From: Clostridia bacterium
GTDB taxonomy: Bacteria > Bacillota > Clostridia > Oscillospirales > RGIG577
DNA: 37,700 bases
Assembly (NCBI GenBank): GCA_017513095.1
Contig: JAFWDJ010000006.1
Coordinates: forward strand, 1 to 37,700
Direction of reading: 5' to 3'
How positions within the stretch are numbered: the stretch's first letter is position 1; every line of letters starts with the position of its first letter. Below the pieces are notes generated by a model. The model saw only the letters and a program-made list of their open reading frames with translations. It was not told the origin of the DNA and did no database searches. The position numbers and the translations under genes were made by a program. Below, in pieces: positions 1 to 37,700 of the stretch.

Positions 1-127
1 AGCCTTCCCCTCGGGGGGAAGGTGTCTGCGGGCAGACGGATGAGGGGTAGCGCCAACGGCGCGTGCGTCCCCCGTCTTAGCTCCCTTGTGCAAAGGGAGC
101 TGTCTGCGAAGCAGACTGAGGGATTGT
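1..127. repeat. Short palindromic intergenic repeat block
   Basis: This noncoding block holds several short hairpins: a CCTTCCCC/GGGGAAGG stem, GTCTGC/GCAGAC stems, a GGCGC-type stem and a GGGAGCT/AGCTCCC stem. Bases 1-54 are an exact reverse complement of 2513-2566, and related blocks recur near 27708, 31437, 32425 and 37421. It starts at the window edge, so its true outer end is not visible. I see no coding signal; the open frame at 22-258 is only repeat sequence. Confidence 0.8.
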
Positions 128-515
128 CACAGCATTGCTCTAATTATACTTTAAGCTCACAAAGATGCTTTCCCGCTAAGTATTTAACCTATCTTCCCCC
201 CTACTTTCGCCTTCCTGTTCTGCTTAAACATCTTTTCTTTTTCAGAACTCCGTTCTAAAGACTCTTGTCGCCTCCCGCGGGGGTACTTTTGGAAACAAAA
301 GTACCAAAATTTCCGGGGGAAATCGGCTGAGGCTCGCGGGGCTTCTTCTAAATGCAAGCTCACATCAGCGCTTAGCGCCGATTTCCCCCCGTCCCCCTTG
401 TTTTTGGCGGCCTCGATATCATTCATTCTCATAAGATGACACAATCAAAATCAGACGGGCGCACGGTGCGCCCGACACGGCTTGACCCATAGAGTTGCTT
501 TCAGCGCACATAAAG
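128..515 (+). repeat. Half-length copy of dispersed repeat (copy C1)
   Basis: Noncoding repeat. From about 205 it carries the landmarks shared with copies at 1966-2335 (inverted), 26945-27575 and 31728-32385: a small AGAAC/GTTCT palindrome, a GGTACTTTTG/CAAAAGTACC-type hairpin, a long stem GGGGGAAATCGGC/GCCGATTTCCCCC around 325-385, and a GGGCGCAC/GTGCGCCC hairpin near 458-475. Similarity stops near 510, just before the hydrolase gene. Bases 128-200 are a linker that also matches, inverted, the stretch after the copy ending near 32385. The 86-residue minus-strand frame here is repeat sequence, not a gene. Confidence 0.75.
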
Positions 516-539
516 CCTTAATTCCGCGCGGTGCGCGGA

Positions 540-1298
540 TTATACGATAATTCGCGCACCTACTTTCAGCGCCGCTATGCGGCCCGCGTATTTTTCCAGC
601 ACGGGCGAAATGTCGAACGGACGCGTGAGCGGCGGGAACGTGTCGTCGTAGTGGTCGAGATATATCATTTTAGGCCGAAGGCGCTCCACTGCCTTCACGG
701 CGGGCGGCAGATTGTCCTGCCAGCCGTTGTACGGAAGCACTATGGCGTCACAATCCGTCGGATAATCGACGTCTTCACGTATATTCAGGCTGCCCATAAG
801 CGAAATTCGCTTTCCGCCCTGTTCCGCGAGATAAAACACCGTTTCGTCGTTTTCGGGGCAGACCGCGTTCTCGCGCAGTATGAACGGAAGGTTCCCCTTG
901 TGCGGCGAATCCTTGATATACAAGAGCCTGTCGAAGGCCGCCTTCGGCAGCACGGCGTGCCGTCCGTGGAACGTACGCACCGTAAATCCCTCGGCCTCGA
1001 CGGTCTGCCCGAATCCGATAAGCCGCAAAGCGTCTTTCGGCACGCCCTTCTTTGCAAGCGTATGATACGGCGTTTTCGTACAGTATATGCGCGCGCCGGG
1101 ATTGCGCTTTTGTATCTCCGGTATATTTACGATATGGTCAAAATGGCCGTGCGTTACGAAGATCGCCGTACATCCGTCGAAGTCCTCAAGCTTTACGTTT
1201 ACGTCAGAGCCCGCAAGAGGCACGAACGGGTCGAAAAGAATATGCCCCGATTCGCTTCTTATCTCGACAGACGCCGTCCCAAACCATCTTATCTCCAC
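540..1298 (-). CDS. UlaG-like MBL-fold metal-dependent hydrolase
   Basis: A 252-residue cytoplasmic protein with the metallo-beta-lactamase fold. The metal-binding signature THGHFDH places His50, His52, Asp54 and His55 in the usual dinuclear site; the opening strand (IRWFGTASVEI) and a late YLDH motif fit the UlaG-like/COG2220 branch. Family members hydrolyse lactones, phosphodiesters or other esters; the substrate here cannot be read. The start is a GTG preceded by AGGTGAGG at short spacing. It is divergently arranged with the DNA glycosylase gene at 1408 and sits between two inverted repeat copies. Length is typical for the family. Confidence 0.85.
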   Translation of the reverse strand: MEIRWFGTASVEIRSESGHILFDPFVPLAGSDVNVKLEDFDGCTAIFVTHGHFDHIVNIPEIQKRNPGARIYCTKTPYHTLAKKGVPKDALRLIGFGQTVEAEGFTVRTFHGRHAVLPKAAFDRLLYIKDSPHKGNLPFILRENAVCPENDETVFYLAEQGGKRISLMGSLNIREDVDYPTDCDAIVLPYNGWQDNLPPAVKAVERLRPKMIYLDHYDDTFPPLTRPFDISPVLEKYAGRIAALKVGARIIV

Positions 1299-1407
1299 AA
1301 CGCCTCACCTCGCATTTTTCTTTTATAATATCACACCTTCGGCAAAGGCTGTAGGCGTTTTTTCGTATTTGTGGTACAATATAATAAAACGAAAGGAGGC
1401 CGCGCCC

Positions 1408-1902
1408 GTGAAATCCCCCGCCCGCGAAACGCACAACATACCGCCCGTTTTCGACAGCGAGAGCCGCATACTTATTTTGGGCTCGTTCCCCTCGGTAAAG
1501 TCGCGCGAGGAGGGCTTCTTCTACGGCCACAGGCAGAACCGCTTCTGGGCCGTCGTATCGCGCATTTTGGGCGTTCCCAAGCCCGAAACCATAGAGGAAA
1601 AGCGCGATATGCTGATTTCGCATCACATCGCACTGTGGGACGTCATTGAAAGCTGCGATATCGCGGGCTCCGCCGACTCGAAAATACGAAACGCCGTGCC
1701 GAACGACATCTCGCGTATAACGCGCGCGGCCGATATCAGGCACATTTACCTAAACGGCGGCGAGGCGTTTAAAATGTTTGAAAGGTATAACGGCGATATA
1801 GGCCTCCCCTATTCCCGCCTGCCCTCCACCAGCCCCGCGAACGCGGCGTATTCCGTGGAACGCCTCGCCCGCGAGTGGGAGGTTATACGGGAGTTTTTGT
1901 AG
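1408..1902 (+). CDS. DNA-deoxyinosine (hypoxanthine-DNA) glycosylase, UDG superfamily
   Basis: A 164-residue DNA repair enzyme of the uracil-DNA glycosylase superfamily, expected to remove deaminated bases such as hypoxanthine from DNA. Visible signatures are ILGSFPS (residues 23-29), YGHRQNRFW, LWDVIESCDIAGSADS and the late LPSTSPANA motif, all matching the family named hypoxanthine-DNA glycosylase. A longer upstream open frame exists, but the GTG at 1408 is preceded by AAAGGAGG at ideal spacing and gives the family length. Its AT-rich upstream region (1330-1390) includes TACAAT and TATAAT motifs likely to be the promoter. It is divergent from the MBL hydrolase and shares the repeat-bounded segment. 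Confidence 0.88.
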   Translation: MKSPARETHNIPPVFDSESRILILGSFPSVKSREEGFFYGHRQNRFWAVVSRILGVPKPETIEEKRDMLISHHIALWDVIESCDIAGSADSKIRNAVPNDISRITRAADIRHIYLNGGEAFKMFERYNGDIGLPYSRLPSTSPANAAYSVERLAREWEVIREFL

Positions 1903-1965
1903 GATACCGCCGTCCGGCGGCGCGCATTCCCCACGGCATGAAAGGTTTTGTCTGCACACAAAAGC

Positions 1966-2335
1966 GCCCCCATCGGCCAAGCCGTGTCGGGCGCATCGTG
2001 CGCCCGTCTGATTTTGAAGGCGTCATCTTCCGATGATGAATGATATCGAGGCCATAAAATCAAAGGAGACGGGGGGAAGGCGGCCTAAGCGCTGCAGGAA
2101 GATTACACTTAGAAGAAGCCCCGCGAGCCTGTGCCGCGGTCCCCCTCAATACCACCCCGAAAAATCCGCGGGCGTATTTTTCGGGGGCCCCGGATTTTGC
2201 TGCTTTTGTTTCCAAAAGTAGGCCCCTCCGGCAGGAGACAAAAGTCTTTAGAACGGAGTTCTGAAAAAGAATATATGTTGAATCAGGATGTGAGGCTTAA
2301 AATAAGGGGAAAGATAGGTTAAATACTTATAAAAA
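1966..2335 (-). repeat. Half-length copy of dispersed repeat, inverted (copy C2)
   Basis: This is the reverse-orientation counterpart of the repeat at 128-515. It has the GGGCGCA/TGCGCCC hairpin at about 1988-2004, a diverged version of the long GGGGG-rich stem, the CTTTTGTTTCCAAAAG hairpin near 2203-2220, and the TTTAGAACGGAGTTCT palindrome near 2250. The end GATAGGTTAAATACTT near 2315 matches the inverted sequence near 177-192. The middle is more diverged, with an extra CCCCGAAAAATCCGCGGG-type hairpin. Small open frames here (2033-2322) are repeat-derived. Confidence 0.72.
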
Positions 2336-2386
2336 GGCTTATTGTAAGTTCAAAGTATACAAAAGAACGGTAAGCACTGCAAAGGA

Positions 2387-2428
2387 GAAGCTTTAAGATT
2401 CTTCGGAGCTTTGCTCCTCAGAATGACA
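2387..2428 (+). repeat. Short dispersed motif (AAGATTCTTCG...CAGAATGACA)
   Basis: A 42-bp sequence that begins GAAGCTTTAAGATTCTTCG and ends CTCCTCAGAATGACA. It recurs inverted at 31583-31625 in the same relative place, between a long repeat end and a short palindromic block. It has a small GGAGC/GCTCC hairpin. No function is visible. Confidence 0.6.
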
Positions 2429-2442
2429 CGGGGGACGGAGGA

Positions 2443-2566
2443 CGACTCCCTCAGTCTGCTTCGCAGACAGCTCCCTCGGAGAGGGAGCCAATAGGGACGC
2501 ACGCGCCGTGGCGGCGCTACCCCTCATCCGTCTGCCCGCAGACACCTTCCCCCCGAGGGGAAGGCT
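2443..2566. repeat. Short palindromic repeat block (inverted partner of 1-127)
   Basis: The block begins with CTCCCTCAGTCTGC and ends with CCCCGAGGGGAAGGCT. Its last 54 bases (2513-2566) are the exact reverse complement of bases 1-54. It contains GTCTGC/GCAGAC and GCTCCCTC/GAGGGAGC stems. The following stretch to 2640 holds only a degraded fragment of the same type (a CCCCCGTTGGGG hairpin) and no gene. Confidence 0.8.
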
Positions 2567-2669
2567 TTATGTAAACCGCTGCGCCTCAGCCTGACATACG
2601 GGGACGACGGACGGCAATCCCCCGTTGGGGAAGGCTTTTACGGACTGCAATTCTTTTTTATAAAAGCTC

Positions 2670-2698
2670 TTTACATTTTCACATGCGTTTGTTATAAT
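2670..2698 (+). promoter_or_regulatory. Sigma-A-type promoter for the APH-fold kinase gene
   Basis: TTTACA at 2670-2675 and TATAAT at 2693-2698 are separated by 17 bases, upstream of the kinase gene. It may also serve the hydrogenase cluster downstream, since no clear terminator or second promoter is seen between 3520 and 3580. Confidence 0.75.
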
Positions 2699-2760
2699 AT
2701 TAACGAGCAAAACGGCGCGGGGCGCCGATAAATAAAAATAATCATAAGGGGGTGCGTTTC

Positions 2761-3519
2761 GTGGGCGATATGCGCGTTATCGCAGTACGCAACACAAAAA
2801 CGTTATATCGTGACGGAGATAAATGCATCAAGGTATTCGTGGACGATTTCAAAAAATCGGAGGTGCTGTCCGAGGCGTTCCACTACTCCGTCGTGGAGGA
2901 CGCAGGACTTCACGTGCCGAAGGTGCTTGCTGTAGGTACAGTCGACGGATATCCCGCCATCACGTACGAATACATAAAGGGGCCTACTCTCGCCCAGCTT
3001 ATGGCGGAGCACCCCGAGAAAAAGAGCGAATATCTCGATTTACTCATCGACCTGCAGCTTGAGGTGCATAAAAAGAGCGCGAAGTCGCTCATAAGCCTGA
3101 AGGACTACCTGAGCCTTCGCATACAGATGAGCAGTATAGAGGCCACGGCGCGCTATTATCTGCTTTCAATGCTTCAGGATATGCCGATAAATCACAACAT
3201 CTGCCACGGCGACTTCAATCCGTCCAATATAATAATATCGCAGGACGGCACGCCCTATATCGTCGATTGGACGGGCGTGACCCAGGGCTACCCCGCGCTG
3301 GACGCCGCCGAAACGTATCTTCTCTTCTGGCTCGACGGCGACATCGACGGCGCGAAGTATTATCTTGACAACTTTCAGAAAAAGGCCGGCGTGGATAAGG
3401 ACTATATCCAGAAATGGATGCCCGTCGTCGCGGCCTCTCACTCGGTAGGCTGCCGGGCGGATCAGCGCGAATTTCTCATCGGCTGGATAGAGCAGAACGA
3501 ATATAATAAGGAATTTTAG
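2761..3519 (+). CDS. Aminoglycoside-phosphotransferase-fold small-molecule kinase
   Basis: A 252-residue protein of the APH/choline kinase superfamily, which transfers ATP phosphate to a small molecule. The catalytic loop CHGDFNPSNII (near residue 150) and the metal-binding DWTG (about 20 residues later) are intact, and the N-terminal lobe contains the expected KVF strand and EYIKGPTL hinge. The substrate cannot be read; the family includes homoserine, choline, fructosamine and antibiotic kinases. The GTG at 2761 is preferred because AAGGGGG lies eight bases before it; GTG 2752 and ATG 2770 are alternatives. It is followed after 61 bases by the hydrogenase cluster in the same direction. Confidence 0.8.
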   Translation: MGDMRVIAVRNTKTLYRDGDKCIKVFVDDFKKSEVLSEAFHYSVVEDAGLHVPKVLAVGTVDGYPAITYEYIKGPTLAQLMAEHPEKKSEYLDLLIDLQLEVHKKSAKSLISLKDYLSLRIQMSSIEATARYYLLSMLQDMPINHNICHGDFNPSNIIISQDGTPYIVDWTGVTQGYPALDAAETYLLFWLDGDIDGAKYYLDNFQKKAGVDKDYIQKWMPVVAASHSVGCRADQREFLIGWIEQNEYNKEF

Positions 3520-3580
3520 CAAAGAAACGGCGCGACGCGCGTATTTTTGGTAACGGATAAAAATTACGAGGAGGATCATT

Positions 3581-3823
3581 ATGAAGGTAACAGTGTGCAT
3601 AGGGTCGTCATGTCACATAAAGGGCTCGCGGCCGATAGTGGAGACGCTGCAGAAGCTCATCGCCGAAAACAAGCTCGGCGACAGACTCGAGCTTGCGGGC
3701 ACGTTCTGCATGAACAAGTGCCGGGAGGGCGTATGCGTAAGCATCGACGACAAGGTCTATTCCGTATCTCCGCAGACCGCCGAGGCCTTTTTCAACGAAA
3801 ATATTAAGGCCAAACTTATGTAA
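3581..3823 (+). CDS. Thioredoxin-like [2Fe-2S] ferredoxin (NuoE-like)
   Basis: An 80-residue electron carrier with the thioredoxin-like 2Fe-2S fold found in NuoE and HydC/HndA subunits. Cys6, Cys11, Cys43 and Cys47 give the Cx4C...Cx3C ligand set. A further Cys52 follows. It lacks the N-terminal helical domain of full NuoE, so it is a ferredoxin-domain-only version. ACGAGGAGG precedes the ATG. It is 33 bases upstream of the PAS-bearing hydrogenase and probably co-transcribed, which suggests it passes electrons to or from that sensor or to the catalytic hydrogenase. Small NuoE-like proteins often accompany [FeFe] hydrogenase genes. Confidence 0.85.
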   Translation: MKVTVCIGSSCHIKGSRPIVETLQKLIAENKLGDRLELAGTFCMNKCREGVCVSIDDKVYSVSPQTAEAFFNENIKAKLM

Positions 3824-3856
3824 ACCCCACGACGTTTGTAAAGGAGTTTGATCCAA

Positions 3857-5533
3857 ATGGCGGATTGTCTCAGGCTTAAAAAATCCAACTGCAGGAACTG
3901 CTATAAGTGCATAAGGCACTGTCCCGTAAAATCCATCCGCTTCTCCGCGGGACAGGCCAACATAATAGGCGACGAATGCATACTCTGCGGCCACTGCTTC
4001 GTAGTATGCCCGCAGGAGGCAAAGGAAATTGTCGACGAGACCGAGAAGGTGCGCGTTCTCTTGAAAAGCGGCGATCCCGTCGTTGTGAGCCTCGCTCCGT
4101 CGTTCGCGGCGAATTACGACGGCGTGGGCATCGAGGCCATGCGCGAGGCGTTAAAATCGCTCGGCTTTTACGACGCCGAGGAGACGGCGCTCGGCGCAAC
4201 GATAGTAAAGCGGGAATACGACAGGCTGCTTTCGGAGGATAAGCGCGATATACTCATCTCGTCGTGCTGCCACAGCGTTAATCTGCTGATACAGAAGTAT
4301 TTCCCCTCATGCCTTCCCTATCTTGCCGACGTGCTCTCGCCCATGCAGGCGCACTGCGTCGATATAAAGCGGCGCATACCTGGCGCGAAAACGGTATTCA
4401 TAGGCCCGTGCGTCGCGAAAAAGGACGAGGCGCAGATCTATCCCGATATGGTGGACGCCGTGCTCACCTTCGAGGAGCTTACAAATATGATGAAGGACGA
4501 AGGGATAGAGCCGCGGCGCGAGATTATACCGAACGACGAAAGCCGCGCACGATTCTTCCCCACTACCGGCGGCATTTTAAAGACGATGAAAAAGGACGCG
4601 CCGGGCTATTCGTACATGGCGCTCGACGGCGTTGAGAACTGCATATCCGCGCTTCGCGATATAGAACGCGGACTTATACACAACTGCTTTATTGAGATGT
4701 CGGCCTGCGCGGGAAGCTGCGTCGGAGGCCCCGTTATGGAGAAGTACCACAAGAGCCCCGTGCGCGACTATATGTCGGTCGCGCGCTTCGCGGGAAAGCG
4801 CGACTTCGATATACCGCAGCCCGCCGAGTCAAGCATACGAAAGCTATTTGACCCGATACAACATAACGCCGCGATGCCCTCTGAGGAGAAGATAAAGGAA
4901 ATCTTAACGGAGATGGGCAAGACCGACCCCTCGCTTGAGCTTAACTGCGGCTCGTGCGGATATAACAGCTGCCGCGAAAAGGCCATAGCGATATATCAGG
5001 GCAAGGCCGAGATGTCAATGTGCCTGCCGTTCCTTATGGCGAAGGCGGAGACACTTTCGGACACCATCGTAAACAATACGCCGAACGGGCTTATCGTTTT
5101 AAACGACCGTCTCGAGGTGCAGCAGATAAACTCCGCGGCGATGAAGATAATGAACTTAAATTCCGCGACGGCCATTTTGGGCGACAACGTCGTGAGGATA
5201 CTTGACCCGATAGTATTCCTTGACGTCCTGGAAAGCGGCAAGGGCGTATATAACGACCGCGTATATCTCACCGAATACAACCGCTACGTCGAGCAGACCG
5301 TTGTTCCCGCCGAGGACGGGCGTATGCTCATCTACATAATGCGCGACGTCACCGACGAGGAGCACGAAAGGAAGAAGAAGGAGGAAATAAGCCGCCAGAC
5401 GGTAGAGGTGGCCGACCGCGTCGTTGACAAGCAGATGCGAATCGTTCAGGAGATAGCCTCGCTGCTCGGAGAAACGGCCGCCGAAACGAAAATTGCTCTT
5501 TCGAAGCTTAAGGAGTCGATAAACGATGAATGA
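3857..5533 (+). CDS. hydS: Sensory (group C-like) [FeFe] hydrogenase with PAS domain
   Basis: A 558-residue soluble iron-sulfur protein. Two CxxCxxCxxxC clusters lie at residues 12-22 and 41-51. The H-cluster domain follows, with the three cysteine motifs SSCCHS (Cys137-138), GPCVAKKDE and MSACAGSCVGGP. A further CGSCGYNSC...C four-cysteine FeS domain comes next, then a PAS domain starting near LSDTIVNNTPNGLIVL, and a C-terminal helix ending in the stop. No histidine kinase or output domain is present. This architecture matches HydS, the putative H2-sensing hydrogenase of Ruminococcus albus and Thermotoga. ATG 3857 with AAGGAG ten bases upstream is chosen over the TTG at 3848. The stop overlaps the phosphatase start by eight bases, implying translational coupling and joint signalling. 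Confidence 0.88.
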   Translation: MADCLRLKKSNCRNCYKCIRHCPVKSIRFSAGQANIIGDECILCGHCFVVCPQEAKEIVDETEKVRVLLKSGDPVVVSLAPSFAANYDGVGIEAMREALKSLGFYDAEETALGATIVKREYDRLLSEDKRDILISSCCHSVNLLIQKYFPSCLPYLADVLSPMQAHCVDIKRRIPGAKTVFIGPCVAKKDEAQIYPDMVDAVLTFEELTNMMKDEGIEPRREIIPNDESRARFFPTTGGILKTMKKDAPGYSYMALDGVENCISALRDIERGLIHNCFIEMSACAGSCVGGPVMEKYHKSPVRDYMSVARFAGKRDFDIPQPAESSIRKLFDPIQHNAAMPSEEKIKEILTEMGKTDPSLELNCGSCGYNSCREKAIAIYQGKAEMSMCLPFLMAKAETLSDTIVNNTPNGLIVLNDRLEVQQINSAAMKIMNLNSATAILGDNVVRILDPIVFLDVLESGKGVYNDRVYLTEYNRYVEQTVVPAEDGRMLIYIMRDVTDEEHERKKKEEISRQTVEVADRVVDKQMRIVQEIASLLGETAAETKIALSKLKESINDE

Positions 5534-6701
5534 TCTGTGCGCCGACATAGGATACAGCAGCATAAACCACATAGGCGAGCAGCTCTGCGGCGACCACGTC
5601 GACGTGGTGGAGAACGGCGATGATTCCTCCGTCGCAGTCCTTGCCGACGGGCTCGGAAGCGGTGTAAAGGCAAGCATTCTCTCAACGCTCACCTCAAAGA
5701 TAATCTCCACGATGATGGCGGCGGGGCTTTCCGTGGAGGAATGCGTCGAAACGATAGCCGCTACTCTCCCCGTCTGCTCCGTGCGCGGGGTGGCCTATTC
5801 CACATTCACGATAATACATCTGAGGAACAACGAATACGCCGACCTCATCCAGTACGATAATCCGCAGATAATAATGATACGCGACAACGCGTCGTACGAT
5901 TATCCGAAAAAAGAGATGAATATAGGCGGCAAGACCATCTACAAGTCAACGATAAGGCTTCGCGAGAACGACGTTTTCATCGCGATGAGCGACGGATGCC
6001 CCCACGCGGGCATAGGAAAGGCGTATAATTTCGGCTGGAAGCTCGAGGACATCGCAGACTTCATGGAGGTCATGGTAATGTCGAATTATACGGCGAAAAC
6101 GCTCTCCACGATACTCATCGAGGAGTGCAGCAGGCTCTACGGAGGCGAGCCGGGCGACGACGCCACCGCCTGCGTGGTGCGTGTGCGAAAGCGCGTGCCG
6201 ATGAACATACTTTTCGGCCCGCCGCGAAATCCCGACGACGCGGGGCGCATGATGAGCCTTTTCTTCTCAAAGCGCGGCAAGCACATAATCTGCGGAGGCA
6301 CGACCGCCTCGATCGCCGCGAAGTGGCTAAGACGGCCGCTCGTCGCAAGCCTTGACTACAACTCGGGCTCCGACGTGCCGCCCACGGCGTCGATAGAGGG
6401 CGTCGATCTCGTCACGGAGGGCGTCATCACCGTAAACAAGGTCGTGCAGTACGCGCGCGACTATATAAACGACAACAAGAATTACAGCCAGTGGAACTTC
6501 AAAAACGACGGCGCTTCACAGATATGCCGCCTTCTTTTTGAGGAGGCCACCGATATAAACTTTTACGTCGGCCGCGCTATAAATCCCGCGCACCAGAACC
6601 CCGACCTGCCGATAAACTTCAATATAAAGATGAATCTGGTCGAGGATCTGTCCGACGCGCTTAAAAAGATGGGCAAGCGTATAAAGGTAAGCTATTTTTA
6701 A
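5526..6701 (+). CDS. SpoIIE-type PP2C serine/threonine phosphatase
   Basis: A 391-residue protein. Residues 1 to about 220 are a PP2C/SpoIIE phosphatase domain: the metal-binding aspartates are seen in GDHVD (Asp23), LADGLGSG (Asp41), MSDG and GDDATACV. The remaining ~170 residues (from NILFGPPRNPDD) form a second domain I do not recognise, with GGTTASIAAKWL and an ending rich in beta-type sequence. It overlaps the sensory hydrogenase gene by eight bases. Group C [FeFe] hydrogenase genes are known to sit next to PP2C-type phosphatase genes, so it is the likely output of the sensor. The phosphoprotein target is unknown. Confidence 0.87.
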   Translation: MNDLCADIGYSSINHIGEQLCGDHVDVVENGDDSSVAVLADGLGSGVKASILSTLTSKIISTMMAAGLSVEECVETIAATLPVCSVRGVAYSTFTIIHLRNNEYADLIQYDNPQIIMIRDNASYDYPKKEMNIGGKTIYKSTIRLRENDVFIAMSDGCPHAGIGKAYNFGWKLEDIADFMEVMVMSNYTAKTLSTILIEECSRLYGGEPGDDATACVVRVRKRVPMNILFGPPRNPDDAGRMMSLFFSKRGKHIICGGTTASIAAKWLRRPLVASLDYNSGSDVPPTASIEGVDLVTEGVITVNKVVQYARDYINDNKNYSQWNFKNDGASQICRLLFEEATDINFYVGRAINPAHQNPDLPINFNIKMNLVEDLSDALKKMGKRIKVSYF

Positions 6702-6719
6702 AGGAGTGTGTAGACCGAG

Positions 6720-8144
6720 ATGAGAAAATTCGATACAAAAGTCCAGCATCTTAAATACAAGGTCCTGCGCGAGGTGGCAAGATTCGCGTGGCAGGACAGC
6801 CTGCTTGACAATATCCTTCGGATACCCGAGATAATAGTGCCCGGCAAAATACCCACGATGCGCTGCTGCGTTTACAAGGAGCGCGCCATACTTACGGAGC
6901 GCGTGAAGCTCGCGATGGGCGGCAGCATCGACAAGCCCAACGTTATACAGGTCATCGACATCGCGTGCGACGAATGTCCGGCGGCGGGATACGACGTCAC
7001 CGACTCGTGCCGCGGGTGTCTCGCGCACCGCTGCGAGGACGTATGTCCGAGGGGCGCGATATCGTTCGACCACAATTACGTCGCGCACATAGATAAGTCG
7101 AAGTGCATCGAATGCGGCCGCTGCGCCAAGGTATGCCCCTACAACGCCATCACGAACAGAAAGCGTCCGTGTCAGGCGGCGTGCAAAATTAAGGCGATAT
7201 CGATAAGCAGTGACGGCGTGGCGAAGATAGACGACGACAAGTGCATCTCCTGCGGCGCGTGCGTATATCAGTGCCCGTTCGGCGCTATCACCGACAAGTC
7301 GTATATTTTGAACGTCATCGACCTTATAAAGAACAGCGAGAACAACACGAAATACAAGGTGTTCGCCGTTGTCGCACCGTCCATCTCGAGCCAGTTCACC
7401 TACGCGAAGCTCGGTCAGGTCATCTCGGGCTTAAAGGAGCTCGGCTTCTTCACGGTCGTCGAGGCCGCGCTCGGCGCGGATATGGTGGCCTACGCCGAGG
7501 CGAAGGAGCTTTACGAGAAGGGCTTTCTTACAAGCTCGTGCTGCCCCGCGTTCGTGTCGTACATAAACTCCGCCTTCCCCGCGTTAAAAGAGCACATATC
7601 GCATAATCTCTCGCCCATGGCGTCTATCGCTAAGTATATAAAGGACACGCATGAGAACGTAAAAGTCGTATTCATCGGCCCCTGCACCGCAAAGAAGGCC
7701 GAGGTGCGCCTTAAGACCGTGCGTCCGTACGTCGATTCCGCGCTCACGTTCGAGGAGCTTCAGGCGCTGTTCGACAGCCGCGATATCGATATAACGTCGC
7801 TTGGGGAGGACGTTTTGGACAACGCCTCGTACTTCGGCAGAATATTCGCGCGAAGCGGCGGACTTACCGACGCCGTGGCGCAGGGCTTAAAGGAGCACGG
7901 CTTTAATGATTTCGAGCTTAAAGCCTGCACCTGCGACGGCATCGAGGAATGCAAGACGGCGCTGCTTCGCAAGAGCAAGGGCGTGCTCCCCGCTAACTTC
8001 ATCGAGGGCATGGCCTGCGAGGGCGGCTGCATCGGCGGCGCGGGCTGCCTCACCCACGGCGAAAAGAACCGCGCCCAAGTCGACAAATACGGCAAGGAAG
8101 CACTCGAGAAGACGATAAGCGACGCAATATCGCTTTTGAAGTAG
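6720..8144 (+). CDS. Catalytic [FeFe] hydrogenase, group B-like, monomeric
   Basis: A 474-residue cytoplasmic enzyme expected to reduce protons to H2 with ferredoxin electrons, or the reverse. An N-terminal cysteine-rich stretch (CDECPAAGY...CRGCLAHRCEDVCP) is followed by ferredoxin-type clusters KCIECGRCAKVCP and KCISCGACVYQCP. The H-cluster ligands are in SSCCPAF, GPCTAKKAE and EGMACEGGCIGGAG. The motif spelling and N-terminal layout fit group B (HydA2 of Ruminococcus albus type) rather than the bifurcating group A. The start follows AAGGAGTG, 18 bases after the phosphatase stop, and the operon ends at the hairpin at 8175-8208. Maturation genes hydEFG are not in the window. Confidence 0.88.
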   Translation: MRKFDTKVQHLKYKVLREVARFAWQDSLLDNILRIPEIIVPGKIPTMRCCVYKERAILTERVKLAMGGSIDKPNVIQVIDIACDECPAAGYDVTDSCRGCLAHRCEDVCPRGAISFDHNYVAHIDKSKCIECGRCAKVCPYNAITNRKRPCQAACKIKAISISSDGVAKIDDDKCISCGACVYQCPFGAITDKSYILNVIDLIKNSENNTKYKVFAVVAPSISSQFTYAKLGQVISGLKELGFFTVVEAALGADMVAYAEAKELYEKGFLTSSCCPAFVSYINSAFPALKEHISHNLSPMASIAKYIKDTHENVKVVFIGPCTAKKAEVRLKTVRPYVDSALTFEELQALFDSRDIDITSLGEDVLDNASYFGRIFARSGGLTDAVAQGLKEHGFNDFELKACTCDGIEECKTALLRKSKGVLPANFIEGMACEGGCIGGAGCLTHGEKNRAQVDKYGKEALEKTISDAISLLK

Positions 8145-8174
8145 TCACTGTGGGCGTATCGTCCCAAAATTCAA

Positions 8175-8208
8175 AAACGGGAGGAACTGTGAATCGCTCC
8201 TCCCGTTT
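8175..8208 (+). terminator. Hairpin terminator after the hydrogenase operon
   Basis: AAACGGGAGGA and TCCTCCCGTTT form an 11-bp stem with a 12-base loop, followed by TTTAATATATT. It can also act on the minus-strand gene that ends at 8226. Confidence 0.8.
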
Positions 8209-8225
8209 AATATATTACATGTCCG

Positions 8226-8507
8226 CTAATTGCCCAAACGGTTAATAATCAACTCCTGGAAATACATTTCTATCAGCAGATTACCCTTTGCTATTTTTCG
8301 GGCGTTAGGGGTATATGTTGTATCGTCACGCTCCTGCCAATAGGCAATTTTCTTTCCATGCTTATCATATGCAACCAATCTGTTTCCATCAGGTCTGATT
8401 TCTCCGATTCTGCTCCCCTCTTTATTGTAAATAGTGGATCTGCCGTTGAGCTGAGTGTCGATCGATCCAATCTTTTTATTCTTGTTGTCCTTAATGTCTT
8501 TACGCAT
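8226..8507 (-). CDS. Small hypothetical protein, beta-repeat-like
   Basis: A 93-residue protein I do not recognise. It begins with a Lys/Asp-rich stretch and then shows short repeated glycine-turn units (IGSIDTQLNGRST, YNKEGSRIGEIRPDGN, YDKHGKKIAYW), suggesting a small beta-rich fold, before a helical end. ATG 8507 is preferred because AAGGAGG lies eight bases upstream; the TTG at 8543 gives 12 more residues without a ribosome site. It starts about 40 bases after the nuclease-like gene stop, so the two are likely co-transcribed. Codons are AT-rich compared with the rest of the window, like its neighbour. Confidence 0.6.
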   Translation of the reverse strand: MRKDIKDNKNKKIGSIDTQLNGRSTIYNKEGSRIGEIRPDGNRLVAYDKHGKKIAYWQERDDTTYTPNARKIAKGNLLIEMYFQELIINRLGN

Positions 8508-8547
8508 TTTCACAGCCTCCTTGATTTGTTTCAAAATTTTCAACAGC

Positions 8548-9456
8548 TTATCGAATCGTGCTTGTCATTTTCAACCATCTCGTAATTGTTGACGGAAGGA
8601 TTCCATAATTGGAAGAAATGAAACGGTTAACCTCTTCCTTTGTTATGCAGGTCACTTGAGGATGGGGCTTTCCATATGATTCAGAAGAAGAAAACAGATA
8701 TACCCGATCTGATTTCTGAAGTCCTTCAATGTATTCACCAGGCACAAGCCGAGTGTTTTGCTTTATTTGAGGAAATGCTCGATGGCTGCCATCGGAAGCG
8801 ATAAGAATGGCTTCGTATTTGGGGGTATCTCGCTTAAGTGTTGATGAGTATATATAGTATCCCTTACTCTGTAAATACAGCAAAATCAAGCATTCCAAGT
8901 CTTCAGAACTAATCATATTCCAAAAACTGTCCTCACTCGGTTTTTTCGCTCCGTAACGCTCAGATTCGTTCTGACAGTTAGAATCCCAAATATACTTGCT
9001 TACTTCTTCTACAGCATAAACACGCTGGGCAGTACCGCTAGCTCGAAAGCTGGCTATTACTTTTCCGGGAACGGCATCTTCTTTTCCAATATGCAACCAG
9101 TTTGCGAAAACAAAATTTGCAATATCATGCTTAACATGTTCGGGAGTTACAACACGGTCTTTCCAAAGGGTTTTCCCCACCTTGCAGAGGTAGTATTCTG
9201 ATGCATCCCCACCTAATCTTGTCCAAACGAGATCACCTGACTGCATCTGTCGAATCGCATTGATTGCTTTTATTGCATTAGTACCGTATCCAGCCTGATG
9301 GACTGCATCGCGAAGAGTATAATAGTCATCAATCGCGCACTCAACTTCTGCCCAGCCGACACCTATTATTCCTTGTTCCATACAAAAACGTAACACATCT
9401 TTGGGGCCTAGTCCCTTTGCCGGAGAGGGTTTTAACTGCACTCGCCAAATATTCAT
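8548..9456 (-). CDS. Putative restriction-type nuclease (N-terminal EVE-like, C-terminal PD-(D/E)XK-like)
   Basis: A 302-residue protein. The N-terminus (WRVQLKPSP, then EQGIIGVGWAE) resembles the PUA/EVE-like module that opens several Mrr- and McrB-type modified-DNA restriction proteins with an xIGxGW motif, and WTRLGG follows later. The last third (EDLECLILLYLQSKGYYIY, then PKYEAILIASDG, then FPQIKQ) resembles a PD-(D/E)XK core with Glu-Ala-Ile and a Q-x-K catalytic variant. Function is inferred as a defence nuclease; the assignment rests on motifs seen by eye. ATG 9456 follows GGAGG at short spacing; ATG 9468 is the alternative. Sequence is clearly AT-richer than flanking genes, a sign of transfer. 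Confidence 0.55.
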   Translation of the reverse strand: MNIWRVQLKPSPAKGLGPKDVLRFCMEQGIIGVGWAEVECAIDDYYTLRDAVHQAGYGTNAIKAINAIRQMQSGDLVWTRLGGDASEYYLCKVGKTLWKDRVVTPEHVKHDIANFVFANWLHIGKEDAVPGKVIASFRASGTAQRVYAVEEVSKYIWDSNCQNESERYGAKKPSEDSFWNMISSEDLECLILLYLQSKGYYIYSSTLKRDTPKYEAILIASDGSHRAFPQIKQNTRLVPGEYIEGLQKSDRVYLFSSSESYGKPHPQVTCITKEEVNRFISSNYGILPSTITRWLKMTSTIR

Positions 9457-9526
9457 GGGAACCTCCATTTCTGTAGTATCATTTTTTATATGATTCTTAA
9501 AAATAGTTTCTTAGAGCTTCTTCCGG

Positions 9527-9631
9527 CTATTGTTTCACCTCCCCCGCCGGTTTCCACGGCGACATCACCTTTACATATGCCTGTACCGGAACGCTCCGAG
9601 CTTCATTTCTCGGAGACTGACCTCCGATCAC
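9527..9631 (-). CDS. Possible 34-residue ORF, unrecognised
   Basis: A GTG-started frame (VIGGQSPRNEARSVPVQAYV...GEVKQ) preceded by GAGGTGA at six bases. It lies in the 285-base gap upstream of the nuclease-like gene. It is GC-rich, unlike that gene. I do not recognise it; it could be a remnant of a mobile element or chance. A frame this short cannot be proven from one sequence. The rest of the gap (9457-9526 and 9632-9700) shows only AT-rich sequence. Confidence 0.25.
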   Translation of the reverse strand: MIGGQSPRNEARSVPVQAYVKVMSPWKPAGEVKQ

Positions 9632-9704
9632 GCCGTCACCTCATCCGCCGCATTTATATATTACAACATGGCATGGCATAAAAATGTCTCATGCGACGGG
9701 ATAA

Positions 9705-9735
9705 AAAACGGCAGGCGTTTTCCGCCTGCCGTTTT
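9705..9735 (-). terminator. Terminator of the riboflavin operon
   Basis: AAAACGGCAGGCG and CGCCTGCCGTTTT form a perfect 13-bp stem with a five-base loop. It starts six bases after the stop of the HAD gene on the minus strand, marking the operon end downstream of that gene; the minus-strand side is followed by TTTT. Confidence 0.88.
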
Positions 9736-9741
9736 CTTACA

Positions 9742-10395
9742 TCACAGCTCGCCTGCGGGGATATACGAAAGCATCTCGAGCGGGAAGTTTATCACCGCGT
9801 CGGCGTCGCGAAGCTCCTCGCGGCTTCCGTAGCCGTAGGCGCAGCCTATCGAATAAAGGCCGTGCCGCTTTGCTATCTCTATATCGTTTGCCCTGTCGCC
9901 CACGACGATGAAATTCCCGCCGTACTTCTTCGCGATCTCGGGGAATATCTCGTGCTTCGGCTTAAAATCGTAGTCCTCGGTACAGTACATATCATAAAAA
10001 TACCGATTCAGGCCGAACGCCTTCGTGTGCGCCTCCATGTAATAACGCTTGCAGTTGCTGAAGAATATCAGCGTATGTCCCTGCTCCCTGAGCGTATCGA
10101 GGATTTCAAGCGCGTGACGGTAAAGCTTCGCCGTGCCCGCCTCAATCTCCTCGCGCATCGTCTGCCCCACGATCTCGCTGCAGTGCGCGCGCACATCCTC
10201 GGGAAGCTCGGGCATGAACGTCTCCCACATCGCGCGGGCGTTATATCCTATCCAGCCGCGTATCTCCTCATCGGTAAACTCGCGCGGCGGCGCGTACTCG
10301 TTTGCAACGAGCCATTCGTACGCCCGAAGAAACGCCGGCTTATAAATATTTAACGTCTCGTGCAGCGTTCCGTCGTAGTCAAAAATAATGTTCAT
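9742..10395 (-). CDS. HAD-family phosphatase at the end of the rib operon
   Basis: A 217-residue HAD subfamily I hydrolase with a helical C1-type cap. Motif I is FDYDGTLHET (nucleophile Asp7-type position), motif II is FFSNC, and motif IV is VVGDRANDIEIA. It starts six bases after the ribH stop and shares the operon terminator, so it is almost certainly co-transcribed with ribDEBAH. Riboflavin synthesis needs a phosphatase for the RibD product (5-amino-6-ribitylamino-uracil 5'-phosphate), and known enzymes for that step are HAD proteins (YcsE, YigB, PyrP2). I infer this role from position; phosphoglycolate-type housekeeping phosphatase is the alternative. The ribosome site is weak, suggesting translational coupling to ribH. 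Confidence 0.85.
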   Translation of the reverse strand: MNIIFDYDGTLHETLNIYKPAFLRAYEWLVANEYAPPREFTDEEIRGWIGYNARAMWETFMPELPEDVRAHCSEIVGQTMREEIEAGTAKLYRHALEILDTLREQGHTLIFFSNCKRYYMEAHTKAFGLNRYFYDMYCTEDYDFKPKHEIFPEIAKKYGGNFIVVGDRANDIEIAKRHGLYSIGCAYGYGSREELRDADAVINFPLEMLSYIPAGEL

Positions 10396-10401
10396 ATCGT
10401 C

Positions 10402-10869
10402 TTACTTGCCCATTTCCCTTAAAAGATTTACCATCTCAATGGCGCCCACCGCGCAGTCGAAGCCCTTGTTTCCGGCCTTCGTGCCCGCGCGCTCTATCGC
10501 CTGCTCGATATTCTCGGTCGTAAGCACGCCGAACATAACGGGAACGCCCGTCTGAAGCGATACGTTCGCGATGCCCTTCGATACCTCGCTGCAAACGTAG
10601 TCGTAATGCGTCGTCGAGCCGCGGATAACGGCGCCAAGCGCGATTACGGCGTCGTATTTGCCGCTCTTAGCCATCGTCTGCGCCGCAAGCGGTATCTCAA
10701 ACGCGCCCGGCACCCACGCAACGCTTATGCTGTCCTCCGATATGTCGTGACGCTTGAGCGCGTCAAGCGCGCCGCCCAAAAGCTTCGATACGATAAATTC
10801 GTTGAATCTTGCCGCAACTATGCCTATTTTTATATCGCCGGATACTATTTTACCTTCGTAAACTCTCAT
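10402..10869 (-). CDS. ribH: 6,7-dimethyl-8-ribityllumazine synthase
   Basis: A 155-residue protein that condenses 5-amino-6-ribitylaminouracil with 3,4-dihydroxy-2-butanone 4-phosphate in the penultimate riboflavin step. Family signatures are clear: [12 protein letters not shown] near the start, [30 protein letters not shown] with the catalytic His, [11 protein letters not shown] and a late AGNKGFDCA. Length is normal. AGGGAGGAATC precedes the ATG. It lies 37 bases downstream of ribBA and six bases upstream of the HAD gene, all on the minus strand and under the FMN riboswitch. As in other bacteria it should form an icosahedral or pentameric assembly. Confidence 0.97.
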
Positions 10870-10906
10870 GATGATTCCTCCCTGTTATATAAATTATTTT
10901 GATTTC

Positions 10907-12106
10907 TTAATAGTCGAGCATATGGCCCATCTTTTCCTGCTTCGTACGAAGATAGAACTCGTCGTACTTCGTAAGCTCCATCTGAATGGGCACGCGCTCT
11001 ATTATCTCAATGCCAAAGTCGCCCAGTCCCTCGATCTTTTTCGGGTTGTTCGTAAGCAGGCGCATGGTTTTCACGCCGAGGTCGCGCAGTATCTGCGAGC
11101 CGATGTAGTATTCGCGAAGGTCGCTCTTAAAGCCGAGCGCGATATTCGCCTCTACGGTGTCCATGCCCTTGTCCTGAAGCTCGTACGCGCGAAGCTTGTT
11201 TATAAGGCCGATGCCGCGTCCCTCCTGACGCATATAGAGAAGCACGCCGCGTCCTTCTTTTTCCACCTGCATCATCGCGGATGCGAACTGCTGGCCGCAG
11301 TCGCAGCGCATCGAGCCGAAGGCGTCGCCCGTGAGGCATTCCGAATGCACGCGGCAGAGTATGTCCTTGCCGTCGCCTATCTCGCCCTTAACGAGCGCAA
11401 CGTGATGCTCGCCGTTTAGCTTGTTCACGTAGCCGTAGGCCACGAAGTTTCCGTATTTCGTGGGCATGCGCGTCTTCGCCACGCACTCGACGAGCTTGTC
11501 GTTTACCTTGCGGTAGCGCTGCAGCTCCTTTATCGTTATCATCTTAAGGCCGAACTTTTCCGCCATCTCGATAAGCTCGCTCGTGCGCATCATCGTGCCG
11601 TCGTCGCGCATTATCTCACAGCAGAGGCCGCATTCCTTAAGGCCCGCGATACGCATGAGGTCAACGGTCGCCTCCGTGTGGCCGTTCCTCTCTAAAACGC
11701 CGTTTCGCTTCGCAAGAAGCGGGAACATATGACCCGGGCGTCTGAAATGCTCGGGGCGCGCGTCGTCCTCAACGCACTTCATCGCCGTTATCGAGCGCTC
11801 CGCCGCCGATATGCCCGTCGTGGTGTCCATGTGGTCTATGGAAACGGTGAATGCCGTCTCGTGATTGTCGGTATTGTGCGTTACCATCTGCGGTATCTGA
11901 AGCTTTTTAACGAGCGATTCGCCCATCGGCATACAGATAAGGCCCTTCGCATGCGTCGCCATGAAGTTTACGTTGGCCGTCGTTGCGAACTGCGCCGCGC
12001 AGATGAGGTCGCCCTCGTTCTCTCTGTCCTCGTCGTCGGTCACGAGTATTATTTTGCCCTGCCTTAAATCCTCGCAGGCCTCTTCGATAGTGCTGAATTT
12101 AAACAT
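10907..12106 (-). CDS. ribBA: Bifunctional DHBP synthase / GTP cyclohydrolase II
   Basis: A 399-residue fusion supplying both riboflavin precursors. The N-terminal half is 3,4-dihydroxy-2-butanone 4-phosphate synthase, with [12 protein letters not shown] (metal and substrate acids), [13 protein letters not shown] and [11 protein letters not shown]. The C-terminal half, from about residue 205, is GTP cyclohydrolase II with [20 protein letters not shown] (zinc cysteines) and the [10 protein letters not shown] loop. Both active sites look complete. AAAAGGAGGAC precedes the ATG, 18 bases after ribE. Fusion of the two domains is the usual Firmicute arrangement. Confidence 0.97.
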
Positions 12107-12124
12107 GGTTTTGTCCTCCTTTTA

Positions 12125-12778
12125 TCAAAAACCGTATTTCATTAAAAATTCCTTCGTTATTTTGCCGCCTTCGCCCTTCTCTGCCCCGTCGGGGAATAAA
12201 ATCAGGCGTTCAACGTATTTTCCTATTATATCGCATTCGAGATTTACAACGTCGCCCGCGCGCTTCCCCGAAAGCGTCGTCATTTTTGCCGTATGCGGTA
12301 TCACGGACACCGAAAAATCGTCGAAGCTTACGCGCGCCACGGTAAGGCTTATGCCGTCGATGGCTATGGAGCCCTTTTCGACTATATAGCGCATAAGCGT
12401 GCGGTCCGCCTTTATCGTATACCATACGGCGTTGTCGTCGGCGCGCGTCTCCTTTATCGTGCCCGTGCCGTCGATGTGGCCCGAAACGATATGGCCGCCG
12501 AATCGTCCGCCCGCGCTCATCGCGCGCTCCAGGTTTACGGGGCTTCCCACCTTCAGCGAGCCGAGCGAGCTTCGGCTTAAAGTCTCGCTCATAACGTCGG
12601 CTGTGAACATCTTATCTTTAAATGACGTCACCGTAAGGCATACGCCGTTGACCGCTATGGAATCGCCGAGTGAAACGTCGTCGAAGATTTTGTCGCCCGC
12701 TATCGTGAGCACTGACGAACGCGCGCCGCGCCTTATCGCGGCCACCCGGCCCGTCTCCTCGATTATCCCGGTAAACAT
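12125..12778 (-). CDS. ribE: Riboflavin synthase alpha chain
   Basis: A 217-residue enzyme that dismutates two lumazine molecules to riboflavin. It shows the two repeated lumazine-binding barrels: the first with MFTGIIEETG, LGDSIAVNGVCLTV and FTADVMSETL, the second with HIVSGHIDGTG, KGSIAIDGISLTV and FSVSVIPHT. The ATG at 12778 gives the invariant MFTGI start and is preceded by GGGAGG; it lies inside the last codons of ribD, a 16-base overlap that implies coupling. A frame six codons longer is not supported. Length is typical. Confidence 0.96.
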   Translation of the reverse strand: MFTGIIEETGRVAAIRRGARSSVLTIAGDKIFDDVSLGDSIAVNGVCLTVTSFKDKMFTADVMSETLSRSSLGSLKVGSPVNLERAMSAGGRFGGHIVSGHIDGTGTIKETRADDNAVWYTIKADRTLMRYIVEKGSIAIDGISLTVARVSFDDFSVSVIPHTAKMTTLSGKRAGDVVNLECDIIGKYVERLILFPDGAEKGEGGKITKEFLMKYGF

Positions 12779-13866
12779 AAGCTCTCGACCTCCCACCTTA
12801 TCATAATGTCGCCGCCGATTAGCTCCGCTTCGGGCGCCGAAAGCTTGAGCGCGTCCGCGAGCTTTTCAATGCCGGCGCCGCCCACGGGCGTTTTGGCCGT
12901 GCTTCCGCCCACCATTTTCGGCGCAATGAACGCCGTCACTTCGTTTATTATGCCCTCTTTTACGGCAGAGCCCGCAAGCTCGGCTCCGCCCTCTATCATA
13001 ACGCTGTCGAGCTTTCTTTCGCCTAAACGCGCCATAAGCTCTTTAAGATTCACGCGGCCTTCCTTCTCTTCGGTAAGTATTACCTCGCAGCCCGCGTCCT
13101 TATACGGCCGAAGCCGTTCTTCGTCGCCGCATACAGTTGCGATTATCGTCGGAATATCGCGCGCCGTTTTGACTATCTTTGACTCGATCGGCGTGCGAAG
13201 GCGCGAATCACATATGACGCGCACGGGATCTCGCCCTCCCTCGATGCGGCAGTTAAGCTGCGGGTCGTCGGCTGTTACGGTGCCTACGCCCGCCATTATC
13301 GCGGCATACCGGCCGCGCATCGCGTGCGCACGTCTGCGCGAATCCTCGTTTGATATCCACTGCGACTCGCCCGTGACGGTCGCTATTTTGCCGTCGGCAG
13401 TCATGGCGTACTTTAAAACGACGTAAGGCGTTTTCGTCGATATATAATGGAAGAATACGCGGTTCGCCGCGTCGCACTCTTCTTTTAATACGCCCGTCAC
13501 AACTTCCATGCCGTGCTCGCGCAAAATGCTCACGCCCTTGCCCGCAACGAGCGGATTCGGGTCCATCGAGCCCACGACAACGCGCGAAAAGCCCTGCTCA
13601 ATTAACGCCTCGGTGCACGGCGGCGTCCTGCCGTAATGGCAGCACGGCTCGAGAGTTACGTAAATGGTCGCGCCGCGCATATCCTCGCGGCAGTTCGCGA
13701 TGGCGTTTCGCTCGGCGTGAAGCTCGCCGTATTTTTCGTGCCAGCCCTCGCCTATTATCCGTCCGTCGCGCACGATTACGGCGCCGACTATCGGATTCGG
13801 GTTCGTATGCCCGAGCCCGCGCCGCGCAAGCTCAAGCGCCCGGCGCATATATTCTTCATCCGTCAT
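12763..13866 (-). CDS. ribD: Bifunctional pyrimidine deaminase / reductase
   Basis: A 367-residue enzyme for the second and third riboflavin steps from GTP. The N-terminal cytidine-deaminase-like domain has zinc motifs HAERNAI and TLEPCCHYGRTPPC. The C-terminal domain, from about residue 145, is the dihydrofolate-reductase-like NADPH reductase, with VVLKYAMTADGKIA, SQWISNEDSRR and MIEGGAELAGSAV. It is the first gene of the minus-strand operon, after the FMN riboswitch and two hairpins; AAGGAAG precedes the ATG. Both halves look complete. Confidence 0.97.
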   Translation of the reverse strand: MTDEEYMRRALELARRGLGHTNPNPIVGAVIVRDGRIIGEGWHEKYGELHAERNAIANCREDMRGATIYVTLEPCCHYGRTPPCTEALIEQGFSRVVVGSMDPNPLVAGKGVSILREHGMEVVTGVLKEECDAANRVFFHYISTKTPYVVLKYAMTADGKIATVTGESQWISNEDSRRRAHAMRGRYAAIMAGVGTVTADDPQLNCRIEGGRDPVRVICDSRLRTPIESKIVKTARDIPTIIATVCGDEERLRPYKDAGCEVILTEEKEGRVNLKELMARLGERKLDSVMIEGGAELAGSAVKEGIINEVTAFIAPKMVGGSTAKTPVGGAGIEKLADALKLSAPEAELIGGDIMIRWEVESLCLPG

Positions 13867-13896
13867 GGTATCACTTCCTTAAAAATGCCGAAAAAT

Positions 13897-13925
13897 AAAC
13901 GCCCGAAGATGACATTCGGGCGTTT
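13897..13925 (-). terminator. Second terminator hairpin between FMN riboswitch and ribD
   Basis: AAACGCCCGAA and TTCGGGCGTTT form an 11-bp stem with a seven-base loop; on the minus strand it is followed by TTTATTTTT. It sits about 17 bases upstream of the ribD ribosome binding site. Confidence 0.8.
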
Positions 13926-13959
13926 TGGGGGCAAAAGATACGCGCGCCTAAAAAATAAA

Positions 13960-13982
13960 GCTCCGGAAAATTACTCCGGAGC
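13960..13982 (-). terminator. First terminator hairpin of the FMN riboswitch
   Basis: GCTCCGGA and TCCGGAGC form an eight-base-pair stem with a seven-base loop, followed on the minus strand by TTTATTTTTT. Its place 35 bases after the aptamer fits the expression platform. Confidence 0.83.
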
Positions 13983-14017
13983 ATAATTTCAAAAAGACGC
14001 AAGTGTATAAAGCCTTC

Positions 14018-14124
14018 ATCTTCTTTCATCCAGACTTTACTGTCGGCCTCGGAATTTCACCGAATCATGCCTTGCGGCTCGTGGGCTGTACCACCGGTCG
14101 GGACTTTCACCCTGCCCTGAAGAT
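14018..14124 (-). promoter_or_regulatory. FMN riboswitch (RFN element)
   Basis: On the minus strand the sequence carries the conserved RFN blocks: GGGCAGGGTGAAAGTCCCGA, ACCGGTGGTACAGCCC, CGAGCC, GATTCGGTGAAATTCCGA and a TCTGGATGAAAGAAGAT end. The closing helix pairs ATCTTC (14119-14124 side) with GAAGAT (14018-14023 side). It should shut off the rib genes when FMN is bound by favouring the downstream terminators. Confidence 0.95.
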
Positions 14125-14139
14125 CACTCTTTCGTGTAG

Positions 14140-14168
14140 ATTATAACGCGGCGCGGCGCGTATGTCAA
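14140..14168 (-). promoter_or_regulatory. Consensus promoter of the riboflavin operon
   Basis: On the minus strand, TTGACA (14168-14163) and TATAAT (14145-14140) are exact consensus with a 17-base spacer. Transcription would start just before the FMN aptamer. Confidence 0.88.
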
Positions 14169-14192
14169 GAGCGTATTTGCGCGCGGTCGTCC

Positions 14193-16031
14193 TTAGCGTC
14201 CGACGTTCAGCGCACGCATCGAATTTAAGATGGCGATAACGGCCACGCCCACGTCGGCAAACACCGCCTCCCACATATTCGCAAGTCCCAGCGCGCCCAA
14301 TATAAGCACCGCGCCCTTTACGATGAGCGAGAACGCGACGTTGCCCTTTACTATACCCATCGTGCGGCGCGCCGTTCTCACGGCGTCGAGAATGCGGAGG
14401 GGATTGTCGTCCATTATGACTATGTCAGCCGCCTCGATTGCCGCGTCAGAGCCCAAAGCCCCCATGGCCACGCCCACGTCGGCGCACGCAAGCACAGGCG
14501 CGTCGTTTATGCCGTCGCCCGCGTATACTACGCGGCCCTTTTCCTCGGCGGCTTTAAGCTGTTCCACGAGGCGCACCTTATCCTCGGGCAAAAGCTCCGC
14601 GTATACGCGGTCAATGCCTGCGGCCGCGGCCGTCTCCTCGGCGGAGGCGCACACGTCGCCCGTGAGCATCACGGTAAGCCTTGCCCCGGCGCGCTTTAGC
14701 GCCGCAACTGTTTCGGCCGCGCCCGGCTTTATTTCGTCAGCCAAAAGTATATACCCCGCGTATTCGCCGTCCGCGGCGACGTATACGGCCGTGCCGCGCC
14801 CGACGGCGCGTTCGGGCGTTATGCCGTGCTTCTCCATAAGGGCAAAATTGCCCAAAATCACGCGCGTACCCGCAACGCACGCGGACACGCCCATCCCCGA
14901 AAGCTCCTTCATATCGGAAACGAGGCTTTCGTCTATTTTGCCCCCGTACGCCGCCTTTATCGAAACGGCGGCGGGATGATTTGAAAAGCATTCGCCGTGG
15001 GCCGAAAGCCTCAGTATCTCGTCGCTTGACAGCGCGGCTTCATGTATTTCCTTGACTTCAAAGCTGCCCTTCGTAAGCGTTCCCGTCTTATCGAAGGCGA
15101 ACGTATCGGCGCGGGCGAGGGCTTCGAGATAATTTCCGCCCTTGACGAGCACCCCCTGGCGCGACGCGCCGCCTATGCCGCAGAAAAAGCCGAGCGGCAC
15201 AGATATGACGAGCGCGCACGGACACGACACGACAAGAAATAAAAGCGCCCTGTATATCCACTCCGAAAACGGATGACCCGGAATTATAAGCGGCGGCAGT
15301 ATCGCGAGAATCAGCGCGCCCGTGACTACCGCCGGAGTGTAAACGCGCGAAAAGCGCGTAATGAACCGCTCGTGATGCGCCTTCTTTTCAACGGCCTCCT
15401 CGACGAGTTCGAGTATCCTCGCCGCCGTCGAATCATAGTATTCCTTCGTCACCCTTGCCGTAATCGCGCCGCCCAGGTTAACGCAGCCGCTTAAAATCTC
15501 AGAGCCTTTGTGCACCTCGCGCGGTACGGCCTCGCCCGTGAGCGCCGACGTATCAAGCGCGCCCGCGCCCTCTGTTACCTCGCCGTCAAGCGGCACGCGC
15601 TCCCCCGGCATAATGACCATGACGTCGCCTACTGTGACGTCGCAGGGGTCGCATCTTTTTATGCCCTCGTCCGTCTTTAAGTTTACGTATTCGGGGCGAA
15701 GCTCGGTGAGCGCCGATATCGAGCGGCGCGACCGCTCGACGGCGTAATCCTGGAATATTTCGCCCACCTGATAAAAGAGCATCACGGCCGCACCCTCGGG
15801 ATATTCGCCCACGAAGAACGCGCCGACGGTGGCTATCGTCATGAGAAAGTTCTCATCGAACACCTGACCGTGCGATATGTTGCGCGCGGCCTTATAAAGC
15901 ACGTCGTATCCCGCCGCGATATACGCCGCGACGAAGAGTATAAGGCGCAATATACCCGCGCCCTCTCCCATAAAAAAGGCCGCGGCAAATACCAATGATG
16001 CCGCGGCTATCCTTATTATACGCTTTTTCAC
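14193..16031 (-). CDS. P1B-type Zn/Cd/Pb-exporting ATPase lacking its own HMA domain
   Basis: A 612-residue membrane ATPase that pumps divalent soft metals out of the cell. Seen in order: N-terminal membrane segments, the actuator loop with SALTGEAVP, the metal-binding SCPCALVIS in the sixth segment, the phosphorylation site DKTGTLTKG, the family HP pair (SNHPAA), the nucleotide domain, AGDGINDAP and a final pair of helices with a Lys (VKGAV) and Asp (FADVGVAVIAILNSMR). CPC plus this Lys and Asp is the Zn2+/Cd2+/Pb2+ (CadA/ZntA) pattern, not copper. It starts directly with membrane sequence; the usual N-terminal HMA domain is encoded as a separate gene 16 bases upstream. GTG start with GGGAGGTG. 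Confidence 0.93.
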   Translation of the reverse strand: MKKRIIRIAAASLVFAAAFFMGEGAGILRLILFVAAYIAAGYDVLYKAARNISHGQVFDENFLMTIATVGAFFVGEYPEGAAVMLFYQVGEIFQDYAVERSRRSISALTELRPEYVNLKTDEGIKRCDPCDVTVGDVMVIMPGERVPLDGEVTEGAGALDTSALTGEAVPREVHKGSEILSGCVNLGGAITARVTKEYYDSTAARILELVEEAVEKKAHHERFITRFSRVYTPAVVTGALILAILPPLIIPGHPFSEWIYRALLFLVVSCPCALVISVPLGFFCGIGGASRQGVLVKGGNYLEALARADTFAFDKTGTLTKGSFEVKEIHEAALSSDEILRLSAHGECFSNHPAAVSIKAAYGGKIDESLVSDMKELSGMGVSACVAGTRVILGNFALMEKHGITPERAVGRGTAVYVAADGEYAGYILLADEIKPGAAETVAALKRAGARLTVMLTGDVCASAEETAAAAGIDRVYAELLPEDKVRLVEQLKAAEEKGRVVYAGDGINDAPVLACADVGVAMGALGSDAAIEAADIVIMDDNPLRILDAVRTARRTMGIVKGNVAFSLIVKGAVLILGALGLANMWEAVFADVGVAVIAILNSMRALNVGR

Positions 16032-16047
16032 GGCGCACCTCCCGCGC

Positions 16048-16269
16048 TCAGGCGCGTTTTATCACAACGTCGGGGTCTACCCTCTTTATTATCTTCTCCG
16101 CTTCGGCGAGTACCGCGTCCATCGCGCCGTCGCCTGTCGTCAGCGTCATTTTCGTCGTCATAAAGCTGATGCTCACGTCCTCTACCCCGTCAAGCTTAGA
16201 TATCGCATGCTCCATCTTCGCTGCGCAGTTCGCGCAGTCAAGTCCCACAAGTCTGAACGCTCTTTTCAT
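16048..16269 (-). CDS. Free-standing HMA metal-binding protein
   Basis: A 73-residue heavy-metal-associated domain with the binding loop GLDCANCAAK (Cys12 and Cys15) and the ferredoxin-like beta-alpha-beta pattern. An acidic stretch (DGAMDAVLAEAEKI) follows. It should bind Zn/Cd-type ions and hand them to the ATPase encoded just downstream, replacing that pump's missing N-terminal domain. GGAGGCTGCC precedes the ATG. The Asp just before the first Cys is the type seen in Zn/Cd-specific HMA domains (DCxxC). It is the first gene of the transcript from the promoter at 16337-16365. Confidence 0.92.
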   Translation of the reverse strand: MKRAFRLVGLDCANCAAKMEHAISKLDGVEDVSISFMTTKMTLTTGDGAMDAVLAEAEKIIKRVDPDVVIKRA

Positions 16270-16308
16270 GGCAGCCTCCTTATATAATATCGTCTTACGA
16301 TTGAATGA

Positions 16309-16365
16309 TTGAACGATTGTTCAACTGTTTAACTATATTATACTCCCCGCTCCCGCGCTTGTCAA
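16309..16365 (-). promoter_or_regulatory. Consensus promoter with palindromic operator for metal-efflux genes
   Basis: On the minus strand, TTGACA (16365-16360) and TATAAT (16342-16337) are exact with a 17-base spacer. Directly downstream lies the palindrome TTGAACAATCGTTCAA (16324-16309). Palindromes with TGAA/TTCA arms at the start site are typical ArsR/SmtB operators, so the adjacent regulator probably binds here. Confidence 0.82.
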
Positions 16366-16377
16366 GGGGGACGAATT

Positions 16378-16410
16378 AAAAAAGCAAAGCATTTTCTGCT
16401 TTGCTTTTTT
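16378..16410 (-). terminator. Terminator of the ArsR-family gene
   Basis: AAAAAAGCAAAGCA and TGCTTTGCTTTTTT form a 14-bp stem with a five-base loop. It overlaps the regulator's stop codon and separates its transcript from the pump promoter. Its symmetry allows action in both directions. Confidence 0.88.
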
Positions 16411-16768
16411 ATATATGCTTTACGTGTTCGCGTGCGATTTCAACTATATCTTTGACGTGCGCGTCGTCGTGCGAATAGAATACGTTCTTGCCCTCGCGCC
16501 GCGATTTTACCATCTTCGCCTGCTTTAAGGTGTTGAGCTGATGTGAAACGGCGGATTTCGTCATGCCGAGCGTAGCCGCGATATCGCAGGTACAAAGCTC
16601 GGCCGAGTCGAGCGCCCACATTATGCGCATCCTCGTGGGATCGGAAAGAAGCTTAAAAAGATACGCAACGCTCTCAAGCTCCCCGTCGCCCAACATCGCC
16701 TCTTTCGCAAGCCTTACCGCGTCCTCGTGGACTATGCTGCAGTCGCACACGTCGGCCTTCGCGCTCAT
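16409..16768 (-). CDS. CadC/SmtB-type metal-responsive repressor
   Basis: A 119-residue winged-helix repressor of the ArsR family. The recognition helix is in TKSAVSHQLNTLKQAKMV. Two metal sites can be read. The CadC-type site has Cys8 and Cys10 near the N-terminus with ELCTCDI (Cys59, Cys61) in helix 3. The SmtB-type site in the last helix has Asp102-Ala-His104, then His115 and His118 with exact family spacing. It should release DNA when Cd, Pb or Zn binds, derepressing the HMA and pump genes downstream. ATG 16768 with GGAGG at eight bases is chosen; the upstream GTG and ATG overlap the ribosome site. Confidence 0.9.
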   Translation of the reverse strand: MSAKADVCDCSIVHEDAVRLAKEAMLGDGELESVAYLFKLLSDPTRMRIMWALDSAELCTCDIAATLGMTKSAVSHQLNTLKQAKMVKSRREGKNVFYSHDDAHVKDIVEIAREHVKHI

Positions 16769-16797
16769 TTTCATCACCTCCGCCTTGATATATATAG

Positions 16798-16827
16798 ATT
16801 ATAATGAAATCCGCGCCGGATTGTCAA
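16798..16827 (-). promoter_or_regulatory. Consensus promoter of the ArsR-family gene
   Basis: On the minus strand, TTGACA (16827-16822) and TATAAT (16803-16798) with an 18-base spacer, followed by an AT-rich leader to the repressor gene. No clear palindrome like that of the pump promoter is seen. Confidence 0.82.
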
Positions 16828-16867
16828 GCTCGCCCGATATGCGCGGTCGGTTTACATAAAACCATAA

Positions 16868-16898
16868 GCCGCTTCCGCGCGTATCGCGCGAAAGCGGC
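16868..16898 (-). terminator. Terminator after the P-type ATPase operon
   Basis: GCCGCTT-C-CGCGCG and CGCGCG-A-AAGCGGC form a long stem with one mismatch and a three-base loop; on the minus strand a T-rich tail follows. Confidence 0.75.
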
Positions 16899-16904
16899 CG
16901 GGGG

Positions 16905-17033
16905 TTATTTGTCTTTGTCTTCCTGCTCTTTCTGCTTTTCCTCGTATTCCTTCATTTTATCCGCCATAAGTATGCCGTGCTCGTCGAGAAAGTACGAGGC
17001 GTCGAGCTTCGGGCTTTTCTTTTCGTCGTTCAC
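16905..17033 (-). CDS. 42-residue charged protein downstream of the P-type ATPase
   Basis: A short gene read directly from the sequence: GTG start at 17033 with TAAGGAGG seven bases upstream, ending at TAA (16907-16905). The product is very hydrophilic, with NDEKKSPKLDASYFLDEHGI near the start and a Lys/Glu/Gln/Asp-rich helical tail. No membrane segment, cysteines or known domain are seen. It starts 13 bases after the ATPase stop and is followed at once by the operon terminator, so it is expressed with the pump. It might be a regulator or partner of the transporter; function unknown. Confidence 0.6.
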   Translation of the reverse strand: MNDEKKSPKLDASYFLDEHGILMADKMKEYEEKQKEQEDKDK

Positions 17034-17046
17034 GCGATTTTCCTCC

Positions 17047-19656
17047 TTACTTCTTCTGCGCCGCTTCTTTTATCACGCGCACGAGCTGGATGATAAACGT
17101 CGGGCAGAACGCGAATACGGCTATGAGCAGTATATTCACGCCGGGCAGCGGCGCGATGTCGAACCACGGCCAGAGCGGCGGGCATAAGAGCACGAGCGCG
17201 AGAAGGCCGAGACCTATAAGAAACGCAAATATCGAAAACTTATTCGTCATAAGTCCGAGCTTAAATATCGACTGGCTTCCGCGGCAGTTGAAGCCGTGGA
17301 AAAGGCGCCCGAGACAGAGCGTTGAAAACGCCATCGTGCTTGCGGCCTCGGCGCTTATCGCAAGGCCCACGTAATACGATATCATCGTAAATATGCCTAT
17401 GAGTATGCCCCACGTTACTATGTCCCTAAAGAAGCTGCCCGTCATGATCGACTCGTCGCGTCCTCTCGGCTTCTCTCGAAGCAGCGCCTTGTTCGAGGGC
17501 TCCATGCTCATGGCAATGGCGGGCAGGCTGTCGGTCAGCAGGTTTATAAATAAAAGATGCACGGCCGTAAACGGCATCGGAAGCGCCGCAATAACGGCGT
17601 ATAATACCGCGATTATGCCCGACATATTGCCCGAGAGCAGAAATTTTATCGAGTTCTTAATATTATTGTAAATGCTTCTGCCGTTCGTAACGGCCTTTAT
17701 TATTGTAGCGAAATTGTCGTCCGTGAGGATCATCGAGGCCGCGTCCTTCGATACCTCGGTGCCCGTTATGCCCATCGCAATGCCGATATCGGCCTTTTTA
17801 AGCGCGGGCGCGTCGTTCACGCCGTCGCCCGTCATTGCGACTATCTGACCCGCGCGCTGCCAGAGGTCTACTATGCGAATCTTGTTCTCCGGCGATACTC
17901 TCGCGTAAACCGATACGTTTGGCAGTATCTCCATAAGCTCCTCGTCTGTCAGTCTGTCGACCTCAACGCCGTTTAAGCTGATGTCGCCCTCCTCAAATAT
18001 GCCGATGCTTTTTGCGATGCTCGTGGCGGTTATCTTGTGGTCGCCCGTTATCATAATGGGCTTTATTCCCGCCATGCGGCAGTCAGCAACGGCCTGGCGC
18101 GATTCCTCGCGCGGCGGGTCTATCATTGCGATAAGGCCTAAGAATATAAGGTCCTTTTCATCGTCCTTCGTAAGAGCGACGTCGCGCGCCGCACCCTTCA
18201 TGGCAAACGCAAGCACACGAAGTCCGTTTGCCGAAAGGCCGTTGTTTACCTTCTTGATATCTATAATGTCGGCGTCGTTTACGGGGCGCACCTCGCCGTC
18301 GTCGCCCATTATTCTGTTTATGCGTCCCAAAACCACGTCGGGCGCGCCCTTAGTGAACATCGTGTACGTGCTGCCCAGCATATACGCCGTGCTCATAAGC
18401 TTTCTGTCGGAGTCGAACGGTATCTCGTCCGTGCGGTCAAATCTTTCGCGTATCTCATGCGCGTCGGGGCGCAGCTTGTTGTAGTAATCAAGGAGCGCGA
18501 CCTCCGTGGGGTCGCCTATCGGCTTGCCCTCGGAGTAGTAGGAGTCGTTGCAAAGGAGGCTGCAAAGAAGCAAAAGCGCGTGCGTCTTATTTGAGTAATC
18601 CGTCTTTGAAATATCGAAAAGCTCGTCGCCCGCGTATACGCGCTGAACGGTCATCTTGTTCTGCGTGAGCGTGCCCGTCTTGTCGGAGCAGATTATCGAA
18701 ACGCAGCCAAGTCCCTCAACGGCCTTTAATTTCTTAATAATTGCGTTCTCAGCGGCCATCTTCTGCGTGCCTATCGCAAGCGCGATGGTAACAATCGACG
18801 ACAGCGCCTCGGGTATCGCCGCAACCGCCAGAGCCACCGCGAACATGAGCGAATCGAGCACCGGCATGGCGCGCACCATGCCCAAAACGAACACGACGGC
18901 GCAGATTATCATGATTATTACGGACAGCTTCTTTGAAAAATCGTCGAGGCTCTCCTGAAGGGGCGTGCGCTTTTCCTTCGTCTGATTTAAAAGGTCGGCT
19001 ATCTTTCCTATCTCGGTCGTCATGGCCGTGCCCGTAACGAGCACCTCCGCGCGGCCGTATGTCACGAGCGAGCCCGAATATACCATATTGAGTCTGTCGC
19101 CCAGCGCAACATTAGTGCCGTCCAGCGTTTTGTCGGTCTTGTCTATGCTCTGCGACTCGCCCGTAAGCGCGCTTTCCTGCACCTGAAGCGAAAAATTGTC
19201 GAGTATGCGGCCGTCGGCCACTACGAGATCGCCCGCCTCAAGCAGCATAACGTCGCCGATAACGACGTCCTCGGACGGTATCTGCACGTTCTTGCCGTCG
19301 CGTATTACCTTCGCCGTGGGCGAGCTCATCGCCCGAAGGCTGTTCAAAGACTGCTCCGCCTTGAAATGCTGCACCGTGCCGAGTATCGCGTTGATTATCA
19401 GCACCACGATTATAACAACGGTGCTCTCGGAATTGCCCGTTGCCATCGAAATTATCGCGGCTATGATAAGTATTATAACGAGCAGGTCCTTAAACTGCTC
19501 CAAAAATACACGGATGCCGCTTTTCGGGCGCGCCTCGGTTATCCTGTTCTTGCCGAACTGCTCGATGCGGCGGCGGGCCTCCTCGCTCGTTAAGCCCTCG
19601 CGCTTTGAGGAAACGGCGTCAAGCGATTCTTCAATCGTTCTTTTATAAAAGTCCAT
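17047..19656 (-). CDS. PacL/SERCA-type P-type ATPase, likely Mn2+ (or Ca2+) exporter
   Basis: An 869-residue P2A-type cation ATPase. In order: cation-ATPase N-terminal domain (ASSKREGLTSEEARRR-type), first membrane pair, actuator TGES at ALTGESQSIDKT, the fourth segment AAIPEALSSIVTIALA, phosphorylation motif CSDKTGTLTQNK, nucleotide domain with FTKGAPDVVL, MTGDGVNDAPALKKADIGIAMG, and six C-terminal helices ending in a Lys-rich tail. Such pumps are usually annotated as calcium exporters. The manganese riboswitch in the leader argues for Mn2+ export, as shown for Lactococcus and Streptococcus relatives. A small ORF follows in the same transcript. A ribosome site GGAGATAAC precedes the ATG. Confidence 0.93.
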   Translation of the reverse strand: MDFYKRTIEESLDAVSSKREGLTSEEARRRIEQFGKNRITEARPKSGIRVFLEQFKDLLVIILIIAAIISMATGNSESTVVIIVVLIINAILGTVQHFKAEQSLNSLRAMSSPTAKVIRDGKNVQIPSEDVVIGDVMLLEAGDLVVADGRILDNFSLQVQESALTGESQSIDKTDKTLDGTNVALGDRLNMVYSGSLVTYGRAEVLVTGTAMTTEIGKIADLLNQTKEKRTPLQESLDDFSKKLSVIIMIICAVVFVLGMVRAMPVLDSLMFAVALAVAAIPEALSSIVTIALAIGTQKMAAENAIIKKLKAVEGLGCVSIICSDKTGTLTQNKMTVQRVYAGDELFDISKTDYSNKTHALLLLCSLLCNDSYYSEGKPIGDPTEVALLDYYNKLRPDAHEIRERFDRTDEIPFDSDRKLMSTAYMLGSTYTMFTKGAPDVVLGRINRIMGDDGEVRPVNDADIIDIKKVNNGLSANGLRVLAFAMKGAARDVALTKDDEKDLIFLGLIAMIDPPREESRQAVADCRMAGIKPIMITGDHKITATSIAKSIGIFEEGDISLNGVEVDRLTDEELMEILPNVSVYARVSPENKIRIVDLWQRAGQIVAMTGDGVNDAPALKKADIGIAMGITGTEVSKDAASMILTDDNFATIIKAVTNGRSIYNNIKNSIKFLLSGNMSGIIAVLYAVIAALPMPFTAVHLLFINLLTDSLPAIAMSMEPSNKALLREKPRGRDESIMTGSFFRDIVTWGILIGIFTMISYYVGLAISAEAASTMAFSTLCLGRLFHGFNCRGSQSIFKLGLMTNKFSIFAFLIGLGLLALVLLCPPLWPWFDIAPLPGVNILLIAVFAFCPTFIIQLVRVIKEAAQKK

Positions 19657-19690
19657 ATGTTATCTCCTTTTCGGGTCAGATAATCAAAAA

Positions 19691-19721
19691 GACTTTTATC
19701 GGAGAATTTCCGATAAAAGTC
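19691..19721 (-). terminator. Riboswitch-controlled terminator
   Basis: GACTTTTATCGG and CCGATAAAAGTC form a perfect 12-bp stem with a seven-base loop, followed on the minus strand by TTTTTGATTA. Its upstream arm contains the 3' strand of the aptamer's closing helix, so the two structures exclude each other. Confidence 0.88.
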
Positions 19722-19815
19722 TTGTCACTTTCAACGTCCGAAAGCACGCAGTACCGGGTCGGGATCGCTCCCGCCGAGATTGTCGGCCTGCGTTTACGAC
19801 TACTCCCTTTCTATC
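19712..19815 (-). promoter_or_regulatory. Manganese riboswitch (yybP-ykoY)
   Basis: The minus strand reads GATAGAAAGGGAGTAG at the 5' end and ACAAGACTTTTATC at the 3' end, matching the conserved AAGGGGAGUAG and CAAGACCUUU boundaries of the yybP-ykoY class, with several inner stems between (including GGCCGACAATCTCGGC). The closing helix pairs GATAgAAAG with CTTTTATC. Metal binding should stabilise this helix and prevent the terminator, turning the ATPase on. Confidence 0.82.
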
Positions 19816-19823
19816 TTTTAGTT

Positions 19824-19852
19824 ATGTTAACACAAAAGCGCGGCCGTGTCAA
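19824..19852 (-). promoter_or_regulatory. Promoter of the Mn riboswitch / P-type ATPase transcript
   Basis: On the minus strand, TTGACA (19852-19847) and TAACAT (19829-19824) with a 17-base spacer. The start would fall just before the aptamer. Confidence 0.7.
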
Positions 19853-19926
19853 TCACAATTTACGCGAATTTACAATATTATATTACCGAAGTCTTAAAGA
19901 AAACCACACGCGAAAGGATGATATTC

Positions 19927-20991
19927 TTGCAGGGTACATTTTACCTCGGAGCAAACACTCCGGGCGGCTTCTTTTCATATTACGGCGAGCTTGACCGCGC
20001 CGCGCCCGCGCGAAAATATATAATTAAGGGCGGCCCCGGCACGGGAAAATCAAGCCTTATGCGAAAGCTCGCCGAGGCGGCCGAAAAATCGGGCGAAAGC
20101 GTCGAATATATCGTATGCTCCTCCGATCCCGCCTCGCTCGACGCCGTAATCCTGCAAAGCCGCGGCGTTTGCCTCGTCGACGGCACCGCGCCGCACACCG
20201 TTGACCCGATATACCCCGGCGCATACGACGAAATAATAAACTTGGGCGGCTTTTGGGATAAAGAAAAGCTTCGCGGCGCGCGCGCCGAAATAGAGCGCCT
20301 GAGTGCGGCCATAGGCGACAGCTTTAAAAGCGCGTACAGATTCCTTGCGGCCGCGAAGGGCGCGCACGACGACATGCGCGCGCTTTTGGGCGACCGGACG
20401 GACGCGGAGCGCATGACGCGCCTCGCCGCGCGCATAGCGCGCGCGGAATTTAAGAAAAAGGACGGCGCGCGCGGCAAAATACACCGCCGCTTCATAAGCG
20501 GCATAACGCCCGTCGGCGTAAACCATTATCTTGACGAGGACCTTGCCTCCTTCTCGCGGGTGTACGCCGTTATGGACCCCTTTAAGGCGGGCGGCCCGCT
20601 TCTTTCGGCTCTTGCGGAGGCCGCGGCAGGCGCGGGATACGACGTCGTATGCTGCCATTGCCCCATGGCTCCCGCCGCGTTCCCCGAGCACGTCATTATA
20701 GAGGAGCTGTCGCTTTCGTTCGTAAGCGAGAACGCATTTCACGCCTTTTCGGGCGAGGCCGTGCGGCGAATAAACCTTGAACGTTACGTATCCGAGGATG
20801 CGCGCCGTCAAAACCGTCAGAAAATCAAATTCGACTTATCGCTTTACCGGTCGCTAATCGGGCGCGCCGTCGAGTATATAAAAGAGGCGAAAACGCTTCA
20901 CGACGAGCTCGAAGAGATTTACACCGGCGCCATGGACTTTAAAAAGGTAAACTCGCTCCGCCGCGCGTCCGTCTCCGAAATATTGGAATAA
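19927..20991 (+). CDS. P-loop ATPase/nucleotide-kinase-like protein of unknown role (PRK06851 type)
   Basis: A 354-residue cytoplasmic protein with a clear Walker A motif, IIKGGPGTGKSSLMRKL, near residue 40. The C-terminal half (from about residue 190) repeats features of a nucleotide-binding fold with FKAGGPLLSALAEAAAGAGY and a VVCCHCPM strand, as in the two-domain family labelled nucleotide-kinase-related. Substrate and role are unknown. The TTG at 19927 is preferred because AAAGGA lies eight bases before it; the ATG at 19918 overlaps that ribosome site. It is a single gene, transcribed away from the ATPase operon. GC-rich codon use is typical of the window. Confidence 0.75.
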   Translation: MQGTFYLGANTPGGFFSYYGELDRAAPARKYIIKGGPGTGKSSLMRKLAEAAEKSGESVEYIVCSSDPASLDAVILQSRGVCLVDGTAPHTVDPIYPGAYDEIINLGGFWDKEKLRGARAEIERLSAAIGDSFKSAYRFLAAAKGAHDDMRALLGDRTDAERMTRLAARIARAEFKKKDGARGKIHRRFISGITPVGVNHYLDEDLASFSRVYAVMDPFKAGGPLLSALAEAAAGAGYDVVCCHCPMAPAAFPEHVIIEELSLSFVSENAFHAFSGEAVRRINLERYVSEDARRQNRQKIKFDLSLYRSLIGRAVEYIKEAKTLHDELEEIYTGAMDFKKVNSLRRASVSEILE

Positions 20992-21083
20992 ACGCTTTCA
21001 AAAAGTACAGTATTCTTATTATTATATTGAATAATGCCCAATGAGAGCGCATTTTGACCTTTTATATTGTGTATACTTGTCCG

Positions 21084-21113
21084 TTGACATAAAGAAAACG
21101 CTTCATCTATAAT
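21084..21113 (+). promoter_or_regulatory. Strong promoter of the flavin oxidoreductase gene
   Basis: TTGACA at 21084-21089 and TATAAT at 21108-21113, both exact consensus, with an 18-base spacer in AT-rich sequence. It lies 47 bases before the start codon. Confidence 0.88.
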
Positions 21114-21160
21114 TATTTACTGTGTGGTAAAATATCAGGGAAAGCAGAGGAGGTAAAATC

Positions 21161-23125
21161 ATGGCATACGAAAATTTATTCAAACCCATCCAGATTGGCA
21201 AACTTACTATTAAGAACCGCATAGTTATGACGGGTATGGCTACGGGCTTTGCAAACTTTGACGGCTCCGTGACTGACGACCTCGTTGAGTACTTCAAGGC
21301 ACGTGCACGCGGCGGCACAGGCCTTATATATACCGAGTTCTGCCGCGTTGACAAGGACGCTCCCGGCGGCATGAACCAGCTCGGCGCGTACAACATCCAG
21401 CTTGCGGGCGGTCTTAGAAAGGTCGCAGAGGCAGTTCACCGCTTCGATTCGAGAATATTCCTTCAGCTTCATCACGGCGGCAGCATGGCAAAGTATGAGC
21501 TTACCGGAATGCAGCCCATCGCGCCCAGCCCGATAGCAATGCCCGGCAACCTGCCCCCGCGCGAGATGACGATAGCCGAGATAAAGGACGTTATCGCAAA
21601 GTTCATCGAGGGCGCGAAGGTAGCGCAGTACGCTAACTTCGACGGCGTTGAGGTACACTGCGCGCACGGCTATCTTTTGAACCAGTTCGTAAGCCCCTAC
21701 TTAAACAGAAGAACCGACGAATACGGCGGCAGCCTTGAGAACCGCCTCAGAATAGTTAAGGAGATCATGCAGGGCATAAGAAAGCTCGCAGGTCCGAACT
21801 TCCCGATCTCCGTAAGAATCTCCGCAGACGACCTTCTCGGCGACGAGGGCGGCATGAAGCTCTTCGAGGCACAGGAGATGGCTAAGCTCCTTGAGAGCTA
21901 CGGCGCGAACATCATAAGCGTTTCCGCAGGCGGCGGTCTCGCTCCCCAGGGCATCATCGCTCCCGCGCTCTACGACCAGGGCTGGCTCATTCCGCTTGCA
22001 GAGGGCATCAAGAAGGTAGTAAACGTACCGGTAATCGGCGTAAGCCTTATCCGTGACTTCGACTATGCCGACAGCCTCATCGCAGACGGCAAGTGCGATA
22101 TGGTATCCATGGCGCGTCCGCACCTTGCAGACGCAAGCTTCGTAAATAAATTAAGAGCAGGCCATCCCGAGCAGGTTCGTCCCTGCATCGTATGCATGCA
22201 CTGTGCAACGAGCGACGGCCGCGGCAGACTCGAGTGCGCAGTAAACCCGACCATGGGCTACGAGACTGAGCTTAAGATGTTCAACAAGAACGGCGCGAGA
22301 AGAAAGATAGCCGTTGTAGGCGGCGGCAGCGCAGGCTGCGAGGCTGCAAGAGTTCTCGCTATCCGCGGCTTCGACGTTACGCTCTTCGAGAGAAGAAACG
22401 AGCTCGGCGGACAGCTCAACATCGCAAAGCTTCCCCCGCACAAGTTCAGACTCGGCTGGCTCGTTAAGTACTACGAGAACAACCTTGAAAGATGGGGCGT
22501 TAAGGTAAGACTCAACACCGACGTTACCATTGATATGTTAAAGGAATTCAGCCCCTACGCCGTTGTTCTCGCAACGGGCGGCACCGACTTCATCCCCTCG
22601 TTCGTGAAAATAAAGGATTCTCTCTGCTGCACCGCAAACCAGATGCTTTTGGAGAAGGTAAAGATGGAGAAGGTAAAGAAGGCAGTCGTAGTCGGCAGCG
22701 GTATGACCGGTATGGAAACGGCTCACTTCCTTTTGGAGAAGGGCGTTGACACCACCGTAGTTGATATGCTCCCCGAGATAGGTATGCAGAGCATAGGCCC
22801 GAACATCAGATACTTAAAGCAGTTCCTTGCAAGATACGACAATTACGATGCAGTTCCCGGCGTAAAGGTGCTTTCCGTTGAGAACAACGTGATAACGCTT
22901 GAGAAGGTATCGACCGGCGAGCGCTACACCATGCAGGCAGACTGCACCGTATTCGCATCCGGCGTAAAGCCCGTAAACGACCTCGCCGAGGAAGTTAAGG
23001 CAAACTTCGTCAACACCTACATCGTAGGCGACTCGAGCAAGATAGGCCAGATCTCGAACGCCGTACGCGCAGGCTTCGCCGCTGCATGGCATATCGACGA
23101 CGGCTGCGACGTTTTCGACGCGTAA
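21161..23125 (+). CDS. NADH:flavin oxidoreductase / enoate reductase family protein
   Basis: A 654-residue flavo-iron-sulfur enzyme of the 2,4-dienoyl-CoA reductase/enoate reductase/BaiCD family. The N-terminal old-yellow-enzyme barrel shows KNRIVMTGMATGFA, LQLHHGGS, EVHCAHGYLLNQFVSP and DEYGGSLENR. A four-cysteine cluster follows near residue 345 (PCIVCMHC...LECAVNP), then two dinucleotide-binding folds with GGGSAGCEAARVL and VVGSGMTGMETAHFL. It should reduce an activated C=C bond with NAD(P)H; candidates include enoates, dienoyl-CoA or steroid/bile-acid enones, and the sequence alone does not decide. Codons (AGA, GCA, GTT) differ from neighbours and the promoter is consensus, suggesting high expression. 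It is a single-gene unit. Confidence 0.92.
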   Translation: MAYENLFKPIQIGKLTIKNRIVMTGMATGFANFDGSVTDDLVEYFKARARGGTGLIYTEFCRVDKDAPGGMNQLGAYNIQLAGGLRKVAEAVHRFDSRIFLQLHHGGSMAKYELTGMQPIAPSPIAMPGNLPPREMTIAEIKDVIAKFIEGAKVAQYANFDGVEVHCAHGYLLNQFVSPYLNRRTDEYGGSLENRLRIVKEIMQGIRKLAGPNFPISVRISADDLLGDEGGMKLFEAQEMAKLLESYGANIISVSAGGGLAPQGIIAPALYDQGWLIPLAEGIKKVVNVPVIGVSLIRDFDYADSLIADGKCDMVSMARPHLADASFVNKLRAGHPEQVRPCIVCMHCATSDGRGRLECAVNPTMGYETELKMFNKNGARRKIAVVGGGSAGCEAARVLAIRGFDVTLFERRNELGGQLNIAKLPPHKFRLGWLVKYYENNLERWGVKVRLNTDVTIDMLKEFSPYAVVLATGGTDFIPSFVKIKDSLCCTANQMLLEKVKMEKVKKAVVVGSGMTGMETAHFLLEKGVDTTVVDMLPEIGMQSIGPNIRYLKQFLARYDNYDAVPGVKVLSVENNVITLEKVSTGERYTMQADCTVFASGVKPVNDLAEEVKANFVNTYIVGDSSKIGQISNAVRAGFAAAWHIDDGCDVFDA

Positions 23126-23161
23126 TTTGGGACGCCGAAAAAATAAATACCGATAAGTAAA

Positions 23162-23189
23162 AAGCGCCGGGGCTTCCGCCTCGGCGCTT
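23162..23189. terminator. Terminator after the flavin oxidoreductase (possibly bidirectional)
   Basis: AAGCGCCGGGGC and GCCTCGGCGCTT form a 12-bp stem with one G-T pair and a TTCC loop, followed by ATGTTTTATTCTTTTTT. The opposite strand also ends in CTTTTT, so it may also stop the convergent DUF2007 transcript. Confidence 0.83.
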
Positions 23190-23240
23190 ATGTTTTATTC
23201 TTTTTTCTTTTCGGCGGTCTGGCCCTTTTTTGGCAGGCTG

Positions 23241-23648
23241 TTATTCGTCTTTGTTTTTCCACACGTCCGGCGCGCTGTCCCAGTCAAAATCGCCCTCGTC
23301 GTCAAAGGCGGGCGCGTCCGCGAGAATTTTTCGCGCGCGCTCAAGCTCGCTTTCGGGCACGATAACGTATACGCCTATGCTCGTCATGCCGGTGAAGATG
23401 CTCACGTACTGGCTTGAGCCCTTGTAATACTTCCTCGCCGGTATGCCGTAGTAGCTCAATACCGATATCATCTGATCGGCCTGCATATCGCCCGTGTTCT
23501 TTTCAAGCACCGTCCACGTTGAGACCTCGTCCTTCGCGATCCACGGCTTTTTCGGGGACAGCTTTTCATTGCACGCGGGGCATACCTCCATATCGGGCTC
23601 GAACTGACGCCCGCATTTTATACAGTATTTAGGCTTTTGGCTCTTCAA
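23241..23648 (-). CDS. Zinc-ribbon plus DUF2007 protein
   Basis: A 135-residue protein. A zinc ribbon lies at the N-terminus (Cys9, Cys12, Cys23, Cys26 in YCIKCGRQF and EVCPACNEK). A DUF2007-type domain follows (TWTVLEKNTGDMQADQMISV, YYGIPARKYYKG, VYVIVPESELERARKIL), and the C-terminus is acidic with Trp/Asp (DFDWDSAPDVWKNKDE). DUF2007 is of unknown function, related to PII-like folds. The TTG start overlaps the end of the MBL gene by 20 bases, with AAGGAGG eight bases upstream, so it is the third gene of that operon. Confidence 0.8.
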   Translation of the reverse strand: MKSQKPKYCIKCGRQFEPDMEVCPACNEKLSPKKPWIAKDEVSTWTVLEKNTGDMQADQMISVLSYYGIPARKYYKGSSQYVSIFTGMTSIGVYVIVPESELERARKILADAPAFDDEGDFDWDSAPDVWKNKDE

Positions 23649-24582
23649 TCGCGCCGCCCTCCTTTAGCTTATAGTACAGCGTGTTGTCCTTGAACATATA
23701 CTCAAACACGCCGCTTAAAACAAAGTGATTTGCCATCGAATGCACCATTATCCGCGCGGTGCTGTAATACGCGAGGTTTTCAAGGTGAAGATGAACGTCG
23801 CGCGCCACGTTCGTGAGTAAATCGTCGAGATGAACGGGCGTGTGCGCCGCCGCTTTCATGCTGTTTTCAAGCCTGTCTATCATTTTGAAGTAATACTCGC
23901 CCGCAAGACGCGCGTTCTCGAACGCGGGGCCGTGGGCGGGCACGTATCTTTTGAAGTCGGTCGCCATAATGCGCCTTACGGAACGGCCCATCGCCTCCGG
24001 CGAGGTGATATACATCACCTTGTTTCTCCTCATCGACTCGGGATCGAGAAGCGCGTCGCCCGTGAAGAACACGCTGTCGCAGATAACGCCGATATGGCCG
24101 TCCGAGTGTCCCGGAAGCGCGACAAGCTCGAGCTTTACGCCGTCTATAACGACGGTGCTGTCGGCCTCCACGATGAACGGCTCCGTCTTTTCAAGGCTTC
24201 CGAAGTCCTCGAGGCCGCTTTTAAGCGGCAGCACCATCTCCGAGAACACGACGTGGAACATATTCTCCGTGCCGCGAAGGAAAAGCGACTCGTAAAGCGT
24301 GCAGTAGATGGGACAGTCCGCGCGCTCTGCGATGTATTTGTTCGCTCCGGCGTGGTCGAGGTGCGCGTGCGTATTTATTATGGCCGCCACCTTTTTGCCG
24401 AGCCTGTCCGTTTCGTCAAGTATCGCTCTGCCCTGCTTTTCGCCCCAGCCCGTATCTATAAGTATAACGCCGCTGTCGCTCATTATAAGGCCCACGTTCG
24501 TAAAAAGCTCCAGATGCCCAAGCTCCACGCCCTCAAAGCTTTTTATGTATCCGACCCTGTCGGTAATCATTTCAACTGCCAT
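23629..24582 (-). CDS. MBL-fold metallo-hydrolase (second of tandem pair)
   Basis: A 317-residue metallo-beta-lactamase-fold protein with the dinuclear metal motif THAHLDH (His72, His74, Asp76, His77), a later GHSDGHIG (third His) and FTGDALLDP (bridging Asp), and a C-terminal YVPAHGPA. A helical C-terminal tail of about 90 residues follows, ending in a YKLKEGG stretch. It is a diverged paralogue of the gene at 24602, sharing the MITxRVGY opening, GWGxxQGRxIL and DALLDPxxMRxxK-type segments. The substrate is unknown; SoxH-like or glyoxalase II-like thioester hydrolases are relatives. It starts 19 bases after that gene with GGAGAG as ribosome site. Confidence 0.85.
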   Translation of the reverse strand: MAVEMITDRVGYIKSFEGVELGHLELFTNVGLIMSDSGVILIDTGWGEKQGRAILDETDRLGKKVAAIINTHAHLDHAGANKYIAERADCPIYCTLYESLFLRGTENMFHVVFSEMVLPLKSGLEDFGSLEKTEPFIVEADSTVVIDGVKLELVALPGHSDGHIGVICDSVFFTGDALLDPESMRRNKVMYITSPEAMGRSVRRIMATDFKRYVPAHGPAFENARLAGEYYFKMIDRLENSMKAAAHTPVHLDDLLTNVARDVHLHLENLAYYSTARIMVHSMANHFVLSGVFEYMFKDNTLYYKLKEGGAIEEPKA

Positions 24583-24601
24583 TTCCGTCTCTCCAAAAAC
24601 C

Positions 24602-25534
24602 TTACCTCATTTTCTTCTTTGCCTCGCGCGTTTCGCCGGGTGCAAGCTTTTTATAATAGAACATATTGTCCTTTACCGTATAATCCATCGTATCCTGCAT
24701 AACGCAGTCGTTAAGAACGCACTGTATCGTCACGCGCGCCGTGTTGTACGTGCGAAGGTCGCGAAGGCGAAGCTGCAGCTTCTCCGAAACGTACTTTACC
24801 GCCATATCGAGCGTTACGGGGCCGTCCTCAAGCGCCTCGCGCGTGAACGTCTCTATGCGGGAGAGCATTTCGACCATCATGTCGCACGCCTCGTTCGGGT
24901 CCTTCACCGGCGAGCCGTGCGAGGGCACGTACAGATCGTAGGACGATTCGCGGATTCGGTTTAAGGTATCGAGCTCCAGCGTCGGATTCGTCATGTAGAT
25001 GAGCTTTCGCGGCCTCATCCAGTCGGGGCTCACGATCGCGTCGCCGCAGAATAATATATTGTCAACGGCCACGGCCACGTGTCCGTCGGAATGGCCGGGC
25101 GTTGAGATAATGTCGAACGTCACGCCGTCTATCGTCACCTGCCCGTCATATGGTATAACGGTGAGCGCGGTGGGATTTAAGGACTCGGAAAAGTCCAGTC
25201 CGTCCAAAATGGGGTTCGGGCTGCCGGTAAAAAGCGCCGGAAAGAGCTGCTTTGCACCTCTGACCATAAGCGACTCGTAGAGCGTGCAGTAGATCATGCA
25301 GCCCGTTTCCTTATAGAGAAAGTAATTCGCGCCCGCATGGTCGAGGTGCGTATGTGTATTGATTATCGCAATAAGCTTTTTATCTATGGCCCGAAGGTCG
25401 GCAAGAATCTCGCGTCCCTGCCTTTTACCCCAGCCGTTGTCTATCATTATAACGCCGTTTTCGGAAAAGATCACGCCGTCGACGGTAAGCTCGCCCGTAA
25501 GTCCCACGCGGGGGGTGATCATATTTATCGCCAT
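24602..25534 (-). CDS. MBL-fold metallo-hydrolase (first of tandem pair)
   Basis: A 310-residue relative of the next gene. Metal ligands are in THTHLDHAGA (His61, His63, Asp65, His66), GHSDGHVAVAV, FCGDAIVSPDWM and a late YVPSHGSPV. The opening is shorter, lacking the extra 10 residues of its paralogue. It is the first gene after the consensus promoter at 25578-25606, with AAAGGAT before the ATG. Both genes use the same C-terminal helical region and a NMFYYK-type ending, which suggests duplication followed by divergence in substrate. Function unknown. Confidence 0.85.
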   Translation of the reverse strand: MAINMITPRVGLTGELTVDGVIFSENGVIMIDNGWGKRQGREILADLRAIDKKLIAIINTHTHLDHAGANYFLYKETGCMIYCTLYESLMVRGAKQLFPALFTGSPNPILDGLDFSESLNPTALTVIPYDGQVTIDGVTFDIISTPGHSDGHVAVAVDNILFCGDAIVSPDWMRPRKLIYMTNPTLELDTLNRIRESSYDLYVPSHGSPVKDPNEACDMMVEMLSRIETFTREALEDGPVTLDMAVKYVSEKLQLRLRDLRTYNTARVTIQCVLNDCVMQDTMDYTVKDNMFYYKKLAPGETREAKKKMR

Positions 25535-25577
25535 AACAAAATTATCCTTTCATATATAAATATCAGCATTCTTTTCT

Positions 25578-25606
25578 AATATAATAAAACAGTAATTAAA
25601 TGTCAA
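25578..25606 (-). promoter_or_regulatory. Promoter of the MBL-MBL-DUF2007 operon
   Basis: On the minus strand, TTGACA (25606-25601) and TATATT (25583-25578) with a 17-base spacer. It faces away from the promoter at 25628-25656. Confidence 0.8.
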
Positions 25607-25627
25607 GCAAAGTCGCAATTTAACGCC

Positions 25628-25656
25628 TTGAAGCGTTCGGAAAAACGTGATATATT
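25628..25656 (+). promoter_or_regulatory. Promoter of the Asp/Tyr-rich membrane protein gene
   Basis: TTGAAG at 25628-25633 and TATATT at 25651-25656 with a 17-base spacer. Divergent from the MBL operon promoter, 20 bases away. Confidence 0.72.
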
Positions 25657-25686
25657 ATTAATAAGGATCAAAAAACGGAGGCCGCA

Positions 25687-26499
25687 ATGGAAAATAAAGA
25701 AAGATACGCAAAGCCGCGCACGATAGATGAGCTTCGCGCGTTCTGCGAGGATAGGGGCATGCCGCTTGAAAAGATGCGCTTCTTTATCGGCGAGGATTAT
25801 CGCGGGGCGCAGGCGTTCGGTATATACCAAGACGAGAACGGCGATTTCGTCGTATATAAGAATAAGTCGGACGGCAGCCGCGCCGTGCGATACCAAGGGC
25901 CCGACGAGGCTTACGCCGTAAACGAGATTTACGAAAAGTTAAAGGCCGAGACGGAGCTAAGAAAGAGAAAGACGCATATGTACCGCTCGGAGAGCGCGCC
26001 GCAGACATCGTCGTACTCCCAAAAGAGCACGCAGTCTAAAAAATCGGGCATAAGGCGCTTTCGCGGGCTTATAATCTTCGCGGTCATCGCGGTTCTGATA
26101 GTCGTGTTCGCACATTTGGACAAGTCGCCCTCGCGGGGATATTATCACTACAACGACCGCGATTATTATTACTATGAGGACGACTGGTACGGCTACGATT
26201 ACGGGCTCGGCTCGTGGGTGCTTCTGGACACCGTCGATTCGGCGCTCTACGACAATTCCGACGATTATTACGTCTCGAAGTATTATGACGATTATTACTC
26301 GTCCGAGTATTTCGACGAAACGGAGGGCCCGAGCGATTTTACGGATTCCGAGTATTACGATGAATATTCAAGCGATTCGTCGTCCTCCTCGTATTACGAC
26401 GACGATGACGATTACGACTGGAGCTGGGACGACGACGATTACGACTCCGGCTGGGATTCGTGGGACAGCGGCGACTCCGACTGGGATTCGGATTGGTAA
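25687..26499 (+). CDS. Single-pass membrane protein with Asp/Tyr/Ser/Trp-rich tail, unknown
   Basis: A 270-residue protein I do not recognise as a named family. Residues 1-90 look like a small folded domain (MRFFIGEDYRG, FGIYQDENGDFVVYKNK, SDGSRAVRYQGPDEAY, then a helix IYEKLKAE). A basic, Ser-rich linker leads to one membrane segment at about 127-143, preceded by Lys/Arg residues, so the C-terminus should lie outside. The last ~125 residues are low-complexity and strongly acidic, built of Asp, Tyr, Ser and Trp (YYYYEDDWYGYDYG; ending in DSGDSDWDSDW). No anchor or signal motif follows. CGGAGG precedes the ATG. It is a single gene with its own promoter and terminator. Confidence 0.78.
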   Translation: MENKERYAKPRTIDELRAFCEDRGMPLEKMRFFIGEDYRGAQAFGIYQDENGDFVVYKNKSDGSRAVRYQGPDEAYAVNEIYEKLKAETELRKRKTHMYRSESAPQTSSYSQKSTQSKKSGIRRFRGLIIFAVIAVLIVVFAHLDKSPSRGYYHYNDRDYYYYEDDWYGYDYGLGSWVLLDTVDSALYDNSDDYYVSKYYDDYYSSEYFDETEGPSDFTDSEYYDEYSSDSSSSSYYDDDDDYDWSWDDDDYDSGWDSWDSGDSDWDSDW

Positions 26500-26504
26500 T
26501 GAAA

Positions 26505-26544
26505 AAAGGCTTTTTATATGTCTTCGGGCATACAAAAAGCCTTT
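26505..26544 (+). terminator. Terminator of the Asp/Tyr-rich protein gene
   Basis: AAAGGCTTTTT-A-TATG and CATA-C-AAAAAGCCTTT form a long stem with one mismatch and an eight-base loop, followed by ATAATTTTTG. Confidence 0.8.
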
Positions 26545-26609
26545 ATAATTTTTGTTTTGACAACGGCGGACGAGATTTCCGGCCGTGGGAAAATGCGAAG
26601 CTTTAAGCT

Positions 26610-26843
26610 TCAGAACGGATTTGAATAACGGTTGTACGTCATTTTAAGAGTAGATTTACAGGAATCGAATGTCTCTTTTTTGCATTCGTAACAGATCATA
26701 TCGCAATACAGCCAAGGGGCACGCGCCCGATCTTTTTCTTCGATGCGAGCCATTCTCTTTTCATAATTATCGACGAGTCGTTCTGAGCACTTTTGAATCG
26801 TCATTAAGTACTTTTGCATCATCGTATAGATAATCATCGACAT
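26610..26843 (-). CDS. 77-residue hypothetical protein with four cysteines
   Basis: A small protein of unknown function. It opens with MSMIIYTMMQKYLMTIQKCS, continues as a charged helix (NYEKRMARIEEKDRARAP), and has CDMICYECKKETFDSC, in which the CxxC pair could bind zinc. AAAGGGGGGC lies six bases before the ATG and the promoter at 26892-26920 is near consensus, so I consider it a real gene despite its size. Its codon use is AT-richer than most of the window. It may also be acquired, since the dispersed repeat begins immediately upstream. It has no neighbour in the same transcript. Confidence 0.6.
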   Translation of the reverse strand: MSMIIYTMMQKYLMTIQKCSERLVDNYEKRMARIEEKDRARAPWLYCDMICYECKKETFDSCKSTLKMTYNRYSNPF

Positions 26844-26891
26844 TTAAAGCCCCCCTTTCGGCGGAACAAAACGGTCACCTGCTTATATATT

Positions 26892-26920
26892 ATAATACAC
26901 CATAGTTAAATAAATGTCAA
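26892..26920 (-). promoter_or_regulatory. Promoter of the 77-residue protein gene
   Basis: On the minus strand, TTGACA (26920-26915) and TATTAT (26897-26892) with a 17-base spacer, about 50 bases before the start codon. Confidence 0.78.
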
Positions 26921-26944
26921 CTTGTGAAAGGCGAAGATATGAGG

Positions 26945-27575
26945 GGTATTTAGAACCAAGGTTCTAATACTCCTTTTCGCCTGCCGGCGGGGCCTGCTTT
27001 TGTAACCAAAAGCAGCAAAAGTTCCGGGGGAAATCGGCTGAGGCTCGCGGGGCTTGTGCTAAATGAAGCTCACATCAACGCTTAGCGCCGATTTCCCCCC
27101 GTCCCCCTTGGTTATTTATGGCATCGACATCATCCATCCACATAAGATGACGCAATCAAAATCAGACGGGCGCACGATGCGCCCGACACGGCTTGGCCGG
27201 CGGAGTTGTTTTCAGCGGAAGCCAAAGACTTGGAGCGGCTCGGCCGCGGAATTTGATGACGCGCGAAGTTGTCTCGAATGATGCCTCATGCCGAGGCAAC
27301 TATAAGTAAAAGCGTAAATTGCGCCTTTTTGCCGTGGGAGAAGGCGAAATCTATTGTCAAGTAACGCCGAGCGGAGAGGCCCGCTCGCGTGGCCGGGAGC
27401 GAGGGAGCGAAGAGTCCGAGAGGCGGCAGTCCCCCGGAAATTTTGGTTCTTTTGTTTCCAAAAGAACCCCCGCGGGAGGCGATTTGAGTCTTTAGAGCAA
27501 AGCTCTAAAAAAGAATATATGTTAAAGAAGAACATTATGCCGTAAATAGGGCAAAAGATAGGTTAAATACTTGGC
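26945..27575 (+). repeat. Full-length copy of dispersed repeat with imperfect inverted ends (copy C3)
   Basis: About 630 noncoding bases. The left end has TTAGAACCAAGGTTCTAA (26950-26967), a GCTTTTGTAACCAAAAGC hairpin and the GGGGGAAATCGGC/GCCGATTTCCCCC stem. The middle has the GGGCGCA/TGCGCCC hairpin and a core with GAATTTGATGACGC, GAGGCAACTATAAGTA and AAATTGCGCCTTTTTGCCG. The right end inverts the left-end landmarks: GGTTCTTTTGTTTCCAAAAG, CCCGCGGGAGGCG and TTTAGAGCAAAGCTCTAAA. The core matches 31990-32230 closely. Open frames here are not supported as genes. Confidence 0.78.
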
Positions 27576-27615
27576 AGAGGAGCGTTTTTGCGCATTGAGT
27601 TATCAATCGTGCGCC

Positions 27616-27692
27616 CGTAGGGAGGCATGCCTTCATGCCTCCGTGAAAACACGGCTGAGACATGCGGAGGCGTCTGGGGACGCCTCCCTACG
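27616..27692. repeat. 77-bp palindromic element with two inner hairpins
   Basis: CGTAGGGAGGC (27616-27626) pairs with GCCTCCCTACG (27682-27692). Inside are two hairpins, GAGGCAT/ATGCCTC and GGAGGCGT/ACGCCTCC, giving a cloverleaf-like fold. The GTAGGGAGG style of end is common in dispersed bacterial intergenic repeats. Confidence 0.75.
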
Positions 27693-27707
27693 AAGGGCGG
27701 GGGCAAC

Positions 27708-27798
27708 GACTCCCTCAGTCGGCTGCGCCGACAACACCCTCGGGGAGGGAGCCAAGAGGCCGCGCAGCGGCCGCCTTCCCCGCCGCCGGAGGCGGCGA
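27708..27798. repeat. Short palindromic repeat block, variant
   Basis: Begins GACTCCCTCAGTCGGC and includes GTCGGC/GCCGAC, GGCCGC/GCGGCC and CGCCGCC/GGCGGCG hairpins. It is a diverged member of the blocks at 1-127 and 2443-2566. The 1 kb from 26844 to 27878 holds only this, the two elements before it and the promoter at 27819. Confidence 0.65.
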
Positions 27799-27818
27799 AA
27801 GTTTTAAATCCCCGTATA

Positions 27819-27847
27819 TTGCCAAATGCCTTTACGTTTGATAAAAT
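27819..27847 (+). promoter_or_regulatory. Promoter of the HAD hydrolase gene
   Basis: TTGCCA at 27819-27824 and TAAAAT at 27842-27847 with a 17-base spacer, 31 bases before the start codon. Confidence 0.68.
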
Positions 27848-27878
27848 ATAATATATTACGCCATACCGGAGGGAATAA

Positions 27879-28511
27879 ATGAAAAGTGCAATATTTGATA
27901 TGGACGGCACCGTACTCGATTCAATGCGCGAATGGGACAATTTAAGCGCGAATCTTCTGCGGGCGCTCGGCATGGAGCCGCCCGCAGACCTTACGGACAC
28001 GATAAAGGAAATGAGCCTCGAGAAATCGCTTTCGTATCTCATGAATCGCTTCGGGCTTTGGGAAACGAAAGAAGAGCTGCTCATGCAGATGCGCGAGCAG
28101 ATACACATAATGTACCGCGACCGCGTTAAATTAAAGCCCTGCGCGCGCGAATACCTCGAGAAGCTGAAAGCCGACGGGATACCTTTCGGCATAGCCACCG
28201 CCACGCCGAAAAAATACGCGCTCGAGGCACTTACGCGCCTCGGCGTCTACGATATGTTCGACTTCGTCATCTGCGAGGACGACGTGAGCGCCGACAAGCA
28301 CAAGCCCGACATTTACTTCGAAGCCGCGCGCCTTCTCGGCACCGATCCCGCCGACACGGTAGTCTTCGAGGACGCGACCTACGCCGCGCGAACGGCGAAA
28401 AAGGCCGGATTTATCGTATATGTTATAGAGGATCTGTCGTTCATAAAGCGAAAGGACGAGCTCATGGCGCTTGCCGACAGGTACATAACGAGCTTTAAAG
28501 AGCTTTTATAG
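27879..28511 (+). CDS. HAD-superfamily hydrolase (beta-phosphoglucomutase/phosphatase-like)
   Basis: A 210-residue HAD hydrolase with a helical cap. Motif I is FDMDGTVLDSM (Asp7 and Asp9), motif II GIATATPKKYA, the conserved Lys region DVSADKHKPD, and motif IV VVFEDATYAART. The pattern KPDIYFEAARLLG is typical of the beta-phosphoglucomutase-like and sugar-phosphate phosphatase branch (for example YcjU, GPP types). The substrate is unknown. CCGGAGGG precedes the ATG. It is a single gene; the lysine riboswitch transcript starts after it from its own promoter. Confidence 0.85.
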   Translation: MKSAIFDMDGTVLDSMREWDNLSANLLRALGMEPPADLTDTIKEMSLEKSLSYLMNRFGLWETKEELLMQMREQIHIMYRDRVKLKPCAREYLEKLKADGIPFGIATATPKKYALEALTRLGVYDMFDFVICEDDVSADKHKPDIYFEAARLLGTDPADTVVFEDATYAARTAKKAGFIVYVIEDLSFIKRKDELMALADRYITSFKELL

Positions 28512-28524
28512 GCCGCAAAACATA

Positions 28525-28553
28525 TTGACATATCAGAAAAAATCAGATAAACT
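28525..28553 (+). promoter_or_regulatory. Promoter of the lysine-riboswitch transcript
   Basis: TTGACA at 28525-28530 and TAAACT at 28548-28553 with a 17-base spacer, about 40 bases before the aptamer. A GTCCGCG/CGCGGAC hairpin lies between. Confidence 0.75.
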
Positions 28554-28593
28554 GAGAAAAAATAATACTTTTTGTCCGCGTGCGCGGACAAAC

Positions 28594-28761
28594 GATAGAG
28601 GCGCGGCGATCATCAGTATGCTTTTTTGATAAAGGGCACCGAGGAAAGCAGAAAGGGGTCGGCCGCCGAAGTGCGCCTTTTTATAAGCCCGAAACGAGAA
28701 AAAGACGCGCTGGGACGGCGCAGAATATGCGCTGTACTGTCACATATTGTGGAGCGCTATC
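28594..28761 (+). promoter_or_regulatory. Lysine riboswitch (L box)
   Basis: The closing helix pairs GATAG (28594-28598) with CTATC (28757-28761). Conserved L-box blocks follow in order: AGAGGCGCGGC, AGTA, AAAGGGCACCGAGGAAAG, GGCCGCCGAAG, GCTGGGACGGCGCAG, ACTGTCAC and GGAGCGCTATC. The T-rich terminator stands just downstream. Two overlapping open frames here are RNA sequence, not protein. Confidence 0.9.
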
Positions 28762-28776
28762 ATCACATGAAAAGTC

Positions 28777-28817
28777 AGCTTAAAGCGCCCCTTACGCGCT
28801 TTAAGCTTATTTTTTTT
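28777..28817 (+). terminator. Terminator controlled by the lysine riboswitch
   Basis: AGCTTAAAGCGC (28777-28788) and GCGCTTTAAGCT (28796-28807) form a perfect 12-bp stem with a seven-base loop, followed by TATTTTTTTT. It lies 15 bases after the aptamer and about 37 bases before the first gene. Confidence 0.88.
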
Positions 28818-28853
28818 AAATCCAATAAAACATAAATAAAGGAGAGGTTAACA

Positions 28854-29768
28854 ATGAATTTAAAACGCTTACTCGCGCTTCTTCTGGCGGCCGTAATGGT
28901 ATTCGCCTTCGCGGCATGCTCGTCAAGCCAGAAAAAGGCCGACGACGCCGAGGCGCAGCAGGAAGAGACTCAGCAGGACGCATCCGATGAGGCTGCATCC
29001 GGCGAAAAGAGAGTATTAAGAGTCGGCATGGAGTGCGCATACGCACCGTACAACTGGACCCAGGCCACCGACGAGAACGGCGCGGTTCCGATCCAGGACA
29101 GCTCCGACTACGCTTACGGCTACGACGTAATGATGGCCAAGTACATCTGCGACAAGCTCGGCTGGGAGCTTGAAATCTACCGTACCGACTGGGATTCGCT
29201 CCCGCTCGGCGTTGTGTCCGGCAAGCTTGACTGCGCTATCGCAGGTCAGTCCATCACCTCCGAGAGACTCGAGACCGTGGACTTTACCGAGCCCTACTAC
29301 TACGCATCCATCGTAGCTCTTACGAGAGACGACACCCCGTACGCAGAGGCTAAGGGCATCTCCGAATTAAAGGGCGCAAAGGCTACCAGCCAGATAAACA
29401 CCGTATGGTACGACGTATGCCTCCCCCAGATCGAGGACTGCGACATTCAGCCCGCTATGGAGACGGCTCCCGCAATGCTCGTAGCGCTCAACTCCGGCAA
29501 GGTAGACCTCGTTACGACGGACATGCCCACCGCACAGGCAGCGCTCATCGCGTATCCGAACTTCCGTCTTCTTGACTTCAACGAGAATGCCGAGGATAAC
29601 TTCGTGGTATCCGAGGAAGAGATAAACATCGGCATCTCCGTACAGAAGGGCAACGACGAATTAAGAGAAGCCATCAACAGCGTTCTTTCCGAAATGACCG
29701 CAGAGGACTTCAACAGAATGATGGACGAAGCTATCTCCGTTCAGCCGCTCTCTTCTTCTGAAGAATAA
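28854..29768 (+). CDS. Amino-acid ABC transporter substrate-binding lipoprotein (lysine predicted)
   Basis: A 304-residue extracellular binding protein of the polar amino-acid family. The signal sequence ends in a lipobox FAAC (Cys22 acylated), followed by a Gln/Glu/Asp-rich linker to about residue 55. The periplasmic-binding-protein-like fold then shows LRVGMECAYAPYNWTQ, YGYDVMMAKYI, GKLDCAIAGQSITSER (a classic solute-binding signature), VDFTEPYYYA and LVTTDMPTAQAAL. The lysine riboswitch in its leader predicts lysine as the ligand. Codon use shifts towards AGA, GTA and GCA, as in the flavin oxidoreductase, consistent with strong expression. GGAGAGG precedes the ATG; an intercistronic terminator follows. 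Confidence 0.92.
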   Translation: MNLKRLLALLLAAVMVFAFAACSSSQKKADDAEAQQEETQQDASDEAASGEKRVLRVGMECAYAPYNWTQATDENGAVPIQDSSDYAYGYDVMMAKYICDKLGWELEIYRTDWDSLPLGVVSGKLDCAIAGQSITSERLETVDFTEPYYYASIVALTRDDTPYAEAKGISELKGAKATSQINTVWYDVCLPQIEDCDIQPAMETAPAMLVALNSGKVDLVTTDMPTAQAALIAYPNFRLLDFNENAEDNFVVSEEEINIGISVQKGNDELREAINSVLSEMTAEDFNRMMDEAISVQPLSSSEE

Positions 29769-29781
29769 TTTTTAAATTGAG

Positions 29782-29816
29782 AATATGGGGCGGGGTTATT
29801 CCGCCCCATATTTTTT
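29782..29816 (+). terminator. Intercistronic terminator in the lysine transporter operon
   Basis: AATATGGGGCGG and CCGCCCCATATT form a 12-bp stem with a seven-base loop, then T's. It probably lowers membrane-component expression relative to the binding protein. Confidence 0.82.
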
Positions 29817-29850
29817 GACGCTGTATATTATTTGAAAGGAAGCTTAAAAA

Positions 29851-30648
29851 ATGTTACCTCCCGATTTTTTGGGACGTTTGTTGTTTCTTCTGGACCGCTA
29901 CGGCGTGTCCCTCCTGCAGGGCGCGGGACGCACGCTCGTTATCGCCATTATCGGCACCGCGATCGGCTGTCTTATCGGCTTCATCGTGGGAATAATCCAA
30001 ACAATACCCGTATCGAAAAACGACAATCTGTTCAAGAAGATAATCCTTCGCATTGTAAGAATAATATTAGCCATATACGTTGAGGTATTCCGCGGCACGC
30101 CTATGATGGTTCAGGCAATGTTCATCTATTACGGCTCGCTTCAGTATCTCGGCGTCGATATGACGATGTGGGCGGCCGCTATATTTATCGTATCGATAAA
30201 TACGGGCGCGTACATGGCCGAGACCGTTCGCGGCGGTATCCTCTCTATCGACCGCGGACAGACCGAGGGCGCAGCCGCCATAGGCATGAACCACTTTACA
30301 ACGATGGTATACGTCGTCTTGCCTCAGGCGCTTCGCAACATCATGCCGCAGATAGGAAACAACCTTATCATAAACATAAAGGACACCTGCGTTCTCTCCG
30401 TTATCAGCGTAGTTGAGCTGTTCTTCGTATCGAAGGGCATCGCCGGCGCGTACTACACCTACTTCGAGACGTTCACGCTCACGATGGTCATCTACCTTAT
30501 CATGACGGTAGTATGCTCGCGCCTGCTTATGCTCATGGAGAAGAAGATGGACGGCTCCGATACGTATGACCTTGCCACCACGGACACGCTCGCACATACG
30601 AGCGGCATGGTGCATTATCCCGATAAGAAGGGAGGCAGCGAGGCGTAA
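29851..30648 (+). CDS. Amino-acid ABC transporter permease
   Basis: A 265-residue integral membrane protein with about five helices of the polar amino-acid (HisMQ-type) permease family. The opening [16 protein letters not shown] is a membrane segment; FRGTPMMVQ and the coupling-helix motif [23 protein letters not shown] (abbreviated EAAxxxG-type loop) bind the ATPase. [18 protein letters not shown] gives the last segments. The C-terminal tail is hydrophilic. GAAAGGAAGC precedes the ATG. Its stop and the ATPase start share one base (TAATG), so the two are coupled; a single permease should form a homodimer. Confidence 0.92.
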
Positions 30649-31394
30649 TGGAAGAAAGAAAGCCCATACTCGAAATAAAGCATTTAAGAAAGAGCTTCGG
30701 CAAGAACGAAGTCTTAAAGGACATCGATTTCGAGGTCTACCCCGGCGATATAACGTGCATTATAGGCCCGTCGGGCTGCGGCAAATCAACGCTGCTGCGC
30801 TGCATCAACCTTCTTGAAACGCCCACGAGCGGCGAGATAATCCACGACGGCCAGAACGTGCTCGAACGCCACGTCAACGTTCCCGCCTACCGCTCGAAGG
30901 TCGGCATGGTGTTTCAGAGCTTCAACCTTTTCAACAACATGACGGTGCTCAAGAACTGTATGGTCGGCTGTGAAAAGGTACTTAGGGAAAACCGCGAAAC
31001 GGCGTATAGAAAGGCCATATTCTACCTTGAAAAGGTAGGCATGGCGCCGTATATAAACGCGAAGCCGAGGCAGCTTTCCGGCGGTCAGAAGCAGCGCGTG
31101 GCCATTGCCCGCGCGCTCGCGATGGAGCCGGAGGTGCTTTTGTTCGACGAGCCCACGAGCGCGCTCGACCCGCAGATGGTCGGCGAGGTGCTCGAGGTAA
31201 TGCGCTCGCTTGCGAAGGAAGGCCTTACGATGCTCATCGTTACGCACGAGATGGCCTTCGCGCGCGACGTCACAAATCAGGTCGTGTTCATGTCCGACGG
31301 CGTCATATGCGAGCAGGGCACGCCCGAGGAAATATTCGTAAATCCGCAAAAGCCGCAGACGCGCGAGTTTTTGTCGAGGTTCATGAACAAGTAA
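30648..31394 (+). CDS. Amino-acid ABC transporter ATP-binding protein
   Basis: A 248-residue cytoplasmic ATPase of the polar amino-acid importer family (GlnQ/HisP-like). Walker A is [15 protein letters not shown] (near residue 38), the Q-loop [11 protein letters not shown], the signature [17 protein letters not shown], Walker [14 protein letters not shown] and the switch His in IVTHEMAFA. All are intact. It is coupled to the permease gene. It powers the importer predicted to take up lysine and is shut down with it when the riboswitch binds lysine. A strong terminator follows the stop. Confidence 0.95.
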
Positions 31395-31396
31395 AC

Positions 31397-31430
31397 AAAA
31401 AAACAGACGGCGAACGCCGTCTGTTTTTTT
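31397..31430 (+). terminator. Terminator of the lysine transporter operon
   Basis: AAAAAAACAGACGGCG (31397-31412) and CGCCGTCTGTTTTTTT (31415-31430) form a long perfect stem around AA, with a T-tract. It is symmetric and could act both ways. Confidence 0.9.
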
Positions 31431-31436
31431 GTCCGT

Positions 31437-31567
31437 AAGCCATCCCCATAGGGGAAGGCTTTTTTGTTCGCCAAAGCGACTCCATCGGTCAAGCCGTGTC
31501 GGGCGCATCGTGCGCCCCCAAAGCTCCCTCTCCGAGGGAGCTGTCAGCTTTGCTGACTGAGGGAGTC
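31437..31567. repeat. Short palindromic repeat block with fragment of the dispersed repeat
   Basis: Contains CCCCATAGGGG, a fragment of the long repeat (GTCAAGCCGTGTCGGGCGCA, then TGCGCCC, at about 31489-31519), and the GCTCCCTCTCCGAGGGAGC hairpin followed by GTCAGC/GCTGAC and GAGGGAG. The last part is the inverted counterpart of the block at 2443. Confidence 0.7.
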
Positions 31568-31582
31568 CTCTCGTCCCTCGCA

Positions 31583-31625
31583 TGTCATTCTGAGGAGCGA
31601 ATGCGACGAAGAATCTTAAAGCTTC
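31583..31625 (-). repeat. Short dispersed motif, inverted copy
   Basis: Reverse-complement relative of 2387-2428: it starts TGTCATTCTGAGGAGCG and ends AAGAATCTTAAAGCTTC. It lies in the same place relative to the long repeat and the short block. The linker to 31728 also matches the linker at 2336-2386, inverted. No function is visible. Confidence 0.6.
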
Positions 31626-31727
31626 TCTTTTGCAGGGCTTACCGTTCTTTCGCACACTTTGAACTTCAATAATCCTTGTTCAAAGTCCTTAACCAATCTA
31701 AAGCCTTACTTACGTCTATGCATTCTG

Positions 31728-32385
31728 ATTAAACATTATTTTTTTCAGAACTCCGTTCTGAAGACTTTTGTCGCCTCCCGCGGGGGTTCTTTTGGAAACA
31801 AAAGAACCAAAATTTCCGGTGGAAATCGGCTGAGGCTCGCCGGGCTTCAGCAAAAGGCAATCTTCCTGCAGCGCTTAGCGCCGATTTCCCCCCGTCCCCC
31901 TTTGATTTGCCGCCCTCGAAGTCACTCATCATCATAAGATAACGCCTTCTCAATCAGACGGGCGCACGATGCGCCCGACACGGCTTGACCGATGGAGTGG
32001 CTTCGCCTTGCAGAAAGCAGCTTTCAGCGGGCGCGAAGACTTGGAGCGTCTCGGACGCGGAATTTGATGACGCACGATGATATCTTGAATGATGCTTCAT
32101 GTCGAGGCAACTATAAGTATGAGTGTAAATTGCGCCTTTTTGCCGTGGGAGAAGGCGAAAAATATTGCAAAGTAGCGCCGAGCGGAGAGGCCCGCGCAAG
32201 CGTGGCCGGGAGCGAGGAGCGGAGAGACGGAGAGGCGGCAGCCTCTCGGAAATTTTGCTACTTTTGTTTCCAAAAGTAGGCCCCTCCGGCAGGAGACAAA
32301 AGTCTTTAGAACGGAGTTCTAAAAAAGAATTATGTTGAAGCAGAACATTATGCCGTAAATACGGCAAAAGATGGGTTGAATACTT
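31728..32385 (+). repeat. Full-length copy of dispersed repeat with imperfect inverted ends (copy C4)
   Basis: About 655 noncoding bases, the best preserved copy. The left end shows CAGAACTCCGTTCTG, CCCGCGGGGGTTCTTTTGG and GGAAATCGGC/GCCGATTTCC. The right end shows the inverse forms TACTTTTGTTTCCAAAAGTA, CCTCCGGCAGGAG and TTTAGAACGGAGTTCTAAA. The core (31990-32230) is nearly the same as in the copy at 26945. A 157-residue minus-strand frame across it is not a credible gene: it spans the repeat ends and lacks a ribosome site. Confidence 0.8.
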
Positions 32386-32424
32386 GGCGATAAAGCTTAT
32401 TTTGAGCTTAAAGTATAAATAGAG

Positions 32425-32640
32425 CATAGCGGTGACAATCCCTCAGTCGGCTGCGCAGACAGCTCCCTTTACACAAGGGAGCTAATATGAGGGGACGCAC
32501 GCGCCGTTGGCGCTGCACCTCATCCGACGGCTCCGCCGCCGCCTTCCCCTCGAAGGGGAAGGCAATACGGGGGACAATCCTTCAGTCTGCATCGCCGCCC
32601 GCCTCCCGCGGAGAGGGAGGCAAATCCCTTTTCCCCGGCA
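32425..32640. repeat. Short palindromic repeat block after copy C4
   Basis: Begins GACAATCCCTCAGTCGGC and contains GCTCCCTTTACACAAGGGAGC, GGCGC stems and CCTTCCCCTCGAAGGGGAAGG. It is the inverted counterpart of bases 1-127 in the same order, followed by another CTCCCGCGGAGAGGGAGG hairpin. The 1.3 kb from 31395 to 32687 holds only the terminator and repeats listed here. Confidence 0.75.
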
Positions 32641-32687
32641 TATTCCGCCGGATTTTTTCATATCCATGCACAAAGGGGGCGGGCAGC

Positions 32688-32960
32688 ATGAACATCGGCG
32701 GAAACGACATACTTGCATTTTTATTCGGGGTCATACTCATCATAATAATCGGGCGCGTGTTCCTTGCGCCGATAAAGTTTATCTTAAAAATCCTTTTAAA
32801 CAGCGCGCTCGGGCTTACGATACTCTTTCTTATCAACTTTTTCGGCGCGGGCGCGGGAATAAGCGTCGGCCTTAATTGGCTCACGGGCCTGATCTGCGGC
32901 GTTTTAGGCATCCCGGGCATCGTGCTCGTGCTTCTTTTGAAATGGCTCGGCTTCGGATGA
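32688..32960 (+). CDS. BofA-family membrane protein (pro-sigma-K processing inhibitor-like)
   Basis: A 90-residue integral membrane protein. It has two long hydrophobic helices (AFLFGVILIIIIGRVFLAP and ILKILLNSALGLTILFLINF) and a third segment ending in IPGIVLVLLLKWLG. The FLAPIKFILKILLNSALGL region and NWLTGLICGVLGIPG close are the BofA-family pattern. In Bacillus subtilis BofA holds the SpoIVFB protease inactive in the mother-cell membrane of the forespore. Presence suggests a spore-former, though BofA-like proteins also occur in non-sporulating Clostridia. The ATG follows AAAGGGGGCGGG; a longer frame to 32487 runs through repeat sequence. It stands alone, 45 bases before the coat-like gene. 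Confidence 0.82.
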   Translation: MNIGGNDILAFLFGVILIIIIGRVFLAPIKFILKILLNSALGLTILFLINFFGAGAGISVGLNWLTGLICGVLGIPGIVLVLLLKWLGFG

Positions 32961-33005
32961 ATATAACGGTTTCGCGCGGCGCATAATATCCGCGAGGTGA
33001 TAATT

Positions 33006-33467
33006 ATGACGCTTACAGAAAAGGAAACCATGATACTCAGCGATTTAAAGTCACAGGAGCAGCTCTGCATCGACAAATATTCGCGCTATTCGTCCGAGGC
33101 GCACGACACGCAGCTTTGCGATCTCTTTTCGCGGCTCGAGTCTGTCGAGCGCACGCATCTTAATACGATAAACGGGATGCTCTCGGGCACGGCGCCGAAA
33201 ACGGGGCAGTCCTCAAAGCCCGCGCCCGCGCCGAAGTTCAAGAGCACCTACACATCGGGCAGCACGGACGCAGCCATGAAGGATGACTGTTACCTCTGCA
33301 CGGACGCGCTTGCGAACGAAAAGCACGTCTCCTCGGTCTACGATATGTCGGTCTTTGAATTCAAGGACCCCGCCATGCGCGACGCCTTAAACCACATCCA
33401 GAAGGAAGAACAGCAGCACGGAAAGATGATATACGACTATATGGCCGCAAACGGCATGTACTCATAA
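33006..33467 (+). CDS. Spore coat-like (CotF/ferritin-like helical) protein
   Basis: A 153-residue helical protein with two helical parts. The N-terminal half shows LTEKETMILSDLKSQEQLCI and DLFSRLESVERTHLNTIN; a Pro/Lys/Ser linker (about residues 65-85) leads to a second half with DDCYLCTDALANEKHVSSVY and a late HIQKEEQQHGKMIYDYM. This is the CotF/spore-coat family pattern: ferritin-like four-helix segments with Glu and His in helices. In Firmicutes such proteins are coat or general stress proteins. Four Cys residues are unusual. ATG 33006 with GAGGTGAT is chosen over the GTG at 32997. It follows the BofA-like gene and ends at a strong terminator. Confidence 0.78.
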   Translation: MTLTEKETMILSDLKSQEQLCIDKYSRYSSEAHDTQLCDLFSRLESVERTHLNTINGMLSGTAPKTGQSSKPAPAPKFKSTYTSGSTDAAMKDDCYLCTDALANEKHVSSVYDMSVFEFKDPAMRDALNHIQKEEQQHGKMIYDYMAANGMYS

Positions 33468-33498
33468 CAGAGCCGCCGATAAAGGGCTGTGTCTGCCT

Positions 33499-33527
33499 GC
33501 GGGAGCGTTTTCGCTCCCGCGTTTTTT
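33499..33527 (+). terminator. Terminator after the spore coat-like gene
   Basis: GCGGGAGCG and CGCTCCCGC form a nine-base-pair stem with a four-base loop, followed by GTTTTTTG. Confidence 0.88.
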
Positions 33528-33600
33528 GCGTCGGGGCGGCCGTTCGTTTGTGAAAAATGTACGTCTGCGAAAAAAATTTACTTCTTTTTTTGTAGGCACT

Positions 33601-33629
33601 TGCCAAATGCAAGGAAATAGATTACAATT
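33601..33629 (+). promoter_or_regulatory. Promoter of the three-paralogue operon
   Basis: TTGCCA at 33601-33606 and TACAAT at 33624-33629 with a 17-base spacer, about 40 bases before the first start codon. Confidence 0.7.
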
Positions 33630-33669
33630 TAATAAGCGAGACCGAAATAATAAAGGAGGATAGTATCAT

Positions 33670-34029
33670 ATGAAAACGAAAGAGCTTGACGCTTTCATGA
33701 AGGAGAAAATAGGCGATCTGCTTGCCGCGCCCAACTGCTATAAGGATCTTCGCGTTATCGCGGAGGACTGGCTCAAGGCTGCGGGCACCGAGCGCGAGGC
33801 CGAGGCGACGGCCGCCCTTATCAAGGAGCTTGAGGCCGACGTACTGTCGATAGACCAGATGATAGAGATAGTGGGCAGCGACTTCGGCATCAAGAAGTTC
33901 GGCGCGGAGAACTCCGCGAAATACGTGGCGCGCGCGAAGGAGCTTAAAGCGCAGGGCGAAACGATATGCTTCTGCAAGGCCTGCAAGACGGGCCACGCTA
34001 TACTCGAAAGAAAGGCCGAGCTTATCTGA
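33670..34029 (+). CDS. CFCxAC-motif helical protein 1 (Hsp90-labelled small family), unknown function
   Basis: A 119-residue, mostly helical soluble protein. Alignment by eye with the next two genes shows invariant Trp34-Leu35, Ala37, Gly39-Thr40 and a C-terminal CFCKAC, with Cys100, Cys102 and Cys105 in all three, then a charged IxxxRKAEL end. I recall related proteins in gut Firmicutes carrying the name Hsp90 in databases; nothing in the sequence supports a chaperone ATPase of that kind. The three cysteines may bind a metal or form disulfides. AAAGGAGG precedes the ATG. It is the most diverged of the three (ICFC in place of WCFC). Confidence 0.8.
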   Translation: MKTKELDAFMKEKIGDLLAAPNCYKDLRVIAEDWLKAAGTEREAEATAALIKELEADVLSIDQMIEIVGSDFGIKKFGAENSAKYVARAKELKAQGETICFCKACKTGHAILERKAELI

Positions 34030-34078
34030 GGCGAATACATTAAATTTTAAATTAAAATATACTAAGGAGGAAAAAACA

Positions 34079-34441
34079 ATGAAGAATCCCGAGCTTAACG
34101 CTTTCGTAAAGGAGCGCGTAAACATAATGCTGGAGTCTTCCCACACCTACAAGGACTTAAAGGCTTGCTGCCAGGCATGGCTCGACGCTGAGGGCACCGA
34201 TAAGGAGCCCGAGGCTTTAAAGGCGCTTCTTGCGGAGGCTGAGGCGGACGTTATGGACCTCGACCACGTTATCCAGATAGTTACGTCCGAGGGCGGCAAG
34301 CGCTACTTCGGCGAGGCCGTTGCAAAGGCATATCACGAGGAAGCCGTAAGACGTAAGAACAACGGCGAGAAGTGGTGCTTCTGCGAGGCATGCGTTGCCT
34401 CAAGAGAGCTTACCGAAAAGAAAGCCGAAATACTCGCATAG
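34079..34441 (+). CDS. CFCxAC-motif helical protein 2, unknown function
   Basis: A 120-residue paralogue of the genes on either side. It keeps LNAFVKERV at the start, Trp34, GTDKEPEAL (residues 39-47), ADVMDLDHVIQIV in the middle and GEKWCFCEACVAS with Cys100, Cys102 and Cys105. Two extra cysteines (Cys30, Cys31) lie near Trp34, and Cys31 is shared with the third protein. AAGGAGG stands eight bases before the ATG, 49 bases after the first gene. Codons (TTA, GCA, GTA) suggest stronger expression than the first gene. No signal peptide or membrane segment. Confidence 0.8.
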   Translation: MKNPELNAFVKERVNIMLESSHTYKDLKACCQAWLDAEGTDKEPEALKALLAEAEADVMDLDHVIQIVTSEGGKRYFGEAVAKAYHEEAVRRKNNGEKWCFCEACVASRELTEKKAEILA

Positions 34442-34477
34442 AGTTTACATAATATTATAATACAGGAGGTGCCCGCA

Positions 34478-34837
34478 ATGAAAAATCCGGCGGCTGAACA
34501 GTTTTTTAAAGATAAGGTAACCGAAGTTATGAACGCTTCGCACGCTAACATCCACTTAAAGCGCGCATGCAAGCTGTGGCTCGATGCCGTAGGCACGGAC
34601 AAGGAGGAGGAGATGTCGAAAAAGCTTATCGCGAGACTCGAGGGCGACGTGCTCCCGATGGACGAGCTCATCTGGCTCTTAAATCTTCCCGGCGCTAAGG
34701 CTCATTTCGGCGAAGAGATGGTAAAGGCATTCTTAAAGGAAGCCGAGGAACGCAGCGCAAAGGGCGAGCAGTGGTGCTTCTGCGACGCCTGCGCCCCCGG
34801 CAGACAGATACTCGACAGAAAAGACGAGCTTGTATAA
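34478..34837 (+). CDS. CFCxAC-motif helical protein 3, unknown function
   Basis: A 119-residue paralogue. It shares KNPAAEQFFKDKV, CKLWLDAVGTDKEEE (Cys31, Trp34), GDVLPMDELIWLL and GEQWCFCDACAPGRQI with Cys100, Cys102 and Cys105. ATG 34478 is chosen because AGGAGG lies just before it; the GTG at 34469 overlaps that site. It lies 36 bases after the second gene and is followed by a strong terminator. Each gene has its own good ribosome site, so three products are made from one transcript, which fits subunits of one assembly or division of labour. Confidence 0.8.
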   Translation: MKNPAAEQFFKDKVTEVMNASHANIHLKRACKLWLDAVGTDKEEEMSKKLIARLEGDVLPMDELIWLLNLPGAKAHFGEEMVKAFLKEAEERSAKGEQWCFCDACAPGRQILDRKDELV

Positions 34838-34852
34838 TTGAATAAACTCAAA

Positions 34853-34887
34853 GCCGCGGAAGGATTCCCCTTCCGCGGCACTTTTTT
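34853..34887 (+). terminator. Terminator of the three-paralogue operon
   Basis: GCCGCGGAAGG and CCTTCCGCGGC form an 11-bp stem with a five-base loop, followed by ACTTTTTT. It may also stop the convergent SLH gene transcript from the other strand. Confidence 0.88.
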
Positions 34888-34942
34888 ATGATTTTTATTC
34901 TTTTCGGCGGCGCGCCCCATTTTCGGCGCTCCGCTTTGCGGA

Positions 34943-35992
34943 CTAATTTCGCTTAATATCCGGGAAGGAGTACGACTGAAACGCGCGGTACGCGATAACT
35001 ATCGTCTGCTCCGTCGTAAGCTGCCCCTCGGGGCCGAACTTCTTATTGCCCACGCCGTTTATAATGCCCGCGTGTACCGGCCAGCCCAGCTCGCCGCTGA
35101 CCCAGTGGCCCTCGACGTCGGTAAACTCATGCGTATAGCCCGTCGTATCCATGCCCAGGAATACGGCCACGCGGTTGATTATCGCCGCGATCTGCGCGCG
35201 CGTGAGCGTGCCGTTCGGATCGAATTTTCCATTTCCCACGCCCTTTATTATGCCTATCGAATTTGCGGCAAGCACCGCCCTGTCGCTCGTATCGGAGAAT
35301 ACGCCCGTTTTAAACTCAATCGACCTGTCGGCCATAATCTTCTCTATCTTCCGGCCGTATACCTTTTCGATAAGGCCTATGAAAAGCTGCGCCACCTTGT
35401 CGCGGCTCACGGTGCCCGTGTAATTCTTCTGAAGGCTCTCGGGGATAAGGCCGTCGCCTATCGCGGCGGAAACCTCCTTTTTGGCCCAGTCGTGCGGCTC
35501 GTCCTTCTCGTTTAACATGGTGTCGCTGCAATGTACGAGCGCCTCGGAGAGCTTCTCGTTCACCTCGCCCACGGATATACTGTTCCACTGAGCCTGCGTG
35601 CCGCCGTAATATATCTCCTTGAGCGCCACGCATTCGCAGAACGCGTTCTTCCCTATCGTCGTAACGCTCGCCGGTATGGTCACGCTCGTAAGGCTCTTGC
35701 AGTTATAGAACGCCCACTCGCCTATCGTCGAAACTCCGTTCTCTATAACGACCTTTTCGGTGAGCCAATAATCGTTGTACCACGGCGCCCTTGTGGATTC
35801 GTACGGCTGGAAATTCTTCATCGTGCCGCTTCCGCTTATCTTAAGAAGCCCCTCGCTGTCAAGCTCCCACGTCATGCTCTCGCCGCAGTCGCCCTTTAAT
35901 ACCGTCCTTACCGCCAGCGTCACGCCCGTCGCCGAAAACAGCGCTATCATCATAACGGCGGCAATGACGACGCTTATTATTCTTTTGCGCAT
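34943..35992 (-). CDS. SLH-domain surface protein with leucine-rich repeat (BspA-like)
   Basis: A 349-residue exported protein. An N-terminal signal sequence (RKRIISVVIAAVMMIALFSATG) is followed by a GxSGSGTMxxF-type segment and one BspA/LRR_5-like unit (VSTIGEWAFYNCKSLTSVTI, then STIGKNAFCEC). The C-terminal half has S-layer-homology repeats: WAKKEVSAAIGDGLIPESL, VLAANSIGIIKGVGNGKFDP and a third with WPVHAGIINGVGNKKFGP. SLH domains anchor proteins to cell-wall polymers; the LRR unit is suited to adhesion. No catalytic domain is seen. It is a single gene, convergent with the three-paralogue operon, under the promoter at 36077-36105. Confidence 0.88.
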   Translation of the reverse strand: MRKRIISVVIAAVMMIALFSATGVTLAVRTVLKGDCGESMTWELDSEGLLKISGSGTMKNFQPYESTRAPWYNDYWLTEKVVIENGVSTIGEWAFYNCKSLTSVTIPASVTTIGKNAFCECVALKEIYYGGTQAQWNSISVGEVNEKLSEALVHCSDTMLNEKDEPHDWAKKEVSAAIGDGLIPESLQKNYTGTVSRDKVAQLFIGLIEKVYGRKIEKIMADRSIEFKTGVFSDTSDRAVLAANSIGIIKGVGNGKFDPNGTLTRAQIAAIINRVAVFLGMDTTGYTHEFTDVEGHWVSGELGWPVHAGIINGVGNKKFGPEGQLTTEQTIVIAYRAFQSYSFPDIKRN

Positions 35993-36076
35993 ACTTTTTC
36001 CTTCCTTCTTTGCCGGATTTGTCCCCCCGCGCGCCGTATCGGGCGCACGAACGAAAGCCGAATTATTTACAATAAA

Positions 36077-36105
36077 AGTATATCATGCGCCTCCGCTTTT
36101 TGCAA
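36077..36105 (-). promoter_or_regulatory. Promoter of the SLH protein gene
   Basis: On the minus strand, TTGCAA (36105-36100) and TATACT (36082-36077) with a 17-base spacer. Confidence 0.68.
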
Positions 36106-36230
36106 CCGTTTTAACGTAGCGCCGCCCAACGTAAAAAACGCGCAAAATCCCGCATATGTTCACAGAATGTTCACACAATGCGTATATACTGTTTCCATAA
36201 CTATTTAATTATGAATCAATGGAGGAAAGT

Positions 36231-37337
36231 ATGAATAAAAAACTTAAAGTAATGGGCCTTGTTCTGGCCGGAGCGATGCTCGCGGGCCTCTTTACGGGCT
36301 GCCAGAGCGCGAAGGACGAGAAGGTCATAGGTGACGACGGCACGATAAACTACGGCGCGGGCTTAAACGACGACGGCACGATAAAGGGCGTTAAGGCGCT
36401 TGATTACGTGACGCTGCCCGATGATTACAACGCGATAAACGTGCCCGCCGAGAATTACGTGATAAGCGACGACGTAATCGACTACAACGTCGAGTATCTT
36501 ATGAGCGGCTATACCGAGGACGTAGACGTGCTCGACCGCGCGGTCGCAGACGGCGATACGATAAACATTGACTACACCGGATATCTCGACGGCGTGGCGT
36601 TCGACCGCGGCGCGGCGGCGGATCAGCGCGTCACGATAGGCGTGACCTCGTTCATCCCCGGCTTTCTTGAGCAGATCATAGGCCACACGCCCGGCGAGGA
36701 GTTCGACATCAATGTAACGTTCCCCGAGGAATACCCGAACGACCCCGACATGGCAGGCAAGGACGCCGTGTTCCACATCAAGTTAAATTCAATTATCGAG
36801 CAGAGAACGCCCGAGCTCACCGACGACTTCGTTGCGATAAACTTCTCGAATTACGGCTGGACGTCCATAGAGGATATGCGCACGAAGATGAAGGCCGATA
36901 TGGAAAAGGCCAGCATCCAGAATTATATAAACGACTACCTCATGGAGAACAGCACCGTTTCCGAGGTGCCGCAGTCGCTTCTCGATTATCAGGGCGACCT
37001 TATGACGGCTTATTATATGAATTCGGCGGAGAGCTACGGCATGGAATTTGAGGAGTTCCTCTCGTCGTATCTCGGCGTTGAAAGCGTAGAGGAGATGAAG
37101 GAAAACCAGGCCGACACCTTAAAGCAGCAGGCCGAATACAACCTCGTTATACAGGCCGTGGCCGAAAAGGACGGCATTTCCGCGACCGACGAAGCGGTAA
37201 GCAATTACTTTGAGGAGAACAGCCTCACCACGAATTATCAGGAGATCGAGGACACCTACGGCAAGCGCTATATAAAGATGGCCGTATTAAACGAGCTCGT
37301 GCTCGAGCATCTGGCCGACACGGCCGTGCTTGGATAA
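36231..37337 (+). CDS. Extracytoplasmic FKBP/trigger-factor-like foldase lipoprotein
   Basis: A 368-residue exported lipoprotein. The signal sequence ends in FTGC (acylated Cys24). An FKBP-type peptidyl-prolyl isomerase domain lies at about residues 90-190, with GDTINIDYTGYLDGVAFD, TSFIPGFLEQIIGHTPGEEF and VFHIKLNSI. A helical trigger-factor-C-like domain follows (from about 210), with EDMRTKMKADMEKAS, VPQSLLDYQGDLM and a late KMAVLNELVLEHL. It should help fold secreted proteins outside the membrane, serving a role like PrsA. ATG 36231 with GGAGGA is chosen; the ATG at 36219 includes the ribosome site. It has no ribosome-binding trigger-factor N-terminus. Confidence 0.88.
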   Translation: MNKKLKVMGLVLAGAMLAGLFTGCQSAKDEKVIGDDGTINYGAGLNDDGTIKGVKALDYVTLPDDYNAINVPAENYVISDDVIDYNVEYLMSGYTEDVDVLDRAVADGDTINIDYTGYLDGVAFDRGAAADQRVTIGVTSFIPGFLEQIIGHTPGEEFDINVTFPEEYPNDPDMAGKDAVFHIKLNSIIEQRTPELTDDFVAINFSNYGWTSIEDMRTKMKADMEKASIQNYINDYLMENSTVSEVPQSLLDYQGDLMTAYYMNSAESYGMEFEEFLSSYLGVESVEEMKENQADTLKQQAEYNLVIQAVAEKDGISATDEAVSNYFEENSLTTNYQEIEDTYGKRYIKMAVLNELVLEHLADTAVLG

Positions 37338-37354
37338 GGCGGCAGAAAATAATC

Positions 37355-37393
37355 GCATACAAAAGAGCGGGGTCCCCGCTCTTTTTTGTATGC
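37355..37393 (+). terminator. Terminator after the foldase gene
   Basis: GCATACAAAAGAGCGGGG pairs with CCCCGCTCTTTTTTGTATGC with a small bulge; the central GGGGTCCCC forms the loop end. Confidence 0.85.
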
Positions 37394-37420
37394 GGCGGCT
37401 GTATTATGTAAACCCAACGA

Positions 37421-37700
37421 TTGGCTCCCTCTTCGAGGGAGCTGTCAGCTCTGCTGACTGAGGGAGTTGTTCGGCCCTTCCCTTTCTCCGCAGGGGTTGG
37501 TGGTTTACATAAAGCCTTCCCCTTCGAGGGAAAGGTGGACGCTGTGCGGCCGGATGAGGTGCAGCGCCATCGGCGCGTGCGTTCATTTTGGCTCCCTCTT
37601 CGAGGGAGCTGTCTGCGCAGCAGACTGAGGGAGTTGTTCGGCCCTTCCCTTTCTCCGCAGGGGTTGGTGGTTTACATAAAGCCTTCCCCTTCGAGGGGAA
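37421..37700. repeat. 167-bp tandem repeat of the short palindromic type (runs off the window)
   Basis: The unit starting TTGGCTCCCTCTTCGAGGGA at 37421 begins again at 37588, an offset of 167 bases; the second copy is cut by the window end after 113 bases. Each unit contains GCTCCCTCTTCGAGGGAGC, GTC..GAC stems, CAGGGGTTGGTGGTTTACAT and CCTTCCCCTTCGAGGG. The copies differ slightly (GTCAGCTCTGCTGAC against GTCTGCGCAGCAGAC). No gene is seen here. Confidence 0.85.

Follow-up and report, generated by a model that had tools for sequence, protein, structure and literature searches.

Three tandem genes of a Clostridia bacterium almost certainly code for free-standing forms of the helical insert in PFOR domain VI

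Pyruvate:ferredoxin oxidoreductase (PFOR) stands at the core of anaerobic metabolism, and drugs against anaerobes either target it or are activated by it. In single-chain PFOR the TPP-binding domain (domain VI) carries an all-helical insert that has no assigned Pfam domain and that corresponds exactly to residues 879-957 of the Moorella structure 6cin. In the Desulfovibrio africanus enzyme, domain VI as a whole spans residues 786-1170 (PMC8945911). We searched the literature and found no description of the function of this insert or of a free-standing family related to it. Here we have analyzed a window (the whole stretch of 37,700 nucleotides) that contains three small genes in tandem. They are almost certainly free-standing paralogues of the PFOR insert. 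This near certainty covers the origin from the insert only; for origin and proposed role taken together we see about an even chance. The parent domain has been seen in structures of PFOR and, as far as our searches show, its free-standing and switchable form is undescribed.

The gene trio and its surroundings

The trio consists of intact tandem reading frames of 119-120 aa, each with its own start and stop. The features of the locus, in window positions, are the following:

33498..33521, + strand: terminator after the upstream Coat_F gene, a 10-pair stem and T run, separating Coat_F from the trio
33600..33628, + strand: promoter-like site TTGCCA-17 nt-TACAAT, 10/12 consensus matches
33670..34029, + strand: copy 1, 119 aa, CFCKAC, almost certainly a free-standing domain of the PFOR-insert type; model pLDDT 96.2
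34079..34441, + strand: copy 2, 120 aa, CFCEAC
34478..34837, + strand: copy 3, 119 aa, CFCDAC; with 89-91% identity across the genus, the most conserved copy there
34853..34879, + strand: intrinsic terminator of the trio operon, an 11-pair stem with 9 G-C pairs followed by a T run; strong

C100, C102, C105 and W34 occupy identical positions in all three copies, the pairwise identities of which are 42, 36 and 43%. With copy 3 as query, copy 2 was recovered from the same genome at E 4.6e-31 and copy 1 at E 2.7e-19. Judged from their sequences the three are true paralogues, with a similarity far above chance. An earlier note on this DNA had proposed three tandem paralogues with these residues in register, as well as separate ribosome sites, one promoter and one terminator. 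The reading frames and the alignment bear out the former, and the latter agrees with the promoter-like site, the strong terminator and the ribosome sites ahead of the three genes (AAAGGAGG, AAGGAGG and CAGGAGGTG). In both sister species, copy 1 is preceded by promoter-like hexamers of a similar kind. We looked upstream for operators of Rex, PerR, Fur, CtsR, CIRCE and others and found none that was consistent.

Directly upstream of the trio, at 32997-33467, is a gene for a Coat_F domain protein (E 3.7e-17), which is conserved beside the trio only within this genus. Elsewhere in the window (3848-8144) we recognized by eye a row of genes that resembles the gene sets of sensory hydrogenases: their products look like an [FeFe]-hydrogenase with a PAS-like region, a phosphatase and another iron hydrogenase. 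The assembly contains an identical trio on another contig, C14. This contig has 5.8 kb in common with the window and the two diverge at ~31760, inside a repeat, so that we have treated this trio as a contig overlap or strain variant and rejected it as a second operon. Since the overlap diverges inside a dispersed repeat, the join of the window at ~31.7 kb may also be an assembly or strain effect. Dispersed repeats are located at 31741-32563, 31395-31627, 27022-27572, 1974-2577, 1-487 and 37421-37700, both contig ends included.

Relationship to the PFOR insert

Using copy 3 as query against 295 genomes of the order, we found frames of only two kinds, ~120 aa and ~1200 aa long, the long ones being PFOR. 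The match in PFOR sits between FEDNAExG and KKSxWxxGGDGWAYDIG, within the TPP-binding domain VI. A profile of the free proteins, applied to order, class and phylum, likewise found only ~120-aa and PFOR frames, besides frames broken at contig ends. The PFOR insert has a short form (81-112 aa, Cys present or absent) and a long form of 121-132 aa, whose CxCxAC motif is that of the free proteins. Comparing 20 free proteins with 7 long inserts, hhalign gave a probability of 99.9 (E 7e-34) over 110 columns, and 29 free proteins against 12 short inserts gave 98.2 (E 6e-14). The short-insert alignment matches the helices at the N-terminus, the Trp and the helix at the C-terminus, and residues ~59-97 of the free protein (~40) are absent from PFOR. 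The PFOR inserts of the order (loci L050, L051 and L193-L205) form a graded series, in which some have no Cys, others CxC/CxxC and others the full CxCxxC, and there is also the long form with extra helices.

The trio proteins are not themselves PFOR enzymes (TIGR02176), which have TPP, CoA and [4Fe-4S] domains: they are 119-120 aa long and devoid of PFOR Pfam domains; the actual PFOR of this genome is encoded on contig C31. No family was assigned to the free proteins in Pfam and NCBIfam scans, which returned only sub-threshold or single-member noise, in accordance with the earlier description of the family as uncharacterised. PDB sequence searches with the free proteins returned only noise, and a search of the genome contigs a single chance match to a 44-aa frame.

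The AlphaFold (AF2) model of copy 1 is confident (pLDDT 96.2, pTM 0.86) and all-helical. Foldseek alone found no match for it (best E 0.65). In the VIA re-alignment the top match, that is, the best among the chains compared there, was Moorella PFOR 6cin_D 879-957, with Z 10.5 and rmsd 2.2 over 78 aligned residues. A modelled PFOR domain VI with a long insert (pLDDT mostly >82 there) has the same helix order as the free protein. Because helical bundles score easily, and a Z of 10.5 for such a bundle is ambiguous by itself, we take the predicted structural match as confirmation rather than proof.

Distribution of the free copies and their link to PFOR

Sampling within the phylum of the host, we found intact free copies in 37 genomes, of which 15 belong to the order, 8 to the rest of the class and 14 to the rest of the phylum. 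One more genome, G335, carries a fragment with a stop, and no copy was found in phage and viral collections. Three copies are present only in 3 species of this genus; the other 34 genomes have one. The three cysteines are kept in all free sequences read (39/39). To the question raised by the earlier note, whether the genes always occur in tandem, the answer is thus negative, as outside the genus the gene is single. That note had also held that single homologues with lost cysteines would speak against its view; single genes are indeed the rule (34/37 genomes), but no loss of cysteines was seen in the 39 sequences read.

The trio forms one clade in the tree, a genus-specific triplication. Between species its orthologues share 69-91% identity, and dN/dS values of 0.07-0.20 indicate purifying selection on all three copies, so that three diverged copies are kept, as the first reading of the sequence had it. 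When 37 free and 7 fused domains are placed in one tree, the two forms separate (98/91). The exception is the free copy of G157 (family f2), which nests among the fused domains beside PFORs of the same family (100/98), indicating at least two changes between the built-in and the free state.

The gene neighbors of the free copies were also inspected; none recurs outside the genus and none ties the free copies to PFOR or to any other system. The solitary copy of G236 has a G3E GTPase/CobW-like gene with a CICC motif within 20 bases downstream (L075 5585-6901). In G412, a Cys-rich protein resembling the Csp copper storage proteins is encoded two genes from the free copy (L081 4407-4757), probably a coincidence.

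Single-chain PFOR was detected in 36 of the 37 genomes with an intact free copy, the corresponding figures for the samples of phylum and order being 94/199 and 169/197. The one genome in which it was not found (G087) is 93% complete. As PFOR is common in anaerobes, this co-occurrence may reflect lifestyle instead. We have read the PFOR insert in 161 genomes of the order. CxCxxC was present in 0/14 of those with a free copy and in 33/135 of those without (unselected sample, p 0.04; within families, p 0.03), and in 45/147 when all genomes read that lack a free copy are included. For any of CxC, CxxC or CxCxxC the figures were 2/14 against 85/135 (p 0.0009; 0.08 within families). This complementarity suggests a connection between the free copy and the cysteines of the insert, although it is not strong and relatedness remains a confounder. 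The comparison of Cys motifs was made in place of a test of mutual exclusivity between long inserts and free copies, for which zero overlap (7 vs 15 genomes) is uninformative by itself. A simple model in which the free copy replaces an absent part of PFOR was rejected, because free-copy genomes have PFORs that retain a short insert, and this would occupy that position.

Possible role and comparison with known systems

In the model of copy 1 the three Cys lie at a loop-helix junction, with the CxC in the loop and the third Cys in the first turn of the helix that follows. No conserved His, Asp, Glu or further Cys stands out as an obligatory fourth ligand of a tetrahedral site. Asp62 is nearly invariant, but its segment is absent from short inserts that do have CxCxxC, so it is not a required ligand. 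A metal or redox site, as first suggested for this motif, is plausible given the invariance of the cysteines. Most likely the free protein is a PFOR-related accessory with an exposed three-Cys metal or redox site. It would be a small soluble accessory of PFOR-based metabolism, playing in trans the role of the Cys-bearing insert in cis; the site might bind a metal or an Fe-S centre and leave a position open, or perform thiol/disulfide chemistry. Since some PFORs contain this module in cis and it occurs in trans elsewhere, PFOR would be the partner by the usual fusion argument. The three copies could be isoforms that differ in partners or conditions. The complete explanation (origin from the insert, soluble PFOR accessory, three-Cys site and isoforms) is the best that we can offer, and we would put it at an even balance. 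As an example of a role, we would guess at protection or tuning of PFOR under oxidant or metal stress, which we prefer by a small margin to a metal or redox role independent of PFOR. In its strongest version, an undescribed trans-acting partner, that is, a Cys/metal module shuttling between built-in and free states and protecting or regulating PFOR, the proposal is rather doubtful.

The main alternative is that proteins derived from the PFOR insert have since become independent of PFOR and serve to buffer or store metal, or to sense redox state, as small proteins built on a three-Cys helical bundle. We hold this tentatively, as a real contender of lesser probability. It would fit the solitary genes with unrelated neighbors, the CobW-like gene adjoining the G236 copy and the three invariant Cys lacking a conserved fourth ligand. 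Moreover, the next-best VIA matches after PFOR were helical bundles, among them the Csp copper storage proteins, at a Z (7.3-7.6) that lies in the range of unrelated bundles. Csp is a Cys-bearing helical bundle too, but the similarity is weak and possibly generic, as a Z <13 between helical bundles may mean merely a common arrangement. Furthermore, many Cys line the four-helix bundle of Csp, whereas the free proteins have three invariant Cys in one loop. The presence of PFOR in 36/37 free-copy genomes and the repeated cis/trans switches also argue against this alternative.

The earlier note had favoured an undescribed three-subunit system, in which the trio would form one hetero-oligomer with separate subunits. 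All three copies are kept in 3/3 sampled species of the genus, and they are 36-43% identical mutually against 69-91% to their orthologues, which speaks for this idea. However, one copy suffices in 34 other genomes and the homology to the insert of PFOR domain VI is clear, so that this idea was not borne out and we consider it improbable. Homology to part of a known enzyme also comes close to the match with a known enzyme fold that the note itself had named as evidence to the contrary.

The Hsp90 name can be dismissed: RefSeq does call a Monoglobus pectinilyticus relative 'molecular chaperone Hsp90' (WP_320690609.1, ~120 aa, from a 119-aa gene, 62% identical to the free-standing relative used as query), but such ~120-aa proteins belong to the same free-standing family and have Hsp90 in name only, for at 119 aa they lack an Hsp90 domain, 0/29 members match the HATPase or the Hsp90 middle/C-terminal domains, and no heat-shock operator (CIRCE, CtsR) precedes the trio. 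The earlier remark that the label has no visible reason was right.

Of the related genomes sampled here, a few per cent have a member of the family whose misleading name is thereby corrected, and the free-standing copies offer a small soluble object for asking what the PFOR insert does. The closest known system is the domain VI insert of PFOR/NifJ (TIGR02176; Moorella 6cin). The free proteins resemble it in sequence profile, helix order, the conserved Trp and a similar C-terminal helix, and share the CxCxAC motif with some PFORs. They differ from it in being separate proteins with their own genes instead of embedded in the PFOR chain, in having ~40 additional central residues compared with canonical inserts, and in their invariant cysteines, the majority of PFOR inserts being without Cys or having just part of the motif.
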